DNA of 64,000 nucleotides from an uncultured Alphaproteobacteria bacterium. GTDB taxonomy: Bacteria; Pseudomonadota; Alphaproteobacteria; HIMB59. The stretch spans positions 1-64,000 of the forward strand of contig CACGPU010000006.1 in NCBI GenBank assembly GCA_902575065.1, read 5' to 3'. The position numbers and the translations under genes were made by a program. Positions 1-64,000 of the stretch are shown in pieces (the first letter of the stretch is position 1; every line of letters starts with the position of its first letter). The notes under the pieces are model-generated. The model had not been told where the DNA came from, did no database searches, and was given only the letters and a program-made list of their open reading frames with translations.

Positions 1-260
1 GTGAAGGTAAGTTTGAAAAATTTATGGCTTTTTTTCAATCTGAAGAGGGTATGGCCATGAGGAAAGCTGCGGCACATGTTGAAAAAACAGTGCCTGGAAT
101 TTTGCCTGATAAGAGCGGTATCATGTTTAAAGTTCATGTTCATAATGAAGAGGAAATGATGGGTATCGTTAAAGGAACCAATCCTGTTATGAAACCCATT
201 TATGATGAATGTATACAAAGTATTGAATTGTTCGAATTAACACAAGTCTCATTAGACTAA
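1..260 (+). CDS. small protein of unknown function, 5' end cut by the window edge (possibly DUF3764-like)
   Basis: The reading frame is open from the first bases of the window (phase begins at base 3), so the first ATG at 24 is probably internal and the true start lies outside. The visible part is about 86 residues, soluble, with Met-rich and acidic stretches and no signal peptide. The C-terminal part (KGTNPVMKPIYDECIQSIEL) has the look of DUF3764-type small cytoplasmic proteins, which end with a similar helix, but this is resemblance from memory only. It is followed 16 bases later by an NTF2-like gene with its own Shine-Dalgarno (AAGGA), so the two may share a transcript. Function unknown. 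Confidence 0.5.
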   Translation, partial: EGKFEKFMAFFQSEEGMAMRKAAAHVEKTVPGILPDKSGIMFKVHVHNEEEMMGIVKGTNPVMKPIYDECIQSIELFELTQVSLD

Positions 261-276
261 TAAAAAAGGATTAAAA

Positions 277-597
277 ATGTCAATATTAAAAAAATATGAT
301 GAGGTCTTTATGACTAAAGATGAAGCTGGGATGAATGAGGTGCTTCATGATGATTATAAATTCACAATGCACGCTTCTGGAAAAGTTTTAACTAAACAAG
401 ATGTAATACAGTGGGCAATGAGCGATGATATCAATAGAGAAAAAGTTAGAATTATTTATGAAAATGATGAAATTGGTATTGAGCACTCATTTGTAACATT
501 TTCAGATGGTAACACGCAGGCAGTTATGGCGGTATTCACTTTCAAAGATGGTAAAATTTTTTCTTTAGAAACTGGTGCCACTAATATGCCTAAGTAG
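277..597 (+). CDS. NTF2-like (SnoaL/DUF4440-type) small protein
   Basis: This 106-residue protein has the layout of the NTF2-like fold: N-terminal helices (residues 1-25), a short DDYKFTMHASG strand, then alternating strands ending in AVFTFKDGKIFSLETG. Family members are cone-shaped enzymes or ligand-binding proteins of very diverse function, so no substrate is assigned. The start is supported by AAGGA seven bases upstream of the ATG. It lies in the same direction as the truncated upstream gene, and its stop abuts the stop of the convergent MazG-like gene. Confidence 0.7.
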   Translation: MSILKKYDEVFMTKDEAGMNEVLHDDYKFTMHASGKVLTKQDVIQWAMSDDINREKVRIIYENDEIGIEHSFVTFSDGNTQAVMAVFTFKDGKIFSLETGATNMPK

Positions 598-969
598 TTA
601 ATATAAATATTTTGAAAGGTCTGGTTTAAAATAATTTGGGCCTTTCATTACTTTCCCATTCTCATTATATATAGGTTTTCCATCCTCACCTAATTTACTC
701 ATGTTGGAGTTTTGAACCTCTTCAAAACATTTATCCAAATTAATACCAAATGCATGACCTGCTCCATATGTTACATAAAGTAAATCTGTAAGAGCATCAG
801 CTACTTCTGTTAAATCATTATTTTTTATTGCCTCTTCTAATTCAGTTAACTCTTCTTTTATAAGATCAATTCTTAACTTGTTGGTAGATGCATTCCCTAA
901 ACCGGATTTATTTTTCACTTCTTGACCGAATGTAATCATGAATAACTTTACTTTATCAAAATTAGTCAT
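598..969 (-). CDS. MazG/HisE-like nucleotide pyrophosphohydrolase
   Basis: A 123-residue all-alpha NTP-pyrophosphohydrolase-like protein. The metal-binding signature is visible: KEELTELEEA (EExxE type, about residues 38-47) followed by ADALTDLLYV (ExxD type helix, about residues 56-66). The C-terminal tail with NMSKLGEDGKPIY is typical of stand-alone members annotated as phosphoribosyl-ATP pyrophosphohydrolase-like or phage-type MazG proteins. Known relatives hydrolyse (d)NTPs to monophosphates and pyrophosphate. The histidine genes lie elsewhere in the window, so a housekeeping or dNTP-sanitising role is as likely as a HisE role. It ends tail to tail with the NTF2-like gene. Confidence 0.8.
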   Translation of the reverse strand: MTNFDKVKLFMITFGQEVKNKSGLGNASTNKLRIDLIKEELTELEEAIKNNDLTEVADALTDLLYVTYGAGHAFGINLDKCFEEVQNSNMSKLGEDGKPIYNENGKVMKGPNYFKPDLSKYLY

Positions 970-1141
970 TTTGTAACCTCTCTCTTAACTAGAAATAATT
1001 TACCATCATCAAATATATTTAATATTTTTTTATACTAAAAATATCATATAAATTGGTAAAAAAGTTATACAACATATTATTAATCTATGCACAAATAATA
1101 AAAAAATTTACGAATGTCGTTTTCTCCTAAAATTTAAATGT

Positions 1142-1198
1142 TATAATTAAATGTTAATAACAATGTTAAAAAAGTTTAATTTAATATTGTTGTAGGAG
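1142..1198 (+). promoter_or_regulatory. candidate promoter and leader hairpin of the transketolase operon
   Basis: A perfect -10 hexamer TATAAT lies at 1142-1147, with only a weak -35. Downstream, AACAATGTTAAA (1159-1170) and TTTAATATTGTT (1180-1191) form a 12-bp inverted repeat with one G-T pair and a 9-base loop. It ends two bases before the Shine-Dalgarno TAGGAG (1193-1198) of the TTG-started gene. The hairpin could be an operator or an RNA element affecting access to the ribosome-binding site. The rest of the 970-1204 gap is AT-rich with no other clear signal. Confidence 0.35.
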
Positions 1199-1204
1199 AT
1201 AGAT

Positions 1205-2035
1205 TTGACCAAAACCAACATAAAAGATTTAGAGTCCAAAAGCAAATGGTTAAGAAGAACTTGTTTTGAAATGCTTTTATCCGCAAACCAAGGTCACCCA
1301 GGTTCAATTTTATCTCAAATTGAGATACTTATATCACTATATTATGGTGGCATAATTAAATATTTTAAAAATGAACCTTATCACCCTGATAGGGATAAAA
1401 TAATAATTAGTAAAGGACATGCTGCTATGAGTTTATATCCAATATTTGCTGACATAGGTTATTTTGATAAAGAAGAGTTGAAAAAATTTGGTAGAAGTGA
1501 CTCTATGCTTAAACTATTCGGAAATATCTCTATACCCGGTATCGATTGTACTTCTGGATCACTAGGACATGGTTTGGGAGTGGGTTGTGGTTTTGCTTAC
1601 TCTGCAAAAATGAAAAATGCTAAAATCAATACATTTATAATACTTAGTGAGGGTGAAATGTACGAGGGCTCGATATGGGAGAGTGCTCTATTTGCGTCAC
1701 ATCATTCATTAGATAACTTAATAGTTATACTTGATAGAAATAGAAATATAATATTGGGCGATACAGAGGATTGTTTAGCGCTTGAGCCAATTAAAGATAA
1801 GTGGGCTTCATTTGGATTTCAAGTCGAGGATGTCGATGGACACTCAATAGCTGACATAATTGATACTTTTAACAAATTTAACAAAACTAATGACAAGCCA
1901 AAATTATTAATTGCAAATACTATAAAAGGTAAAGGGATTTCATTTATGGAAAATAAATCTTTTTCACATTATTGGAGTCCTTTATCTGATGATCTAATTA
2001 AAAAAGCAAGGTTAGAGCTTACAATTGATGAGTAA
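1205..2035 (+). CDS. transketolase, N-terminal (thiamine-diphosphate-binding) subunit
   Basis: This 276-residue protein matches the N-terminal half of transketolase: ANQGHPGS near residue 28, the KGHAAM motif, LGHGLGVGCG, and the ThDP/Mg motif starting at GEGEMYEGS-like ILSEGEMYEG with the closing NRN. Together with the next gene it would transfer two-carbon units between sugar phosphates. The frame opens with TTG, chosen because TAGGAG sits six bases upstream and the protein begins where family members do. The stop overlaps the start of the C-terminal subunit. Two-gene transketolases are common in alphaproteobacteria and Gram-positives, often in sugar-biosynthesis or accessory loci, so this is not a frameshifted gene. 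Confidence 0.9.
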   Translation: MTKTNIKDLESKSKWLRRTCFEMLLSANQGHPGSILSQIEILISLYYGGIIKYFKNEPYHPDRDKIIISKGHAAMSLYPIFADIGYFDKEELKKFGRSDSMLKLFGNISIPGIDCTSGSLGHGLGVGCGFAYSAKMKNAKINTFIILSEGEMYEGSIWESALFASHHSLDNLIVILDRNRNIILGDTEDCLALEPIKDKWASFGFQVEDVDGHSIADIIDTFNKFNKTNDKPKLLIANTIKGKGISFMENKSFSHYWSPLSDDLIKKARLELTIDE

Positions 2036-2951
2036 TTTCCAAAGAGATATAATTATTGATGAAGTTTATAATTATGCATTAAAAAATAAAGATGTATTTT
2101 TTATGAGCGCTGATTTTGGTGCACCTGCTTTAGATAAATTTAGAGAAAATCTTCCTGATCAATTTATACACTCTGGTATATCAGAGCAGCACATGATTGA
2201 CATGGCAGCAGGTTTAGCTCTAGATGGTAATAAAGTATATGTTTATGCAATGGCGCCCTTTATAACTCTCAGATGCTTGGAACAAATTAAATGCTCACTT
2301 GCAATGATGAGTCTACCCGTTACAATTTTAGGTGTTGGAATAGGTTTAGGTTATGCTGATGCTGGTCCAACACACTACCTTAATGAAGACATCTCAGTAA
2401 TGAATTCAATTGTTAACCTTGATATTTGTTCTCCTAGTGATGAATCTTCACTTAAATTTATAGCTAAACAAACTATAGATATACCAAAATTGAGATACAT
2501 AAGAATGGAAAGAAACAGTTTAAAGAATATATATCCTAATGACTATTATTTTAATAAAGAGGGTTTTGAGATCATACACAAAGGAAAAAACATTTGCATT
2601 TTAAGCACAGGATATATGCTACATAAAGCAAAGGAAGCTGGAGAAAAACTTTTAAATGACAATATAGATGTTTCAATTTACGATGTAATAAATATAAAAC
2701 CTTTGTCAAATAATTTGATAACAGAAATTAGTAAATATGAAAAAATTATTACTATTGAGGAGCAGACACTTAATGGAGGTTTTGGATCGATAATAATTAA
2801 TGCTTTATTCAAAAATGGGATATCAAATAGGACTGTTAAATGTCTAGGTTTGAAGGAAAAGTATTATTTTCAAAATGGAGGTAGGGAGTTTCTATTGAAT
2901 GATAGTGGTCTTTCATCTGATTCAATATATGAAACAGTCAAAAATTTGTAA
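2028..2951 (+). CDS. transketolase, C-terminal subunit
   Basis: A 307-residue pyrimidine-binding plus C-terminal domain subunit. It shows the catalytic ISEQHMIDMAAGLA segment (Glu that activates ThDP, about residues 53-66), YADAGPTHYL, and a C-terminal transketolase domain ending in GGFGS and related strands. I take the ATG at 2028, overlapping the upstream stop by 8 bases. A TTG at 2025 is also in frame. Translational coupling with the N-terminal subunit is expected. No other sugar genes follow: the next feature is tRNA-Phe. The substrate of the pair (pentose phosphates or a special sugar) cannot be told from context. Confidence 0.9.
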   Translation: MSNFQRDIIIDEVYNYALKNKDVFFMSADFGAPALDKFRENLPDQFIHSGISEQHMIDMAAGLALDGNKVYVYAMAPFITLRCLEQIKCSLAMMSLPVTILGVGIGLGYADAGPTHYLNEDISVMNSIVNLDICSPSDESSLKFIAKQTIDIPKLRYIRMERNSLKNIYPNDYYFNKEGFEIIHKGKNICILSTGYMLHKAKEAGEKLLNDNIDVSIYDVINIKPLSNNLITEISKYEKIITIEEQTLNGGFGSIIINALFKNGISNRTVKCLGLKEKYYFQNGGREFLLNDSGLSSDSIYETVKNL

Positions 2952-3034
2952 AAACATTTTCATCCAAAATATAATTTCTGTAATTAATTTTTACTGGCAA
3001 ATACAAATTATATGTAATAAGTATTACACGCTAA

Positions 3035-3110
<76 letters not shown>

Positions 3111-3120
3111 CTCTAAGAAT

Positions 3121-4248
3121 TTACTCTAAGTTTAATTCATCAATAGAGCGGTCGTTTCTTGATCTACTTAACTCTAAAAGTCCACCTCTGGTGTATCCAA
3201 AAACATTTGTAATACTTAAGTCATCTCTAAATTCATTTTTTAACATTCCTACAAGTTTTCTAAGAGTATTTTGATCACTAGCTACAGGGTCGATAACCAC
3301 TTTGCCAGAAATGTTTTTCAATTTTATTAGTTTCGAAATTAATTGAATAGCCTCTCTATTAGTGTCAAATCTTTTTGCGGAGCCTGTATTTACATCTATA
3401 GCAGTAAGAGCATCAGTTTTACCTATCATAATATTACCGCCACTAGGTAAATCGTAATTCTGACCAATCAAATAATCTATTTTTTCACCTAAATTAAAAA
3501 CTTCTTCAATTTGCTCATTGGACATCTCTTCACATAGATTTGCAAAAGTAGAGTCTAACTTTTCATCCCAGTTTTTCACTTTTTCAAAACGGTCATTGTC
3601 ACTAAAAATAATTTGATCAGTGTTTTTATCAGAGTAATCACAAACAAAGTTTTGATCAAAATAAGTATTTTGGAAAACAAGACCTTCATCACTTAATTCC
3701 TTTGCATTTAATTCTATCTCTTTCCATTTATTATTTAAATCATTCAGCTCAGATTGAGCTATTTCGATGTTTTCAGGAATAAGATTATGCCTAGCTATCA
3801 ACCCCACTTCAGACTCACTTAAAGCATCCATAATTTTGTCTTGTTGGTTTGTGTCTAAATTTTTTCTAGTTCTTCTACTTAGGATTATTTCGTCGCCGTA
3901 TGGTAATAGATTTATAAATTTACCAGTTAAAATTACATTGTTTGTAAAAAGATGAACTTTATCTTTAGAACCTATGCTTCTTACTTGAAGTATTAAAGAT
4001 TGACCTTCATGAGCCTTATCGCCACTAGGAAAGTTTATTCTTTTAAAAAAACCTCTTTGATCTCCGTTACCGTAGGAGACAAAGGCACCACTATCGTTTG
4101 GTAAGATTTCTGTAATTTTTACTTTATAAATGTCTCCAATTTGAACATCTTCGTTAGGTTGAAAACGAATATTAACCAACTCACCTTCATTTAGTTTAAC
4201 TCCACATTTAAAATTTTTGTAGTTTGTAATAATAAGTTTTGTAGACAT
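3121..4248 (-). CDS. ribonuclease E/G family protein, short form
   Basis: A 375-residue member of the RNase E/G family, which cleaves single-stranded RNA and processes rRNA. An S1-like RNA-binding region occupies roughly residues 35-120 (GDIYKVKITEILPNDSGAFV). The catalytic DNase-I-like part includes TDALTAIDVNTGS and KVVIDPVA, which retain the two metal-binding aspartates of the family. The protein stops soon after TRGGLLELSRSRNDRS, where E. coli RNase G continues, so the CPxC zinc-link and the small domain are missing. It is the last gene of the murA-hisG-hisD-infA operon, 28 bases after infA. The maf and yacG genes often found here in alphaproteobacteria are absent. Confidence 0.85.
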   Translation of the reverse strand: MSTKLIITNYKNFKCGVKLNEGELVNIRFQPNEDVQIGDIYKVKITEILPNDSGAFVSYGNGDQRGFFKRINFPSGDKAHEGQSLILQVRSIGSKDKVHLFTNNVILTGKFINLLPYGDEIILSRRTRKNLDTNQQDKIMDALSESEVGLIARHNLIPENIEIAQSELNDLNNKWKEIELNAKELSDEGLVFQNTYFDQNFVCDYSDKNTDQIIFSDNDRFEKVKNWDEKLDSTFANLCEEMSNEQIEEVFNLGEKIDYLIGQNYDLPSGGNIMIGKTDALTAIDVNTGSAKRFDTNREAIQLISKLIKLKNISGKVVIDPVASDQNTLRKLVGMLKNEFRDDLSITNVFGYTRGGLLELSRSRNDRSIDELNLE

Positions 4249-4276
4249 GACATTACTCCTTTTAAAAAATTATTCA

Positions 4277-4498
4277 TTAGTTCTTAGACCTAAATGTTAT
4301 TCTGCCCTTAGTTAAATCATATGGTGTCATTTCGACTGTTACTCGGTCTCCTGCGAGCACTCTAATTCTATTTTTTCTCATTTTTCCAGATGTATGAGCT
4401 ATAACTTCATGGTCATTATCCAGCTTAACTTTAAACATAGCATTTGGAAGTAGTTCTGAAACTACACCTTGAAATTCTATTGCATCTTCTTTGGACAT
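4277..4498 (-). CDS. infA: translation initiation factor IF-1
   Basis: A 73-residue S1/OB-fold protein with the canonical IF-1 sequence (begins [11 protein letters not shown], contains [26 protein letters not shown] and [11 protein letters not shown]). It occupies the A site of the 30S subunit during initiation together with IF-2 and IF-3. It starts 11 bases after hisD and is followed by the RNase E/G-like gene, the usual alphaproteobacterial order. Full length, nothing unusual. Confidence 0.98.
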
Positions 4499-4509
4499 AT
4501 AAAAGTATT

Positions 4510-5781
4510 TTATGGTTTGATCTTTCTAATTTCAACTGATAAAGCGTGTGCCTCTAGACCCTCTTGTCTTGCTAGATTGATTGTAGGCTTAGCTATTTTC
4601 ATAAGTGTTTTCTTACCAGGTTTGATAAAAACTGTTTTTTTTATGAAATCATCAACCCCTAAACCGGATGAGAATTTTGCAGTTTGATCTGTAGGTAATA
4701 CATGGTTAGTACCTATTGTATAATCTCCTAAAGCTACTGGAGACTTTTCTCCAATAAATACAGATCCAGCATTTGTAAAATTTTTTAGTATATTTTTATT
4801 AAATTTTTCATGAATATGCAGGTGCTCTGGAGCTATAAAATTTGAAATTTCATATATTTCTTTTTGACTCTTCGCTAAGATTAAAATGCAATTATTTTTT
4901 ATAGATTGATAAACATTTTTAATATTTTTTTCCTTTATAACTCTTTCAAGTTCATCCTTGACTTTGATTAAGATATTTTTATTTTTTGACAAAACATATG
5001 TTTTTGCATTAGGGTCGTGTTCACCTTGTGCGAGAACATCATATGCTATCCAAGAGGGTTTAGATTTATCATTTGCTATTACTAAAACTTCAGATGGTCC
5101 AGCTGGCAAATCTATTCCTATAACCCCAAATAATTGTTTTTTTGCTTCTGCAACATATTTGTTTCCAGGCCCAAATACTTTATTAGCTTTTTTTATTATT
5201 TTGGTACCAATTGCGAGAGCAGCAATTGCCTGAGCACCACCAACGTTGTAGACCTTATTTACTCCGCATAAGTAAGCAGCTGCTAAAGTTGATTTTGATG
5301 TTTGACCATTTTGAGAGGGAACGCAAATCATTATGTTTGGAACTTTAGCTATTTTTGCAGGTATAGCTGTCATAAGTACTGTTGATGGATAAGATGCTAG
5401 TCCACCAGGGATATATAAGCCAACATTTTCAATAGGATTCCATTCAATATAAAACTTTGAGTCGAGTTGATCTTTAAAGGAATATGATATTTTTTTTTGT
5501 TTTGAGTGGTAATAAAAAATTCTTTTATAAGCTAGTTTAAGGGATTTTTTACTTTCATTTGAAAGTGAATTATAGGCACTCTTCAAAGTTTTATTTGGTA
5601 TAGTTATATTTTTTATTGTAGCATTTTTATTTTCAAACTTTTTTACATACTTCAATAAAGCCGTATCTTTATTTTTTTTTATATCATTTATGATTTTTTT
5701 AACAGTATTACTAACATCATTATTTTTATAAGAGGTTGAATTGAGATTTTCAAAAATCCATTTTTTACTTACAACTCTCAT
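4510..5781 (-). CDS. hisD: histidinol dehydrogenase
   Basis: A 423-residue HisD that oxidises L-histidinol in two NAD-dependent steps to L-histidine. Recognisable segments are [51 protein letters not shown] (zinc and active-site histidine region) and APEHLHIH with the catalytic Glu-His. Length matches the family (about 430). Its ATG overlaps the hisG stop by 4 bases, so it is translated from the murA-hisG-hisD-infA message. HisN-like histidinol-phosphatase, the preceding step, lies at 25772-26554. Confidence 0.97.
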
Positions 5782-6416
5782 CGCAAACCTTTAATTAAAA
5801 GTTTTTTTATAAATTTTTTCTTTAAATCATAAGCAAAGTAACTACCAATAATGAGAGTTGAAATGTCATTGTTTATTATTACATTTTCATAAAGCTGATT
5901 GTCTTTTAATGTCTTGCCTGATTGAACTAAATCTAAAATAAAATCTGCAATTCCATATTTTACTGCAAGCTCGATAGAGCCATTTAATTTTATTGTTTCG
6001 GTCTGTATGTTTAAATCTTTAAAATAATTTTCAGAAATATTTTTAAATTTTGTTGCAACCTTAAAAATTTTTTTCTCCGAGAAATTAATCTTTTTTTTAT
6101 CTGAGGCTATAGATAATCTACACTTACCTATATTTGTCTTTTTTAAAAGAACAATGTTGTTTGAACTATTTTCAAGAATGTCATCATATCCAACAAATCC
6201 AATGTCTGCTGCACCTAATATAATGTATGATCGAATGTCAGATGGTTTTAATTTAATTACTTTAATCTCCTTAATATTTGTATCAAAAGTTAATTTTCTA
6301 ACACTATCTTTGAAGAAAGCTTGCTCTATTCTTAAGCCCCTTTCGGACAGAAATTTTACAACATTATCTTCTAACCTGCCTTTAGGGCAGGCAATTATTA
6401 AATTTTGATTTTTCAT
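5778..6416 (-). CDS. hisG: ATP phosphoribosyltransferase, short form
   Basis: A 212-residue HisG catalytic subunit (first step of histidine synthesis: ATP + PRPP to phosphoribosyl-ATP). It begins LIIACPKGRL, has GAADIGFVGYDDI and the PRPP-binding segment ADFILDLVQSGKTL. The C-terminal histidine-sensing domain of the long form (about 290-300 residues) is absent, as in the short family that needs the HisZ regulatory subunit. No hisZ is in this window. The gene overlaps murA by 4 bases upstream and hisD by 4 bases downstream, indicating translational coupling. Confidence 0.93.
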   Translation of the reverse strand: MKNQNLIIACPKGRLEDNVVKFLSERGLRIEQAFFKDSVRKLTFDTNIKEIKVIKLKPSDIRSYIILGAADIGFVGYDDILENSSNNIVLLKKTNIGKCRLSIASDKKKINFSEKKIFKVATKFKNISENYFKDLNIQTETIKLNGSIELAVKYGIADFILDLVQSGKTLKDNQLYENVIINNDISTLIIGSYFAYDLKKKFIKKLLIKGLR

Positions 6417-7669
6417 TTTTTTCTAATAATGTTTACGCCACATTTTTTTAATTTTAAATCAAAATCTTCATATCCTCTATCAAGGTGATAAATTCTATTT
6501 ATTACAGTTTTACCCTTGGACATCATTGCTGCGATTATAAGGGAAAAACTAGCCCTTATATCTGTGGCCATGACCTCTGCGCCCAGTAAATTCGATGTTT
6601 TATCTATTGTTACTGTTTTTCCTTTAATGGATAAATTGGCACCAAATCTTCTCAGCTCAGGAATATGGATAAATCTATTTTCAAATATATTTTCGACCAC
6701 TTTCGACTTTAAACCAGACTTAAGTTGTGTTGCTATTAGCTGAGCCTGCAAATCTGTAGGGTATCCTGGAAACTCTTTAGTAGAAATTTTTTTTATTGGT
6801 TTAAGTGTTTTGCAATATATTTCATAAGAAAAATTAGATAGTTTTTTTATTTTTAGACCCATTCCTTTGTAAAGTTTCAAGGGAAGAGCTAGGTCTTTTG
6901 GATTGAAGTTATTCAATTTGAGTCTCCCTTTTGTTGCCATAGTTGCTAAAATATATGAACCAGCTTCTATTCTGTCAGGTATTACTTTGTAATCCTGAAG
7001 TTTTAGTTCTTTTACTCCTCTAACTATAATTGTCCTGTTTTTTACTTTTATAAGTGCACCACATTTATTTAAAAAATTAATTAAATCCATGACTTCGGGC
7101 TCGATGGCACAATTTTTTAATGTACTTTTTCCACTTGCAAGACTAGCTGCCATTAAAACATTTTGTGTTGCTCCTACACTAATTTTTGGAAATTTATGGT
7201 CAATTGAGTTTAAATTATTTTTTTTTCTCTCAGCTATCACATAACCATTTTTTATTGAGATTTTTACACCCATTAACTTTAGAGCATTTAAGTGCAAATC
7301 AATTCCTCTAGTGCCAATTGTGCAACCACCAGGAAGAGCTATTTTAAATTTTTTATATCTTGAAATAGCAGGTCCTAAAATAACAATAGATGCTCTCATT
7401 TGACGAACATATTCGTAATCAGCTGATTTTTTTGTAATAGCAGAACTTCTAACAAATAGAGTGTTTTTTTGAAAATCAACTTTACAACCTAAATCTTTTA
7501 AAATTGAGACTAAAAATCTTGTATCTCTAAGGTTAGGCACGTTATGAATAAGACACTCACCTTTTGCCAACAGAGTCGAAATGATAATAGGCAAAGAAGC
7601 ATTTTTTGAACCAGAGATTTTTATTTGCCCTTTCAAGGTTGAAGGACCTTTTATAACTACCGTTTGCAT
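6413..7669 (-). CDS. murA: UDP-N-acetylglucosamine 1-carboxyvinyltransferase
   Basis: A 418-residue MurA of the EPSP-synthase fold, catalysing the first committed step of peptidoglycan synthesis in the cytoplasm. Landmarks are SGSKNASLPI near the N terminus (with the catalytic Lys-Asn), LPGGCTIGTRGIDLHL where the fosfomycin-target Cys is the C of GGCTIG, and TDIRASFSLIIAAM near the C terminus. The ATG overlaps the stop of a 36-codon basic ORF as TAATG. hisG follows with a 4-base overlap. Full length for the family. Confidence 0.97.
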   Translation of the reverse strand: MQTVVIKGPSTLKGQIKISGSKNASLPIIISTLLAKGECLIHNVPNLRDTRFLVSILKDLGCKVDFQKNTLFVRSSAITKKSADYEYVRQMRASIVILGPAISRYKKFKIALPGGCTIGTRGIDLHLNALKLMGVKISIKNGYVIAERKKNNLNSIDHKFPKISVGATQNVLMAASLASGKSTLKNCAIEPEVMDLINFLNKCGALIKVKNRTIIVRGVKELKLQDYKVIPDRIEAGSYILATMATKGRLKLNNFNPKDLALPLKLYKGMGLKIKKLSNFSYEIYCKTLKPIKKISTKEFPGYPTDLQAQLIATQLKSGLKSKVVENIFENRFIHIPELRRFGANLSIKGKTVTIDKTSNLLGAEVMATDIRASFSLIIAAMMSKGKTVINRIYHLDRGYEDFDLKLKKCGVNIIRKK

Positions 7670-7779
7670 TATTTATTTCTTAATTTTTTTCTTTTTTTTA
7701 GATTTTCTCTTAATTTTTGTGCTAATTTATCTTTTTTTTGTTGTTCAAAAAATTTTTTTTTTAGGTCTTGTTTCTTCAT
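7669..7779 (-). CDS. small lysine-rich ORF coupled to murA
   Basis: A 36-residue ORF (begins MKKQDLKKKFFEQQ, contains QKLRENLKKRKK) whose TAA stop overlaps the murA ATG as TAATG, the arrangement used for termination-reinitiation. A GGGA sequence about eight bases upstream of its ATG could serve as the ribosome-binding site. The protein is almost wholly helical and strongly basic (about 40 % Lys/Arg). An LRxNLKxRK motif is also familiar from small basic alphaproteobacterial proteins, so it may be a real conserved microprotein rather than just a leader. AT-rich sequence makes Lys-rich ORFs by chance, so this stays tentative. Its start is only 22 bases from the divergent clpB start. Confidence 0.5.
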   Translation of the reverse strand: MKKQDLKKKFFEQQKKDKLAQKLRENLKKRKKLRNK

Positions 7780-7801
7780 AAATTATTCCCAAATAAATTA
7801 T

Positions 7802-10381
7802 ATGATGAATTTTGAAAAATATACTAATAGTTCAAAAAAAATTATTAATTCTGCACAAAATTTAGCATTAAGTAAAAAACATCAAAAAATTGCCCCTATT
7901 CATATTTTTAATGAATTATTAAATTTCAATCATGAGTTAATTAATAAAATTTTTGAGAAAATTAACACCAGTGTAATTAAAACAACTATTTCTGAAATAT
8001 TATCTAAAGAACAAGTAAATAACCCAAACAGTAGTCAAATTTATGCTGATCCTAAATTATTGAGTCTTTTTGAAGATGCAGAAAAAATTGCAAAGTCTAA
8101 TCAAGATAGTTTTGTATCGATCGACTCTTTATTTTTAAGTTGCATAAAATCAGATGAACAAATTGAAAAAATATTAAAAAAAAATGGGCTAAGTCTTGGA
8201 TTAGTTAAAACAAAAATTCAAGAGTTTAGAAAAGACGGAAAGTCTGAAAGCGAAAATTCTGATGATAATTTTAATGCTTTAGAAAAGTATACAATCAATG
8301 TTTCTCAAAAGGCACAAAAAAGAGAGTTAGATCCGGTTATTGGAAGAGATGAGGAAATTAGAAGAACTATTCAAGTTTTATCTAGGAGAACTAAAAATAA
8401 TCCAATATTAATTGGAGACCCTGGTGTTGGAAAAACTGCATTGATAGAGGGTTTGGCACAAAGAATCGTAAATAAAGATGTTCCACGCTCATTAGAAAAT
8501 AAAGTTATTCGAATACTTGATCTGGGATTATTGCTTGCCGGTGCCAAGTATCGTGGAGAATTTGAAGAAAGACTTCAAAATGTTTTAAAAGAAATTCACA
8601 AGCAAAACGGTTCAATAATTTTATTTATAGATGAAATTCATACACTTGTTGGTGCTGGAAAAACAGATGGTGCGATGGATGCATCTAACATGCTAAAGCC
8701 AGCATTAGCTAGAGGTGAATTACATTGCGTTGGTGCAACCACTCTAGATGAATATAAAAAATATTTTGAGAAAGATGCAGCCTTAACAAGACGTTTTCAA
8801 CCAGTTTTTGTTAATGAACCCTCTTCGACGGATGCTGTTGCTATTTTAAGAGGTCTAAAAGAAAAATACGAAATTCACCACGGAATAAGAATTAGCGATG
8901 AAGCTATTTTATCATCAGTTCGATTATCAGATCGATATATAACTGATCGTTTTCTACCTGATAAGGCAATTGATTTAATGGATGAGGCTGCCAGTAAAGT
9001 TAAAATGGAGATTGACAGTAAACCTGAGGAAATAGACCAACTTGACAGAGATCTTATTAAACTACAGATGGAAAAAAATGTTCTTTCAAAAGATAATGAA
9101 AAAGATGATAAAAAAAATGAAAAAATTGAAAGTCAAATATTAGATATTCAAGAAAAACTAAATATACTCAATAGTACTTGGGAGTCAGAAAAAAAGATAC
9201 TAGATACAAAAAGAAATTTAAATGAAAGAATTGATCAAGCAAAAGAGGACCTTGAAAGTGCTCAAAGAAGTGGTGACTTAACGAAAGCTAGTGAAATCAT
9301 GTATGGATTACTCCCTAGTCTTCAAAAAGAGTATGAAGAATTAAATAAAAAAGAGCAGGCTACAATCATTAATGAAGTGATTAATGCTGATGATATTGCA
9401 AGTGTTGTCTCAAAGTGGACGGGTATCCCTTTAGAAAAACTTATCGGAGGTGAAAAAGATAAGTTAGTAAACATAGAAAAACTCTTAGAGAAAAGAGTTA
9501 TTGGCCAACAAGATGCAATTGAGAAAGTATCTAAGGCAATTAAGATTTCAAAAGCAGGTCTTCAAGATCCTAATAAACCTTTGGGGTCCTTCCTTTTTTT
9601 AGGGCCAACAGGTGTAGGAAAAACTGAATTATCAAAAGCACTAGCAGAGTATGTTTTTGATAACGAAAAGCAAATGCTTAGACTTGACATGTCTGAGTAT
9701 ATGGAAAAACACTCAGTTAGTAAGCTTATTGGATCTCCTCCAGGTTATGTTGGTTACGATGATGGTGGGAAGTTAACTGATTCTGTTCGCAGACGCCCCT
9801 ACCAAGTAATTTTGTTTGATGAAATTGAAAAAGCGCACCCTGATGTATTTAATATTCTACTACAAATTTTAGACGATGGTAGGTTAACAGACTCAAAAGG
9901 AAAAATAGTAAATTTTAAAAATACACTTATCATTATGACTTCTAACATTGGCTCACAAATTCCTATTGATGATAATTTTGACTATACAACAAAAAAGAAC
10001 TTAGCCCTTGAAGAGCTTAAAAATCATTTTCGACTAGAATTTTTAAATAGAATTGATGACATAATACTATTTAACAAATTATCAAAAGAAAACATTAGTG
10101 CGATTTTAAATAACCAAATTCAATTAATTGAGCAAAGAATCTCTTCAAAAGGTATTTCAATTGGTTTTACTGATGAAGCCTTTAACTACTTGAAAGAAAA
10201 AGGTTTTGATCCGTTATTTGGGGCCAGACCTTTGAAAAGATTATTACAAGATGAAGTTTTAAATCCCTTATCAGAGGTAATTTTAGATATTGGTGAGAAT
10301 ATTGAAGATAAATTAATTTTCACTAAAGATAAATACGGATTAGTAATCGCTAATAAAAACCTTAGGGTTTTGAGATCATAA
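7802..10381 (+). CDS. clpB: ATP-dependent disaggregase ClpB
   Basis: An approximately 859-residue Hsp100 AAA+ chaperone that dissolves protein aggregates with DnaK. Order: Clp-N domain (about 1-150), first AAA+ module with Walker [14 protein letters not shown] and Walker [10 protein letters not shown], a coiled-coil middle domain rich in Glu/Lys (about 400-520), second AAA+ module with Walker [13 protein letters not shown] and Walker [12 protein letters not shown], and the small C-terminal domain (GARPLKR). The middle domain distinguishes ClpB from ClpA/C. An open frame extends upstream, but homology starts at [10 protein letters not shown], so I use 7802 (7805 is equally possible). No clear heat-shock promoter could be identified. 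Upstream space is shared with the divergent murA operon. Confidence 0.96.
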
Positions 10382-10416
10382 CTTTCAACTTAAAGCAAAA
10401 TTTGTATAATTAATTT

Positions 10417-10509
10417 ATGAAATGGATATTTTTAATTGGGGCATTTGCTTTAATATTCTTTGTATTGTTCCTTTCAATAATGACTATCAGAAAAATTAGA
10501 AAAAAATAA
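10417..10509 (+). CDS. 30-residue single-span membrane microprotein
   Basis: A tiny ORF of 30 codons: one hydrophobic helix (IFLIGAFALIFFVLFLSIM) followed by a basic cytoplasmic tail (RKIRKK), the pattern of a real N-out or tail-anchored microprotein. It lies 35 bases after clpB and 3 bases before the next membrane-protein gene, in the same direction. No family is recognised. In AT-rich DNA hydrophobic ORFs can arise by chance, hence modest confidence. Confidence 0.4.
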   Translation: MKWIFLIGAFALIFFVLFLSIMTIRKIRKK

Positions 10510-10512
10510 TTT

Positions 10513-10926
10513 TTGGACCTTTTTTTTACAGACTCTCTTTATAACACGAAGGTTTTTATAGTTTCAATTATTTTAACAATAATTTTTTTTATTCTACTTT
10601 TAACAAGAAAAATTTATAAAAAAAAATTAACAGTTTCAAATTTATCAATATATTCTTCTCTTTTTTTATTATTTATTGCTTTTACTAGCTTATTTGTTGT
10701 AAATTTTTTTGGTAAATTTACTTACGTTCTTTTTATTGCAGCTACAATAACAATAATATATTCAGAAATAAGTTTTCTTCTTGGAAAATATTTTTTCCCT
10801 AATTTTGTAAGTGAAAACGTTTCTAAAGAAATTGTTTATATGTTTAGTTTTATCGTATTCATAAATGCAGGTTATTTTACCTTTATGTTAATATTAGATA
10901 TTTTAAAAGCTGAAACTTATATTTAA
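10513..10926 (+). CDS. membrane protein of unknown function, four predicted helices
   Basis: A 137-residue protein with about four hydrophobic segments (roughly residues 13-30, 46-65, 68-88 and 107-130), a basic loop RKIYKKK after the first, and no recognisable motif. The frame opens with TTG three bases after the preceding microprotein; no ATG lies near the N terminus. It belongs to a run of small membrane proteins downstream of clpB (10417-11551). Function not recognised. Confidence 0.6.
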   Translation: MDLFFTDSLYNTKVFIVSIILTIIFFILLLTRKIYKKKLTVSNLSIYSSLFLLFIAFTSLFVVNFFGKFTYVLFIAATITIIYSEISFLLGKYFFPNFVSENVSKEIVYMFSFIVFINAGYFTFMLILDILKAETYI

Positions 10927-10937
10927 ATGTTAGTAAT

Positions 10938-11369
10938 GTGATAATATTAATTTCATATTTTCAATTATTTATAATAAGTTTTTTAGCAGCTACAATTCTC
11001 CCTCTCTCCTCTGAATTAGTTTTATCAACAATGCTATTAACAGACTCATTTGATAAATATTTACTTTTGGTTGTTGCAAGTTTTGGAAATATTCTTGGTT
11101 CATCAGTTAATTGGTATTTAGGAAAAAAAATATTAATTTTTAAAGATAAAAATTGGTTCCCCGCCAATGAGAGGCAAATTGCAAAAGGTGAAATTTATTT
11201 TAAAAAATATGGCATTTGGTCGTTGTTATTGGCATGGGTACCAATCATTGGAGATCCTCTTACTATAGTAGCAGGAATATTAAGAGTAAAGTTTTTCACT
11301 TTTTTACTTCTTATTAGTATCTCAAAAATATCTAGGTATATTTTTTTAATATTTATTATTTTTAAATGA
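10938..11369 (+). CDS. YqaA/DedA-like membrane protein (VTT domain)
   Basis: A 143-residue membrane protein resembling the YqaA branch of the SNARE-associated/DedA superfamily. It shows the early LPLSSELVLSTMLL segment, GNILGSSVNWYLGKK (the amphipathic re-entrant region with N and G residues) and LLAWVPIIGDPLTIVAGILRV, close to the family's R/P-G-D signature region. DedA-type proteins act as lipid scramblases or flippases in undecaprenyl-phosphate and phospholipid handling, but the YqaA branch is uncharacterised. The start is GTG. The gene overlaps the next ORF by ATGA. Confidence 0.75.
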   Translation: MIILISYFQLFIISFLAATILPLSSELVLSTMLLTDSFDKYLLLVVASFGNILGSSVNWYLGKKILIFKDKNWFPANERQIAKGEIYFKKYGIWSLLLAWVPIIGDPLTIVAGILRVKFFTFLLLISISKISRYIFLIFIIFK

Positions 11370-11551
11370 TTAAAATAATTACTTTAGAGATTGGTAATTC
11401 ATCTTGGTGGAAAAATAAAAAATACAGAAAAGAGGCCTCTATAGAGTTAAGAAAACTAAGAAATAAATATAAGTCAGTAAGAGTTGTAAAAAAATATAGA
11501 CTAAACAGTAGTAATACAATTATATACGGTGATTATGCTTTAAAAAATTAA
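11366..11551 (+). CDS. small basic protein of unknown function
   Basis: A 61-residue basic protein (EIGNSSWWKNKKYRKEASIE, then ELRKLRNKYKS). It is soluble, with no signal or membrane segment, and is translationally coupled to the YqaA-like gene by an ATGA overlap. The coupling and the Trp/Tyr-containing composition argue for a real protein. I recognise no family. Convergent with the Cys-rich gene that ends 13 bases away. Confidence 0.5.
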   Translation: MIKIITLEIGNSSWWKNKKYRKEASIELRKLRNKYKSVRVVKKYRLNSSNTIIYGDYALKN

Positions 11552-11564
11552 TTTTTTTGTAAAG

Positions 11565-12299
11565 TTATTTGGATAGCTTTATAAATATATCACCCATCCC
11601 AGAAATAAGCTCCTCTTCTTTAGTAGAATTTCTAATCTTACATTGTTGCCCAACTACAGGGTGGTTGTTAATTGCTAAAAGATCACTGCTATTACAACTA
11701 GTTGGTTTGTGCAATAAGCCAATTATCATTTTTTGATCAACTGCAAAGACTTGATCTAAATTCATCTTTTCACCAATACAAAAATAATCTCGATTTACCT
11801 CAAGTGGAAATTCCTCTTTACCACAGGGGTTATCAATAGTCATAACAGTAAATTTTTCTTCAATACCTTGAAATTTATGTGATATTTCCATAGCTTTTGC
11901 ATATTTCATTGAATCACAAACACATGGCCAACAACAGCGATACATATCACCACATACTTTATTACCCGAGTCGACCTCACTCATACTTATAAATGCAGGC
12001 TCAGATCCAGGAGCTATCAATGAACCAGATACTGGGCAATATCTTTTATTGAATTCAACAAAATCGTCAAAACTAAGGTCTTGATCTATAAGATATTTAA
12101 AAAACTTTGGTCCTGCAGCATTCCTATTTCCATCAGGAAATATATTAATCCAGTTTTCGGCAAGTATATCATAGTAGTAAGCTTCATTTTTTGTAATTTC
12201 AGTAGAGTAAGAATTTTTATTAGCAATCAATACAAGTAAGATAGTGATAACAGCTAAAATGATATTATTTTTAATAAAAGTTATAAGTTTTATATACAT
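11565..12299 (-). CDS. membrane-anchored or secreted Cys-rich protein, unknown function
   Basis: A 244-residue protein with an N-terminal hydrophobic helix (FIKNNIILAVITILLVLIA), either an uncleaved anchor or signal sequence, and a periplasmic part with ten cysteines. Five of these cluster in the stretch VCGDMYRCCWPCVCD, which contains a CWPC (CxxC) pair reminiscent of redox or metal sites; the others lie in YCPVS, NPCG, YFCIG, TSCN and QQCK. I chose the ATG at 12299; a TTG five codons upstream is the alternative. It is divergent from the FG-GAP/ASPIC gene with about 58 bases between. A thioredoxin-like or metal-binding role is possible but not shown. Confidence 0.65.
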   Translation of the reverse strand: MYIKLITFIKNNIILAVITILLVLIANKNSYSTEITKNEAYYYDILAENWINIFPDGNRNAAGPKFFKYLIDQDLSFDDFVEFNKRYCPVSGSLIAPGSEPAFISMSEVDSGNKVCGDMYRCCWPCVCDSMKYAKAMEISHKFQGIEEKFTVMTIDNPCGKEEFPLEVNRDYFCIGEKMNLDQVFAVDQKMIIGLLHKPTSCNSSDLLAINNHPVVGQQCKIRNSTKEEELISGMGDIFIKLSK

Positions 12300-12357
12300 T
12301 TGATAGTGGTACAAATCATATCTAAATCTAGATCATCAAAAAAATAGTATTAATTAT

Positions 12358-13794
12358 ATGAAATTTTATAAAATTCCGTTTTTATTTTTATTTATTTTTT
12401 ATTCTATGAATGTATTTGCAGAAAAAACCTTTTTCAAAAATATAAGTAATTTATTACCTGATCAAAGTGCTAGACTAAGTTACGGGGTGGCTGTAACCGA
12501 TTTTGACAATGACGGCAATGATGAATTTATAGTAACTGGATTTAGATATAATAATCTAGCATTAGGTTTTAATGGAGAAACTCTTGAAAATAAAATTACT
12601 GAAAATATATTTTCTGATCCAGAAAGATCTACAATTGGGGTTGCTGCATGCGATATAGATAAAGATGGCTCTGAGGAAATATATTTCCTCAACACAGATA
12701 CATACAGTGGGATGAAAATGTACTCAGACAGGCTTTTAATAAATTCGCAGGGTGCAATAGAGGACTTATTTGAAAAAAAAATTAATCAAAGTGAATTGAA
12801 TTTAACAGCTGGAAGATCAGTAGTTTGCGTCGACAGAGAGGGTAAAGGAAATTATGGAATTTATGTAGCAAATTATGGTGGTCCAACAAGACTCTATGAG
12901 TTTATTAATAATAGGGTTGTAGATCTAGCTGCGAGCCTGGGACTTGATAAAGTTACAGGAGGTAGAGCTGTAGTTGCTGGTCATATCTTATCTGATCAAA
13001 TAGATGTGTTTGCAGCTAATGAAAGAGGTCCGAATTTTCTTTATTTTAATCAAAACGGAAAGTATTCAGATGTCGCGAGTCAAATGAATGTCAAAGATAT
13101 CTATCAAAATGGAAGGGGGACAGCATTATCTGATATTCTTTATCGAGGAAGACTTGATATTCTAAACGGTAATTGGGAGGGTTTTAATAGAGCCTACGTT
13201 TTAGATAACGATAAATTTAAAAACATTGCTAACTCTACTTTTGAAGAGCCATCAAAAATTAGAACAGTAATCTCGGCGGATTTTGATAATGATGGTTATG
13301 ATGAGGTATTTTTGAATAATATAGGTCAACCAAATAGACTTTATAAAATAATTGAAAACGGTGAATTTAAAGAAATTAAATTAAAACAAGCTCTAGAGCC
13401 AAATGGTCTTGGAACGGGAGCGGCAGTTGCAGATATAGATAATGATGGGGTACTGGAGCTCCTTTTATCTCATGGAGAGTCCGGCGCTCAACCATTGTCT
13501 CTATTTAAATACCACAATGATGAGAAAAGATCTTTTTTAAGAATTAGACCTTTAAATATACATGGTGCACCAGCTAGAGGAGCTACAGTAACTCTTTACA
13601 CAAATGAAAGAACACATTCAAAAACAATTGATGCCGGATCAGGTTATCTGTGCCAAATGGAACCAGTTGCTCACTATGGAATCAGAGATAATGAAAATGA
13701 GTTTAAGATTAAAATTAAATGGACTAATGGGGATGAGGAACTATTAGAAGTTGAAAATTTAAATCAGACAATTGTTGTGAAGCAAAAGATTTAA
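12358..13794 (+). CDS. secreted FG-GAP/VCBS repeat protein with C-terminal ASPIC/UnbV domain
   Basis: A 478-residue exported protein. A signal peptide is clear (residues 1-21, ending NVFA). Several FG-GAP repeats with the Ca-binding DxDxDG-like pattern follow: DFDNDGND near residue 47, CDIDKDGSEE, DFDNDGYDE and DIDNDGVLE, consistent with an integrin-like beta-propeller. The C-terminal 80 residues (GAPARGATVTLYT, then IDAGSGYLCQMEP and KIKWTNGD) match the ASPIC/UnbV domain of CRTAC1-like proteins. Such proteins are extracellular or surface-bound and often calcium-binding. The partner is unknown. It is followed three bases later by the convergent stop of the ATP-grasp gene. Confidence 0.85.
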   Translation: MKFYKIPFLFLFIFYSMNVFAEKTFFKNISNLLPDQSARLSYGVAVTDFDNDGNDEFIVTGFRYNNLALGFNGETLENKITENIFSDPERSTIGVAACDIDKDGSEEIYFLNTDTYSGMKMYSDRLLINSQGAIEDLFEKKINQSELNLTAGRSVVCVDREGKGNYGIYVANYGGPTRLYEFINNRVVDLAASLGLDKVTGGRAVVAGHILSDQIDVFAANERGPNFLYFNQNGKYSDVASQMNVKDIYQNGRGTALSDILYRGRLDILNGNWEGFNRAYVLDNDKFKNIANSTFEEPSKIRTVISADFDNDGYDEVFLNNIGQPNRLYKIIENGEFKEIKLKQALEPNGLGTGAAVADIDNDGVLELLLSHGESGAQPLSLFKYHNDEKRSFLRIRPLNIHGAPARGATVTLYTNERTHSKTIDAGSGYLCQMEPVAHYGIRDNENEFKIKIKWTNGDEELLEVENLNQTIVVKQKI

Positions 13795-13797
13795 AAT

Positions 13798-15243
13798 TTA
13801 ATCCTCTACAATCATAGTGTCTTTTGACCCTCCACCCTGCGAACTATTAACTATCGTACTTCCTTTTTTAAGAGCAACTCTCGTCAAACCACCCATAGTC
13901 ACGTATGTCTCTCTACCAGAAAGAATAAATGGCCGTAAATCTTGATGTCGAGGTTCAATTAAATTCCCCTGCAAAGTTGGGGTAGTTGATAATATTTCTA
14001 AAGGTTGAGCTATAAAGTTTCTTGGGTTATGTAAAATTTTTCTAATATATGCCTCTCTCTCAGATTTAGAGGATTTAGGTCCTACTATAATTCCATAACC
14101 ACCAGATCCATCAGCTGGTTTTACTATCATTTTTGAAATATTAGATATTACGTGATCTCTCTCGGATTTATTGTGACATAAATATGTCTCTACTTGATCC
14201 AATTTTGGCTCTTCATCTAAATAATATTTAATTATTTTAGGAACATATGAGTAAATAACCTTATCATCTGCTACCCCACTTCCAGGTGCATTTAGAAGTC
14301 CAACATTGCCTTTTCTATAAGATTTGTATAAACCCGCTACGCCTAACAAAGATCCTTTAAAAAAAGTTTTGGGATCTAAAAAAGTATCATCAATCCTTCT
14401 ATATATGCAATCAACTCTTAAACCCCCTTTGACAGTCTTTACATAAACTTTGTCATTTTCGACATAAAGATCTTTTCCCTCAACAAGAGCAATTCCCATT
14501 TGCTGTGCTAAAAATGAATGTTCGAAGTATGCAGAGTTATAAACACCTGGTGTTAATACAACCATTGTTGGATTATTTTTTTTATAAGGTATTGCATCTA
14601 ACATACAATGATAGAGTCTATTACAATAGTGATTGATCGGTGAGACTCTATAACGCGTAAATAACTCAGGAAATACCTCCCCCATTACCATTCTATTTTC
14701 AAGCATATATGAAACACCTGATGGTACACGAAGATTATCTTCTAACACTAAAAATTTTCCATCAATGTTTCTAATTAAATCTATTCCTGAAATGTGAGAC
14801 CATATCTTTTTTTTTGGATGAAAACCCTCACATTGTTTTAGATAATTTTGAGATTTAAATACTAATTCTTTTGGAACAATATTGTCTTTAAATATTTTTT
14901 TTTGATTATAGACATCATTAATAAATAGATTTAATGCTTTACACCTTTGTATTAACCCTTTTCTCACCTTAAGCCATTGGGATTTGAGAATAATCCTTGG
15001 AATAATATCCAATGGCCATTTTTTTTCTTCTGCAGCTTTTTTATCTGCTGAGTAAACTTTAAAATTAATACCGCGAGAACTTATTGTGCTTTGACAATTT
15101 TGTTCAATTCTTTCTAAATCTTTGATTGAGTAACTATTTAATATTTTAGAAATTACTTTAGCTTCTTTTCTTAGACTTTTTTCAGGTGTTAAATACTCAT
15201 CATAGCTATTTTTTGAATTGTAATTTTTCCAATTTATGCTCAC
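13798..15243 (-). CDS. circularly permuted type-2 ATP-grasp protein
   Basis: A 481-residue member of the DUF404/DUF407 circularly permuted ATP-grasp group, predicted to form amide bonds on peptide-like substrates. Visible features are LVLEDNLRVPSGVSYMLENR, a D-cluster near VDCIYRRIDD, NAPGSGVADDK and the nucleotide loop KPADGSGGYGIIVG with QDLRPFI. In many bacteria this gene stands in an operon with an alpha-E (DUF403) protein, a transglutaminase-like protease and the Anbu peptidase. Here only the divergent Anbu gene is present, 105 bases away. Soluble, full length. Confidence 0.88.
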   Translation of the reverse strand: MSINWKNYNSKNSYDEYLTPEKSLRKEAKVISKILNSYSIKDLERIEQNCQSTISSRGINFKVYSADKKAAEEKKWPLDIIPRIILKSQWLKVRKGLIQRCKALNLFINDVYNQKKIFKDNIVPKELVFKSQNYLKQCEGFHPKKKIWSHISGIDLIRNIDGKFLVLEDNLRVPSGVSYMLENRMVMGEVFPELFTRYRVSPINHYCNRLYHCMLDAIPYKKNNPTMVVLTPGVYNSAYFEHSFLAQQMGIALVEGKDLYVENDKVYVKTVKGGLRVDCIYRRIDDTFLDPKTFFKGSLLGVAGLYKSYRKGNVGLLNAPGSGVADDKVIYSYVPKIIKYYLDEEPKLDQVETYLCHNKSERDHVISNISKMIVKPADGSGGYGIIVGPKSSKSEREAYIRKILHNPRNFIAQPLEILSTTPTLQGNLIEPRHQDLRPFILSGRETYVTMGGLTRVALKKGSTIVNSSQGGGSKDTMIVED

Positions 15244-15348
15244 TGTGTAAAAATACTATAAATGCCTATTAGTAGTTATGCATAGTTTAGATTGAAGGTA
15301 TGTAAATATTCGTTTGTATTTTTGAAAAATTAGCTATTTAATTAAAAT

Positions 15349-16077
15349 GTGACTTATTGTGTAGGAATAAAAGTAAATGAGGGGATGGTTTTTGCATCTG
15401 ATAGGAGAACAAATGCTGGCCTAGATAACTTTAACTCTTATTCTAAAATGTATGTCCACAAGGGTGTCAATAGAAATATAATAATTTTAACTTCAGGAAA
15501 TTTAGCTACTTCTCAAGCAGTATTTAACTCGATTGCTAAAGATTTAGAAGACGATAAAAATGGGAATAATTTAAATAATTTATTTAATTTAAATGAAATC
15601 GCAAAATACATTGGGAGATTGAATGTTAAACATTCCTCACCAGATGGTATCAATCAAGAGACTATTGAGTTAGGTTCAACTTTTATAGTTGGTGGACATA
15701 TAAAAGATCAAGAGTCAGAATTATATTTGGTATACCCGCAGGGTAACTTTATTAAATCAAGTGAATTCAAACCTTATCTTGTCATTGGAGAAATAAAGTA
15801 TGGTAAGCCTATATTAGACAGAGTTGTTAAGTCAGACACATATCTTGGAGATGCAGCAAGATGTGCTTTAATAAGCATGGACAGTACAATGAAAGCAGAT
15901 TTATCTGTTGGTCCACCAATCGACTTAGTTGTATATAAAAATAACTTATCAAAAATAGTTTACCAACAATCTCTTGAAATTAATGATGATGATTATCAAT
16001 ACATTTCAAAACAATGGGAAAAAGGAATATTTGAAATTTTTAAATCTTTCGATCGTTTTAAATGGGAAGATAAATAG
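15349..16077 (+). CDS. Anbu proteasome-type peptidase
   Basis: A 242-residue Ntn-hydrolase of the proteasome-like Anbu (ancestral beta subunit) group. It begins MTYCVGIKVNEG; Thr2 becomes the N-terminal nucleophile after Met removal, and SDRRTNAG and YSKMYVH supply the conserved Asp and Lys. The GTG start is chosen because it places Thr at position 2 as in the family. Anbu assembles into open helical or ring oligomers, and its physiological substrate is unknown. It is commonly linked to ATP-grasp, alpha-E and transglutaminase genes thought to make and break a peptide product. The divergent ATP-grasp gene fits that; the other two partners are missing locally. A small membrane protein gene begins directly after the stop. 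Confidence 0.9.
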   Translation: MTYCVGIKVNEGMVFASDRRTNAGLDNFNSYSKMYVHKGVNRNIIILTSGNLATSQAVFNSIAKDLEDDKNGNNLNNLFNLNEIAKYIGRLNVKHSSPDGINQETIELGSTFIVGGHIKDQESELYLVYPQGNFIKSSEFKPYLVIGEIKYGKPILDRVVKSDTYLGDAARCALISMDSTMKADLSVGPPIDLVVYKNNLSKIVYQQSLEINDDDYQYISKQWEKGIFEIFKSFDRFKWEDK

Positions 16078-16236
16078 ATGGAACCCTCTCCATTTGTAGC
16101 TAACTTATCAAGTATTATTGTAATCAGTCTTGCCTTGATCTCCTTTTATTTGATAGCTAGAAAAAAAGGTAAATACGTTGATATTTTATTTGGATTTATT
16201 TTAGCGATAATATTTCTTTTAAAAATGATATACTAA
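16078..16236 (+). CDS. 52-residue membrane protein directly after Anbu
   Basis: The ATG follows the Anbu TAG with no gap. The 52-residue product has two hydrophobic helices (about residues 12-27 and 35-51) separated by a basic loop ARKKGKY, so both ends are probably outside the cytoplasm by the positive-inside rule. No family is recognised. Immediate adjacency to Anbu suggests co-translation and a possible membrane link for it, which is inference only. Confidence 0.5.
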   Translation: MEPSPFVANLSSIIVISLALISFYLIARKKGKYVDILFGFILAIIFLLKMIY

Positions 16237-16240
16237 AAAT

Positions 16241-16522
16241 ATGAAATTTTTTTTTATTCTTTTTTTATTTGTCCCGCAAAGTTTGTTAAGTTTTTGTTAC
16301 GAGCCCTCACCTCCTTGGTCCAAACCCTCTAAACCAATGGTGCCGTGGTGTGTAGATGAGTGGACAAATACTCACACATGTAGTGATTGGGAAATTGACA
16401 ATTACAATTATGAAGTCCAAAATTACAATTATGAAGTCCAAAATTACGTCTACGAACTACAAAATTATTTATATGAAGCAGAAGATTATGTTAACTGCGA
16501 AATTAATAGCCTAAATTACTAA
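16241..16522 (+). CDS. small secreted heptad-repeat protein
   Basis: A 93-residue protein with a cleavable signal peptide (MKFFFILFLFVPQSLLSF), a Trp/Pro-rich segment with three cysteines (CYEPSPPW, PWCVDEW, HTCSDWE), then four 7-residue units (residues 54-81) of the form NYxYEhx: NYNYEVQ twice, NYVYELQ and NYLYEAE, ending DYVNCEI. The regular spacing of Tyr and aliphatic residues suggests an amphipathic helix or coiled coil. It starts 4 bases after the preceding membrane-protein gene, so it is probably part of the Anbu transcript. No family is recognised; a signal peptide plus internal repetition argues it is real. Confidence 0.6.
   Translation: MKFFFILFLFVPQSLLSFCYEPSPPWSKPSKPMVPWCVDEWTNTHTCSDWEIDNYNYEVQNYNYEVQNYVYELQNYLYEAEDYVNCEINSLNY
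16400..16483 (+). repeat. tandem 21-bp repeat inside the heptad-repeat gene
   Basis: Four consecutive 21-base units. The first two (16400-16420 and 16421-16441) are identical; the third and fourth have diverged mostly in ways that keep the Asn-Tyr-x-Tyr-Glu pattern. Unit length is a multiple of three, so copy-number change keeps the frame. The identical pair suggests recent duplication. Confidence 0.85.
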
Positions 16523-16525
16523 GCC

Positions 16526-16606
16526 TCAAGAACAGCATCCTTCACCGCAAGTGCAACAACATGAGCAAGAACAACCACAGTCAGGTTTTGGTTTATTATT
16601 ATCCAT
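16526..16606 (-). CDS. 26-residue cysteine-rich peptide, metallothionein-like in composition
   Basis: A leftward 27-codon ORF opposite to its neighbours. Nine of the 26 residues are cysteine (positions 10, 12, 14, 16, 17, 18, 20, 24 and 25), in CxC, CCC and CC patterns spaced by Gly, Ser and Thr, after a short MDNNKPKP head. Such density is far above chance in a 30 % G+C genome, where Cys codons should be rare, and resembles metal-binding peptides. An in-frame stop four codons upstream limits the N terminus. I see no strong Shine-Dalgarno. It could alternatively be the antisense of a GC-richer noncoding segment. It is convergent with the heptad-repeat gene, three bases from its stop. Confidence 0.45.
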   Translation of the reverse strand: MDNNKPKPDCGCSCSCCCTCGEGCCS

Positions 16607-16696
16607 AGATATTAATTATCATCATTTTGAAATAACATCAACAATTTGAATTTAATTTGAAAAATAATTGTTTATTAGCTAAGTTTTTGGTGTTGA

Positions 16697-17308
16697 ATGA
16701 AATCTCTTCGTAAAGGTATTGGTAATAGAAAAGACGTTGAGAGCTATTATGACAACTGGGCTAGTTCATATGATAAGACATTGTATAAATGGAACTACAA
16801 AGCGCCATTGCAATCGGTTAATATCTTAAAAAAATATATTAAAACAAAACCAAAATTTATTTTAGATTTAGCATGTGGCACAGGACTTTTTATTCATGAA
16901 TTTTTAAAAGTATATCCTGATTGTATTTGTGATGGAGCAGATATTTCAGGAAAAATATTAGATTTATCCAAAAGAAATGGAAAATACAGATATCTTTATA
17001 AAAAGAGTTTCGAGAATAAAATCAAAATAACAAATAAGTACAACGTGGTAAGTCTTATTGGTGCAATGACATATTGTAACAATCATCAATCACTTTTTAA
17101 ACTGGTCTCTTATTACCTTTCAAAAAATGGTTATTTTATATTTACACACAGATTAGATTTATGGAGAAAATCTAAATTCGATAGCATCTTGGAGAAATTA
17201 ATTGATTTCGACTCGATCTATATATCAAGACCTTTAAACTACCTCCCAAAAAACGAAGATTTTGCTTCAGAAATTAAAATTAGGATAGTCTTATTAAAAA
17301 AGAAATAA
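16697..17308 (+). CDS. class I SAM-dependent methyltransferase
   Basis: A 203-residue Rossmann-fold methyltransferase. An N-terminal segment YYDNWASSYDKTLYKW precedes the SAM-binding motif I FILDLACGTGLF (about residues 54-66) and the acidic motif II residue in DGADISGKIL. The N-terminal pattern is typical of the Methyltransf_11/25 families that act on small molecules or tetrapyrrole/quinone-like acceptors; the substrate is unknown. It begins 174 bases after the heptad-repeat gene and is followed closely by two tiny membrane-protein genes. Confidence 0.82.
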   Translation: MKSLRKGIGNRKDVESYYDNWASSYDKTLYKWNYKAPLQSVNILKKYIKTKPKFILDLACGTGLFIHEFLKVYPDCICDGADISGKILDLSKRNGKYRYLYKKSFENKIKITNKYNVVSLIGAMTYCNNHQSLFKLVSYYLSKNGYFIFTHRLDLWRKSKFDSILEKLIDFDSIYISRPLNYLPKNEDFASEIKIRIVLLKKK

Positions 17309-17321
17309 TTAAAGTAAGAAA

Positions 17322-17510
17322 ATGATATGGGATATTATGTTTTGGTTGTTTTTAATCCCCTTAGCTATTTGGGGACTTCATAAATTATTTAAATACAGTG
17401 CTATTGGGATACCCTTTATTAGAAATAACAAAAAGCTTTATTGGGTATTTATGATTGGATTAGTCTTATTAATAAATTATCTGGTAGATAAGTTTTACCT
17501 TGTTAATTAA
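17322..17510 (+). CDS. 62-residue membrane protein, unknown
   Basis: Two hydrophobic segments (residues 3-19 and 42-58) flank a basic loop HKLFKYSA...RNNKKLYW. There is no known motif. It lies 13 bases after the methyltransferase and two bases before another two-helix protein of nearly the same size, which suggests a co-transcribed pair. Length and close spacing support a real gene. Confidence 0.5.
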   Translation: MIWDIMFWLFLIPLAIWGLHKLFKYSAIGIPFIRNNKKLYWVFMIGLVLLINYLVDKFYLVN

Positions 17511-17512
17511 TC

Positions 17513-17698
17513 ATGTCAGTTATTATTGAATTAACAAAAAACCCTAATTTAATGTGGTTTGTATCATTTGTTTTTTTGGCAATTACATTTGCTACATGGC
17601 GAGTGAGCCAAAATAATAATAAATGGAAAATTGTTTATGAAATCTCTAAATACCTGACAGCAGGGTGTCTTTTGATAATGTTTTTTAATATGTATTAA
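17513..17698 (+). CDS. 61-residue membrane protein, unknown
   Basis: Two predicted helices (about residues 13-28 and 44-60) separated by a polar loop SQNNNKWK. Its ATG lies two bases after the stop of the preceding small membrane protein. No family is recognised. tRNA-Thr begins 20 bases downstream, so the transcript may run into it or terminate before it; no terminator hairpin is evident. Confidence 0.5.
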   Translation: MSVIIELTKNPNLMWFVSFVFLAITFATWRVSQNNNKWKIVYEISKYLTAGCLLIMFFNMY

Positions 17699-17718
17699 TA
17701 GTCTATAATTTTAAAATT

Positions 17719-17793
17719 GCCGCCGTAGCTCAGTGGCAGAGCACACCCTTGGTAAGGGTGGGGTCGGAAGTTCAATTCTTCTCGGCGGCACCA
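17719..17793 (+). tRNA. tRNA-Thr (GGT)
   Basis: A complete 75-base cloverleaf. The acceptor stem GCCGCCG pairs with CGGCGGC, the D arm contains GCTC...GAGC, and the anticodon stem CACCC/GGGTG carries loop TTGGTAA with anticodon GGT. The T arm is GGAAG-TTCAATT-CTTCT with its usual pairing, and 3' CCA is encoded. Confidence 0.97.
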
Positions 17794-17844
17794 ATAAAAC
17801 AGAATTAATTACTCTGTAATTAGAGTGTAAAGATTTTTGATAAG

Positions 17845-18690
17845 ATGAAGGAATATTTTTATTTATTTAAAATTCATCATTGGATAAAGAATTTTACTAT
17901 TTTCTTGCCAGTTTTAGTTAGTCATTCTTTCCTTACTAGCAACTTTTCAGAGTATATTATTTATTTTTTAATAATATCATTTCTTTCATCAATAATTTAT
18001 TTTTTAAATAATTTAAATGATTTTGAAGAGGATATAAAAAATAAGAAACTTCATTACTCATTAAATTTAGATAAAAAAAAAATATATTATTCAGTTTGTA
18101 TAATAAGTTTTCTAGCACTAATAACTTTTACTTATTTCATTAATCAAAATATTTTGTTTGTTTGCCTTTTTTATTTTTTATTATCATTATCATATAATTT
18201 TTATCTTAAGAAAAAGAAGTATCTAGATATATTAATATTAAGTTTATTTCATTTGCTAAGAATAATTTATGGCTCAATTGCCTTTGAGGTAAGTTTAAGT
18301 ACTTATTTTATTTTATTTTGTTCCGCAGTTTTTTTAATGATTGGCTCTAATAAGAGACTAGTAGAAATAGACAAGTCTTATGCAAATAGGCCATATCGAA
18401 AAAAAGATAAAAGAAAAATTAAATTAATGCAGCTATTTTTTAGTTTTTTTGTAGTTTTTATTTTTTTTCTTTACTCAATAGATTCCTCTAAAGACCAATT
18501 TTTTATATATAAAGAATTATTTTTTCTTAATTTATTAATAATAATATTAATAATTTTTAATTTTATATTTATTCAGAAAAATAAAAACCAAGATATAGTT
18601 ATTTTCATATATAAAAATAAAGTAAACTTTATTTTAGTGACAGCATTTTTTATTATATTTATTGGAAACTCAGTTTCTTTTTATAACTAA
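17845..18690 (+). CDS. UbiA-family prenyl transferase, DPPR-synthase-like
   Basis: A 281-residue polytopic membrane protein with about eight helices. The first Asp-rich motif is NNLNDFEEDIKNKK (NDxxxD type, about residues 54-67); a second conserved region is YNFYLKKKKYLDIL, and KRLVEID follows. The short N terminus KIHHWIKNFTIFLP and the KR-E segment resemble decaprenyl-phosphate phosphoribosyltransferases more than the quinone UbiA enzymes. Those enzymes attach 5-phosphoribose to a polyprenyl phosphate to make a ribose or arabinose donor. Neighbouring genes (methyltransferase, GT-C-like protein) fit a surface-glycan role. Its 3' end overlaps the convergent methyltransferase by 21 bases. Confidence 0.78.
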   Translation: MKEYFYLFKIHHWIKNFTIFLPVLVSHSFLTSNFSEYIIYFLIISFLSSIIYFLNNLNDFEEDIKNKKLHYSLNLDKKKIYYSVCIISFLALITFTYFINQNILFVCLFYFLLSLSYNFYLKKKKYLDILILSLFHLLRIIYGSIAFEVSLSTYFILFCSAVFLMIGSNKRLVEIDKSYANRPYRKKDKRKIKLMQLFFSFFVVFIFFLYSIDSSKDQFFIYKELFFLNLLIIILIIFNFIFIQKNKNQDIVIFIYKNKVNFILVTAFFIIFIGNSVSFYN

Positions 18691-19263
18691 AAAAAAATGA
18701 TCATATAAAAATATTCTTTTATGAAACTTATCTATTATTATTGAATTATTAGATATCGTTTTAAACAATTCATTAAAATCAAAATAATATATTAATTGTT
18801 TAGAAATAATAAGATCATGAAAAGCATTCCAAAATTTAGTCAAAATGTTTTTAGGATAAATATCTTTGATAATTAAAATATCATTTCTCTTCATTCGATT
18901 TAATAATTTTTGTACAAAAATTAATTGCTGATTTGGTTTTATATGATGAAGCAAGTCTATAAGAAGAAATGTGTCGTAATCTTCCAATTCTTTGTTAATG
19001 TAATTGACGCAGTCACCTTTTATAAAATTTATATTTGTCATATTTGTCTCTAATTCAGGGGTACTTAAATCTACACCTGTATAACTTGTATAGTGCTTTA
19101 AATTTTCCAATAAAAGTCCCTTTCCACAACCCAAATCTAAAATATTTGCTCTTTTAGGGATGAAAGATAAAATTTCATTAACTGGTAAGATTAATGGCCT
19201 TAATTTAAAGTAAATATTTTTTGGAATTACCATTTGTTTTGTTAAATTTTTGAAAGGTATCAT
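18670..19263 (-). CDS. class I SAM-dependent methyltransferase
   Basis: A 197-residue methyltransferase with motif I NILDLGCGKGLLLE (about residues 40-53), an acidic motif II in YTGVDLST, and DTFLLIDLLHHI resembling post-motif II. Its 5' end overlaps the upstream GT-C-like gene by 59 bases if the first ATG is used; an internal ATG at 19233 (MVIPKNIYFK) would halve that. Location between a UbiA-family transferase and a GT-C-like protein suggests it modifies a lipid-linked sugar or glycan, but this is inference. The substrate cannot be read from sequence. Confidence 0.78.
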   Translation of the reverse strand: MIPFKNLTKQMVIPKNIYFKLRPLILPVNEILSFIPKRANILDLGCGKGLLLENLKHYTSYTGVDLSTPELETNMTNINFIKGDCVNYINKELEDYDTFLLIDLLHHIKPNQQLIFVQKLLNRMKRNDILIIKDIYPKNILTKFWNAFHDLIISKQLIYYFDFNELFKTISNNSIIIDKFHKRIFLYDHFFLVIKRN

Positions 19264-21067
19264 ATAATAAATTTAGAGAAACCAACCAATATATCCAATA
19301 ATATCTCCCAAGAGTCTCAAACCAAAATATAGTAAAATATTGTGAAATTAATATAATTTTTAAATAATTATTTAAGCCAGGTATGAATACCAAGGTTAAA
19401 AACATTAAATTTATCAATTTATATTTATTAAAATAGAAATCTATGTTGTTGTAAATATTTTCGATCTTCATCATATTTGAACCGTATTCTGTAAAAAATA
19501 TGAAAGAATTTCCAAAATATAAATTATGGGTTAATGGGAAAAGATAAATTAGAGAAATTAAACAAAGTGGTACAAAATATTTTATATTAAAGACATTTAT
19601 TTTTTCATAAAAAGTCTTAATAATCATAATTAAAGCAATCGATAATACTAAATTTGGTCTTAGAAATACAGATATGGCAAATAATATATTCATTTTTATG
19701 TAATTTTCCTTGAAGCTATTTAGAAAAATTGTAAGACCAGCAATAAAAAACATATAACCCAGAGGTTCTGGAAATAATCTATAAGCATGTCTTATGTACT
19801 GATAGTAACTAATACCAAGATGATGAAAAAAGGGGAAAATTAAAAAAGATATTGTCATATAATATCCAATTTTTATTCCAAACTGATTAGTTAAAAATTT
19901 ATAAATAATTTTTGGTAGAAAAAAAAGAATGAAAAAATAAAAATAATAGAAGTCACCTGATATAAGATGGTTAAAAAATATAAAATATCTTGATCCTGGG
20001 GTATAATAAAATACATCCTCACCAGCTCTTAAAAAATTTAGTATCTCAAAGTTTGAAAAACTTTCAAAAAGTATGTTAGCACTATTAATATAAAAAGAGC
20101 CATCACCTCCCTCGAAACCAAAGAAATAGAAATTAAAAAGATTGAAAACATTGAACCAATTATCAAAACGAGATATATAAAAAATAACAAATGTGCTTAT
20201 TAAAACTGGTATAAATAACTTCAAGTCCTCACGGCTTATTTTGCTAAAACTCAAATTTGAGATTATAAATACCATTAATAATAACAGTACTACTTCATCA
20301 AAAAGTTCCATATAAGAGTCATTAACGGAGGTTATTTGCAAATTATTATCAGGTAAATTTAAACCTAAGAAACTTTTTATATTTTTATTAAGGCATTTAA
20401 ACTCTTGTTGATTAATACCATAGAAATTTGCATCAATAGTTTCAATGTATCCTAATCCTTTAAAGCAAAAGTTATCTAAATGTTGAAGATTTTGATACTC
20501 TACTATAAATGGAGTATCAAGTTTAAATAAATTCCGATAATTAATATTCCCTGATTTAAAATTTACGAAAGACATTCTAGCATCTGCTAAATTTAAAAAA
20601 TCAATTTTTGAAACTTTTCTCGAAAAATTTTTATTAATGCTAAATATTAATTGATCTGAAGAAATATAATTATCATTTATATTTTCAGTTTGAAAACAAT
20701 TTAATGTATTTGAATAACACTCTTCAGCATATTTTATGAAATAATTTTTTATAAAATTGAATTTTTCTTTACCAAAATAATTAAAATAAATTTGCTCATT
20801 TTGATAATTCATTTTTAATGGTGTATTTTTTTCAATTATATTTTTTTTCTCATTAGAAAATAAAAGAAGAATTATTAATGTTATTAATAATGATATGCTA
20901 ATTTTATTGAGTTTATTTTGTGGGAGATAAATTAAAGTAATAGTAATTATAATAAATAATACACCTTTAAAAAATAAGTCACTATCAATAAATCTTAAAA
21001 ATATAAAAGTTAAGAAAACTAAAAAAAAATTTGGGGTAAGTATTTTATTCACGATATGTAAATACAA
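19205..21067 (-). CDS. polytopic membrane protein, GT-C glycosyltransferase-like
   Basis: A 620-residue protein. Three N-terminal helices (to about residue 68) are followed by a soluble region of about 180 residues with several Cys (AEECYSNTLNC, NFCFKG, EFKCL), then ten or so further helices. The loop after the fifth helix has FEGGDGSFYI and FYYTPGSRYF, an acidic and aromatic pattern like the periplasmic loops of GT-C transferases that use polyprenyl-phosphate sugars; RLFPEPLGY follows. I could not identify a specific family. TTG at 21067 is the longest start; GTG at 21052 is an alternative. It begins three bases after the upstream gene's stop. Confidence 0.6.
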   Translation of the reverse strand: MYLHIVNKILTPNFFLVFLTFIFLRFIDSDLFFKGVLFIIITITLIYLPQNKLNKISISLLITLIILLLFSNEKKNIIEKNTPLKMNYQNEQIYFNYFGKEKFNFIKNYFIKYAEECYSNTLNCFQTENINDNYISSDQLIFSINKNFSRKVSKIDFLNLADARMSFVNFKSGNINYRNLFKLDTPFIVEYQNLQHLDNFCFKGLGYIETIDANFYGINQQEFKCLNKNIKSFLGLNLPDNNLQITSVNDSYMELFDEVVLLLLMVFIISNLSFSKISREDLKLFIPVLISTFVIFYISRFDNWFNVFNLFNFYFFGFEGGDGSFYINSANILFESFSNFEILNFLRAGEDVFYYTPGSRYFIFFNHLISGDFYYFYFFILFFLPKIIYKFLTNQFGIKIGYYMTISFLIFPFFHHLGISYYQYIRHAYRLFPEPLGYMFFIAGLTIFLNSFKENYIKMNILFAISVFLRPNLVLSIALIMIIKTFYEKINVFNIKYFVPLCLISLIYLFPLTHNLYFGNSFIFFTEYGSNMMKIENIYNNIDFYFNKYKLINLMFLTLVFIPGLNNYLKIILISQYFTIFWFETLGRYYWIYWLVSLNLLYDTFQKFNKTNGNSKKYLL

Positions 21068-21070
21068 CTT

Positions 21071-21517
21071 CTAAAAATCAGAGAATAAATCAGCAAATAT
21101 ACTTAAATCTACATATTGAATGAATAACTCACTCGCTGCAGTCACGCCCTGATCTTGCATAAGCTCTCCCATTGCTAATTCGCCCAGAAGTTCAAATGCA
21201 TAAAAAACACTTTCTTCACCCTCATATTTAATTGCCTGATTTAATTCATCATTACACTTATATGCAAAAACATTTGTCATATAGTCTGCTACTCTTATAT
21301 TTGCCATTTCAACATCTTCAGCAGTGAGGTTTGACATTTGACTTAACTGAGGATGAAAAGAAATAGTTACGTATATCCATTTTACTAAATCTGTTTTTTC
21401 TTGATTTGTTGTTTTAGTAACTAAACATTTAGCAAAATCATCAGTAAATGGGCCTGCATAAGAATTAAAATTTAAAACTATTGTAAGTAATAAAATAAAT
21501 GAAGATAATTTTTTCAA
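21071..21517 (-). CDS. secreted protein of unknown function
   Basis: A 148-residue protein with a typical signal peptide (MKKLSSFILLLTIVLNFNSYA, cleavage near residue 21). The mature part is helical and acidic with two cysteines (AKCLV and YKCND) that could form a disulfide; it contains KWIYVTISFHPQLSQMSN. No family name is known to me, although short periplasmic proteins of this style are frequent in marine proteobacteria. It is preceded by the structured intergenic region at 21568-21664, which might be its 5' leader, and followed by the GT-C-like gene. Confidence 0.65.
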   Translation of the reverse strand: MKKLSSFILLLTIVLNFNSYAGPFTDDFAKCLVTKTTNQEKTDLVKWIYVTISFHPQLSQMSNLTAEDVEMANIRVADYMTNVFAYKCNDELNQAIKYEGEESVFYAFELLGELAMGELMQDQGVTAASELFIQYVDLSIFADLFSDF

Positions 21518-21567
21518 TAATCAAACATAACATTTTGTTGAGGTAATGAGAATTAAAATCATTAAAT

Positions 21568-21664
21568 AGAAAAGGACCTCAACTGTCTCGACTTCGAATT
21601 GGTTTCCCTATTAAAAGCCTTTACTGCTTTGGTCCTTTTCTTTGTTTTGGGAAGTTTCCTACCC
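21568..21664 (-). ncRNA. candidate structured RNA or 5' leader element, strand uncertain
   Basis: A perfect 11-bp inverted repeat, AGAAAAGGACC (21568-21578) with GGTCCTTTTCT (21631-21641), encloses 52 bases that hold a smaller hairpin (AAAGC/GCTTT, 7-base loop). Next to it, read leftward, GGGTAG-GAAA-CTTCCC (21649-21664) folds as a hairpin with a GNRA tetraloop. Together this resembles a multi-helix RNA rather than random AT-rich spacer. Leftward, a TATAAA box lies just upstream of 21664 and the element would sit in the leader of the secreted-protein gene. Rightward, the big stem is followed by a TTTGTTTT tract like a terminator. I recognise no known RNA family. Confidence 0.35.
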
Positions 21665-21763
21665 TCTACATTTATAATGATATATATTTATTTTTTTTTA
21701 ACAATATTTATAAATAAAAAATAAAAATTTTCTGTTTATAATATGTGAATAAGTTTGACTTTC

Positions 21764-22210
21764 TTATATTAAACTTGAAAGTTCATTTATTACATTTTTT
21801 ACGTGATCTTTTACTTTAACATTACTCCAAATTTTTACGATATTACCTTTTGTATTTATTAATACTGTGGTTCTAATAATCCCATAATATTCTTTACCTA
21901 AAAATTTTTTTAAACCCCAAACTTTATATTTTTTTAAAACTGTAATTTTTTCATCAGATAATAAGTCAAATCTCAAATTATTTTTTTTTTTAAATTTTTT
22001 ATGACTTTCTATTGAGTCTTTAGAAACACCTACGACTATTGAATTATACTTTTTTATAAATTTTAAAGAATTATTGAAATCATTAGCTTCTATAGAACAA
22101 CCTTTTGTATTATCTTTAGGGTAGAAATACAAAATTATATTTTTCCCAAGACTATCACTTAATTGAAATGTCCCTGATGTACTTGGTAACTTAAAATTAG
22201 GTGCTTTCAT
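21764..22210 (-). CDS. bcp: Bcp/PrxQ-type peroxiredoxin with a single cysteine
   Basis: A 148-residue thioredoxin-fold peroxiredoxin that would reduce peroxides. FYPKDNTKGCSIEANDF contains the peroxidatic Cys (about residue 38) in the usual Pro/Thr/Cys environment. Five residues later, where E. coli Bcp has its resolving Cys, there is Asn, and no other Cys exists in the protein. The mechanism must therefore be 1-Cys, with reduction by an external thiol. The R of IIRTTVLI corresponds to the conserved active-site Arg. It is followed downstream by the structured spacer and preceded by a thioesterase gene 23 bases away. Confidence 0.88.
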   Translation of the reverse strand: MKAPNFKLPSTSGTFQLSDSLGKNIILYFYPKDNTKGCSIEANDFNNSLKFIKKYNSIVVGVSKDSIESHKKFKKKNNLRFDLLSDEKITVLKKYKVWGLKKFLGKEYYGIIRTTVLINTKGNIVKIWSNVKVKDHVKNVINELSSLI

Positions 22211-22233
22211 CAGCCAATAAAAATAAATCTTAT

Positions 22234-22701
22234 TTATTTTTTTAATTTATCTCGCAAATAAAATTCTATTGGTGAAAATTGATTTTTATTTTTAGCTATG
22301 AAATCATCCACTAATTTTATTTTATGATCTTCCATTTCAATAACTTTACGTATACTTAAGTCCACGTAAAGAGAGCAAACTTCCGAAGTAGCTGCTCTAA
22401 AATTTCCACTTTTACTTACAATTTCCAATTGATATACAAATCTTTTTTTATCACGGTCTAAAAACAATAAGTTAATATCAACTTCATCTCCTTCTTTTAC
22501 CTCTTGGATATATTTAGTATGAGACTCCACAGCAAATGTTGATCTTTTTTCATTTTTTGCTGACTCTCCTCCCATTTGAAACCTATCTAATAATACATCC
22601 CATCCTTGATCAAATAAGTGAATATAAAAAGCCAAATTCATATGACCGTTATAATCAGTCCATTCGGGGATAATTTTTTCTGTTCTGAGATATATAGACA
22701 T
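22234..22701 (-). CDS. hot-dog acyl-CoA thioesterase, betainyl-CoA-thioesterase-like
   Basis: A 155-residue single hot-dog-fold protein. PEWTDYNGHMNLAFYIHLFDQG near the N terminus carries the 4HBT active-site Asp-His region, and RSTFAVESHTKYIQEVKEGD continues the fold. This pattern, including the WxDYNGHMN and STFVxExH-type segments, matches betainyl-CoA thioesterases of carnitine degradation, often fused to or beside L-carnitine dehydrogenase. Here the divergent neighbour is a beta-hydroxyacid dehydrogenase, not a carnitine dehydrogenase, so the specific substrate remains open. Confidence 0.8.
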   Translation of the reverse strand: MSIYLRTEKIIPEWTDYNGHMNLAFYIHLFDQGWDVLLDRFQMGGESAKNEKRSTFAVESHTKYIQEVKEGDEVDINLLFLDRDKKRFVYQLEIVSKSGNFRAATSEVCSLYVDLSIRKVIEMEDHKIKLVDDFIAKNKNQFSPIEFYLRDKLKK

Positions 22702-22772
22702 TGATTGATATTATAAAAATTATTTAATATTAAAAATGAAAAATTAGGTAATATTATCTTTTTAAATGAATA

Positions 22773-22780
22773 AAGGAGAA
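22773..22780 (+). promoter_or_regulatory. Shine-Dalgarno that fixes the dehydrogenase start
   Basis: AAGGAGAA ends three bases before the ATG at 22784, and the protein then begins MRIGFIGLGNVGG, exactly where NAD-binding proteins of this family begin. The in-frame ATG at 22766 precedes this site and would add six residues, so it is less likely. Confidence 0.75.
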
Positions 22781-22783
22781 AGC

Positions 22784-23725
22784 ATGAGAATAGGTTTTAT
22801 TGGATTAGGTAATGTGGGAGGAAAACTTGCAAGCAACCTTTTAGAAAATAATTTTCAATTATCGGTTTTAGATAAAAATAACAAGTTAATGAATGAATTT
22901 GAATTAAAGGGTGCAAATACAACCAAATCAATAAAAGATCTTGTAATAAGTTCTGATATTTTAATCACTTGTCTTCCCTCACCAGAAGTATGCGCAGAAG
23001 TTTTAGAGTCCAAAGATGGTATTATAGACACAATACAAAAAGGTCAAATTTGGATTGAAATGAGTACAACTGAAAATGATCAGCTAAAAAAACATGCATC
23101 ATTAATTCAAAAGAAAAATGCAATAGCTTTAGAAGCTCCTGTAAGTGGCGGTTGTCATAGGGCTGCAACTGGTAACATTTCTATTTTTGTTGGAGGAAGT
23201 AGAGAGGGATTTGATAAATCTATGCCAGTATTAGAATGTCTTGGTCAAAAAATTTTGTATACGGGAGGCTTTGGAAGCGCATCCATACTTAAAGTTATTA
23301 CAAATTATTTGGCTACTGTTCACTTAGTTGCATTAGGAGAGGCTTGGGCTATAGCTAGTAAATCAAATCTTGATTTGAATAAAACATATAAAGGAATTGC
23401 AGCATCCTCAGGTAACTCATTTGTCCATGAAACAGAGAGTCAGGTAATATTAAACGGTTCATATAATATAAATTTTACAATGGACTTAGTTGAGAAAGAT
23501 GTAGGGCTTTTTCAGGAACTCGCCACAAAACTTGGAGTTGAATTAGAAATTTCACCTTTAGTTCTTGATATTATAAAAGATGCAAGAAAGACTTTTGGTG
23601 ATCGTGCATGGTCCTCAATGGTGGTAAAAAGGCTTGAAAATAAATACAATACTGCATTTAGAGCTGAAGGGTATCCTGAGGAATTGATTGATTTAGAGGA
23701 AAAAAGTCTTGGTTATGAGATATGA
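22784..23725 (+). CDS. NAD(P)-dependent beta-hydroxyacid dehydrogenase (3-hydroxyisobutyrate dehydrogenase family)
   Basis: A 313-residue member of the HIBADH/6-phosphogluconate dehydrogenase superfamily. The N-terminal Rossmann fold carries GFIGLGNVGGKLA; the substrate-binding EAPVSGGCHRAATG (about residues 115-128) and the catalytic-lysine helix LKVITNYL follow. The all-alpha C-terminal domain completes the family length. Relatives oxidise 3-hydroxyisobutyrate, tartronate semialdehyde, sulfolactaldehyde or gamma-hydroxybutyrate, and the substrate here is not decidable. It is followed 29 bases later by a BASS transporter, with a hot-dog thioesterase on the divergent side. Confidence 0.88.
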   Translation: MRIGFIGLGNVGGKLASNLLENNFQLSVLDKNNKLMNEFELKGANTTKSIKDLVISSDILITCLPSPEVCAEVLESKDGIIDTIQKGQIWIEMSTTENDQLKKHASLIQKKNAIALEAPVSGGCHRAATGNISIFVGGSREGFDKSMPVLECLGQKILYTGGFGSASILKVITNYLATVHLVALGEAWAIASKSNLDLNKTYKGIAASSGNSFVHETESQVILNGSYNINFTMDLVEKDVGLFQELATKLGVELEISPLVLDIIKDARKTFGDRAWSSMVVKRLENKYNTAFRAEGYPEELIDLEEKSLGYEI

Positions 23726-23754
23726 TTATTTAAAGTTTTTGTTAATATTTATCT

Positions 23755-24600
23755 ATGAATTTCATAATTGATGTAATTCTTCCTTTAGCCTTAGCATTTA
23801 TTATGTTCACTCTTGGCTTGGGTTTGACATTTTCAGATTTTGCCAGAGTGGTAAAGGCACCTAAAAATTTTATTTTAGGTTTAATTAGTCAATTAATTTT
23901 TCTTCCTATAATTGCTTTAATAATTGTTTTGGTTTGGCCACTTCAACCTGAATTAGCTATAGGTTTAATATTAATTGCTGCTGCCCCAGGTGGAGTAACT
24001 TCTAATATTCTTACATCTTTTGCTAAAGGAGATGTTGCTCTATCAATATCTTTAACTGCAGTAATGAGCCTTTTAAGTGTAATTTCTGTGCCAATAGTTT
24101 TGGGGGTATCAATGGGATTAATTTTTGAAAATTCTTTAGGCTCAATCTCACTAACAGGAATAGCTATGAGTATGTTTTTGATAGTGACATTACCTGTTTT
24201 AATTGGAATGACTTTCAGAGCTAGCCTGTCCTATTTAACGAAGAGAATTGAGAAGTTTGCCAGAATACTTTCAACTGCTTTATTTGTCTTAGTTTTGATT
24301 GGTGCTATTTTAGCTGAGAGAGAGAATTTAATTGAGTATTTTGCTCAAACTGGACTGGTAGTCCTTTGTCTAAATTTATTAATGATGATAATTGCTTTTT
24401 ACTGGGCAAGGGTATTTGGAACAGGAACCTCACAACAAAAAGCTATTTCAATTGAGTGTGGACTTCAAAATGGAACATTAGCAATTTTTGTGGGCACAAG
24501 TGTTTTTGGTGGTGGACTGTATATCATACCAGCTGCCACATACAGCATCATAATGTATTTAACGTCTTTAATTTTTATTTATTTTATAAGAAATCGTTAA
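23755..24600 (+). CDS. bile acid:sodium symporter family (BASS) transporter
   Basis: A 281-residue inner-membrane protein with nine to ten helices. Family landmarks are GLGLTFSDFARVVKAPK near the N terminus, IAAAPGGVTSNILTSFAKGDVALS with the crossover region, and SIECGLQNGTLAIFVGTSVF. BASS proteins carry organic anions (bile acids, pyruvate, 2-keto acids, pantothenate) with Na+, a sensible system in seawater. Co-directional with the beta-hydroxyacid dehydrogenase, it may import that enzyme's substrate or a related acid (inference). It ends overlapping the convergent gene by 4 bases. Confidence 0.88.
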   Translation: MNFIIDVILPLALAFIMFTLGLGLTFSDFARVVKAPKNFILGLISQLIFLPIIALIIVLVWPLQPELAIGLILIAAAPGGVTSNILTSFAKGDVALSISLTAVMSLLSVISVPIVLGVSMGLIFENSLGSISLTGIAMSMFLIVTLPVLIGMTFRASLSYLTKRIEKFARILSTALFVLVLIGAILAERENLIEYFAQTGLVVLCLNLLMMIIAFYWARVFGTGTSQQKAISIECGLQNGTLAIFVGTSVFGGGLYIIPAATYSIIMYLTSLIFIYFIRNR

Positions 24601-25019
24601 ATATAAATTTTATCTGCCAATCCAAAACAAAGAATAGCCCAACCTAATGCTAGACCTCCCGTTGATAACCATCCCTCTCTTGAATACTGGTCCGTTCTTC
24701 CTAATTTATCTATCTCACCAGTGTAAAAAGCTGATATTGCTATTATGGTCATGATTATAAACATAAAATTAAAGAATGCCCATGTAGCCTCTGTACCTCT
24801 AAATAAAATATATAACTGCATTAAAACAGCACCTACAATTACAGCACCAGCAAACCTCGCAAAAAATGCTGCTGTCACATCAATTCCATATTTGCTTATG
24901 AAGTTTTTGGTATTAAACAAACAGTTAAAGCCGTAAAAAGCATTCATAACTAATATAATTAAAAAAATTACTAAATAAAATATTCCATTAAAATTTCCTA
25001 TCATTTGAATCTCCCTCAT
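24597..25019 (-). CDS. membrane protein of unknown function, four helices
   Basis: A 140-residue protein with four predicted helices (about residues 10-30, 46-68, 78-96 and 118-135) and a polar loop GEIDKLGRTDQYSREG between the third and fourth. No known domain is recognised. It is convergent with the BASS gene. M6 (MIGNFNG) is an alternative start. Confidence 0.6.
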   Translation of the reverse strand: MREIQMIGNFNGIFYLVIFLIILVMNAFYGFNCLFNTKNFISKYGIDVTAAFFARFAGAVIVGAVLMQLYILFRGTEATWAFFNFMFIIMTIIAISAFYTGEIDKLGRTDQYSREGWLSTGGLALGWAILCFGLADKIYI

Positions 25020-25094
25020 TCAAGTTTATCAGATTTTTAACTTAAATGACTATGAATTATTATTTTTTTATGTCATGAATATTGAAATAAATTT

Positions 25095-25730
25095 ATGATC
25101 GAACTTGATATATTTTCAGATACTGTTTGCCCGTGGTGCTATATTGGTAAAAAAAGATTAGAAAAAGCTCTTAGTAATCACAAAGATACAAAATTCAAAC
25201 AAACTTGGAGACCTTTTCAATTAAATCCAGGAATGCCGCCTGATGGTATGGATAGACAAGAATATTTAATTTCTAAATTTGGTAGTGCTGATGCAGCAAA
25301 GACAATTTATGACAACATCTATGATGTAGGACTTGTAGAAGATATCAATTTTAACTTTGATTCTATAATTACAACCCCTAATTCATTTAATTCACATAGA
25401 CTTTTAGCTTTAGCATATAAACAGGATATACAAGAAAATGTTTTAGATAGTTTATTTGAGTCTTATTTCTTAAATGGTGAAGATATAGGTGACCCCAATG
25501 TGTTATTGGATATAGCTATTAAACATAAAATTAGTGCAGAAGATTTTAAAAGTTATTTGTCAGATCAAGAAAATATTGAGCCACTTGCTAATGAAGAAAT
25601 TCAAGCTAGAAAGATGGGTATAAATAGTGTCCCTACATTTATAATTAATAAACAAATTGTAATAAATGGCGCTCAGACATCAGAAAATTTTGAGATTATT
25701 TTCCAGAAGCTTAAAAATAGCTTAAATTAA
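25095..25730 (+). CDS. FrnE-like DsbA-family oxidoreductase
   Basis: A 211-residue thioredoxin-fold protein without a signal peptide, so cytoplasmic. The active site is CPWCYIG at residues 13-19; the cis-proline segment is INSVPTFII near residue 180, and an inserted helical domain lies between. The CPWC and WRPFQLNP elements match FrnE / 2-hydroxychromene-2-carboxylate isomerase-like DsbA proteins, which act as cytoplasmic disulfide oxidoreductases or isomerases and are linked to redox stress tolerance. It is separate from the following hisN by about 40 bases. Confidence 0.88.
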   Translation: MIELDIFSDTVCPWCYIGKKRLEKALSNHKDTKFKQTWRPFQLNPGMPPDGMDRQEYLISKFGSADAAKTIYDNIYDVGLVEDINFNFDSIITTPNSFNSHRLLALAYKQDIQENVLDSLFESYFLNGEDIGDPNVLLDIAIKHKISAEDFKSYLSDQENIEPLANEEIQARKMGINSVPTFIINKQIVINGAQTSENFEIIFQKLKNSLN

Positions 25731-25771
25731 AAATTATTAGTAGTAATGCTTTTTTTCTATATATTTTGTGA

Positions 25772-26554
25772 ATGTCTTTAAAATTAAAAGATTTATCTCC
25801 ATATTTAAAATTTGCTGAAAAACTTGTTAATGCATCAGAAAGAATAATAAAAGAAACACCTTCTCATCGTCTAAAAATAGATTTTAAATCAGATAAATCA
25901 CCAGTAACTAAAATAGACATGAAAATTGAAAAAGAATTGCGATCAATGATTATTAAAAAATATCCTGGTCACGATATATACGGAGAGGAATATAAAAATA
26001 AATCAAATAACTCTCCATTTGTATGGGTAATCGATCCAATAGATGGAACAAAAAATTTTATTAATGGAAATGGTAATTTTGGCACATTAATTTCTTTGTG
26101 TATTAATAAAATACCAGTAATTGGAATTATTAACTGTCCTGACATAAAAAAAAAATGGATTGGAATTAGAGACAATGGTGCTTATTGTAATGGAAAAAAA
26201 ATTAAGAAATCCCAAAATAATTTAAACTTATCTAAATTATATTTTAGTACCTCTGGAATGACAGCTTTCAAATCAAATTATAAGAATAAAAAATATAATG
26301 CTCTGGTTAAAAAAACTAAATATACAACCTTTGGTGGTGATTGTGTGCAATACGGACTCTTGGCTGAAAAAAGAATACCTTTAGTAGTAGAGTCTTTCTT
26401 AAAACCTTATGATTATATCCCTTTAGTTAATGTTGTAGAAGAGAGCGGTGGTATAATAAGTGATTGGAAAGGAAATCCTCTAAATTTTCAATCAAATGGT
26501 GATGTTGTTGCATCAATTTCAAAAAAAGCGCACCAACAATTTCTAAAAATTTAA
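25772..26554 (+). CDS. hisN: histidinol-phosphatase, inositol-monophosphatase family
   Basis: A 260-residue Mg-dependent phosphatase of the IMPase fold. Metal-binding motifs are YGEEYKN, WVIDPIDGTKNFINGN (DPIDGT at about 86-91) and GGDCVQYGLLAEKR with PYDYIPLVNVVEESGG. The pattern in which GGDCxxYGLLA precedes VVESFLKPYD is that of HisN-type histidinol-phosphatases of alphaproteobacteria and actinobacteria, which dephosphorylate L-histidinol phosphate, the step before HisD. The generic IMPase/CysQ alternative cannot be fully excluded. Tail-to-tail with the iron-ADH gene, overlapping by 4 bases. Confidence 0.82.
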   Translation: MSLKLKDLSPYLKFAEKLVNASERIIKETPSHRLKIDFKSDKSPVTKIDMKIEKELRSMIIKKYPGHDIYGEEYKNKSNNSPFVWVIDPIDGTKNFINGNGNFGTLISLCINKIPVIGIINCPDIKKKWIGIRDNGAYCNGKKIKKSQNNLNLSKLYFSTSGMTAFKSNYKNKKYNALVKKTKYTTFGGDCVQYGLLAEKRIPLVVESFLKPYDYIPLVNVVEESGGIISDWKGNPLNFQSNGDVVASISKKAHQQFLKI

Positions 26555-27696
26555 TATTTTCCGGAAATACAATTTAATATTAATTCTTGAAATCTTTCTA
26601 CTGTCATCTCTAGTGGGTTTGCACCAGTGCTTGGATCCTCTTGTGCTAATGGCGCCAATTTAATCTCATCTCCCTCATTAACACCCATATCTTTAAGTGT
26701 TTCAGGTATCTCCATATCTTTTTTTAATTCAATAATCCAATCAACGATACCCTCGAAGCCATTTTTAATATCTAGAAAATTTGCCAATCTAGTAAATTTT
26801 TTTTCAATAGCGCTACGGTTATAATTCAAAACAAATGGCATAACTGTACCATTTGTTGTTCCATGATGAGTCTTGTATAAGGAATTTACTGGGTGTGTAA
26901 CAGAGTGAATAGCACCTAGACCCTTTTGAAATGCAGCTGCACCCATCATAGAAGCAACTAACATATGGGATCTTGCTTCAACATTATTTCCATTATGATA
27001 AACCTCTTTAATATTTTCTTTGACTAGTCTTAAACCCTCTAAAGCTGTGCCCTCTGCCATTGGGTGATAAAAAGGAGATGAATAAGCTTCAATACAATGT
27101 GCCAATGCATCCATTCCTGTTCCAGCTGTAATACTTTTTGGTAGATTTAATGTCAAAGATGGGTCTAGTATCGCAATCTGTGGTAACATTTTTGGGTGAA
27201 AAATTATTTTCTTTTTATGATTCTCTTCGTTTAAAAAGACAGCCGCTCTTCCCACTTCGGAACCTGTTCCTGCAGTCGTAGGTATAGCTATTATAGGTTT
27301 GATTACACTTGAGTCTGCTCTTGTCCACCAATCTCCAATATCTTCAAAATCCCAAAGTGGTCTTGATTGATGAGCTAAAAAAGCTATTCCTTTTCCAGCG
27401 TCCATTCCAGATCCGCCACCTATGGCTATGACACCATCGTGATCACCCTCTAAAAAAACTTTTACACCATTAGTTACATTTGAACCAGTTGGGTTTCCTT
27501 GAACATCGCTGTAAATTTGTGTATTTGATGACAGACTACTATTGATTTCATCAATAATTGATGTTTGCAATAATCCAGGATCTGTAACAATTAAAGGATT
27601 TTTAATACCTAAAGTATCACAAGCTTTTTGTATTTCTTTTGATCTATCAACTCCAAACCAAACGTTTGTTGGATAATTCCAATTCATATTTTGCAT
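26551..27696 (-). CDS. iron-containing alcohol dehydrogenase
   Basis: A 381-residue group-III (Fe-dependent) alcohol dehydrogenase. The NAD-binding loop is VIAIGGGSGMDAGKGI; iron ligands lie in GTGMDALAHCIEAYSS and GLGAIHSVTHPVNSLYKTHHG. The protein is downstream of a glutamine-synthetase-like gene and an aldehyde dehydrogenase, the complete enzyme set needed to oxidise a gamma-glutamylated amino alcohol to an acid (inference). Start at ATG 27696; a further in-frame ATG three codons later is equally good. Confidence 0.92.
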   Translation of the reverse strand: MQNMNWNYPTNVWFGVDRSKEIQKACDTLGIKNPLIVTDPGLLQTSIIDEINSSLSSNTQIYSDVQGNPTGSNVTNGVKVFLEGDHDGVIAIGGGSGMDAGKGIAFLAHQSRPLWDFEDIGDWWTRADSSVIKPIIAIPTTAGTGSEVGRAAVFLNEENHKKKIIFHPKMLPQIAILDPSLTLNLPKSITAGTGMDALAHCIEAYSSPFYHPMAEGTALEGLRLVKENIKEVYHNGNNVEARSHMLVASMMGAAAFQKGLGAIHSVTHPVNSLYKTHHGTTNGTVMPFVLNYNRSAIEKKFTRLANFLDIKNGFEGIVDWIIELKKDMEIPETLKDMGVNEGDEIKLAPLAQEDPSTGANPLEMTVERFQELILNCISGKY

Positions 27697-27708
27697 TTAT
27701 AACCCTAT

Positions 27709-29070
27709 TTATCCTCTCTCAAAATAACGACGGTGCTCCCAGTCATTTACAGACTTATCATATTCACTCTGCTCCCATTTTGCAGCATGAATATAGTGTT
27801 CTAAAACATCTGAATGGAAAATCTTTGGTAATAATTTTGATTTCTTAGCAAGTTCAATTGCTTCATAAAGTGTACCAGGAACATTTTTTGCCTTTCTATT
27901 TTGATATATATTTCCAGATAATGGCTCTTCAAGTTCTAACTTATTCTCAATTCCATACAGACCTGCTTGAATCAATCCAGCAAAAGCAAGGTAGGGATTA
28001 ACATCTGCCCCAGGAACTCTGCATTCAATTCTTATTGAACTTCCATGTCCTGCTAATCTAAATCCAGCGGTTCTATTATCAATTCCCCAGGCGGCAGATG
28101 TTGGAGCAAAAGAGGACTCTTGAAATCTTTTATAAGAATTTACGTTTGGAGCTAAAAAAATTGATAGATCCCTCAAAAATAAAATTTGTCCAGCTACATA
28201 GCTTTTGAAAATTTTAGACATTCCATATTTGTCTTTGGTATCAGAGAAAATATTTTTTTTTGTTTTTTTATCGAATAAAGAATTATGAATATGACAGGAA
28301 CTTCCGCAGAAATCTTGTTTGTATTTTGCCATAAAACTAACTGCACGATTATGTTTAAAAGCAATCTCTTTTGCAGCATTTTTTATTAAAATATGGTTAT
28401 CTGCCATACTAAGAGCATCAGTAAAAACTACATTAATTTCTTGTTGACCAGGTGAGGCCTCCCCTTTAGTGCACTCAACATATATACCGGAGTCTAATAA
28501 ACTATTTCTTAACTCTTGATTAAAAGGCTCCTCTTTTGAAGTTTGAAATATCATATAATCTTCTATGTACCATGATGTTTCTTTTAAATTTTTATAATGA
28601 CTAGAATGAATATCATCATAAGTTTGCTTGAAAAGAAAGAATTCTAATTCTGAACCTAACATCGGCTCAAATCCCATTTTATTAGCTTTTATAATTGCCT
28701 CTCTTAAAACTTGTCTTGTGGAATGCGAAACAGGAGTCTTTCCATCATGTTGAAAAGCATCACCGAGAACTAAAGCTGTTTTCTCTAACCATGGTAAAAC
28801 TTTGATGGTTCTTTGGTCAGGCTTTACAGTCATATCACCGTAGCCAGTCTCCCAAGAGGATGATTTAAATCCAGGAACTGTATACATATCCATATCAACC
28901 GTATAAAGATAGTCACAAAAATGAGTTTCTTTGTGAACGTAGTCTAAAAAAGCCTTACCTGTTACTCTTTTTCCCACTAGTCGACCTTGCATATCGGATA
29001 GAGAGACTAAAACAGTATCAATCTCTTTTGATTTTATTTTTTTTTCTAATTCTTTAAAAGTAATGCTCAT
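27709..29070 (-). CDS. glutamine-synthetase-family gamma-glutamyl ligase (PuuA/IpuC-like)
   Basis: A 453-residue GS-fold enzyme that forms gamma-glutamyl amides with ATP. Typical elements are MLGSELEFFLF (metal site), GASPGQQEINVVF, SSCHIHNSLF, and NSYKRFQESSFAPTSAAWGIDNR with RIECRVPGAD. It lacks the adenylylation Tyr segment of biosynthetic GlnA and is of the length and style of PuuA, IpuC and GlnT-type ligases acting on amines, polyamines or amino alcohols. Flanking ADH and ALDH genes on the same strand, 12 and about 58 bases away, favour a catabolic role over ammonia assimilation. Confidence 0.86.
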   Translation of the reverse strand: MSITFKELEKKIKSKEIDTVLVSLSDMQGRLVGKRVTGKAFLDYVHKETHFCDYLYTVDMDMYTVPGFKSSSWETGYGDMTVKPDQRTIKVLPWLEKTALVLGDAFQHDGKTPVSHSTRQVLREAIIKANKMGFEPMLGSELEFFLFKQTYDDIHSSHYKNLKETSWYIEDYMIFQTSKEEPFNQELRNSLLDSGIYVECTKGEASPGQQEINVVFTDALSMADNHILIKNAAKEIAFKHNRAVSFMAKYKQDFCGSSCHIHNSLFDKKTKKNIFSDTKDKYGMSKIFKSYVAGQILFLRDLSIFLAPNVNSYKRFQESSFAPTSAAWGIDNRTAGFRLAGHGSSIRIECRVPGADVNPYLAFAGLIQAGLYGIENKLELEEPLSGNIYQNRKAKNVPGTLYEAIELAKKSKLLPKIFHSDVLEHYIHAAKWEQSEYDKSVNDWEHRRYFERG

Positions 29071-29128
29071 GATCGACTAAAAAATTAAATATTATAACAT
29101 TTTATTAATAACTTTGTAGACCATCGCT

Positions 29129-30517
29129 CTAAACTACTTTGCGCATATGAAAACTCTGTGGTCTTGTAAATTGATCAAATGCTAATACTGAAAGTGAGCA
29201 ACCGATACCAGTGTCTTTTACGCCCGTCCATGCAAGTGCCGGATCTAAGTAATCACATCTATTCATGAAGAAAGTTCCTGTTTGAACATTTTTTCCAAAT
29301 TCTTTAGCAAACTCCAAATCTTTTGTCCAAATAGATGCAGTTAGTCCATAAGGGCTATCATTCATCAAATTTTTTGCTTCTTTATCGTCATCTACAGGCA
29401 TAATTCCAACAGCAGGACCAAAAGTTTCCTCCATCATGAATCTCATATCATGATTGACATCAACCATTACTTGAGGGCTAACATAACAATTATCCTCTCT
29501 AGATATTGTAAATTTACTCTCATCAATAAGACGTTTTGCTCCGCTGCTCTCCGCTTCATTTATTTGAGCTCTAATAAAATTAGCTGCTGATTGTCTTACC
29601 ACAGGGCCTAAATTTGTGTCAGGTTTTGAGGGATCGTTTAAATTATAATTTTCAGTAATGCTTTTGAAGCCATCTATAAATTCTTTATAAATTTTTTTAT
29701 CTACATAAATTCTTTCTATACCACAACAAGATTGACCAGAATTAAATAGTGCACCGTCTGCAAGGTTTTCAATTGCGTGTTTTAAATCAGCATCTGCTCT
29801 GACGTAGGCAGGATCTTTCCCTCCTAATTCTAGACCAGCATTAATAAATCGTGTTCCTATATATTTTTTCACCTCCTGGCCTCCTCTTACAGAGCCAGTA
29901 AAAACAACGTGAGCTATTCTTGAGTCAGAGATTATTTTTTCACAAGCTTTATGATCAGTATGAATAAATTGGAAAACACCCTCAGGTATCCCCGTATTTT
30001 CAAAAGCTTGAAAAATTAGTTCTGCACATCTTGGTGTTTGAGATGAATGTTTTAAAATTAAACTATTACCTGAAATTATAGCAGGAACAATTGTGTTAGT
30101 TGCAGTAATAATCGGATAATTCCATGGGGCCATTACAAAAATCACCCCAAGAGGAGTTTTGTATATATAGTTGTCAAATTCTTCGTTTTGAGTAGCTGGA
30201 AGATTTTGTAATGAGTCTTTAGCAATATCTACCATGTGTCTTGAGCGCTCTTCAAAGCCTCTTAATTCTCCTGCACATTGAGATATGGGCCTTCCAATTT
30301 GCCAACAAATTTCCTTTGATATTTCATCTTTGAGAGCGATTAAGTTATCAATAAATTTATTTACAATATTAATTCGGTCATCAAGAGATGTGTTTTTCCA
30401 AATTTCAAAACTTGTTGAGGCTTTATCTATGACTGAATTAATTTTACTATCTGAGGCTAATTCTCTCTCTAAATAAATAGTATTATTTATGGGTGTAATT
30501 GTTTTTTGAATACTCAT
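29129..30517 (-). CDS. aldehyde dehydrogenase
   Basis: A 462-residue NAD(P)-dependent ALDH. Catalytic features are GLELGGKDPAYVRADAD (general base Glu, about residue 235) and NSGQSCCGIERIYV, whose Cys is the nucleophile. VMAPWNYPIITATNTIVPAI is the N-terminal coenzyme-binding segment and FGPAVGIMPV lies near the C terminus. First gene of the leftward ADH / ligase cluster, it would oxidise an aldehyde made by the Fe-ADH, such as a gamma-glutamyl-aminoaldehyde (inference). Confidence 0.94.
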   Translation of the reverse strand: MSIQKTITPINNTIYLERELASDSKINSVIDKASTSFEIWKNTSLDDRINIVNKFIDNLIALKDEISKEICWQIGRPISQCAGELRGFEERSRHMVDIAKDSLQNLPATQNEEFDNYIYKTPLGVIFVMAPWNYPIITATNTIVPAIISGNSLILKHSSQTPRCAELIFQAFENTGIPEGVFQFIHTDHKACEKIISDSRIAHVVFTGSVRGGQEVKKYIGTRFINAGLELGGKDPAYVRADADLKHAIENLADGALFNSGQSCCGIERIYVDKKIYKEFIDGFKSITENYNLNDPSKPDTNLGPVVRQSAANFIRAQINEAESSGAKRLIDESKFTISREDNCYVSPQVMVDVNHDMRFMMEETFGPAVGIMPVDDDKEAKNLMNDSPYGLTASIWTKDLEFAKEFGKNVQTGTFFMNRCDYLDPALAWTGVKDTGIGCSLSVLAFDQFTRPQSFHMRKVV

Positions 30518-30578
30518 CAGTCCTCCAATTATTATTTATTATAGTGTATTTGATGAGTTCCTGAAGAGGTTTTATTTT

Positions 30579-30604
30579 CTCGCGGCTAAATTAATAACCG
30601 CGAG
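30579..30604 (-). terminator. GC-rich hairpin between two leftward genes, probable terminator
   Basis: CTCGCGG (30579-30585) and CCGCGAG (30598-30604) form a perfect 7-bp stem, unusually GC-rich for this sequence, with a 12-base loop. It lies just past the stop of the leftward secreted-protein gene and upstream of the ALDH cluster, so it would separate the two transcripts. The U-tract is on the rightward side (TATTTATTATTTTTT), while leftward the following bases are A-rich, so leftward intrinsic termination is uncertain. Confidence 0.45.
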
Positions 30605-30620
30605 TATTTATTATTTTTTC

Positions 30621-31052
30621 TTAGCGATTCATCTTAGCTATGACTTCGCCTGGGAAAGCAATTGCGATACTATACTGATATATTATCGATCTAAACTCTT
30701 GTACATCCTCCCAAGTCTCAGATGCTTGTCCATGAAGCTGCAAGCCAACTGGAGTTTGATAATGCTCGCTTAAAAAATAAAAGACATTATCGGTAACACC
30801 TTTCGAAGGGTCAGTTAAATCTACAGGCTCAAAACCTTTAACGATAGAATATGAGTTTAATCTATCATCACCAGATAAAGAATGTTTATCATGCAAAAAC
30901 TGATGATGGCTTTGTAAGATAGATTCAACTTTCTCTACATCTGCAGATGGAACTTTTAAAGTTACAGCAAAAGAGTTTGGCTGCATATGTCCATTTGCAA
31001 AAGCTAATGATGAAAAAATCGTAAAAATCAAAGTAATAAAAATTTTATTCAT
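30621..31052 (-). CDS. secreted protein of unknown function
   Basis: A 143-residue exported protein. The ATG at 31052 is preferred because GAAAGG precedes it by seven bases and the product then opens with a clean signal peptide (MNKIFITLIFTIFSSLAFA). The mature part has FAVTLKVPSADVEKVESIL, like the first strand and helix of a ferredoxin-like dimeric alpha-beta barrel, and ends with WEDVQEFRSIIYQYSIAIA. No cysteine, no known family. A single-gene unit bounded downstream by the GC-rich hairpin. Confidence 0.65.
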   Translation of the reverse strand: MNKIFITLIFTIFSSLAFANGHMQPNSFAVTLKVPSADVEKVESILQSHHQFLHDKHSLSGDDRLNSYSIVKGFEPVDLTDPSKGVTDNVFYFLSEHYQTPVGLQLHGQASETWEDVQEFRSIIYQYSIAIAFPGEVIAKMNR

Positions 31053-31146
31053 TATGTGCCTTTCTATTAACAAAAATAAATTTAAAATTTAAATAAGAAT
31101 AAATTTTTATACTTTTTGGAGGTTTATTATATGTTTTAAAGGAAAT

Positions 31147-31773
31147 TTAAGATGTCTTTTTAGCATACCTAGACATAAAATTTTCAGCTAAGCCTTTGAG
31201 TAAACTTAATTGTTTAAGTCTTGAAACCCCATCAACTATTCCATCAACTGATTTGCTGATAAAGTTTTTGGTAGCAATATCTTTTTCTGACTTGTCGTTA
31301 AGCCAATAAATTAATGTGGCAAGATAAATCATTGAAAGCAAACCTCGCTTTGAATAGTAACTAAAATCATTTGATTTATCACCTGATAAACTCCATATAA
31401 AGTCACTATTTTCATGAAGCATTTTAATTGACATTAATATGTTACCAGGTCTTAAAAGAAATTTTAGCATTTCAGGCAATGCTTTTTTAAGATGACTGTT
31501 ATTTTCAAATTTTAATTCCATGATTGTTTTAATTTTATCTCTAGTTTTCAATCGTGAGTTGTTGAAGGAATTGTAATTCTTCTCAACTTGAATGTTATTT
31601 TGAGCAATTATGAATTTTAAAACGTCATATTCAAAAGATGGAAATAATTTTGCTAGAACAGATGTTGAAATTCTTTGCTTTTTTGCACATTGTAAGAGAG
31701 TTTCTCTAGACCAACCAAATTTGGGTACTTCGTTAATAAATGAGTTAGCTAATTTTTCTTGCTTTGACTTCAT
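31147..31773 (-). CDS. COQ9-family protein (ubiquinone biosynthesis)
   Basis: A 208-residue helical protein of the COQ9/TetR-like fold. The segment [20 protein letters not shown] and [34 protein letters not shown], with its GDxSxDFxYYxKR signature, is characteristic of the family, which binds lipid and supports hydroxylase steps in ubiquinone synthesis. It is divergent from rpsU, 37 bases away, an arrangement conserved in alphaproteobacteria. No other ubi biosynthetic enzyme is adjacent, though an ABC1-kinase gene lies 4 kb away. Confidence 0.86.
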
Positions 31774-31798
31774 ATTTATATATAAATTACGCCTTTAT

Positions 31799-31802
31799 GA
31801 GG
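31799..31802 (+). promoter_or_regulatory. Shine-Dalgarno deciding the rpsU TTG start
   Basis: GAGG lies eight bases before the TTG at 31811. No ATG or GTG in frame is near the expected S21 N terminus, so TTG is the start. Confidence 0.7.
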
Positions 31803-31810
31803 TTACTAGA

Positions 31811-32011
31811 TTGGCAATAGAAGTTCAAGTCAGAGATAATAATGTTGAGGCCGCTATACGCGTACTCAAAAAAAAGCTTTTAAGAGAGGGTATTTTCAAA
31901 GAATTAAAACTAAGAAAAAATTACGAAAAACCATCAGAGAGAAAGCTTCGTGAAAAAGCCGAATCAATTAAAAGATTTAAAAAACTTATGCGTAAGAAGA
32001 AATTCGACTAG
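31811..32011 (+). CDS. rpsU: 30S ribosomal protein S21
   Basis: A 66-residue basic protein with the S21 core [31 protein letters not shown] and [16 protein letters not shown]21 binds the 30S platform near the anti-Shine-Dalgarno and helps initiation. The open frame runs far upstream, antisense to coq9, but homology and the Shine-Dalgarno support a TTG start. It overlaps the convergent pntB by 4 bases. Confidence 0.95.
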
Positions 32012-33399
32012 TTCTCTAGCCCTTTAATTATATCTTCACAAACTTTCTTAGCATCTCCAAATAGCATTAATGTATTGTCTCTGAAAAATAATTCATTTTG
32101 AACACCTGCATATCCACTAGCCATACCTCTTTTAACGAAAAATAATTGACCAGCATTTTCCACATCTAAAATAGGCATACCATAAATGGCACTCGTCTTA
32201 TCAGTTTTTGCAGCTGGGTTAGTTACATCATTAGCACCAATCACAAATGCAACATCAGTCTCAGAGAAATCTCTGTTAATTTCATCAAGTTCTAGGACTT
32301 CATCATAAGGAACATTTGCTTCTGCAAGTAACACGTTCATGTGTCCCGGCATTCTTCCAGCTACAGGATGGATTGCATATCTTACTTCTGCACCTGCTGC
32401 TTTGAGTAAATCACCCATCTCTCTAAGTGCGTGTTGTGCTTGAGCAACAGCCATTCCGTAACCAGGAACAATGATTATTGTTTTGCTATTTTTCATCATA
32501 AAAGCAGCATCAGCAGCGTTACCTTGTTTTGCTTGACGATCATCTTTTACTCCGCCAGCACTAGCTGCTTGTTCACCACCAAATCCTCCAAGTAAAACGT
32601 TTAAGAAAGATCTATTCATTCCCTTGCACATTATGTAACTCAAGATAGCTCCTGACGAACCAACCAGTGCGCCAGTAATAATCAATAAGTTATTAGATAG
32701 AGTGAAACCAATTCCAGCAGCGGCCCATCCGGAATATGAGTTTAACATTGAGACAATAACTGGCATATCTGCTCCTCCAATTGGAACAATTAAAAGTACA
32801 CCGATAACAAATGAGGCAAAAACGATAAGCCAAAATAATTCTTGGTTTTGATCTATGCAAAACTTAACAATTAAAGCAATAATTCCTAAACCCAAAAGTA
32901 AATTAATAAAATGTTGACCTTTGAAAACTAAAGGATTTCCTGAGACAAAACCTTGGAGTTTTCCAAAAGCTATAATAGATCCTGTAAAAGTCACAGCACC
33001 TATTGCAGTTCCAATTGACATTTCTATTAAACTTCCCATCGGAATAGATCCAACAGTACCTATATTAAAGGCACTAGGATTGTAATATGCAGAGGCAGCA
33101 ACAAACACAGCAGCTAATCCTACCAAGCTATGGAAAGCAGCAACTAATTGTGGTAATGCAGTCATTTGAATTTTAACTGCGATTGATGTTCCAATCAAAC
33201 CACCTATTAAAAAAGCTATTCCAATTTCTTTATAGCTAAGTACACCAGGATTTGACAGTGTTGTGACTATTGCTATAGTCATCCCTAAAATTCCTAAAAA
33301 ATTTCCTCTTCTTGCAGTTGAGGGATGTGATAACCCTCTAAGAGAAAGTATAAATAAAACCGATGAAACTAAATATGCTGCAGTTGTTAAAGTTGACAT
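32008..33399 (-). CDS. pntB: NAD(P) transhydrogenase subunit beta
   Basis: A 463-residue inner-membrane protein: about nine helices in the first 270 residues, then the NADP-binding domain III with [40 protein letters not shown] and [13 protein letters not shown]. With PntAA and PntAB it uses the proton gradient to reduce NADP with NADH. Last gene of the pntAA-pntAB-pntB operon, 7 bases after pntAB. Confidence 0.97.
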
Positions 33400-33406
33400 T
33401 TTTTAC

Positions 33407-33796
33407 CTATTGTTTCTTTTTAAACATGGAGAGCATTCGATTTGTTACAACGAACCCCCCAAATATGTTAACGGCAGCAAGAGTTACAGCAACTAAACCA
33501 AAATATTTAGAAATGTTACTATCAACAGGACCTGCAGCCAATAAAGCTCCAACAATAATTACGGACGAAATAGCATTTGTGACACCCATTAAAGGACTGT
33601 GTAAAGCAGGGGTAACCGACCAAACTACATAATAACCTACAAAACAAGCCAATACCAAAACAGTTATACCAAAAATAATAAAGTCACTATGGCCTCCAGA
33701 TGTTTCGGCCACACTAGATGCTAACTGGCTTGCTTCATTTGCAATTTGTTGTGCTTTGTATGATAAACTTTCTAATTGATTTGAAATTTCTGACAT
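33407..33796 (-). CDS. pntAB: NAD(P) transhydrogenase subunit alpha part 2
   Basis: A 129-residue membrane part of the alpha subunit, split from PntAA as usual in alphaproteobacteria. An N-terminal helical extension rich in Ala and Gln precedes three to four membrane helices ([40 protein letters not shown] and the following). The [12 protein letters not shown] motif is diagnostic. It starts 12 bases after pntAA. Confidence 0.95.
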
Positions 33797-33808
33797 AGTA
33801 ACTCCTTT

Positions 33809-34924
33809 TTATTTTATTAAAATCTTTCCAGCTGAGCAAATCATTGTAGCTTTAATAATTTCATCATTTTTATTAATCATAGATTTTTTCTTATCTTCAA
33901 AGTTCATTAATTTTAAAAAGTTAGAAATATTTTTTGAAAAAAGGCTTGAGGCATTATTTGCTACTCTGCCAGGAACGTTGGCATGACCTACAATCTTAAG
34001 ACCATTTTTTGAAACGACTTTTCCAACTTGGCTAAATTCGCAGTTCCCTCCTGACTCTACAGCTAGATCAACAATAACTGAACCATTTTGCATGTTCTCC
34101 AACATTTCTTTTTTCAAAATTAAAGGTGCTTTTCTTCCTGGTATTTGAGCAGTACATATTACAATATCCATTGTCTTTAAAGTTTCTGCCAATAAAGCCT
34201 CTTGTTTTTTTTGGTACTCTGCACTCATTTCTTTTGCATAACCACCCTTCGTTTCAGCATTCTTAGACTCCTCATCCTCAACCATAACAAATTTACCACC
34301 AAGACTCTCAACTTGCTCTTTTGAGGCTATTCTTACGTCTGTAGCAAAAACAATAGCGCCCAATCGTTTAGCAGTTGCTATAGCTTGTAAACCTGCAACA
34401 CCTGCACCTATGACTAAAACATTTGCCGGAGTAACTTTACCAGCGGCAGTCATAAATAATGGTAATACTCTGTTAAATTCTTGAGCAGCATCTATAACCG
34501 CATGATATCCTGCTAAATTTGCTTGAGAAGACAAAATATCCATATCTTGAGCTCGAGTAATTCTTGGAACTAGTTCTAAAGCAAACGCTGATATTTTTTT
34601 AGAATTTAAAATTTTAATACTGTCTTGGTTGTTCTGTATACTGATTTGAGAAATAACTATAGAATTATTTTTTATTAATTTAGATTCATCTGGGGTTGGG
34701 CAATTTATTTTTAAAATAATATCAGAATTTTTAAAAACTTCTTTTGAAGTAGATATAGTCGCTCCAGACTCTTTATAGGATTTATCATTAAAACCTGAAA
34801 GTGAACCTGCCCCCTTTTCAATAAATACTTGGTGACCAGCTTTTACATAGTTTTTTACATCATCAGGAGAAATAGAAACTCTATTCTCAAACTTTTTTTT
34901 TTCTTTAACTGCGCCTATTATCAT
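33809..34924 (-). CDS. pntAA: NAD(P) transhydrogenase subunit alpha part 1
   Basis: A 371-residue soluble NAD-binding domain I. It has the alanine-dehydrogenase-like N-terminal half (ENRVSISPDDVKNYVKAGH), VLVIGAGVAGLQAIATAKRLGA as the nucleotide loop, and AQIPGRKAPLIL. It works with the two membrane subunits encoded immediately downstream. First gene of the operon; an approximately 95-base AT-rich gap separates it from the ABC1-kinase gene. Confidence 0.96.
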   Translation of the reverse strand: MIIGAVKEKKKFENRVSISPDDVKNYVKAGHQVFIEKGAGSLSGFNDKSYKESGATISTSKEVFKNSDIILKINCPTPDESKLIKNNSIVISQISIQNNQDSIKILNSKKISAFALELVPRITRAQDMDILSSQANLAGYHAVIDAAQEFNRVLPLFMTAAGKVTPANVLVIGAGVAGLQAIATAKRLGAIVFATDVRIASKEQVESLGGKFVMVEDEESKNAETKGGYAKEMSAEYQKKQEALLAETLKTMDIVICTAQIPGRKAPLILKKEMLENMQNGSVIVDLAVESGGNCEFSQVGKVVSKNGLKIVGHANVPGRVANNASSLFSKNISNFLKLMNFEDKKKSMINKNDEIIKATMICSAGKILIK

Positions 34925-35020
34925 TAACTTGTTCCTTTTAGAAGGTATGTTGTATATCAGATAAATTTAATTTGTTAAGTCTAAGATTTATAAAATTTAT
35001 TAAACATTTGTTGAAAGTCA

Positions 35021-36349
35021 TCATAAACCGGCAAATTTGAATGCTTTTTTTTGATTGGTTTCAACACTTTTAACTGAAAAATCTTTAATTAAGTCATGAA
35101 AAAGCTTGTACCAATTTATTTCAGCTTTCAAATGAATAAAGATTGACCCCAAACCAACCGCTGCTCGATCCATAAATACAAACTCTCTTGGAGGCTTAAC
35201 TCCTCCATATTTTTTGAGCTCTTTATGGACTTCGCTAGCTATTTTAGCTCCATAAATACCACTATCTGAGTCTTGTATTTTTCGAACCTCATTTTTTAAG
35301 ATTGGATCATACAAGAATAAAGCCCATTTATTTAAAACATTCATTAATTTATCATCAATGTCTTTAAACCCCCATACTTGATAAGCAGTTTTTATCTTTT
35401 TATTGTCTTTTTCTTTTAGAGCGAAATAAAGGTCTATTACGCCCTTTACAAACTTAGGTGGAAATATTCTTACACAGCCATAATCAAATAGATTTATATT
35501 ATTTTTATTATCTACTGAGTAATTACCTAAGTGTGGATCTCCATGAATTATACCGTATTTATAAAAGGGTAAGTACCATGCCATGAATAATTTTTTTGCT
35601 AATTCATTTCTAGTTTTTTGTGGTGCATTTTTATATTCAATTAATTTTTTACCGTTAAGAAATTCCATCACTAAAAGCCTGTTTGTAGATATTTTTTCGT
35701 AAACATTTGGAATTTTGATATAAGAGTTATTTTTATGAATAAATTTAAAAATTTTTAAATGTTTGTTTTCTAAACTATAATTTAATTCTTCTTTAAGTCT
35801 TGCTTCTATTTCTTTATAGATCTCTCTAATTTGTATTGATTTATTATAACTAGAGTAAATTTTAAATATTATTTTTAATTGGTTTAAGTCAGCCTCTACT
35901 GCTGATGACATATCAGGATATTGGAGCTTACACGCAACATAATCATTGGTTTTCAATTTGGCCTTGTGAACCTGACCTAAAGAGGCAGCAAAACTTGCCT
36001 CTTGATTGAATTCTTTGAAGTTATTTTGCCAATTTTCACCTAATTCAGCTTTCATTCTTCTTTTTACAAACACCCAAGACATTGGAGGTGCATTTGACTG
36101 TAATTCAGCTAATTTTCTAGCATACTCTTCAGGCAGTAAATCAGGAATAGTAGCGCTTAGTTGTGCCACCTTCATCAAAGGTCCTTTTAAATTACCTAAA
36201 ATCTCTGTAATTTGAGCCGCATACTTTTGATCACTTAAATCAAAATTTAAATATTTTTTACCTGCAAATTTCGTAGCTAAAGAAGTCATGGAAGTTGTGA
36301 CTTTTGAGTACCTTTTTACTCTTGATACTAAATTATTTTCTTCTTTCAT
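35021..36349 (-). CDS. ABC1/UbiB-family atypical kinase-like protein
   Basis: A 442-residue member of the ABC1 (ADCK/UbiB) family. The diagnostic N-terminal KxGQ-type region is GPLMKVAQLSATIPDLLPEEY with a Q/L variation; FAASLGQVHKAKL carries the nucleotide-binding loop, and HGDPHLGNYSV plus NINLFDYGCVRIFP supply catalytic-loop and metal-binding residues. Relatives help ubiquinone biosynthesis or lipid handling; this soluble shorter form lacks the C-terminal membrane helices of UbiB. It lies 6 bases downstream of pepF in the same direction. Confidence 0.86.
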   Translation of the reverse strand: MKEENNLVSRVKRYSKVTTSMTSLATKFAGKKYLNFDLSDQKYAAQITEILGNLKGPLMKVAQLSATIPDLLPEEYARKLAELQSNAPPMSWVFVKRRMKAELGENWQNNFKEFNQEASFAASLGQVHKAKLKTNDYVACKLQYPDMSSAVEADLNQLKIIFKIYSSYNKSIQIREIYKEIEARLKEELNYSLENKHLKIFKFIHKNNSYIKIPNVYEKISTNRLLVMEFLNGKKLIEYKNAPQKTRNELAKKLFMAWYLPFYKYGIIHGDPHLGNYSVDNKNNINLFDYGCVRIFPPKFVKGVIDLYFALKEKDNKKIKTAYQVWGFKDIDDKLMNVLNKWALFLYDPILKNEVRKIQDSDSGIYGAKIASEVHKELKKYGGVKPPREFVFMDRAAVGLGSIFIHLKAEINWYKLFHDLIKDFSVKSVETNQKKAFKFAGL

Positions 36350-36355
36350 TTTAAA

Positions 36356-38107
36356 CTAAAGACTTTTTTCAAACTCATCTATTAGACCTGAAATCATTGA
36401 GAGGCCTTTTTCCCAACTATTTTTTTGTTTTAGATCAACATTAAATGGTTTTAAAACTTCACTATAGTGTTTCGAGCCACCACTTTTTAAAAGACTAATG
36501 TAACTTTCCTTAAAATTTGGAAGGCCCTCATCATAAAGTTGAATTAAAATGTTTACTAAACAATCTCCAAAAGCATAAGCATATACATAAAAGGGAGTAT
36601 GAATAAAATGAGGTATGTATGTCCAAAAATATCTATATCCATCTGTTAATTCAATATTAGGCCCAAGACTTTCTAATTGTGTTTTCATCCAAAAATCACA
36701 AAGTTGATCAGATGATAACTCTCCTTTTTTTCTCTCATTGTGAACTAACTTTTCAAATTCAAAAAATGATATTTGCCTGATAACAGTGTTAATCATATCT
36801 TCTATTTTTGATGCTAAAAGGTATTTTCTGGCATTCTTATCACTTTCTTCAAGTAGTGTTCGAAAAGTCATCATCTCTCCAAAAACACTTGCTGTCTCTG
36901 CTAAAGTAAGAGGAGTGCTGGATAACAACAAACCTTGTTTTGCAGACAAATATTGGTGACACCCATGTCCAAGTTCATGAGCTAATGTCATTACATCTCT
37001 GGTTTTACCGTGGAAATTTGTCAAAATGTAAGGGTGTATTGAAGGAATTGTAGATGCTGCAAATGCACCTGGAGATTTACCTGATTTTAATTCTGCATCA
37101 ATCCAACTGTTATTAAAAAATAATAATACAATATCTTTAAAACTTTTATCAAAGTTAGCATATGAGCGTATTACAATATCTTTTGCCTCAGACCAATTTA
37201 TCTTTTTATTAGGAGAGTCAGGATAAGGCGCATTTCTATCCCAATAATTAAGTTTTTCTTGATTAAAAAGTTTGGCCTTAATTTTATAGTATCGATGTGA
37301 AATATTCTTGTAATTGGAAGTGACACTTTCAGTTAGTGCCTCGACAACTTCATTCTCAACATTGTTAGCTAAATTTCTTGAGTCTGTTGGAGATTTGTAT
37401 TTTCTCCACTTATCATTAGTAATTTTATCTTTTGCGAGAGTGTTTGTAATAAAAGAAAAAGTTTTTACATTCGATTTAAAAACATCTTCAATACTTTTTG
37501 CTGCTTTTTTTCTTGTAGTTGCTTTATGATCAGATAATAAATTTAAAGCTTCTGAACTATTTAGATCTTTATCATCGATTTTAAATTTTAAATCATTTAT
37601 TTGTTCTTCAAAGAATCTTACCCATGAAGAGTTAGAGGTTAAATTCTTATCAAGGAAAATCATCTCGCTCTTTTCATCAAGTTGATGTTGTTTATATCTA
37701 CGTATATTAGTTAACCAATTTTTATATTTGCCAGCATTTGATATAAATTTTTCAAAATCTTGGTCACTTGTAGCATTTATTTCGTTTGTAAAAAAAATCA
37801 AGTTTGAAGATATCTCTGTAAGTTTTTCATTTATACCTTGATAGAATTTAACGGTTTCTTGGTCGTTCATATTTGTTGCGTACATCAAAAAAGCAAAATT
37901 TCCAAGCTTGTCACCAAGTTCATTACCGTCCTCATATTCTTTTATGATGCTTTCGAGGTTTTGAGCTTGAATAACTAATTGACCTTTATATTTTTTGTTA
38001 AAAGATTTAGAAAAATTTCTATATTTTTCGATATCAATATCAATTCCTTCATCTTTTATAGAAGAGTAAAAATCTCCTAAATTCCAGTTCGGCAATTTCT
38101 CGGTCAT
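36356..38107 (-). CDS. pepF: oligoendopeptidase F (M3 metallopeptidase)
   Basis: A 583-residue cytoplasmic zinc peptidase that degrades oligopeptides. The zinc site is LAHELGHGCHQYLS (HExxH, about residue 380) with the third ligand in LAETASVFGEMMTFR. Overall length and the order of helical upper and lower domains match M3B oligoendopeptidase F. Its ATG follows five bases after the DUF1244 gene's stop, and the ABC1-like gene follows it, so the three probably form a transcript. Confidence 0.94.
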   Translation of the reverse strand: MTEKLPNWNLGDFYSSIKDEGIDIDIEKYRNFSKSFNKKYKGQLVIQAQNLESIIKEYEDGNELGDKLGNFAFLMYATNMNDQETVKFYQGINEKLTEISSNLIFFTNEINATSDQDFEKFISNAGKYKNWLTNIRRYKQHQLDEKSEMIFLDKNLTSNSSWVRFFEEQINDLKFKIDDKDLNSSEALNLLSDHKATTRKKAAKSIEDVFKSNVKTFSFITNTLAKDKITNDKWRKYKSPTDSRNLANNVENEVVEALTESVTSNYKNISHRYYKIKAKLFNQEKLNYWDRNAPYPDSPNKKINWSEAKDIVIRSYANFDKSFKDIVLLFFNNSWIDAELKSGKSPGAFAASTIPSIHPYILTNFHGKTRDVMTLAHELGHGCHQYLSAKQGLLLSSTPLTLAETASVFGEMMTFRTLLEESDKNARKYLLASKIEDMINTVIRQISFFEFEKLVHNERKKGELSSDQLCDFWMKTQLESLGPNIELTDGYRYFWTYIPHFIHTPFYVYAYAFGDCLVNILIQLYDEGLPNFKESYISLLKSGGSKHYSEVLKPFNVDLKQKNSWEKGLSMISGLIDEFEKSL

Positions 38108-38112
38108 CTAAG

Positions 38113-38406
38113 CTATTTTTTTTTAAATTGTTCTATTTGTTCTTTTGTTGCCTCTGATTGGTATTTACTTTTCCACTCAGAGTAAGACATTCCATAAATA
38201 ATCTTTCTTGATTCCTCATAGTCTAGATCATAGTTTTCCTCTTTTGCATATTTTACATACCATTTTGATAAACAATTTCTGCAAAACCCACTAAGATTCA
38301 TCAGGTCAATATTTTGTACATCAGTCCTATCTCTTAAATGATTAATTAAATGATCAAGCACGTTAGCTTTAATTTTGTACTCTTGTTCTTTTGATATTTT
38401 ACTCAT
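38113..38406 (-). CDS. DUF1244 protein
   Basis: A 97-residue protein with the DUF1244 core LSGFCRNCLSKWYVKYAKE and YEESRKIIYGMSYSEWKSKYQ. The domain is common in alphaproteobacteria. The GFCRNC pair of cysteines is conserved but the function is unknown. Heads a leftward unit with pepF. Divergent from pyruvate kinase, 47 bases away. Confidence 0.92.
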   Translation of the reverse strand: MSKISKEQEYKIKANVLDHLINHLRDRTDVQNIDLMNLSGFCRNCLSKWYVKYAKEENYDLDYEESRKIIYGMSYSEWKSKYQSEATKEQIEQFKKK

Positions 38407-38453
38407 GGTAATTTACTAATATCATGTTATTTATTAATTTCTAAACAAATCAA

Positions 38454-39890
38454 ATGAAACTAAGAAACCGTAAAGCCAAAATTGTTGCAACTTTAGGACC
38501 AGCCTGTGAGACAGAAAAAGCTATTGAAAAATTATTTTTATCTGGTGCTGACGTATTTCGCCTAAATTTTAGTCATGGTGACCATGAGGATCACAAAAAA
38601 AAAGTTAAAATTATTCGCAATTTAGAAAAAAAACATAATCGTTATATTTGTATTTTAGGTGACTTGCAGGGTCCCAAATTCAGAGTTGGTAGATTTCTAA
38701 ATATCAAAGAACAACTAAAAAAAAACCAAATATTTACTTTTGATCAAAATAAAAAAGATGGTGATAGTTCTCGAGTCAACTTGCCTCATAAAGAAATTTT
38801 CAAATCTATAGCAATAGGGCAAAGGCTGTTAGTAAATGATGGTAAGGTAAGGTTAAAAGTAAAATCAAAATCTTCTTCTGCAATTAAATGTGTTGTAACA
38901 GATGGTGGAGAAATTTCTAATAACAAAGGGTTAAATATTCCAGATACAAAACTTGATTTAAAAATAATTACTCCAAAAGATAAAAAAGATTTAGAGCTAG
39001 CCATTAAACTTGATGTTGATTGGATTGCTCTTTCATTTATTCAAACTACAAAAGATTTATTAACAGCAAAAAAACTTATTCCTTCAAAATTTAAAGTAAT
39101 GGTTAAAGTAGAAAAACCGTCTGCTATGGAAGAAATTGAGTCGATAACTGAAAATTCTGATGGAATTATGGTTGCTAGAGGAGATCTAGGTGTAGAGACT
39201 AATCCGGAAGATGTGCCAATTCATCAAAGAACTATGGTAGCTGCATGTAGAAAATTTGGAAAGCCGTGTATTGTTGCAACCCAAATGCTCGAGAGTATGA
39301 TTGACTCACCTACTCCAACAAGAGCAGAGGCCTCTGATGTTGCCACAGCAGTATTTCAAGGGGTAGATGCTGTAATGTTATCTGCGGAGTCAGCTGCTGG
39401 TAATTATCCTAAAGAGTCTGTAGAAATGATGGATAAAATAATTAAACGTGTTGAAAATGATCCTAAATATTTAGCTAATATTCAAAATTACAATTTGAAT
39501 GTTGTAAAAACATCTACAGAGGCTATTGCTACTGCAGCACTTGAAGTAGCTACCATTGCTGAATGCAATTGTATCGCAACATTTTCTCAATCAGGAAGAT
39601 CTGTTTTAAGAGTCGCAAGGATGAGGCCTGATGTGACATTAATAGGATTAACAACAAATAAAAAAGTTGCTCGTCAAAATGCATTAACTTGGGGTACTTT
39701 TATGGATGTTGTGGATGAAATTTCATCGTCAACTGAGATGGTTGACCGTGCCTGTAAAATAGCAAAAGTAAGAAAAATTCTAAAACACGGTGAAAAAATA
39801 ATAATCACAGCTGGAGTACCTTTTGGAAAAGTTGGAAATACTAATATTCTTCGAATAGCTAAGATTATTTCAAATAGTAAATTAACTTAA
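38454..39890 (+). CDS. pyk: pyruvate kinase
   Basis: A 478-residue glycolytic enzyme (PEP + ADP to pyruvate + ATP). Signature parts are KIVATLGPAC at the N terminus, DVFRLNFSHGDHEDH, the active-site MVKVEKPSAMEEI (catalytic Lys-Glu), GIMVARGDLGVE and VATQMLESM. The C-terminal allosteric domain is present with TFSQSGRSVLRVAR. Its tail overlaps the convergent aspartate aminotransferase by 9 bases. Confidence 0.97.
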   Translation: MKLRNRKAKIVATLGPACETEKAIEKLFLSGADVFRLNFSHGDHEDHKKKVKIIRNLEKKHNRYICILGDLQGPKFRVGRFLNIKEQLKKNQIFTFDQNKKDGDSSRVNLPHKEIFKSIAIGQRLLVNDGKVRLKVKSKSSSAIKCVVTDGGEISNNKGLNIPDTKLDLKIITPKDKKDLELAIKLDVDWIALSFIQTTKDLLTAKKLIPSKFKVMVKVEKPSAMEEIESITENSDGIMVARGDLGVETNPEDVPIHQRTMVAACRKFGKPCIVATQMLESMIDSPTPTRAEASDVATAVFQGVDAVMLSAESAAGNYPKESVEMMDKIIKRVENDPKYLANIQNYNLNVVKTSTEAIATAALEVATIAECNCIATFSQSGRSVLRVARMRPDVTLIGLTTNKKVARQNALTWGTFMDVVDEISSSTEMVDRACKIAKVRKILKHGEKIIITAGVPFGKVGNTNILRIAKIISNSKLT

Positions 39891-41078
39891 TTTAGAACAA
39901 GCAGATTTAATTCTTTGGCAAGCATCCTCTAATATTGAGTCAGAAGTTGCATAAGAAATTCTAAAGAAACCCTCTAATCCAAATGCAGAACCTTGCACAC
40001 CTGCAACACCCACCTCTTCAAGAAGATAATCCATAAAGTCACCATCAGTTAAAAGTTTTTTACCAGACTCCGTTGTCTTACCTAAAACATCTTTACATGA
40101 AGCAAAAACATAAAAAGCACCCTCTGGAGTTCTGCAAGACAATCCAGGTGTTTCATTTAAATGTTCTACGACTAAATTACGTCTTCTAAGAAAAGATTCA
40201 TTGTTAGACAAGATAAAACTTTGATCTCCATTTAATGCCTCAACAGAGGCTGCCATTGATATTGATGCTGTTGAAGAAACATTTTGTGATTGAACTTTGT
40301 TCATTGCACTGATAAGACTGATTGGACCTGCTGCATAGCCTACTCTCCAACCTGTCATGCAATAAGACTTGGATAATCCATTCATCGTCAATGTTCTTTC
40401 TTTTAAAAATGGGCAGACTTCAGCTATTGTTTTGAACTCATTTGTGTCGTAAACGATCTTTTCATAAATATCATCTGATAAAATAAAAATATTTTCATAA
40501 TTTTTAAGAACATCTCCGATAGCTACCAATTCCTCTTTGGTATACATAGATCCAGTCGGGTTACTTGGGCTATTAAGCATCAACCATTTTGTTTTTGAAG
40601 ATATATTTTTTTCTAAATCCTCAGGTGTAATCTTAAAACCATTTTGCTCACCGCACTCTACAATTATAGGTTTTCCATCATTTAAAATTACAATGTCGGG
40701 GTAACTCACCCAATATGGAGCGGGGATAATAACTTCATCACCTTGATTAATTGTTGCTGAAAAAGCATTATAAATTATGTGCTTTCCACCAACTCCAACT
40801 GTAATATTACTAAGTTCATAATCTAAGTTATTATCTCTTTGAAATTTTTTTTGAATTGCAACCTGCAAGTCTGGAGTTCCTTTACCTGGTACATACTTTG
40901 TAAAACCCTTATTTATGGCATCTATTGCTGCGCTTTTGATATGATCAGGTGTATCAAAATCTGGTTCTCCAGCTGCTAAAACAATCACATCCTTACCTGC
41001 CCTTTTAAGTTCCTGGGCCTTCATATTGGTGGCTATTGTCAAAGATGGTTTTATGTTGTTAACTCTATTAGAAATCAT
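39882..41078 (-). CDS. aspC: pyridoxal-phosphate aminotransferase, aspartate aminotransferase type
   Basis: A 398-residue class I aminotransferase of the alphaproteobacterial/Thermus AspAT (Ib) type. It carries LAAGEPDFDTPDHI, NSPSNPTGSMYTKEEL, the Asp of LSDDIYEKIVYD, and the PLP-binding lysine in MNGLSKSYCMTGWRVGYA. It interconverts aspartate and oxaloacetate and may also act as an arogenate/prephenate aminotransferase, as Ib members can. Divergent from uvrB, 47 bases away. Confidence 0.92.
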   Translation of the reverse strand: MISNRVNNIKPSLTIATNMKAQELKRAGKDVIVLAAGEPDFDTPDHIKSAAIDAINKGFTKYVPGKGTPDLQVAIQKKFQRDNNLDYELSNITVGVGGKHIIYNAFSATINQGDEVIIPAPYWVSYPDIVILNDGKPIIVECGEQNGFKITPEDLEKNISSKTKWLMLNSPSNPTGSMYTKEELVAIGDVLKNYENIFILSDDIYEKIVYDTNEFKTIAEVCPFLKERTLTMNGLSKSYCMTGWRVGYAAGPISLISAMNKVQSQNVSSTASISMAASVEALNGDQSFILSNNESFLRRRNLVVEHLNETPGLSCRTPEGAFYVFASCKDVLGKTTESGKKLLTDGDFMDYLLEEVGVAGVQGSAFGLEGFFRISYATSDSILEDACQRIKSACSKLS

Positions 41079-41125
41079 TTTTTTTATTTAGTTATCTATA
41101 AACTTATTTATAAATTTCTACAAGT

Positions 41126-43108
41126 ATGCCGTTTAAAATAGTAAGTGAAAATAAACCAAAAGGAGATCAGCCTCAAGCAATTAAAAAATTGATTGATGGT
41201 TTAGAAAAGAGAAAACAAAGCCAAGTATTATTGGGTGTAACCGGCTCTGGAAAAACTTTTACAATTGCAAATGTTATTGAAAAATATAACAGACCAACAT
41301 TGATTATGGCTCCCAATAAGACTTTGGCTGCGCAATTGTATGAAGAGCTAAAAGTATTGTTTCCTAATAATGCAGTTGAGTATTTTGTGAGTTATTATGA
41401 TTATTATCAACCGGAGGCTTATGTACCTCGATCAGATACATTTATAGAAAAAGAATCCTCTATAAATGAACAAATAGATCGTTTTAGACACTCAGCAACT
41501 AGATCATTAGTAGAGAGAGAAGATGTAATTATTGTAGCAAGTGTTTCATGTATTTACGGTATTGGGTCTGTTGACTCTTACTCTAAAATGACTTTAGAAA
41601 TAAAAAAAGGACAAAACATTAATTTAATGGAGTTCCTAAGAGAGTTAGTAGAGTTACAGTATAAAAGAAATAATATTGATTTTAGAAGAGGTATGTTTCG
41701 AGTAACTGGAGATCGAGTTGATGTTTTTCCTGCGCATTTAGAAGATATAGCTTGGAGGATAAGTTTTTTTGGAGACGAAGTGGAAGATATTAAAGAATTT
41801 GATCCTCTCACAGGTGAATTCATTCAAAGCTTCGAAGAAGTAAAAATCTTTGCAAATAGTCATTACATTACTCCAAAACCACGACTAGAGAACGCTATTA
41901 AAGAAATTAAGAAAGATTTAAAAATAAGACTAGAAGAGTTTGATAAGGAAAAAAAGTTACTTGAATTTCAAAGATTAAAAGAGAGAACTAATTTTGATTT
42001 GGAAATGATACAGGCAACGGGAACATGTTCAGGAATTGAGAATTATTCGAGATATTTAAGTGGAAGACAACCTGGTGAAGCACCACCAACTCTATACGAG
42101 TTTATTCCGGACAACTCACTTCTCATTATTGATGAGTCTCATGTATCTGTACCTCAAATAAATGGGATGTATAAAGGTGACCGATCTAGAAAAAAAACTT
42201 TATCGGATTATGGATTTAGACTTCCTTCTGCATTGGATAATCGACCTTTAACTTTTGAAGAATGGAATATGATGCGTCCCCCAACTATTTTTTTATCTGC
42301 AACTCCTGGACCGTGGGAATTGAATGAAGTCGAAAATGAGTATGTTGAACAAATTATACGACCCACAGGTCTAATTGATCCTGAATGTGTGATCAAAACA
42401 ACTGTCAATCAAGTGGAAGATTTGATGGGTGAAATTAAAACAACACTCAATAACAAAAATAGAGTATTGATTACAACTCTTACAAAAAAAAATGCTGAGG
42501 ACTTAACCAATTACTTTAAAGAACATAATTTAAAGGCTGAATATATGCATTCTGATGTTGAGACTATTGATAGAATAAAACTTATTCGCTCTTTAAGAAT
42601 TGGGGAGATCGATATTTTAATTGGCATTAATTTACTCAGAGAAGGACTAGATATTCCTGAGTGTGGTTTAGTAGCCATCCTTGACGCTGACAAAGAGGGT
42701 TATTTAAGGTCAAAAACTAGTTTGGTCCAAACTATAGGTCGTGCAGCCAGAAATATAGATGGAAAGGTGATTTTGTATGCAGATGTGATAACTAAAAGTA
42801 TTAAAGCAGCTCTTGAGGAGACAAAATACAGAAAAAATAAACAAATTGAATTTAATAAGAAAAATAACATTACTCCACAATCAGTGAAAAGAAATATTGG
42901 TGAAATTATCGAGAGCATCTATGAAAAAGATAGCTATACTGTGGGTACATCTGAAATTGATAAATTGAGTCCTAATAAATTTGAAAAGCATGTTCAAAAA
43001 TTAGAGAAAAAAATGTTATCTGCAGCTGAAAATTTAGATTTTGAGAAAGCTGCAATGTTCAGAGATGAGATAAGGAAACTTAAAAAAGATCAAATGGGTG
43101 TGAATTGA
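41126..43108 (+). CDS. uvrB: excinuclease ABC subunit B
   Basis: A 660-residue DNA-repair helicase-like protein. It carries Walker [16 protein letters not shown], the beta-hairpin [20 protein letters not shown] that inserts between strands, Walker [14 protein letters not shown], and helicase motifs TIGRAARN. The C-terminal UVR domain is [17 protein letters not shown]. It loads UvrC (encoded at 53478-55280) on damage. Full length. The next gene starts inside its stop codon region. Confidence 0.98.
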
Positions 43109-44031
43109 TTGAGAGTTTATTAGGAGTATTAATAAGTCTTGCTCTATTAATATGGTCATGTGATTTTGCAATTAAAAATTCAATTCTAATCTCACAAGTA
43201 TATAAAATTAGACCAATACTTGTTGGAATATTTATTATAGCAATTGGCACTTCCCTCCCTGAGTTTGCAGCAACATTTCAAGCATTAAAATTAAATTCTG
43301 TTGGAATAGTAGCTGGTAATCTTGTTGGAAGTAATATCGCAAATATTTTATTGGTAGGGGGTATCATGCTATATCCCATTACTAGGTTAGTGAGTGATAA
43401 AAGGGATAAAAGTACTTTTTTATTTTTTTTAATTTTTTCAATCGTTTTTTTTATTTTCATAATATTTAATTTTAATATTGGCTACACCTACGGAGTTTTA
43501 CTCTTTGGATTACTTTGTTTTTTTATTTATTTTGAAATAAAAAAACCAATTGATGAAATTAACACTATATCCGAGATAACACATTCTTCATCTTTTTTTA
43601 TTATTTTAAAAATAATATTAGCATTTATTGTATTATTTTTTAGTTCTAAGTATTTTATTGTTTATGCGAAAAATCTAACTAGCATATTTGGTGTTGCAGA
43701 AACTACGATTGGAATAACAATTATTGCTTTTGGTACATCTTTACCTGAAGTAATTGCAACAATTTTATCAATAGTAAAAAAACAAAATAATTTGGCAATT
43801 GGAAATATTCTCGGATCAAATATAGCCAACATATTTGGAATAACGATTATTGCTGTGCTAATCAATGGAAGTATAAATTTTTTTGAATTACTTGGTCAAA
43901 TTGATAAATGGCTATTTTTACTGACTTCTTTATTATTTTTCGTAATTATTTCGTTAAAATTAGCTGGAAAATTAATTTCTCTTGGCTTTATATTAGCTTA
44001 TATGATCTATTTTGTGACCTTGTATTTGTAA
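43105..44031 (+). CDS. calcium/sodium antiporter (CaCA superfamily)
   Basis: A 308-residue membrane exchanger with two inverted repeats, each carrying the alpha motif: [16 protein letters not shown] and [13 protein letters not shown] in the first, [15 protein letters not shown] and [13 protein letters not shown] in the second. Acidic residues in both motifs bind the cation. About ten helices, typical of YrbG. The start is TTG overlapping the uvrB stop by 4 bases, so translation is coupled. Exports Ca2+ in exchange for Na+ or H+. Confidence 0.93.
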
Positions 44032-44040
44032 TAAGAATAA

Positions 44041-46233
44041 ATGAAAAAATTAAAAATCCTAATACCCATTGCAATACTTATAATTCTAGTGATTTTATTT
44101 GGACTTAGTTTTCTAAAATTGCCTATGAATATTTTATCTCAAGAAATGGTCGAAAGAGAAACTAAAGGTTTTGTTACATTGAAGAGTGTATCAAATCAAT
44201 CTTTAAAAATTATGCCTAAACCAATTCTCTCTATAGATAATTCAAATTTCAAGATTAATCATTATTTAATCCAAACTGATTTTGCAGCTTCTAATATTGA
44301 AATTTCTAGATCTATTTTTAATGCAGATGATATTTCAATTAAACTCAACCAAGCGAGAATAGAAAATATAAATTCAAATTTTGTTAACAATGCGATTTTA
44401 CTAGAGGGTGATATCGATAATTTAAAATTAAAGATCTCTAACGATGGCAATAATACAAGAATAATATCAAATAAATTTAAATATAAAGGCTCTGATTTAT
44501 ATTTTGATATTTATACAACTGACTCAGAAATAAATAAAATTGATTTTTCTATAGAAAATCTTGAAATAGATGAACTAGTATTACTTTTAGGGGAAAATTA
44601 CCAGGAGGTTTTAAAAAAAATAAATTTTCAAAGTCTTGACATAAAAGGTGAATATGTAAAAGAAAATTTAAATATTGAAGACCTAGTTATTACTTTAGCT
44701 GACAAATCACAAATTAATATTGAGGGGAATATCGATTTAAGCAATTTCATTAGTTCTGATTTATCAATTAGAGGTCAAAATATCTCTTCAGATAATTTAT
44801 TTCAAATGATTAGTAATATAAATATTTTCAATGAAATTATAGACATTCCTCAAGGAATAATTGAAAATTTTGATTTAAACTACAATTCAAATAATTTAAC
44901 TATAAATAAAATCTTGTATGTCTCTGATCAAGGAACAAACTTAGATTTAAACGGAACTATTGAAAATCTTGATTTTTATAATGCTAACTTTAATGCTAGT
45001 CTTAACTCTAGTTCCAAAGATGACTTATCAGTATTATTAGAATTTTTACCTTATTCGGAATTAGTAAAGCAATTTGAATTTGATAAAATTGAATTATCCA
45101 GCAATTTCGCAAATAATATTTTTACAATTAATCAAATAAATATAACTAATAAGAATGAAAATATTATTAAAATTAGCGGTACTTATGGGCTTGATGATAT
45201 CAATAGTCTACAATTAGATATTCAATTAAACCGGTTTAGACAATTTGAGTTAATTCCATCTAACTCATTAACTAGATTATTAAAAATATTAAATACGGAA
45301 CATGTCAACGCGAGAGGCCTTATAAATGGCTCAAATTTAGCTATTGAAGATCTTCAATTTATTAATTTGGAAGGTTCGAATTTATTGATTGACGGTAATT
45401 TAGATCTTAATAATTTTAATAATGCCTCTTTGAATATTGGAATTGAAAATTTAAATAAAGCAGAACTATTAAATATCATCTCTGAATTAACTGAAGAAGA
45501 TTTTACGAATATTGTGGATCTTGTTGACTTTGATTATTTAGAGTCAAACTTATACGTTGATCCAGTCAGTGATCTAATTTTAATAGAAAATTTAGATCTA
45601 ATAAATAAAGATAAAATTTCAAATATTTCTGGATCAATTAAAAATCAGATGTTTACTGGTACAGTCAAATTAAATGATTTAAATTTATCTAATTTTGATC
45701 GTTTATTTTTAAATACATCTCGTATTAAAGGAAAAATTAATCTATCTTTAAATGTTTCTGAACCTGTTAATCTTAAAAAGATTAAAAATATATCTGGAAA
45801 CATAGATGGTAATATTAATGTTAATATTTCTGAAGAGGAATTTGCACTAGTTTTATTTATTCAATCTCTATCTCAAGACATTGAGGATTTTGAACAGATT
45901 AATGAATTATTAAACACATTAGCAAATTCTTTCATTAATCAAAGTAGTTCTATTTCTGGACAAATTTCAAATAATAATTTGAATGAATTGAAAATTAAAA
46001 ACTTAATTTTAACATCACCAGACGGAGAGATTTTAGAGGCAGAATTAGAATTAGCTTTGAATAATTTTAAAATTACAATTTTTGATATTATTGACAATGA
46101 GGATTTTGTTATAAAATATCAAAATGGAAATTATTCCTATGAAAGAGTCATACCTGATGGGACTGTAAAAAAACCTATAGAAGATTTAATTCAAAAAAAT
46201 ATAAATAAGCTTTTTGAAAATTTATTTCAGTGA
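44041..46233 (+). CDS. AsmA-like inner-membrane-anchored protein
   Basis: A 730-residue protein with one N-terminal helix (IPIAILIILVILFGLSF), then a long periplasmic part of repeating beta-strand units rich in Asn, Ile and Leu, ending LKNLILTSPDGEILEAELE-type AsmA C-terminal signals. The early SVSNQSLKIMPKPILSIDN segment and late DGTVKKPIEDL are AsmA-family hallmarks. AsmA/TamB-like proteins form grooves that carry phospholipids between membranes. It begins nine bases after the CaCA gene and its 3' end overlaps gshB by 12 bases. Confidence 0.82.
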   Translation: MKKLKILIPIAILIILVILFGLSFLKLPMNILSQEMVERETKGFVTLKSVSNQSLKIMPKPILSIDNSNFKINHYLIQTDFAASNIEISRSIFNADDISIKLNQARIENINSNFVNNAILLEGDIDNLKLKISNDGNNTRIISNKFKYKGSDLYFDIYTTDSEINKIDFSIENLEIDELVLLLGENYQEVLKKINFQSLDIKGEYVKENLNIEDLVITLADKSQINIEGNIDLSNFISSDLSIRGQNISSDNLFQMISNINIFNEIIDIPQGIIENFDLNYNSNNLTINKILYVSDQGTNLDLNGTIENLDFYNANFNASLNSSSKDDLSVLLEFLPYSELVKQFEFDKIELSSNFANNIFTINQINITNKNENIIKISGTYGLDDINSLQLDIQLNRFRQFELIPSNSLTRLLKILNTEHVNARGLINGSNLAIEDLQFINLEGSNLLIDGNLDLNNFNNASLNIGIENLNKAELLNIISELTEEDFTNIVDLVDFDYLESNLYVDPVSDLILIENLDLINKDKISNISGSIKNQMFTGTVKLNDLNLSNFDRLFLNTSRIKGKINLSLNVSEPVNLKKIKNISGNIDGNINVNISEEEFALVLFIQSLSQDIEDFEQINELLNTLANSFINQSSSISGQISNNNLNELKIKNLILTSPDGEILEAELELALNNFKITIFDIIDNEDFVIKYQNGNYSYERVIPDGTVKKPIEDLIQKNINKLFENLFQ

Positions 46234-47166
46234 TCTTAAAACAAAATCAATAATATCTTTTTCAAGCTTACTTTTATTTAATCTGTTGATTTCTTGAATT
46301 CCAGTAGGAGATGTAATATTTATTTCTGTTAAATAGCCATCTATCACATCAATACCAACAAAAAATAATTTTTTTTTCACCAAAAATGATTTTATTTTTT
46401 TACAAATGTACTTATCTTTGTCATTGATATTGGTTTCTACTGCCCTTCCACCTGCATGAAAATTTGCCTTTATGCTATTAGTTCTAGGCACTCTTAATAC
46501 AGCTCCAGCAATGTCCCCATTTATGAGAATAATTCTTTTGTCTCCTTTTTTGAAATTTTTAAGGAATCTTTGAATAATTACTGGGCAATTCGAAAATTTT
46601 TTTATGTAATTTTTTAAGAACGTACTGAGATTAGTCTTATTATGGCTAATTTTTTGAATTCCTAATCCTCCATTTCCATAAGCGGGTTTTATAATAACCT
46701 CTTTATTCTTCTTTATAAACTTTATGATGGCTTCTATATTTGATGATATTAACGTCGGGGGAGTTAATTCTGGGAAGTTCATCATAATATGTTTTTCTGG
46801 GAAGTTCCTAATCTCCTTTGAATTATTTAAAATTAAAGGTTTTTTTAATTGATCTAATAAATAGGTATTAGAAATATAATTTAAGTCGAAGGGTGGATCT
46901 TGTCGAATAAAAATGGCATTCATCTGCTCTAAATCAATTTCTTTTAGGATCTTTCTTTGATACGAAAGCTGATTATTTTTTTTCAAACTTAATCTAGAAA
47001 CGTGAGATTTAATTCTATTAACTTTATAAATCTCACTAAATACCCATCTTGGATCATTGTAATAACAATCTATACCTCTATTTAAAGACTCCTTGATTAA
47101 CATATAAGTAGAGTCCTCGTTAATATTTATTTTTTTGGGATCATCCATTTGAAAAAGAAATTTCAT
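46222..47166 (-). CDS. gshB: glutathione synthetase
   Basis: A 314-residue ATP-grasp ligase that adds glycine to gamma-glutamylcysteine. Features are AIFIRQDPPFDLNYI, KPAYGNGGLGIQKI (ATP loop), VIIQRFLKNFKKGDKRI and FVGIDVIDGYLTEINITSPTG (metal-binding Glu-Asn). Length matches the bacterial GshB (about 316). Last gene of the aminopeptidase-SLT-gshA-gshB operon, 7 bases after gshA. Confidence 0.95.
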   Translation of the reverse strand: MKFLFQMDDPKKININEDSTYMLIKESLNRGIDCYYNDPRWVFSEIYKVNRIKSHVSRLSLKKNNQLSYQRKILKEIDLEQMNAIFIRQDPPFDLNYISNTYLLDQLKKPLILNNSKEIRNFPEKHIMMNFPELTPPTLISSNIEAIIKFIKKNKEVIIKPAYGNGGLGIQKISHNKTNLSTFLKNYIKKFSNCPVIIQRFLKNFKKGDKRIILINGDIAGAVLRVPRTNSIKANFHAGGRAVETNINDKDKYICKKIKSFLVKKKLFFVGIDVIDGYLTEINITSPTGIQEINRLNKSKLEKDIIDFVLRSLK

Positions 47167-47173
47167 GGCAAAT

Positions 47174-48508
47174 TCAATAATAGGTATTATTTAATAATGA
47201 TAATATATCTTTTTTATCCTTAAACTCTTCAATTAACAAATCTGCAGGATTTTTTTGTTTTTCAACAATATTATATAATTTTTCAAGATGAATACTTTCA
47301 TCTCTTCCTTCAGAATTTAGATAACCTCTTTTTTCTAATCCCTTGTAAGCGAGGTTAAGAAGGTTTTTACCATGCTCATATAAGGGCGCATTAATAAAGT
47401 TACTGTTAAGTCCTTTATAAGGAACCTCTTGATACAAATTTAAAATATCATTCTCTTGCCACGAACTAGTTTCTTTCCAAAGATGTTCAAGATTTTCATA
47501 ATCATAAAGTATGCCAACCCAAAATGCTGGAAGAGCGCAAATCATTTCCCATTTCCCAGCGTCTGCACCTCTAAGTTCTATATATGACTTTAATCTTACC
47601 TCTGTAAAAATTGTGGAGAGATGATTTATCCAATCTTGTATTGATATGTTGTAATTTGAGAGGTCTTTATTTGCGGTGTTTTTATTTAACAATTCATTAA
47701 AAGTATAATCTGTTGTGTCATATTGTTTTCCATTAATCTTTAAAAAATAGTTTTTTACTTCCAAAACAAAGTCAACATATTCCTCAATAGAAAAATTCTT
47801 ATTCAGAAATGATCTTTTTATTCCACATCTTTGATCATCAGTGTCTTGCCATGTATAAATTCTATTACTCACTAAATTATTATATTTCGATTCACGAAAG
47901 GGCGAATTACAAAATATACCCATAACTATTGGTTGAATTCTATTAGAAACAACAAATTTTTTAATTAGATCTGTTTCATTGAAATAATCTAAATTTGCTT
48001 GAACAGTACATGTTCGGGTCATCATATCTAATCCTCTTGAGCCAACTTTAGGCATATATTCACTCATAATTTTATAACGCTCTTTTGGGATAAAAGTTAA
48101 ATCCTCTAATTTACTTATTGGATCAAATCCCAGTCCTAAAATGCATAGTTCATTCAATTCGGCATATTCTTTTAATTCTCTTAAATGTTCATAAGACTCC
48201 GTGCAAGTTTGATGAACATTCTTTAAAATTTTACCTGATAATTCTAGTTGACACCCTGGCTCTAAAGTAATGCTTGCACCATTTTTAGACAAAGATATTA
48301 ATTGATTGAAACTATTGTATTCTTTTTTTTGCCAACCCTTTGATAAGAAAAATTGAAATAAATTTTGTATACTTATCTCTCCATCAAATTGAAATCTTTT
48401 ATTATCTTTATAAAAGATAAATTTTTCATGTTCAGTTCCAATGCCTTTATACTCAGGATCAGTAAAATTGGAGTAGAAATAATTTATAAGATCTGATTTT
48501 TGTAACAA
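47174..48508 (-). CDS. gshA: glutamate-cysteine ligase, plant/alphaproteobacterial type
   Basis: A 444-residue ligase joining glutamate and cysteine. It has GTEHEKFIF near the N terminus, ITLEPGCQLELSG with the metal-site Glu residues, MTRTCTVQANLDY and YIELRGADAGKWEMICALPAFWVG. This is the plant-type GCL2 found in alphaproteobacteria, unrelated in detail to E. coli GshA. It starts directly at the SLT gene's stop and precedes gshB, so both glutathione steps are made together. Confidence 0.95.
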   Translation of the reverse strand: MLQKSDLINYFYSNFTDPEYKGIGTEHEKFIFYKDNKRFQFDGEISIQNLFQFFLSKGWQKKEYNSFNQLISLSKNGASITLEPGCQLELSGKILKNVHQTCTESYEHLRELKEYAELNELCILGLGFDPISKLEDLTFIPKERYKIMSEYMPKVGSRGLDMMTRTCTVQANLDYFNETDLIKKFVVSNRIQPIVMGIFCNSPFRESKYNNLVSNRIYTWQDTDDQRCGIKRSFLNKNFSIEEYVDFVLEVKNYFLKINGKQYDTTDYTFNELLNKNTANKDLSNYNISIQDWINHLSTIFTEVRLKSYIELRGADAGKWEMICALPAFWVGILYDYENLEHLWKETSSWQENDILNLYQEVPYKGLNSNFINAPLYEHGKNLLNLAYKGLEKRGYLNSEGRDESIHLEKLYNIVEKQKNPADLLIEEFKDKKDILSLLNNTYY

Positions 48509-49093
48509 TTAAAACACACTATTTTTATGAAAATTACATTTTGTTATTTGATTAGAATAATCTTTAGCTTGACGTTCTACTTTTTTTGCCACCTCTAAAA
48601 GCCATTTTTTTTTGTTATAAGATTTTTTTTGATACCCACCCTTGCCCTCATGATAAGCAAGGTAATGATTGTAAACATCACTTTTATCAATTTTCAACAG
48701 ACGGTAACTTCCATCAACATACCAACCTATAAAATCACTAGCATCTCTAAAATTTTTTCTATCGGCATTAAAGTTTTTTGTTGAAACTTTATACTCCTCC
48801 CATGTTCCATCTAAGGCCTGACTGTAACCATAAGCGCTTGATGGCCTTAAACCAGGTATAAAACCCAATACCTTTTTCCTCGGAGGCCTTGCAGTTCTTT
48901 CAAAAGAGGACTCTTGTTTAATAAAGCTTAATTGCAAACTAACTGGAACTCCCCATTTTTCTTTTGTTTTTTCTGCATATGATTTCCATTTAGGATTTGT
49001 TTTGAAAATATCGCAGATATTTGCTGTGTTAAAAGACCTATCGGTTGTAATACAACCTGATAATGATAGAAAAAATATCAGTAAGTACTTCAC
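48509..49093 (-). CDS. lipoprotein with transglycosylase SLT-like domain
   Basis: A 194-residue putative lipoprotein. A lipobox LSLSGC ends at Cys14, so it is anchored in a membrane. The SLT-like domain includes WGVPVSLQLSFIKQESSFER (catalytic Glu), SSAYGYSQALDGTWEEY and YNHYLAYHEGKGGYQ. Such enzymes cut peptidoglycan with formation of 1,6-anhydromuramic acid. It overlaps the aminopeptidase start by one base and abuts gshA, an unexpected partner for glutathione genes. Confidence 0.82.
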   Translation of the reverse strand: MKYLLIFFLSLSGCITTDRSFNTANICDIFKTNPKWKSYAEKTKEKWGVPVSLQLSFIKQESSFERTARPPRKKVLGFIPGLRPSSAYGYSQALDGTWEEYKVSTKNFNADRKNFRDASDFIGWYVDGSYRLLKIDKSDVYNHYLAYHEGKGGYQKKSYNKKKWLLEVAKKVERQAKDYSNQITKCNFHKNSVF

Positions 49094-50433
49094 TAATTAA
49101 AATTTTTCCTTAAAAAATCACTCATTATATCTAATCCCTGTAATGCAGCTCCTTTTGAGTCTTGAGACCAAGCAAAGGTGTCAAAGTGAAACCAAGGTAT
49201 ATTGGGAGATTTTAAAAATTCTTGAAGAAAAAGTGCTGCCGTAATAGAACCAGCCATACCATCTAAAGATGCATTACTAAGATCTGCTACTTGAGATTTA
49301 ATTTTAGACAAGTAAGGAGAGTACAAGGGTAATCTCCAACATCTCAATTTTTCTTTATTTAAATTTTCGATTTTTTTTGCAAATGTTTCATTATTACAAA
49401 AATAAGCAGGAAGGTCTTCACCCAGAGCTACTCTTGCTGCTCCAGTAAGCGTTGCAAAATCAATAATCATACATGGGTTATAAGAAGAGGCTTTTTCTAT
49501 TGCATCTGCTAACAAAAGTCTTCCCTCAGCATCTGTATGGGCAATTTCCACAGACTTTCCTGAAACAGATGAATATACATCACCAGGTCTCATTGATTTT
49601 GATGATATTGCATTTTCAGCGATTGGGGCAATTAAAACAATTTTAGTTTTTTTTAAAAAATAATTTGCTAACAAAAATAATGATATAGCGATAGCAGAAC
49701 CTCCCATATCTTTTTTCATATTTCTCATTGAGGTACCTGGTTTTATATTTACACCACCTGTGTCAAATGTAACGCCTTTTCCAATAATAACCAATGGTTT
49801 ATCTTTTTTTGAAAGTTTTCGATTTGTTATTTCAATCACTTTTGGTTTTGAAGAGGAAGATTTACCAACAGCACATGTCAAAGGAAAATTCGAATTTATT
49901 TCTTTTTCAGTGTAATCAATAAAATTAAAACTTTTAAACAAATTATTATTTTTAATTTTTGAGTAATAAGTTGATGGGTTTAATTTATTTGCAGGGCTAT
50001 TTATCAAGTCTCTCGAAAGATTAATACAATCTGAGTAAAAAGTTAAAAACTCTAATTCCTTTTGTTCCTTTACGTATAATAAATTTTTTTTAGATTTAGA
50101 CTGATAATTATAGTTGCCCCAAGCCCATGCTTTGTATATTTCAGACTCCTTTGATTTGGCAAATTTACTAGAGATATAATAGTTACCAATGTTAGATGCA
50201 GAAAAAGCACTAATTGCCTCTAGGTTTTTATCTGCGCCCTCTCCTAATATGACCTCTTTCAATCTTCCGTCCTCATAGGGAATTTTGAGAATTTTTCCTG
50301 ATTCTGCCTTGAAATTATTAGATAAAGCCCAATTTTTAGTAAAAGATGATTGTGCTAACAGCCATTTATCAAATTTACTTTGTGAAATGACAGAAATTTT
50401 TGTAGAACACTCAGTATTATCATTGGTAAACAT
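49093..50433 (-). CDS. leucyl aminopeptidase family protein (M17)
   Basis: A 446-residue M17 peptidase with two-zinc site. VIIGKGVTFDTGGVNIKPG-like KGVTFDTGG, NMKKDMGGSAIAISL, and HTDAEGRLLLADAIEKA (catalytic Asp, Glu and Arg) are all present. The N-terminal domain is short, as in alphaproteobacterial PepB-like members. It removes N-terminal residues, and M17 enzymes also cleave Cys-Gly, which suits an operon with gshA/gshB (inference). Divergent from htpG by 27 bases. Confidence 0.92.
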   Translation of the reverse strand: MFTNDNTECSTKISVISQSKFDKWLLAQSSFTKNWALSNNFKAESGKILKIPYEDGRLKEVILGEGADKNLEAISAFSASNIGNYYISSKFAKSKESEIYKAWAWGNYNYQSKSKKNLLYVKEQKELEFLTFYSDCINLSRDLINSPANKLNPSTYYSKIKNNNLFKSFNFIDYTEKEINSNFPLTCAVGKSSSSKPKVIEITNRKLSKKDKPLVIIGKGVTFDTGGVNIKPGTSMRNMKKDMGGSAIAISLFLLANYFLKKTKIVLIAPIAENAISSKSMRPGDVYSSVSGKSVEIAHTDAEGRLLLADAIEKASSYNPCMIIDFATLTGAARVALGEDLPAYFCNNETFAKKIENLNKEKLRCWRLPLYSPYLSKIKSQVADLSNASLDGMAGSITAALFLQEFLKSPNIPWFHFDTFAWSQDSKGAALQGLDIMSDFLRKNFN

Positions 50434-50460
50434 TACTTATAATAAGGATATTAAAAAAAA

Positions 50461-52323
50461 ATGACTAAACAACAAGCGGAAAAGAAAACTGTAAAATTTG
50501 AAACTGAAGTATCAAAGCTCCTAGATATAGTTGCTAATTCACTCTATACCGAAAAGGAAATATTTTTACGTGAATTAATATCAAATTCATCAGATGCTTG
50601 CGAAAAGCTTAGATATGTTAGTCAGACTGACTCCAAAGCTCCTAAAACAAATAAATTCAAAATTCGAATTCATCTTAATGAAAAAAATAGAACTATCTCA
50701 ATTAAAGATAATGGGATTGGCATGGATGATAAAGATATGCAATCAAATTTAGGCACAATAGCTAAATCTGGCACGGAAGAGTTTATTAAAAAGATGGGTG
50801 ATAAAAAGGGAGATATCAATCAAATAGGTAAATTTGGAGTTGGTTTCTATTCATCATTTATGGTCTCCGATCAAGTAGTAGTTAGATCAAAAAAATATGA
50901 CTCATCCAGTGGTTACCTTTGGACTTCAGATGGTAAGGGTACATTTTCAATTGAGGAAACGGAATACAATGAAATTGGAACTGAAATTACGTTATCAATT
51001 AAGAAGGATGAGAAAGAGTTTTTAAGTAAATATAAAATAGAGGAAATAATAAAAAAGTATTCTGATTTTGTTCCTTTCCCCATTTTTGTAACATCCGAAG
51101 AAGATAAAAATGATAAGAAAAAAGATGATAAAACTGAAGAACAAGTAAACTCTGCTGAAGCCATTTGGCTAAAAGATAAGTCAAAAATTAAAAAAGATGA
51201 CTACAAATCTTTTTATAATCAAGTTTCAAACTATTATGATGAGCCTTTAACAACTATTCACTTTAAAGCTGAGGGAGTTGTAAATTATACTGCCCTTTTA
51301 TATTTACCAAAATCGCAGCCTCAAGATCTTTACCATCCAGATCGCAAAAACAAGTTAAAGCTATATGTTAATAAAGTATTTATTTCTGATAAGTTAGATG
51401 CATTAATTCCAGCTTGGCTTAGATTTGTACCAGGTGTGGTAGACACAGAAGATCTTAGTTTAAATATTTCAAGAGAAATTTTACAAAATAATGCCGTAAT
51501 TAGTAAAATATCTAATGCTATTACAAAAAGAGTTCTCAAAGAAATTCTTGAATTAAAAAAAAAGAAGCCAGATGAATTTAAAGATTTTTGGAAGAATTTT
51601 GGGCCTGTTGTAAAAGAGGGACTCTATGAATTTAATGACTTTCATGGTCAGATATTTGAGTTTTCAACTTTTAACTGCTCTGAGAAAGAAGAGATGATAA
51701 CTTTAGATCAATACGTAACTGATTTTTCAAACGATAAAAAGAAAATCTATTATATTTCAGGCGAAAACAAGGAAAACCTCATTAATAGCCCTCAAATGGA
51801 ACTATTTAAAAATAAAAAAATAAATGTTTTGTTAATTACGGATCCAGTCGACGAATTCTGGATGCCAATGAAAATGAAATTCAAAGATTATGAATTTACA
51901 TCTATTACTAAAGGTGAAGTAGATATTGAGGATAAAAAAGAGTCAAAAAAAGACAAAGAAGAGCCAAAGGAAGATAAAGATTTTGTTGGTTTTTTAAAAG
52001 ACAATCTGAAAGATAAAGTTAAAGATGTAAAAATTTCTAAAAGACTTACTACAAGTGCTTCATGTTTAGTAGCTGATGAGAACGATATGGATATGCATTT
52101 AAAAAAACTGATGGCTGCTAATAATCAAAATATTTCTGATGAAAAAAGAATTTTAGAGATAAATATCAATCATGAATTAGTTAATAAATTAAAATCTTTA
52201 GATAAAAATCAAAAAGACAAATTCTGTGAAATTCTTTATGATCACGCAAAGCTAATGGAAGGTGAAAGCCTTGACGACCCAAAAAAATATACGAATTTAG
52301 TCTCAGAACTCGTTTCATTATGA
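50461..52323 (+). CDS. htpG: molecular chaperone HtpG (Hsp90)
   Basis: A 620-residue Hsp90. The N-terminal GHKL ATPase has FLRELISNSSDACEKL, IKDNGIGMD and IGKFGVGFYSSFMVSD; the middle domain has SLNISREILQNN; the C-terminal dimerisation domain ends with LYDHAKLMEGESL. A Lys/Asp-rich insertion (EDKKESKKDKEEPKEDKD, about residues 500-517) lies before the C-terminal domain, and another charged linker lies near residue 215. Overlaps the following zinc-finger gene as ATGA. Confidence 0.97.
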   Translation: MTKQQAEKKTVKFETEVSKLLDIVANSLYTEKEIFLRELISNSSDACEKLRYVSQTDSKAPKTNKFKIRIHLNEKNRTISIKDNGIGMDDKDMQSNLGTIAKSGTEEFIKKMGDKKGDINQIGKFGVGFYSSFMVSDQVVVRSKKYDSSSGYLWTSDGKGTFSIEETEYNEIGTEITLSIKKDEKEFLSKYKIEEIIKKYSDFVPFPIFVTSEEDKNDKKKDDKTEEQVNSAEAIWLKDKSKIKKDDYKSFYNQVSNYYDEPLTTIHFKAEGVVNYTALLYLPKSQPQDLYHPDRKNKLKLYVNKVFISDKLDALIPAWLRFVPGVVDTEDLSLNISREILQNNAVISKISNAITKRVLKEILELKKKKPDEFKDFWKNFGPVVKEGLYEFNDFHGQIFEFSTFNCSEKEEMITLDQYVTDFSNDKKKIYYISGENKENLINSPQMELFKNKKINVLLITDPVDEFWMPMKMKFKDYEFTSITKGEVDIEDKKESKKDKEEPKEDKDFVGFLKDNLKDKVKDVKISKRLTTSASCLVADENDMDMHLKKLMAANNQNISDEKRILEININHELVNKLKSLDKNQKDKFCEILYDHAKLMEGESLDDPKKYTNLVSELVSL

Positions 52324-52496
52324 GTGATCAAAACAAAATAGCAGACCCCATCGAATACGTTTCAAAAAATACTGATATAGTAATGTGCGACGGTGGAAGT
52401 GGTGATTTAGGTCATCCAGCTGTTTATTTTAAATTTGGTAAAAAAAAAGAAATAGTGTGCAACTATTGTAATAAGAAATTTATAAAAAAAGACTAA
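52320..52496 (+). CDS. zinc-finger (CHCC type) protein, NDUFS6-like
   Basis: A 58-residue protein with Cys-x(8)-His and CxxC ligands: VMCDGGSGDLGHPAVYFKF and EIVCNYCNKKF. This matches the zf-CHCC domain of bacterial homologues of the complex-I subunit NDUFS6, found as a small free gene in alphaproteobacteria. Function in bacteria is not well defined (iron-sulfur or complex I assembly by analogy). ATGA overlap with htpG, and 4-base overlap with the convergent LysR gene. Confidence 0.9.
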   Translation: MSDQNKIADPIEYVSKNTDIVMCDGGSGDLGHPAVYFKFGKKKEIVCNYCNKKFIKKD

Positions 52497-53380
52497 ACTT
52501 TTTTTTCTTTATTTACCTCTCTCACTAAAAAATCTCTGAGAGCTTCAATTTTTTTGGAACCCTTCAATTCAGGTGGATAAGTAAAATAAATTATTGTTTT
52601 TGGAGTATTTGCATTAGGTAAAATAGGAACAAGATTGTTATTAGATATTTTCATATATTCTGGTAAGGCACCAATGCCCGCTCCTCCTCCAATAGCTCTC
52701 ATAACTCCATACATATTAGATATATAAATGGTCTTGGGTTTTTTTGATTTAGGAATTAAATCCAAAATACAGTTTACATCGGGTATAGATGGCTCAACAT
52801 CATGACCAAAAGCAATTATTGTATGTTTTGATAAATCACTCACACTTTTTGGTATACCAAATTTTTCAATATACTCTGGTGAAGAGTAAATTTTAAATTG
52901 AAACTCATACAAAGGAAAACGAATTAAATCCATTTGTGTAGGCTCTTTTAATCGTAAAGCTACATCAGCTTCACCTAAGGAAAGATCTGTATATTTATTT
53001 TCAATTCTTATAGAAATATCAATATCAGGATATGAGTTTGAAAACTTTGCTATTCTTGGGGCAAGCCATGTGGTGCCAAAGGCAACAGTGGCAGCTATGT
53101 GTAGTGAGCCTGTAGGTTTCTCTTTAGAAGAAGTTAATTGAGACTCAGTTAGAGCTATCTTTCCAAATATATCATGTGCTGTTTTGAATAAAATTTTACC
53201 TTGCTCAGTCAATGTTAGTCCTCTGGCATGCCTTTTAAATAGTGATACTTTCAAATCTCTCTCTAGTGAGCTAATCTGTCTACTTATGGATGAATGACTT
53301 ATATTCATTTTATTAGCTGCTTCTGAGATATTTAGATCTAGTGCAACATTATGAAAAATTTTAAGTTTATCCCAGTCCAT
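52493..53380 (-). CDS. LysR-family transcriptional regulator
   Basis: A 295-residue LysR regulator. The N-terminal winged HTH is LKIFHNVALDLNISEAANKM with SHSSISRQISSLERDL; a C-terminal effector domain resembling GcvA/AmpR types follows (GSLHIAATVAFGTTWLAPRI). The target is unknown: the genes beside it are uvrC (divergent, 97 bases away) and the zinc-finger gene, neither an obvious target. Confidence 0.92.
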   Translation of the reverse strand: MDWDKLKIFHNVALDLNISEAANKMNISHSSISRQISSLERDLKVSLFKRHARGLTLTEQGKILFKTAHDIFGKIALTESQLTSSKEKPTGSLHIAATVAFGTTWLAPRIAKFSNSYPDIDISIRIENKYTDLSLGEADVALRLKEPTQMDLIRFPLYEFQFKIYSSPEYIEKFGIPKSVSDLSKHTIIAFGHDVEPSIPDVNCILDLIPKSKKPKTIYISNMYGVMRAIGGGAGIGALPEYMKISNNNLVPILPNANTPKTIIYFTYPPELKGSKKIEALRDFLVREVNKEKKV

Positions 53381-53477
53381 GTTTTATTTGATAATTTAGT
53401 TATTTATACTATCTATTTTTTGATTACAAACTCATTAATTTTTTTTGTGATTTATAAAATGTCTGTAATATAGACTT

Positions 53478-55280
53478 ATGATTGGGCTTGAAATTCTAAA
53501 AAACAGAATAAAAGAAGCACCTCAAAGTTCAGGGGTTTACCTCTTTAAAAATAAAAAAGATAACCCGATCTATATAGGAAAAGCTATTAATATCAAAAGG
53601 AGATTATCTAATTACGGTAATCTACCAAAACTTCCTAGAAGACTTCAAAAAATGATTTCACAAACAGTAAATATTGATTTTGAGCTAACAGAGTCTGAGA
53701 GAAATGCATTATTATTAGAGGCCTTACTTATTAAGAAATTTTCGCCGAGATATAATATTCGTTTAAAAGATGATAAGAGCTTTCCATTAATTAAAATTAC
53801 TAAAGGTGACTTTCCAAGACTTACAAGATTTAGAAATGAATTTTCTAATGAAGACAAAGTATTTGGTCCATTTACCTCTGCGTTAAAAACAGACAAAGTT
53901 ATAAAGATCTTGCAGAAATCATTTAAGCTGAGGAGTTGTAGTGATTTAGAGTTTAAAAATAGAAAACGGGCATGCCTACTTTACGACTTAAAACAGTGCT
54001 CCGCTCCATGTGTAAATAAAGTTAGCCAAAATGAATACAAAAATCAAGTTGGTGATACAGTTAAATTTTTTCAAGGGGGCCAAAAAAAAATATTTGATAA
54101 ATTAGAAAAACAAATGGTTTATTTTAGTGAAAGTCAAAATTATGAAAAAGCAGCAGAGCTAAGAGATAGTATACAATCTTTAAATTTTATCATCAGAGAG
54201 GAAGTAAAAATCAGTACTCAAGATACAAATTATGATTATATACATATTGATGATAAAAAACATTTTTCAATATACATAGGTTTCATTAGGTATGGACGAT
54301 ATCTAGGCGGGAATTTAATTTACTATTCTGAAAAGTTTGAAGAAGATATAGACCTCACTTCTTTAATTATACAATTTTATTTAAAAAACTTCAGACCTAA
54401 TAAAATTATAATTTCAAAAAAAATTGATGGATATACTGAATTTAAGTCAATTATGAGAGATAATTATAAAATTGATGTATTTCTAAAAAGTAGCAAGATT
54501 AATGGTGTTCAAAAAATTTCAAAACTTACTGCAAAAAGAAATGATAAAGAAGTTAATCTTCAAAAACAAAAATTTATTAATAATCAAGAAATTCTTACTT
54601 TACTAAAAAATAAATTTAATATTAAAAATAAAATTGAACGTATAGAAGCTTACGATAATAGTTTTTTTGGTAACAACTATGCTGTTGCCTCCTATGTAGT
54701 ATTTAACGAAGAGGGTTTTAGTATAAAAGACTCTAGAACATATAAATTTAAAGATTATGATTTAAAAAAATTTGGTGATGCAGATTTAATGCGAAAGGTG
54801 TTTAAATCCCGATTCTCCAAAGATGACAAAATTTTACCTGATTTAATAATCATTGACGGAGGTCAACCTTATTTAAAAATTTGCCAAGAAATTATTGATG
54901 AAAGTGGTATTAGTGAAAGTATAAAGTTAATTGGAGTATCTAAGGGCTTTAAAAGAGATTTTAGATTTGACAGGTATCATACTTTAAAAGAAAAAAATCT
55001 ATCTTTGAAGGATAGCCCTCAAATAGAGGGTTTTATCCAAAAAATGAGAGATCAGGCTCACAAATTATCCAAAAAAAATAGCATGAAAAGGATGTCAGAC
55101 TCCCTAAAAACAAGTTTTTTAGATGATATATCTGGCATTGGGAAAATAAAAAAAATGAGGGTCATCAATTTTTTTGGAAGTGTTCAAAATCTAAAGAAAG
55201 CTAACAGAGATGAGTTAGCTCAAATAAAAGGATTAAATTCGAAAAATATTAAGGCTATATTGGATAAGATAAATGGCTAA
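53478..55280 (+). CDS. uvrC: excinuclease ABC subunit C
   Basis: A 600-residue repair nuclease. The N-terminal GIY-YIG domain carries GVYLFKNKKDNPIYIGKA (3' incision), then the UVR segment YEKAAELRDSI near residue 215, the RNase-H-like C-terminal nuclease with IERIEAYDNSFFGNNYAVAS and LIIIDGGQPYL (5' incision), and a helix-hairpin-helix end ISGIGKIKK...IKGLNSKNI. Works with UvrB. Start chosen at ATG, next to pgsA with an 8-base overlap at the 3' end. Confidence 0.97.
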   Translation: MIGLEILKNRIKEAPQSSGVYLFKNKKDNPIYIGKAINIKRRLSNYGNLPKLPRRLQKMISQTVNIDFELTESERNALLLEALLIKKFSPRYNIRLKDDKSFPLIKITKGDFPRLTRFRNEFSNEDKVFGPFTSALKTDKVIKILQKSFKLRSCSDLEFKNRKRACLLYDLKQCSAPCVNKVSQNEYKNQVGDTVKFFQGGQKKIFDKLEKQMVYFSESQNYEKAAELRDSIQSLNFIIREEVKISTQDTNYDYIHIDDKKHFSIYIGFIRYGRYLGGNLIYYSEKFEEDIDLTSLIIQFYLKNFRPNKIIISKKIDGYTEFKSIMRDNYKIDVFLKSSKINGVQKISKLTAKRNDKEVNLQKQKFINNQEILTLLKNKFNIKNKIERIEAYDNSFFGNNYAVASYVVFNEEGFSIKDSRTYKFKDYDLKKFGDADLMRKVFKSRFSKDDKILPDLIIIDGGQPYLKICQEIIDESGISESIKLIGVSKGFKRDFRFDRYHTLKEKNLSLKDSPQIEGFIQKMRDQAHKLSKKNSMKRMSDSLKTSFLDDISGIGKIKKMRVINFFGSVQNLKKANRDELAQIKGLNSKNIKAILDKING

Positions 55281-55827
55281 AATTTACACTATCCCCAATA
55301 TTATTACTTTTGTAAGAATTATTTTAATTCCCATAATTTTATATTTACTGTTCTCTGATAATTCTAAAGTAGTTCTTATTGCAGGCTTGCTTTTTATAGT
55401 ATCTTCTATTTCTGATTATTTTGATGGATATTTAGCCAGAACATTAAATCAATCATCTAAGCTTGGTACTTTACTTGATCCTATTGCAGATAAGCTTTTA
55501 ATAGCAGCTGTTATTATAGTTTTAATAGACACAAGAGTAATTGCAGATATTCATGTTATTCCAGCTATAATTATTTTATTAAGAGAAATTGCAATTTCAG
55601 GTTTGAGAGAATTTTTAGCTAAACTAAATACTGATATGCCAGTAAGCAGACTAGCTAAATATAAAACTACATTTCAAATGGTTAGTTTATCTATTCTCAT
55701 AATAGGATTAGGTTTTGAATTGAATGATTTTCTTTGGAATTTAGGCTTAGTCACATTATGGCTAGCCGCTATAATTACTTTGTTATCTGGATATAATTAT
55801 GTAGCAAAAGGTCTAAAACATATTTGA
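55273..55827 (+). CDS. pgsA: CDP-diacylglycerol-glycerol-3-phosphate 3-phosphatidyltransferase
   Basis: A 184-residue CDP-alcohol phosphotransferase in the inner membrane that makes phosphatidylglycerol phosphate. The signature DYFDGYLARTLNQSSKLG TLLDPIADKL matches the D..DG..AR...G...D...D motif. About five helices surround it. It overlaps uvrC by 8 bases upstream and moaD by 4 downstream, the alphaproteobacterial uvrC-pgsA-moaD-moaE order. Confidence 0.96.
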   Translation: MAKIYTIPNIITFVRIILIPIILYLLFSDNSKVVLIAGLLFIVSSISDYFDGYLARTLNQSSKLGTLLDPIADKLLIAAVIIVLIDTRVIADIHVIPAIIILLREIAISGLREFLAKLNTDMPVSRLAKYKTTFQMVSLSILIIGLGFELNDFLWNLGLVTLWLAAIITLLSGYNYVAKGLKHI

Positions 55828-56078
55828 ATATTAAATTAAAATATTTTTCTTGGATAAGAGTAAAGCTTAAAAAAAGTCATGACTTAATTGAATTTGATCA
55901 AACTATAAGTTTTAAAGAATTGAAAATTAATCTTATTTCAAAAGACCCTGTATTTCAGGAAATATTTGAAGACAAGAGTGTGAAATATTTTTTAAACTTG
56001 ACTGAAATATATGATGAAAATCAAAAACTAAATAATGGTGATATATTAGCTCTTTTACCTCCCGTTACAGGTGGATAA
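55824..56078 (+). CDS. moaD: molybdopterin synthase small subunit
   Basis: An 84-residue ubiquitin-like sulfur carrier with C-terminal LLPPVTGG; the terminal Gly-Gly is thiocarboxylated for molybdopterin synthesis. The start is TTG overlapping the pgsA stop by 4 bases. Its stop shares one base with moaE's start, so MoaD and MoaE are co-translated. No other moa genes lie in the window. Confidence 0.92.
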   Translation: MNIKLKYFSWIRVKLKKSHDLIEFDQTISFKELKINLISKDPVFQEIFEDKSVKYFLNLTEIYDENQKLNNGDILALLPPVTGG

Positions 56079-56539
56079 TGATTAAAATTACTTATGAAAG
56101 TTTTGATCTAGAAAAAGAGTTTATAAGCATTTCTTCAGTTTCAAATGGTGCATACAGTTTCTTCTTAGGAGCAGTTAGGTCTGATTTAAGTTCATCAAAT
56201 AAGAAAATTAAAGGAATTTATTTGGAATGTTACGAAGAATTAGCATTAGCTCAGCTAAAAAAAATAAGGAGAAGAGCATTAAATAATTGGAAACTAAATG
56301 AATGTTTGATAATTCACCGAATAGGAAAATTAGATTTAGGAGAAAAAATTGTCTTAGTGATAACTGCTTCATCTCATCGTACAAAAGCTATAGAGGCTTG
56401 TGAGTTTGTGATTGATAGCTTGAAGATAGATGTAGCTTTTTGGAAATTTCATTTACTTGGTAACGATGAAAAAGAAATAGTATTACAAAAAAATTCAGAT
56501 GGTAAAAAAATGTTAAAATGGAAAGATATTATTAACTAG
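56078..56539 (+). CDS. moaE: molybdopterin synthase catalytic subunit
   Basis: A 153-residue MoaE. It has FFLGAVRSDL, the conserved HRIGKLDLGEKIVLV and SSHRTKAIEACEFVIDSLK; the active-site lysines near LK and FWK are kept. The C-terminal region after DVAFWKFHL departs from the usual PIWKKE, so the tail is divergent. It transfers sulfur from MoaD to precursor Z. Convergent with ilvE by 4 bases. Confidence 0.9.
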   Translation: MIKITYESFDLEKEFISISSVSNGAYSFFLGAVRSDLSSSNKKIKGIYLECYEELALAQLKKIRRRALNNWKLNECLIIHRIGKLDLGEKIVLVITASSHRTKAIEACEFVIDSLKIDVAFWKFHLLGNDEKEIVLQKNSDGKKMLKWKDIIN

Positions 56540-57423
56540 TTATCTTTGTAGTTTGGGTCTACTTCTTTCATATATAGACTCGAAATCTTAGCTGTAATAT
56601 CTCCGACTTTAAAAGTTTGATTATCTATTTTTCCTACAGGAGTTACTTCTACAGCAGAACCTGTAAGAAAAATTTCTTCAGCATTTTTTATTTCATCTGG
56701 ATATATATCTCTTTCGATGACTTTGATGCCCTCATTTTTAGCAATTTTAATAACAGCCTGACGTGTAATTCCATTTAGAAAACAATCAGGCACGGGGGTA
56801 TGAATTTCTCCTTTGATTATTAAAAAAATATTTGAACCAGTAGACTCGCTTATTCTACCTTTATAATCTAGCATCAATGCATCAGTATAGCCATTCTTCT
56901 CAGCTTCATGCTTGCTTAAAGTGCAAATCATATAAAGACCAGATGCTTTGGTGTCAGTTGGTATACAATCAGGCGGAGGTCTTTTCCAAACAGCAGTTTG
57001 AAGAGAGATACCTCTTAATCGATCTTCTTTGGTAAAATAACTGGGCCATTCCCAAGTTGCAACGGCTACATTTATTTTATTTTTCTGAGCAGAAATGGCC
57101 ATCATTTCACTACCTCTCCAAATCACAGGACGCAAATAACCATATTTAATGTTCATTTTCTTTACTGTCTCTAATTGAGCATTATTTATTTCATCTTTAG
57201 AATAAGGGACTTCTATGCCCATTCTTTTTGCTGAAAAAAACAGTCTATCAGTGTGTTTTTCTAATTCATAAATTTTTTCGCCATAAACTCTTAAGCCCTC
57301 AAAAACACAACTACCATAATGAAGACCATGGTTAAGAACATGCGTAGTTGCATTTTGCCATTCGACAAAATTTCCATTATACCAAATAAAACCTATTCTT
57401 TTATCAAAGGGGATAATTTCCAT
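56536..57423 (-). CDS. ilvE: branched-chain amino acid aminotransferase
   Basis: A 295-residue class-IV PLP enzyme. GLHYGSCVFEGLRVY begins the fold; the PLP lysine is in DTKASGLYM (about residue 157); ISESTGSNIFLI and FLTGSAVEVTPV follow. It makes valine, leucine and isoleucine from their keto acids. Divergent from the MarR-like/PetR pair, 59 bases away, as often in alphaproteobacteria. Confidence 0.94.
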   Translation of the reverse strand: MEIIPFDKRIGFIWYNGNFVEWQNATTHVLNHGLHYGSCVFEGLRVYGEKIYELEKHTDRLFFSAKRMGIEVPYSKDEINNAQLETVKKMNIKYGYLRPVIWRGSEMMAISAQKNKINVAVATWEWPSYFTKEDRLRGISLQTAVWKRPPPDCIPTDTKASGLYMICTLSKHEAEKNGYTDALMLDYKGRISESTGSNIFLIIKGEIHTPVPDCFLNGITRQAVIKIAKNEGIKVIERDIYPDEIKNAEEIFLTGSAVEVTPVGKIDNQTFKVGDITAKISSLYMKEVDPNYKDN

Positions 57424-57482
57424 ATTTTTAAATAATGTAATATTATTTATATAAATTCACAATATAATTATATTCTTATCTT

Positions 57483-57896
57483 ATGAGTTTAAGTTTTGCC
57501 GATACTCTGTATTTTAAAAAAGAGAATGTATTAGAAATAATTTTATGTTTTCACAGATCTTATAAATCTCTTCAAAAAGAAATTCAAATATGCTGCGAAA
57601 TAAATAATTTAACTTTTAATGAACTGATTGTAATTTTAGAAATAAAAAAAGGCTTTAAAAAAAAAATTGATATTGCAAACAAAGTTTTTTTAAAAAAACA
57701 AAATTTGAATTTAATACTCAAAGATTTACAAAAAAAAAATATTATAAAACTGGACAATAATATCTTAATCACAAAAAATGGTGAGGAATTGATAGAAAAA
57801 ACAACGAATAGAATTAATGAAAGGATAATTAATATTTTCAAAAAAACAGATCCAAAAAATATGCCCGGTTTTATAAACATTATTGAGTCTTTATAA
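57483..57896 (+). CDS. MarR-like winged-helix regulator (PetP-like)
   Basis: A 137-residue protein with a MarR-type layout: N-terminal helices (FADTLYFKKENVLEIILCF), a winged HTH around LTFNELIVILEIKKG...IANKVFLKKQNLNLILKDL, and a beta wing KKNIIKLDNNILITKNG. Sequence similarity is weak; the assignment rests on the overlap with the response regulator, which mirrors the petP-petR pair next to ilvE in alphaproteobacteria. The 1-base overlap with the next gene indicates coupling. Confidence 0.72.
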   Translation: MSLSFADTLYFKKENVLEIILCFHRSYKSLQKEIQICCEINNLTFNELIVILEIKKGFKKKIDIANKVFLKKQNLNLILKDLQKKNIIKLDNNILITKNGEELIEKTTNRINERIINIFKKTDPKNMPGFINIIESL

Positions 57897-58564
57897 TGAA
57901 TAATATACATATACTGTTAGTTGAAGACGATGAATCGCTTCAAGATCTTATTGAAAAACTACTTATCAACAATGGTTATATTGTATCTAAAGCAATAAAT
58001 ATTGCTGAGTCAAAAAAGTTCTTAAAATTATTTGTCTTTGACCTAATTATATTAGACGTAATGTTACCAGATAGTACTGGTTTAAATTTTTATGAAAATT
58101 CAATAAAAAATAGGTTTGACACACCCGTTATATTCCTTTCTGCACTAAGTGATGTGGATGATAGAGTTACAGGACTAGAACTTGGTGCTGACGACTATAT
58201 TGGAAAACCATTTGACTCAAGAGAATTATTGTTAAAGATAAAAAAAAATATTTCAAAAAAACAATCTCTCGATGTTATTAATTTTGGTAAAGACACTGAA
58301 TTTGATTTAAAAAAGGAACAACTAAAATTTAAAAAAAGAAAAATCAGCCTATCAAGCAATGAAATAAAGATTTTAAAATTGTTAATTAGTAATTCACACA
58401 AGTATTTAACAAGAGATTTGTTAAATACAGAGTTGGGGCTTGATTATTTATCAAGAAGTGGGGATATGCAAATTTCAAGATTAAGATTAAAACTTAAAAA
58501 AGAGTGTAACTTAAATGACATAATCAGATCTGTACATGGTAAAGGTTATAAAATTATTACTTGA
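57896..58564 (+). CDS. OmpR-family response regulator (PetR-like)
   Basis: A 222-residue two-component regulator. The receiver has LVEDDESLQDLI with the acidic pair, phospho-acceptor Asp in LIILDVMLPDSTG (about residue 54), FLSAL, and YIGKPFDSREL with the conserved Lys. The C-terminal OmpR winged helix includes LSSNEIKILKLLISN and SRSGDMQISRLRLKL and ends VHGKGYKII. The following histidine kinase overlaps by 4 bases. Confidence 0.94.
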   Translation: MNNIHILLVEDDESLQDLIEKLLINNGYIVSKAINIAESKKFLKLFVFDLIILDVMLPDSTGLNFYENSIKNRFDTPVIFLSALSDVDDRVTGLELGADDYIGKPFDSRELLLKIKKNISKKQSLDVINFGKDTEFDLKKEQLKFKKRKISLSSNEIKILKLLISNSHKYLTRDLLNTELGLDYLSRSGDMQISRLRLKLKKECNLNDIIRSVHGKGYKIIT

Positions 58565-59805
58565 TGTTAAAATTTGGCAAAATATCACAAAGTCTTTTAG
58601 TAAGATCAGTTTATTTGATAACTATGCCTATAGTGCTTGTGCAAATTATTGGTATTGTAATATTTTTTGAATTACATTGGGATTTAGTATTAAAGAGAAG
58701 TGCTCAAGCTATATCAAATGAAATTAAAATATTAGAAATGCAGGGGGATTCACCTTCGTTAAATAATTATGCAAATACATTGCAAATTATTAAAACTGAG
58801 AATCTTGATATAGAAAATGCTAAAGAGGTAACAAATTGGATATTCAAAAAAAGGATGACAAATTCACTTGGTCAATTACCCGGAGAATTTATCGTATTGC
58901 AAAACGAAAATCATTTTATTTTTTTTGATAAAAATAAATCAGATTATTTCTATTTAATACCCAAAAAGAGAGTTGAAACTAAAACTGTTGGAGGATTTTT
59001 TTTATGGACAATTGCAATAAGTATTATTTTATCATTAATTTCATATTTATTTATAAAAAAACAAATTCAACCGTTAAAAAGGCTTGGGATTATTACTAGA
59101 AGTTTTGGAAGAGGAATTGAAACACCTAATTTAAAACCAACAGGATCTTCAGAAGTTAGAGGTTTAATCAAAGACTTTAATAACATGCATGACAACATTA
59201 ATAGCACTTTAGAAAATCAAAGAAATATGTTAGCTGGTATTAGCCATGATTTGAAAACACCACTAACTAGAATTAATTTAATGATTGAGGAGATTAATAA
59301 TGAAACATTAAAAAAATCAATTTCTCAAAATATTTCAGAGATGAATATTATGCTAAACCATTATTTAGACTTTATTAAAAATGAAAAAAATGAAAATTTA
59401 AATGAGGTCAATAGTTCTGATTTTATATCCAATTTAGCAAAAAATTATGTAAAACTAGAAGTCTTAAGAAATAGTTCAAATCAAATATTTATTAGAAAAA
59501 ATCAAATAACAAGAGCGATTATGAACATACTAGATAATGCTGATAAATTTGCAGAGAAAATATATATAAGTTCCAATTTTTTAAATAATAATTGGAAAAT
59601 AGAGATCGAAGATAATGGTCCAGGAACAAATTTGTCAAGAGAACAACTTATAAGGCCTTTTGTTAAAGGCTCTGATCAATTAAATCAAGGAACAGGGTTA
59701 GGGCTTTCAATTGTTCAAAAGCTTATAAAATTAAACAATGGGGAGTTAAATTTCAAAAAGTCATCTTATGGTGGGTTAAAAGTAACTGTGATACTTCAAA
59801 TTTAG
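58561..59805 (+). CDS. sensor histidine kinase
   Basis: A 414-residue EnvZ-like kinase. Two membrane helices (about residues 15-36 and 142-162) bound a periplasmic sensor of about 100 residues; a HAMP linker follows. The H-box is GISHDLKTPLTRI with His229; N-box NILDNADKFAE, G1 IEDNGPGTNLS and GTGLGLSIVQKL complete the ATPase. It probably phosphorylates the overlapping PetR-like regulator. The signal sensed is unknown. Confidence 0.93.
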   Translation: MMLKFGKISQSLLVRSVYLITMPIVLVQIIGIVIFFELHWDLVLKRSAQAISNEIKILEMQGDSPSLNNYANTLQIIKTENLDIENAKEVTNWIFKKRMTNSLGQLPGEFIVLQNENHFIFFDKNKSDYFYLIPKKRVETKTVGGFFLWTIAISIILSLISYLFIKKQIQPLKRLGIITRSFGRGIETPNLKPTGSSEVRGLIKDFNNMHDNINSTLENQRNMLAGISHDLKTPLTRINLMIEEINNETLKKSISQNISEMNIMLNHYLDFIKNEKNENLNEVNSSDFISNLAKNYVKLEVLRNSSNQIFIRKNQITRAIMNILDNADKFAEKIYISSNFLNNNWKIEIEDNGPGTNLSREQLIRPFVKGSDQLNQGTGLGLSIVQKLIKLNNGELNFKKSSYGGLKVTVILQI

Positions 59806-59807
59806 GA

Positions 59808-60140
59808 TCAAAAAAGCTTACCTCCATTTGAAATTTTAATAGAAGGCATTACTAATACTGGATTATTTTCATCATCAGGAAAACCTAGAACCAATACCTC
59901 GGAAATCATTTTGCCAATTTGTTTAGGTGGGAAGTTTACAACTGCAGCTACTTGTTTACCAATTAATTCCTCTGGGAGATAGTATTTTGTAAGCTGTGCT
60001 GAAGTTTTTTTTTGACCAATCTTTTTACCAAAATCTATAAGTAAATATAAGCTAGGTTTTTTTGATTTTTTGTTTAGTTTTGCTTCAATCACTGTTCCAA
60101 CTCTGATATCAACTTTTTCAAAGTCAGAATAATTAATCAT
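59808..60140 (-). CDS. csaA: CsaA-like tRNA-binding protein
   Basis: A 110-residue OB-fold EMAP-II-like domain: DFEKVDIRVGTVIEAKLNK, YLLIDFGKKIGQKKTSAQ, VAAVVNFPPKQIG and EVLVLGFPDD. Matches stand-alone CsaA, a tRNA-binding protein with chaperone-like reports. It overlaps the upstream unknown gene by 4 bases, hence is part of the ybjN-proC message. Tail-to-tail with the kinase gene. Confidence 0.93.
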   Translation of the reverse strand: MINYSDFEKVDIRVGTVIEAKLNKKSKKPSLYLLIDFGKKIGQKKTSAQLTKYYLPEELIGKQVAAVVNFPPKQIGKMISEVLVLGFPDDENNPVLVMPSIKISNGGKLF

Positions 60141-60631
60141 CTTATTTTAATAAATGACCTTACCTTATCGAGATTATGAAATGCATTTCCTATTGAAGCC
60201 ATAGTTTTGTCCATATTATTATTATCCTCTATCCAGACATTAAAGGCATAAAGGTAAATTATGATACTCATTATTTTTTCGACTTGAGAATTTAAAAATA
60301 AATTAAAATAATTATTTATATTTTTAGATAAATTTAAAAAATATTTTGGTTTTTTTTGTGACTCCAAATAAATTCTTAGTGTTACATTTTTATAATCATT
60401 TAGAAAATCTAATCTATTAATTATTCCTTCAAAAATTTTGTCTTCTAAGGAAAGGTCTTTAGCAGGAATTTTTAATTCGGTTGAAATAAAATTTTCAAAA
60501 TCTTTAATAAAAATGTTGAAGTCTTGGTATTCTGAATTTATTGATTTAATTTTAGAGTGAAAGCTCTTTAAATGAGCGATGGAATTAAGTTTTTTTAAAT
60601 TTGTTTTATTGAGATTTTGTTTTTTTCTCAC
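60137..60631 (-). CDS. helical protein of unknown function, TetR/COQ9-C-terminal-like
   Basis: A 164-residue basic helical protein. The C-terminal portion (IIYLYAFNVWIEDNNNMDKTMASIGNAF) has the W-x-D-D-x(4)-D-x-TM-A pattern seen at the end of some TetR/COQ9-like proteins of alphaproteobacteria, but no N-terminal HTH is recognisable. It overlaps proC by 26 bases upstream and csaA by 4 downstream, consistent with a conserved operon. Function unknown; a DNA-binding role is not supported. Confidence 0.6.
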   Translation of the reverse strand: MRKKQNLNKTNLKKLNSIAHLKSFHSKIKSINSEYQDFNIFIKDFENFISTELKIPAKDLSLEDKIFEGIINRLDFLNDYKNVTLRIYLESQKKPKYFLNLSKNINNYFNLFLNSQVEKIMSIIIYLYAFNVWIEDNNNMDKTMASIGNAFHNLDKVRSFIKIR

Positions 60632-61403
60632 TATCTATTTCCTTGGCTCTTTTGTATGCCTTCCGAAGTGTAGTATATATTATTTTCTCTATATTTTGTG
60701 ATTTAATATAATTAACTCCAGCTTGTGTAGTTCCTTTCTTACTAGAAATAGACCTTACAAAATCATCTAACATTTTAGATGAATAATTGGTTTCTAAAAC
60801 ATTTTTAAATAATTCTAATACATCTTTTTCATTCATGTTGTATGGCTTAGCTAGTTTTTTTGAAGCTTTTACGAAAATATTAACTATATATGCAATAAAA
60901 GCTGGTCCACTGCCAAAAACTGATGTAGCAAAATTAATTTGATCTTCGTTTCTAACATTAATAATTGTTCCAAAGGTAGATAATATTTTTTTTAATTTAT
61001 GATCAAATAAATTTCTATTTTTCATGTAAATATGAGTTTGAGATTTAGTATTTAAAGCCATTACGTTTGGCATTATTCTTATAATTTTTTTTGATTTTAA
61101 GGTTTTTTCAATTGTTGATAATTTAACACCAGCCATACAAGAAATTACCAAGGTTTCTTTTGAAAGATATTTCTGGAATTGATTTCCAGAAGTTAGGAAT
61201 GTATTTGGTCGAATAAGAAGAAATATATAATTATAATCATTATTAAAATTTAATATTTTTTTTTTTAAATTTATATTTTTTATTACACCTTTCGAATTTA
61301 ATGAATGGATACTCACAGAGTTTAGTAGTTTTTTGGATAATAAGGATTTAGCTAGGTGTCCAAAACCTATAAAAAGGACCTTTGGCTTAAGCGTGGCCGA
61401 CAA
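60606..61403 (-). CDS. proC: pyrroline-5-carboxylate reductase
   Basis: A 265-residue NAD(P)H enzyme that makes proline. KVLFIGFGHLAKSLLSK is the nucleotide loop; ISCMAGVKLSTIEK and RIMPNVMALN follow; the C-terminal domain has SVFGSGPAFIAYIV and the ProC signature TTQAGVNYIKS-type GTTQAGV. The Gly-rich loop GFGHLA is a small variation of GxGxMA. Overlaps ybjN by 17 bases at its start and the next gene by 26. Confidence 0.93.
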   Translation of the reverse strand: MSATLKPKVLFIGFGHLAKSLLSKKLLNSVSIHSLNSKGVIKNINLKKKILNFNNDYNYIFLLIRPNTFLTSGNQFQKYLSKETLVISCMAGVKLSTIEKTLKSKKIIRIMPNVMALNTKSQTHIYMKNRNLFDHKLKKILSTFGTIINVRNEDQINFATSVFGSGPAFIAYIVNIFVKASKKLAKPYNMNEKDVLELFKNVLETNYSSKMLDDFVRSISSKKGTTQAGVNYIKSQNIEKIIYTTLRKAYKRAKEIDSEKKTKSQ

Positions 61404-61839
61404 TTTTTTGATTAATTAAAATTTGTGTAGTTTCGACGACTTTATCACCTTTTAGTAACACGGACACAAGGTGATTAAATTCAGATAATATATTTTCTAA
61501 ATAACTTCTAATATCTTCTGAATTTACTTTTCCTGAAATTGGGAGACTATGTCTATAAATAATTTTATTATTATTTTGTTTAAGTGTACCAATAACCAGA
61601 TTATTGTTTATTTTTTTCATATGATTGGTTAGAAAACTATATTCATAATCATCAATGCTAAATGATGATATGAGAACTTTTAAATCATCAATCCATTGAA
61701 AATCCATGATTACTTTTTGTTCATGGATCTCCGTTAAAAGAGAAATATCGTTGTTATGATTGTTTTTAGATAGATGTTTAACGTTGAAAATATCTTTGAG
61801 AATAGAAATAGGGCTAGAATCAATGTTTTTTTGAGACAT
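61387..61839 (-). CDS. YbjN domain-containing protein
   Basis: A 150-residue protein with the YbjN fold: an N-terminal strand-helix (HEQKVIMDFQWIDDLKVLISSF), FLTNHMKKINNNLVIGTLK, and a C-terminal helix YLENILSEFNHLVSVL. YbjN-like proteins are implicated as assembly or stability factors and resemble type-III secretion chaperones in fold; a specific role is not known. It is the first gene of ybjN-proC-(helical)-csaA. Confidence 0.82.
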   Translation of the reverse strand: MSQKNIDSSPISILKDIFNVKHLSKNNHNNDISLLTEIHEQKVIMDFQWIDDLKVLISSFSIDDYEYSFLTNHMKKINNNLVIGTLKQNNNKIIYRHSLPISGKVNSEDIRSYLENILSEFNHLVSVLLKGDKVVETTQILINQKIVGHA

Positions 61840-61912
61840 ATACTATATGTATCACATTACTTTTCTTAGTAAATACTATATATAGTATTAAATTGCCAAA
61901 TATTGGTAAAAT

Positions 61913-62047
61913 TTAATATTTTCTGTTAATTAAATGTTTCTTTAATTTTTTAAAATCTGATTTGAAATCGTTAAAAATTTGGGCAACTTCAACTAAATTA
62001 TAAAGTATTTTTGATAACTTAAGATAAAGTTTATCTTTGTGTGACAC
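61913..62047 (-). CDS. ubiK: short BMFP/UbiK-like accessory factor
   Basis: A 44-residue coiled-coil protein: SHKDKLYLKLSKILYNLVEVAQIFNDFK-type helix, then KSDFKKLKKHLINR. UbiK/BMFP proteins (usually 75-100 residues) have an N-terminal amphipathic helix beginning near LARxANGA and a C-terminal coiled coil; this looks like only the first part. I use a GTG start at 62047 because a longer frame would run into lgt, 25 bases away on the other strand. Position beside ybjN-proC and lgt supports UbiK; sequence alone is weak. Confidence 0.55.
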   Translation of the reverse strand: MSHKDKLYLKLSKILYNLVEVAQIFNDFKSDFKKLKKHLINRKY

Positions 62048-62072
62048 GTAAGTTGTATTATTAGTTTTTACA

Positions 62073-62849
62073 GTGTTTGAATATCCTAGTTTTTTATCAC
62101 CAGTAGCTTTTGAGCTGTTCGGTTTAACCATAAGGTGGTACAGCATATCTTATATTCTTGGATTTATTTACTTTTATTTTTTTGCATATAATAATTTAAA
62201 GCTATTTAGTTTAGATAAAAAAAAGCTTGAAGACTTATTTTTTTATTTATTTATTTCTGTCATAATTGGTGGACGATTGGGATATGCAATTTTTTATAAT
62301 TTGAATTTTTATATTCAAAACCCTTTTGAAATATTTAAAGTTTGGCAGGGTGGTATGTCATTTCACGGAGCTTTAATTTGTATTATCTTAACAACTATTA
62401 TATTTTCAATTAAAAAAAACATTTCTGTTTTTAAATTATCTGATCTTTTAAGTATAACTGCTCCGGTTGGAATTTTTTTAGGGAGAATTTCTAATTTTCT
62501 AAATAAAGAATTAATAGGAAAGCCAACAGATTTTTTCTTAAGCGTTCGTTACCCAAATGAGGATTTTCATAGACATATATCTCAAATATATGAAGCAGTA
62601 TTTGAAGGATTAATACCAGCTATTTTACTCTTATTATTATATTATAAATTAAAATTAAAAAATGGTATTATAACATCTTTCTTTTTAATTAATTATGGAT
62701 TATCTAGAATTATAATTGAAAATTTTAGAATGCCAGATATTCAAGTAGGCTTAAAGTTTAATTTATTAACTCAGGGTCAACTGTTATCAATTCCAATTGT
62801 CATACTTGGTTTTTATTTTTTATATTTATGTCAATACAAACAAAAATAG
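62073..62849 (+). CDS. lgt: prolipoprotein diacylglyceryl transferase
   Basis: A 258-residue inner-membrane enzyme that puts diacylglycerol on the lipobox Cys. It starts with GTG (chosen from FxPVAFELFGLTIRWYSISY at the N terminus). Key elements are the RWY motif, GGRLGYAIFYN, GGMSFHGAL with the catalytic His region, GRISNFLNKELIGKPTD (usually GRxxNFxNGE, here NKE) and RIIIENFRMPD. Seven helices. The window encodes at least one lipobox substrate (48509-49093). Its 3' end overlaps midA by 22 bases. Confidence 0.95.
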   Translation: MFEYPSFLSPVAFELFGLTIRWYSISYILGFIYFYFFAYNNLKLFSLDKKKLEDLFFYLFISVIIGGRLGYAIFYNLNFYIQNPFEIFKVWQGGMSFHGALICIILTTIIFSIKKNISVFKLSDLLSITAPVGIFLGRISNFLNKELIGKPTDFFLSVRYPNEDFHRHISQIYEAVFEGLIPAILLLLLYYKLKLKNGIITSFFLINYGLSRIIIENFRMPDIQVGLKFNLLTQGQLLSIPIVILGFYFLYLCQYKQK

Positions 62850-63859
62850 ATACCATCATCAAATCAGTTGGTTCAATCAGCATTCAAGATTTTGTAGAAA
62901 TCTCTAATTTTGACAAAGACTCAGGCTTCTATGATAAATCAAATATTGAAAAAATTGGCAAAGATGGTCAGTTTATAACTTCGCCTGAGATATCCTCTTT
63001 ATTTAGCATAGCCCTTTCTAATCAGTTTTTAAAAGAATTTCCAAAGACAAAAAATGTAAATTTATTGGAGTTAGGACCTGGTAATGGGATACTTACATTT
63101 GATATTTATCATTATCTTAAATCAAAGAATATCAATATAAATCACATTACATTATTAGAGAGAAGTGATTATTTTAAAAAAAAAATTTTTGAAAGATCAG
63201 ATCTAAAAGTTAATTTTATAGACAATATCTATGATTATGAAATAGATAACGAAGATATTGTTTTTATTTACTCCAATGAATTTTTTGACGCCTTTGGGTC
63301 TAAGCAATTTATATTTAATAACGGTAATTTTAATGAAATAAAAATATCAAAGGAAAATAATAAATATTTTTTAATTCAAGATAGTGTGGCAATATCTGGA
63401 GAATTAATAGATCGCTATCCAAAATATAAATTTAAAAATAATGATATACTTGAGCATTCAAATTTAATTTTGAATATACTGAATGATATTCAAAAATTAA
63501 ATTGCAAAAATTATTTTTTTACTACAACTGATTATGGCTACACGAAATTGCCATTTAAAAGTACACTTAGATTACTATCTGGCCATAAAAAATTAGACTT
63601 ATTTGATAAATTTGAAAACGTTGATTATTCTTTTGGCGTTAATTTCGAGTTACTTAAGGATTTTTTTATTAGTAAAAATCCACAAATCATAAATCAAAAA
63701 GATTTAATTTGTAATAACCTCCCAAACGAATACCTAAAATCAACTAACAAGAATATTAGAGAAATTATAGAGTTAATTAGTGGAGAAAAATTTAATGATA
63801 TGGGTCAAGTATTTTTGAATCTCTCTTTTAAAAATGAAGAAACAATCAGTAAAATTTAA
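62828..63859 (+). CDS. MidA/NDUFAF7-family SAM-dependent methyltransferase
   Basis: A 343-residue class I methyltransferase of the DUF185/MidA family: TIIKSVGSISIQDFVEISNF, GQFITSPEISSLFSIALSNQ and the SAM loop LLELGPGNGILTFDI. Human NDUFAF7 methylates an arginine of a complex-I subunit; bacterial members may act similarly. The SPEIS segment is a family hallmark. It follows lgt and precedes pgeF, the usual alphaproteobacterial order. Confidence 0.9.
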   Translation: MSIQTKIDTIIKSVGSISIQDFVEISNFDKDSGFYDKSNIEKIGKDGQFITSPEISSLFSIALSNQFLKEFPKTKNVNLLELGPGNGILTFDIYHYLKSKNININHITLLERSDYFKKKIFERSDLKVNFIDNIYDYEIDNEDIVFIYSNEFFDAFGSKQFIFNNGNFNEIKISKENNKYFLIQDSVAISGELIDRYPKYKFKNNDILEHSNLILNILNDIQKLNCKNYFFTTTDYGYTKLPFKSTLRLLSGHKKLDLFDKFENVDYSFGVNFELLKDFFISKNPQIINQKDLICNNLPNEYLKSTNKNIREIIELISGEKFNDMGQVFLNLSFKNEETISKI

Positions 63860-64000
63860 GTTTTTTAATAATAAAAATGGAAAATCAAAGGGAATTTATA
63901 ATTCACTTAATTGCGGTTTAAAGTCTAGAGATAATAAAAAAAATGTAAAAGAAAATATTGATATTGCTAGAAATCTTATATCTAAAGAAAAAAAATTATT
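63834..64000 (+). CDS. pgeF: YfiH/PgeF laccase-domain protein, N terminus only
   Basis: The frame continues beyond the window end; 55 codons are visible. It shows NGKSKGIYNSLNCGLKSRDN, the conserved N-terminal signature (GxSxGxYxSLNxGxxxxD) of the YfiH purine-nucleoside phosphorylase/adenosine deaminase family, here linked to peptidoglycan quality control in some bacteria. The ATG at 63834 overlaps the end of the midA gene by 26 bases. Confidence 0.85.
   Translation, partial: MKKQSVKFKFFNNKNGKSKGIYNSLNCGLKSRDNKKNVKENIDIARNLISKEKKL

What the first reader, a model, noticed from the sequence alone, without database searches (positions are those of the whole stretch)
16526..16606. A 26-residue peptide with nine cysteines, metallothionein-like
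The leftward ORF encodes Cys at residues 10, 12, 14, 16, 17, 18, 20, 24 and 25, in CxC, CCC and CC steps separated by Gly, Ser and Thr. In a roughly 30 % G+C genome that density is improbable by chance. It has a clean start, a stop four codons upstream and a stop at the end. The composition suggests metal sequestration or a peptide-derived product (inference). It lies beside small exported and membrane proteins in the Anbu neighbourhood.
Basis: seen in the sequence. Interest (0 to 1): 0.6.

Follow-up and report, generated by a model that had tools for sequence, protein, structure and literature searches.

The report
Tiny conserved metallothionein-like peptide in HIMB59
A 26-residue peptide with nine cysteines, found in many genomes of what appears to be an abundant ocean bacterial order (HIMB59) and kept almost unchanged there, most likely soaks up zinc or copper inside cells that lack the usual pumps for exporting these metals.

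Summary
It is found in 102 of 150 genomes of its order, in two families, and was not found in a convincing form elsewhere in the class or phylum samples. All nine cysteines are kept (CxCxCxCCCxC-x3/4-CC). In 24 distinct family-1 coding sequences, 21 of 25 third codon positions vary, against 2 of 25 at the first and 2 of 25 at the second, which shows strong purifying selection on the peptide. No Pfam, NCBIfam or PDB relative was found. The gene is a separate, probably self-promoted unit. In family 1 it sits in a 6-kb Anbu island. In family 2, with no Anbu found, it is always convergent with the zinc operon (ZnuA, COG0523, WD40, DUF1636). The order's genomes have ZnuABC and a Zur-like regulator, but essentially no CDF exporter, HMA domain or P-type ATPase. 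The best reading is a minimal metallothionein-like peptide that buffers cytosolic zinc (or copper) in cells that cannot pump it out, as proposed for BmtA in marine Synechococcus. Metal binding is not shown, and no Zur box precedes the gene. Anbu is not its partner in general.

The parts
16526..16606 (-). Gene for the 26-residue, 9-Cys peptide MDNNKPKPDCGCSCSCCCTCGEGCCS, including its TGA stop
   Evidence: orthologues; purifying selection
16607..16696 (-). Upstream region shared with the divergent methyltransferase. Conserved in family 1 near TTGTAAT...AATGATAT just before the ATG. It may hold a promoter giving a very short or absent leader (inference); no Zur box
   Evidence: alignment; Zur-box scan; no above-chance sigma-70 match
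11538..17718 (.). Island (Anbu, CP-ATP-grasp, FG-GAP protein, small ORFs, the peptide gene, methyltransferase). Absent from the complete same-genus genome G040, where the flanks lie 48 bp apart next to tRNA-Thr
16697..17308 (+). Divergent SAM-dependent methyltransferase. Not a constant neighbour: displaced by a SulP-like transporter plus another gene in G022 and G003
16241..16522 (+). Convergent 93-aa apparently exported protein; its stop lies 3 bases from the peptide's stop. Absent next to the peptide in most relatives
15349..16077 (+). Anbu (proteasome-like) subunit, neighbour in family 1 only

Best explanation
The gene makes a minimal cytosolic metallothionein-like peptide. The unstructured N-terminus (M-D/K-N-x-x-P-x-P) carries no ligands; nine thiolates in CxC, CCC and CC steps, spaced only by Gly, Ser, Thr, Asp and Glu, wrap a small metal-thiolate cluster. 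From established metallothionein chemistry, nine Cys would fit about three Zn2+/Cd2+ (like the M3Cys9 beta-domain of mammalian MT) or four to six Cu+. It most likely buffers and stores zinc brought in by ZnuABC, and incidentally copper, in cells that cannot export these metals. Shown here: the gene is real, selected for its protein, order-specific in the samples searched, and its own transcription unit by gene order; in family 2 it is convergent with the zinc operon; exporters are absent from the genomes tested. Inferred: metal binding, which metal, cytosolic location, promoter and regulation.
For: 102 of 150 order genomes carry it, all cysteines kept in intact copies. Codon-position variability is 2/25, 2/25 and 21/25 in family 1 and 5/26, 3/26 and 16/26 in family 2; approximate omega is 0.10 and 0.15. 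There is no His, aromatic residue or signal peptide, and 35 % Cys. In all 21 family-2 loci read (17 genomes), the neighbouring operon, convergent with the peptide gene, is znuA or znuA-COG0523-WD40-84aa(-DUF1636), although the other flank changes from pirin to MurJ-TrpS. No CDF exporter in 29 of 31 genomes (one good and one broken match), no HMA domain in 31, and no P-type ATPase in 18, while 13-14 of 14 control genomes have each. Marine Synechococcus WH8102, with no zinc-efflux orthologues found, pairs ZnuABC with the metallothionein BmtA to store zinc (PMC9337993).
Against: No metal binding, expression or phenotype data exist. There is no Zur box upstream of the peptide gene, although the znuA/znuC promoters of the same genomes have one, so zinc-responsive control is not indicated. 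The family-2 zinc adjacency is one ancestral arrangement, not many independent ones. Some members, including the complete genome G040, lack the peptide and, as far as tested, also lack exporters, so it is not essential. No hit to any known metallothionein model.
Confidence: 0.7

Rival explanations
1. It is a copper(I) or general thiol/redox buffer rather than a zinc peptide: a bacterial analogue of the short fungal copper thioneins.
For: Size and CxC-rich, His-free make-up match the 26-residue, 7-Cys Neurospora/Agaricus copper thioneins (PMC4755600). The CCC step is a feature of fungal family-IV MT, where all Cys, CCC included, bind Cu(I) (PMC13107397). No HMA domain or P-type ATPase in the order leaves copper unexported too.
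Against: The only metal genes next to it are zinc genes. No copper gene was found beside it in either family.
Confidence: 0.2
2. It is a substrate or carrier peptide of the Anbu / CP-ATP-grasp system (a ribosomal peptide modified by the ATP-grasp and methyltransferase and trimmed by Anbu).
For: In family 1 it lies in the Anbu island, and nine of the ten peptide-less genus genomes tested also lack Anbu (the tenth match runs into a contig end). The literature proposes that the Anbu operon is a peptide-synthesis system (PMC5666114).
Against: Family-2 genomes G030, G034 and G062 have the peptide but no CP-ATP-grasp. G025 has the peptide but no Anbu. G003 keeps the peptide with Anbu and ATP-grasp gone from the locus (this genome is 57 % complete). 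The methyltransferase is not constant. Co-absence is explained by loss of the whole island.
Confidence: 0.07
3. It is a cysteine- or metal-sensing leader peptide that controls a downstream gene by attenuation.
For: Short, Cys-rich, own promoter region.
Against: The neighbour past its stop is convergent in the family-1 and family-2 regions examined, so there is no downstream gene to attenuate. No terminator-like hairpin was found. The protein sequence itself is conserved across two different contexts.
Confidence: 0.02
4. It is a chance ORF.
For: Only 26 codons; no annotation family.
Against: Conserved in two families with a strong third-position bias; shuffles never reach its Cys density.
Confidence: 0.01

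Closest known systems
Bacterial metallothioneins (SmtA/BmtA, Pseudomonas MT; Pfam Metallothio_Pro type)
   Same: Small Cys-rich protein, proposed zinc buffer/store in a bacterium; the marine Synechococcus case combines ZnuABC, Zur, no zinc-efflux orthologues and an MT (PMC9337993).
   Different: Known bacterial MTs are longer, carry His ligands and fold into a GATA-type zinc finger (PMC10612145). This peptide has 26-27 residues, no His, and no profile match.
Neurospora crassa / Agaricus copper thioneins (MT family 8)
   Same: 26 residues, CxC-rich, no His, small spacer residues (PMC4755600).
   Different: 7 Cys as X2-CXC-X5-CXC-X3-CXC-X2-C-X3, against 9 Cys as CxCxCxCCCxC-x3/4-CC here; no homology shown.
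Fungal family-IV MT with CCC motif (Yarrowia lipolytica)
   Same: Has a CCC step; all its Cys, CCC included, bind Cu(I) (PMC13107397).
   Different: Longer, with an extended Cys-free N-terminal segment; eukaryotic; no detectable relation.

Membership tests
Metallothionein (general class definition) | Low molecular mass, very high Cys content in CxC/CC motifs | tested here: met
   26 aa, 9 Cys (35 %), CxC x3, CCC, CC
Metallothionein (general class definition) | No aromatic residues and little or no His | tested here: met
   None in either family form
Metallothionein (general class definition) | Binds metal in thiolate clusters | not testable with these tools
   Needs native mass spectrometry or titration of the peptide
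Metallothionein (general class definition) | Cys positions conserved by selection | tested here: met
   All nine Cys columns invariant in the ten forms aligned; strong third-position bias
Prokaryotic metallothionein family (SmtA/BmtA type) | Sequence-profile match | tested here: not met
   No Pfam or NCBIfam match up to E = 10; no PDB match. Very short queries limit sensitivity.
Prokaryotic metallothionein family (SmtA/BmtA type) | His ligands and GATA-type zinc-finger fold | tested here: not met
   No His; too short for that fold
Zur regulon member | Zur box upstream | tested here: not met
   No match above the window background upstream of the peptide gene, while the znuA/znuC intergenic regions carry ATGTTATAATATAACAT-like boxes
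Anbu-system component | Co-occurrence with Anbu and CP-ATP-grasp | tested here: not met
   Peptide without CP-ATP-grasp in family-2 genomes and G003; no Anbu in G025
Cys-rich leader peptide (attenuator) | Co-directional gene directly downstream | tested here: not met
   Convergent neighbour in the examined regions

The most novel reading that the evidence does not exclude
The HIMB59 order replaced metal export entirely by buffering. A 26-residue, His-free peptide, which would be among the smallest metallothioneins reported, is its main zinc (or copper) sink and was carried between an Anbu island and the zinc-uptake locus, so these ocean bacteria bank trace metal rather than pump it out.
Probability: 0.35. 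Interest if true: 0.65.

Novelty: new variant of a known kind. Interest (0 to 1): 0.5.

Why it matters
It would be a metallothionein-type peptide family with no match in the libraries searched, about the size of the shortest metallothioneins known, in an abundant group of streamlined marine bacteria. It offers a simple testable answer to how cells with high-affinity zinc uptake and no recognised exporters avoid metal overload. It also shows that genes of this size, missed by the family libraries searched here, can be under strong selection.

Tried and rejected
A genome-wide pattern search for CxCxCxCCCxC and a viral-contig search returned nearly all poly-Cys low-complexity frames; only L045 (SAG AG-917-M17) was a true relative. 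The weak class- and phylum-level matches (E about 0.003-0.01) showed no comparable Cys-rich peptide where read, so they were treated as noise. Zur control was tested and not supported. A sigma-70 consensus scan gave nothing above chance. A general Anbu partnership was rejected, as were the leader-peptide reading and the chance-ORF reading. No phage record is similar at DNA level. Structure prediction was not run: a 26-residue metal-folded peptide without its metal would give a meaningless model.

Full report
WHAT IS THERE. The window is 29.0 % G+C. No other open 16-residue stretch in it has nine Cys, and 60 dinucleotide-preserving shuffles of the whole window never exceeded six.

IT IS A GENE. 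A search of 40 related genomes found it in 28. A profile of its forms found it in 102 of 150 sampled genomes of the order, 36 in the window's own family and 66 in a second family. The second-family form is MKNQNPNPPKCGCSCSCCCTCEGGDCC: an extra residue on each side of the core cysteines, the same nine Cys. In 24 distinct family-1 coding sequences, 2/25, 2/25 and 21/25 codon positions (first, second, third) vary; in 12 distinct family-2 sequences, 5/26, 3/26 and 16/26. Approximate omega is 0.10 and 0.15. The binomial P values are about 6e-12 and 6e-6, but they ignore shared ancestry. Two family-2 genomes, G138 and G098, carry apparent single-base frameshifts, which may be assembly errors. Samples of 385 genomes of the class and 398 of the phylum gave no convincing further member.

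TAXON. A true relative, L045, comes from a single-cell genome titled uncultured Alphaproteobacteria AG-917-M17, with the same gene neighbours. The order has at least two families here, and a complete same-genus genome of 1,410,127 bp in one contig (G040) fits strain HIMB59 from memory. The literature describes order HIMB59 with two families (PMC10734472). I therefore infer order HIMB59 (AEGEAN-169 / SAR11 subclade V).

CONTEXT, FAMILY 1. The gene is convergent with the Anbu side and divergent from a methyltransferase. It lies in a block (about 11538-17718) that is missing from G040, where the flanking sequences lie 48 bp apart next to tRNA-Thr. Nine of ten peptide-less genus genomes lack Anbu as well; the tenth, G065, has Anbu at a contig end. 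Among peptide-bearing family-1 loci, every genome except G003 has Anbu beside it. The methyltransferase is displaced in G022 and G003, where two other genes, one a SulP-like transporter by eye, stand next to the peptide.

CONTEXT, FAMILY 2. No Anbu was found in G025, the peptide-bearing family-2 genome tested. In all 21 family-2 loci read, from 17 genomes, the peptide gene is convergent with an operon of znuA alone, or znuA, COG0523 (CobW-type), WD40, an 84-aa protein and sometimes DUF1636. znuC, znuB and a Fur-family (Zur-like) gene lie on the far side of znuA in the longer regions. The opposite flank is pirin in most and MurJ-TrpS in others, so the zinc side is the constant one. COG0523 proteins are a common part of Zur regulons (PMC6103462). 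This adjacency is a single inherited arrangement and counts as circumstantial evidence.

NOT A ZUR TARGET BY SEQUENCE. A palindromic box close to ATGTTATAATATAACAT lies between znuA and znuC in both families, but the peptide's upstream regions score no better than random window sequence. In family 1 a conserved block, TTGTAAT...AATGATAT, ends a few bases before the ATG. This would fit a promoter giving a leaderless or near-leaderless transcript, but the consensus scan did not exceed chance, so that is only a suggestion.

METAL EXPORT IS MISSING. In 31 genomes of the order, CDF exporters were found in one, plus one broken weak match. HMA domains were found in none, and P-type ATPases in none of 18 tested. 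The same searches rang in 13-14 of 14 control genomes. ZnuA was found in ten of twelve genomes tested. RND exporters were not tested. The published parallel is marine Synechococcus WH8102, where no zinc-efflux orthologues were found and BmtA stores zinc taken up by ZnuABC (PMC9337993).

MECHANISM. The most likely reading is a minimal metallothionein: nine thiolates forming a small Zn/Cd or Cu(I) cluster that buffers and stores metal in the cytosol. Which metal is not settled. The gene neighbourhood favours zinc; the resemblance to the 26-residue fungal copper thioneins (PMC4755600) and to a CCC-containing MT in which all Cys bind copper (PMC13107397) keeps copper open. The Anbu-substrate reading is disfavoured because G030, G034 and G062 have the peptide but no CP-ATP-grasp found in their assemblies, and G003 has it with neither at the locus.

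KNOWN OR NEW. No Pfam, NCBIfam or PDB sequence matches, and no held paper mentions metallothionein together with HIMB59. It meets the compositional definition of a metallothionein. It fails the features of the SmtA/BmtA family: profile match, His ligands, and a length that allows the zinc-finger fold (PMC10612145). I file it as a new variant of a known kind, working like a metallothionein, with metal binding still to be shown.

Noticed in passing
window 11538-17718; L358 (G040): The Anbu/CP-ATP-grasp block is a cleanly absent-or-present island between a 61-aa ORF and tRNA-Thr. In G040 the flanks are 48 bp apart; in G085 a different insert of about 770 bp lies there.
   Followed up: partly
genomes of the order: Near-complete absence of CDF exporters, HMA domains and P-type ATPases across the order, including members that lack the peptide.
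   Followed up: partly
L364-L367 (G033, G037, G025, G028): Some family-2 genomes carry a CP-ATP-grasp protein although no Anbu was found in the one tested (G025).
   Followed up: no
window 16241-16522: A 93-aa apparently exported protein with a tandem heptad repeat (NYNYEVQ NYNYEVQ NYVYELQ NYLYEAE), present next to the peptide in only a few relatives.
   Followed up: no
L181:12442-13515, L182:10145-11284, L184:1227-2450: ZnuA of family 2 carries very long DHD-type His/Asp repeats that differ in length between genomes.
   Followed up: no
L187:9189-9851 (G011): A TENA/THI-4 family gene is inserted between Anbu and the peptide gene, so the island's contents vary.
   Followed up: no
window 13798-16077: The Anbu gene lies near a CP-ATP-grasp gene, but no Alpha-E or transglutaminase gene, the other usual Anbu-operon members, was seen among the immediate neighbours examined.
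   Followed up: no
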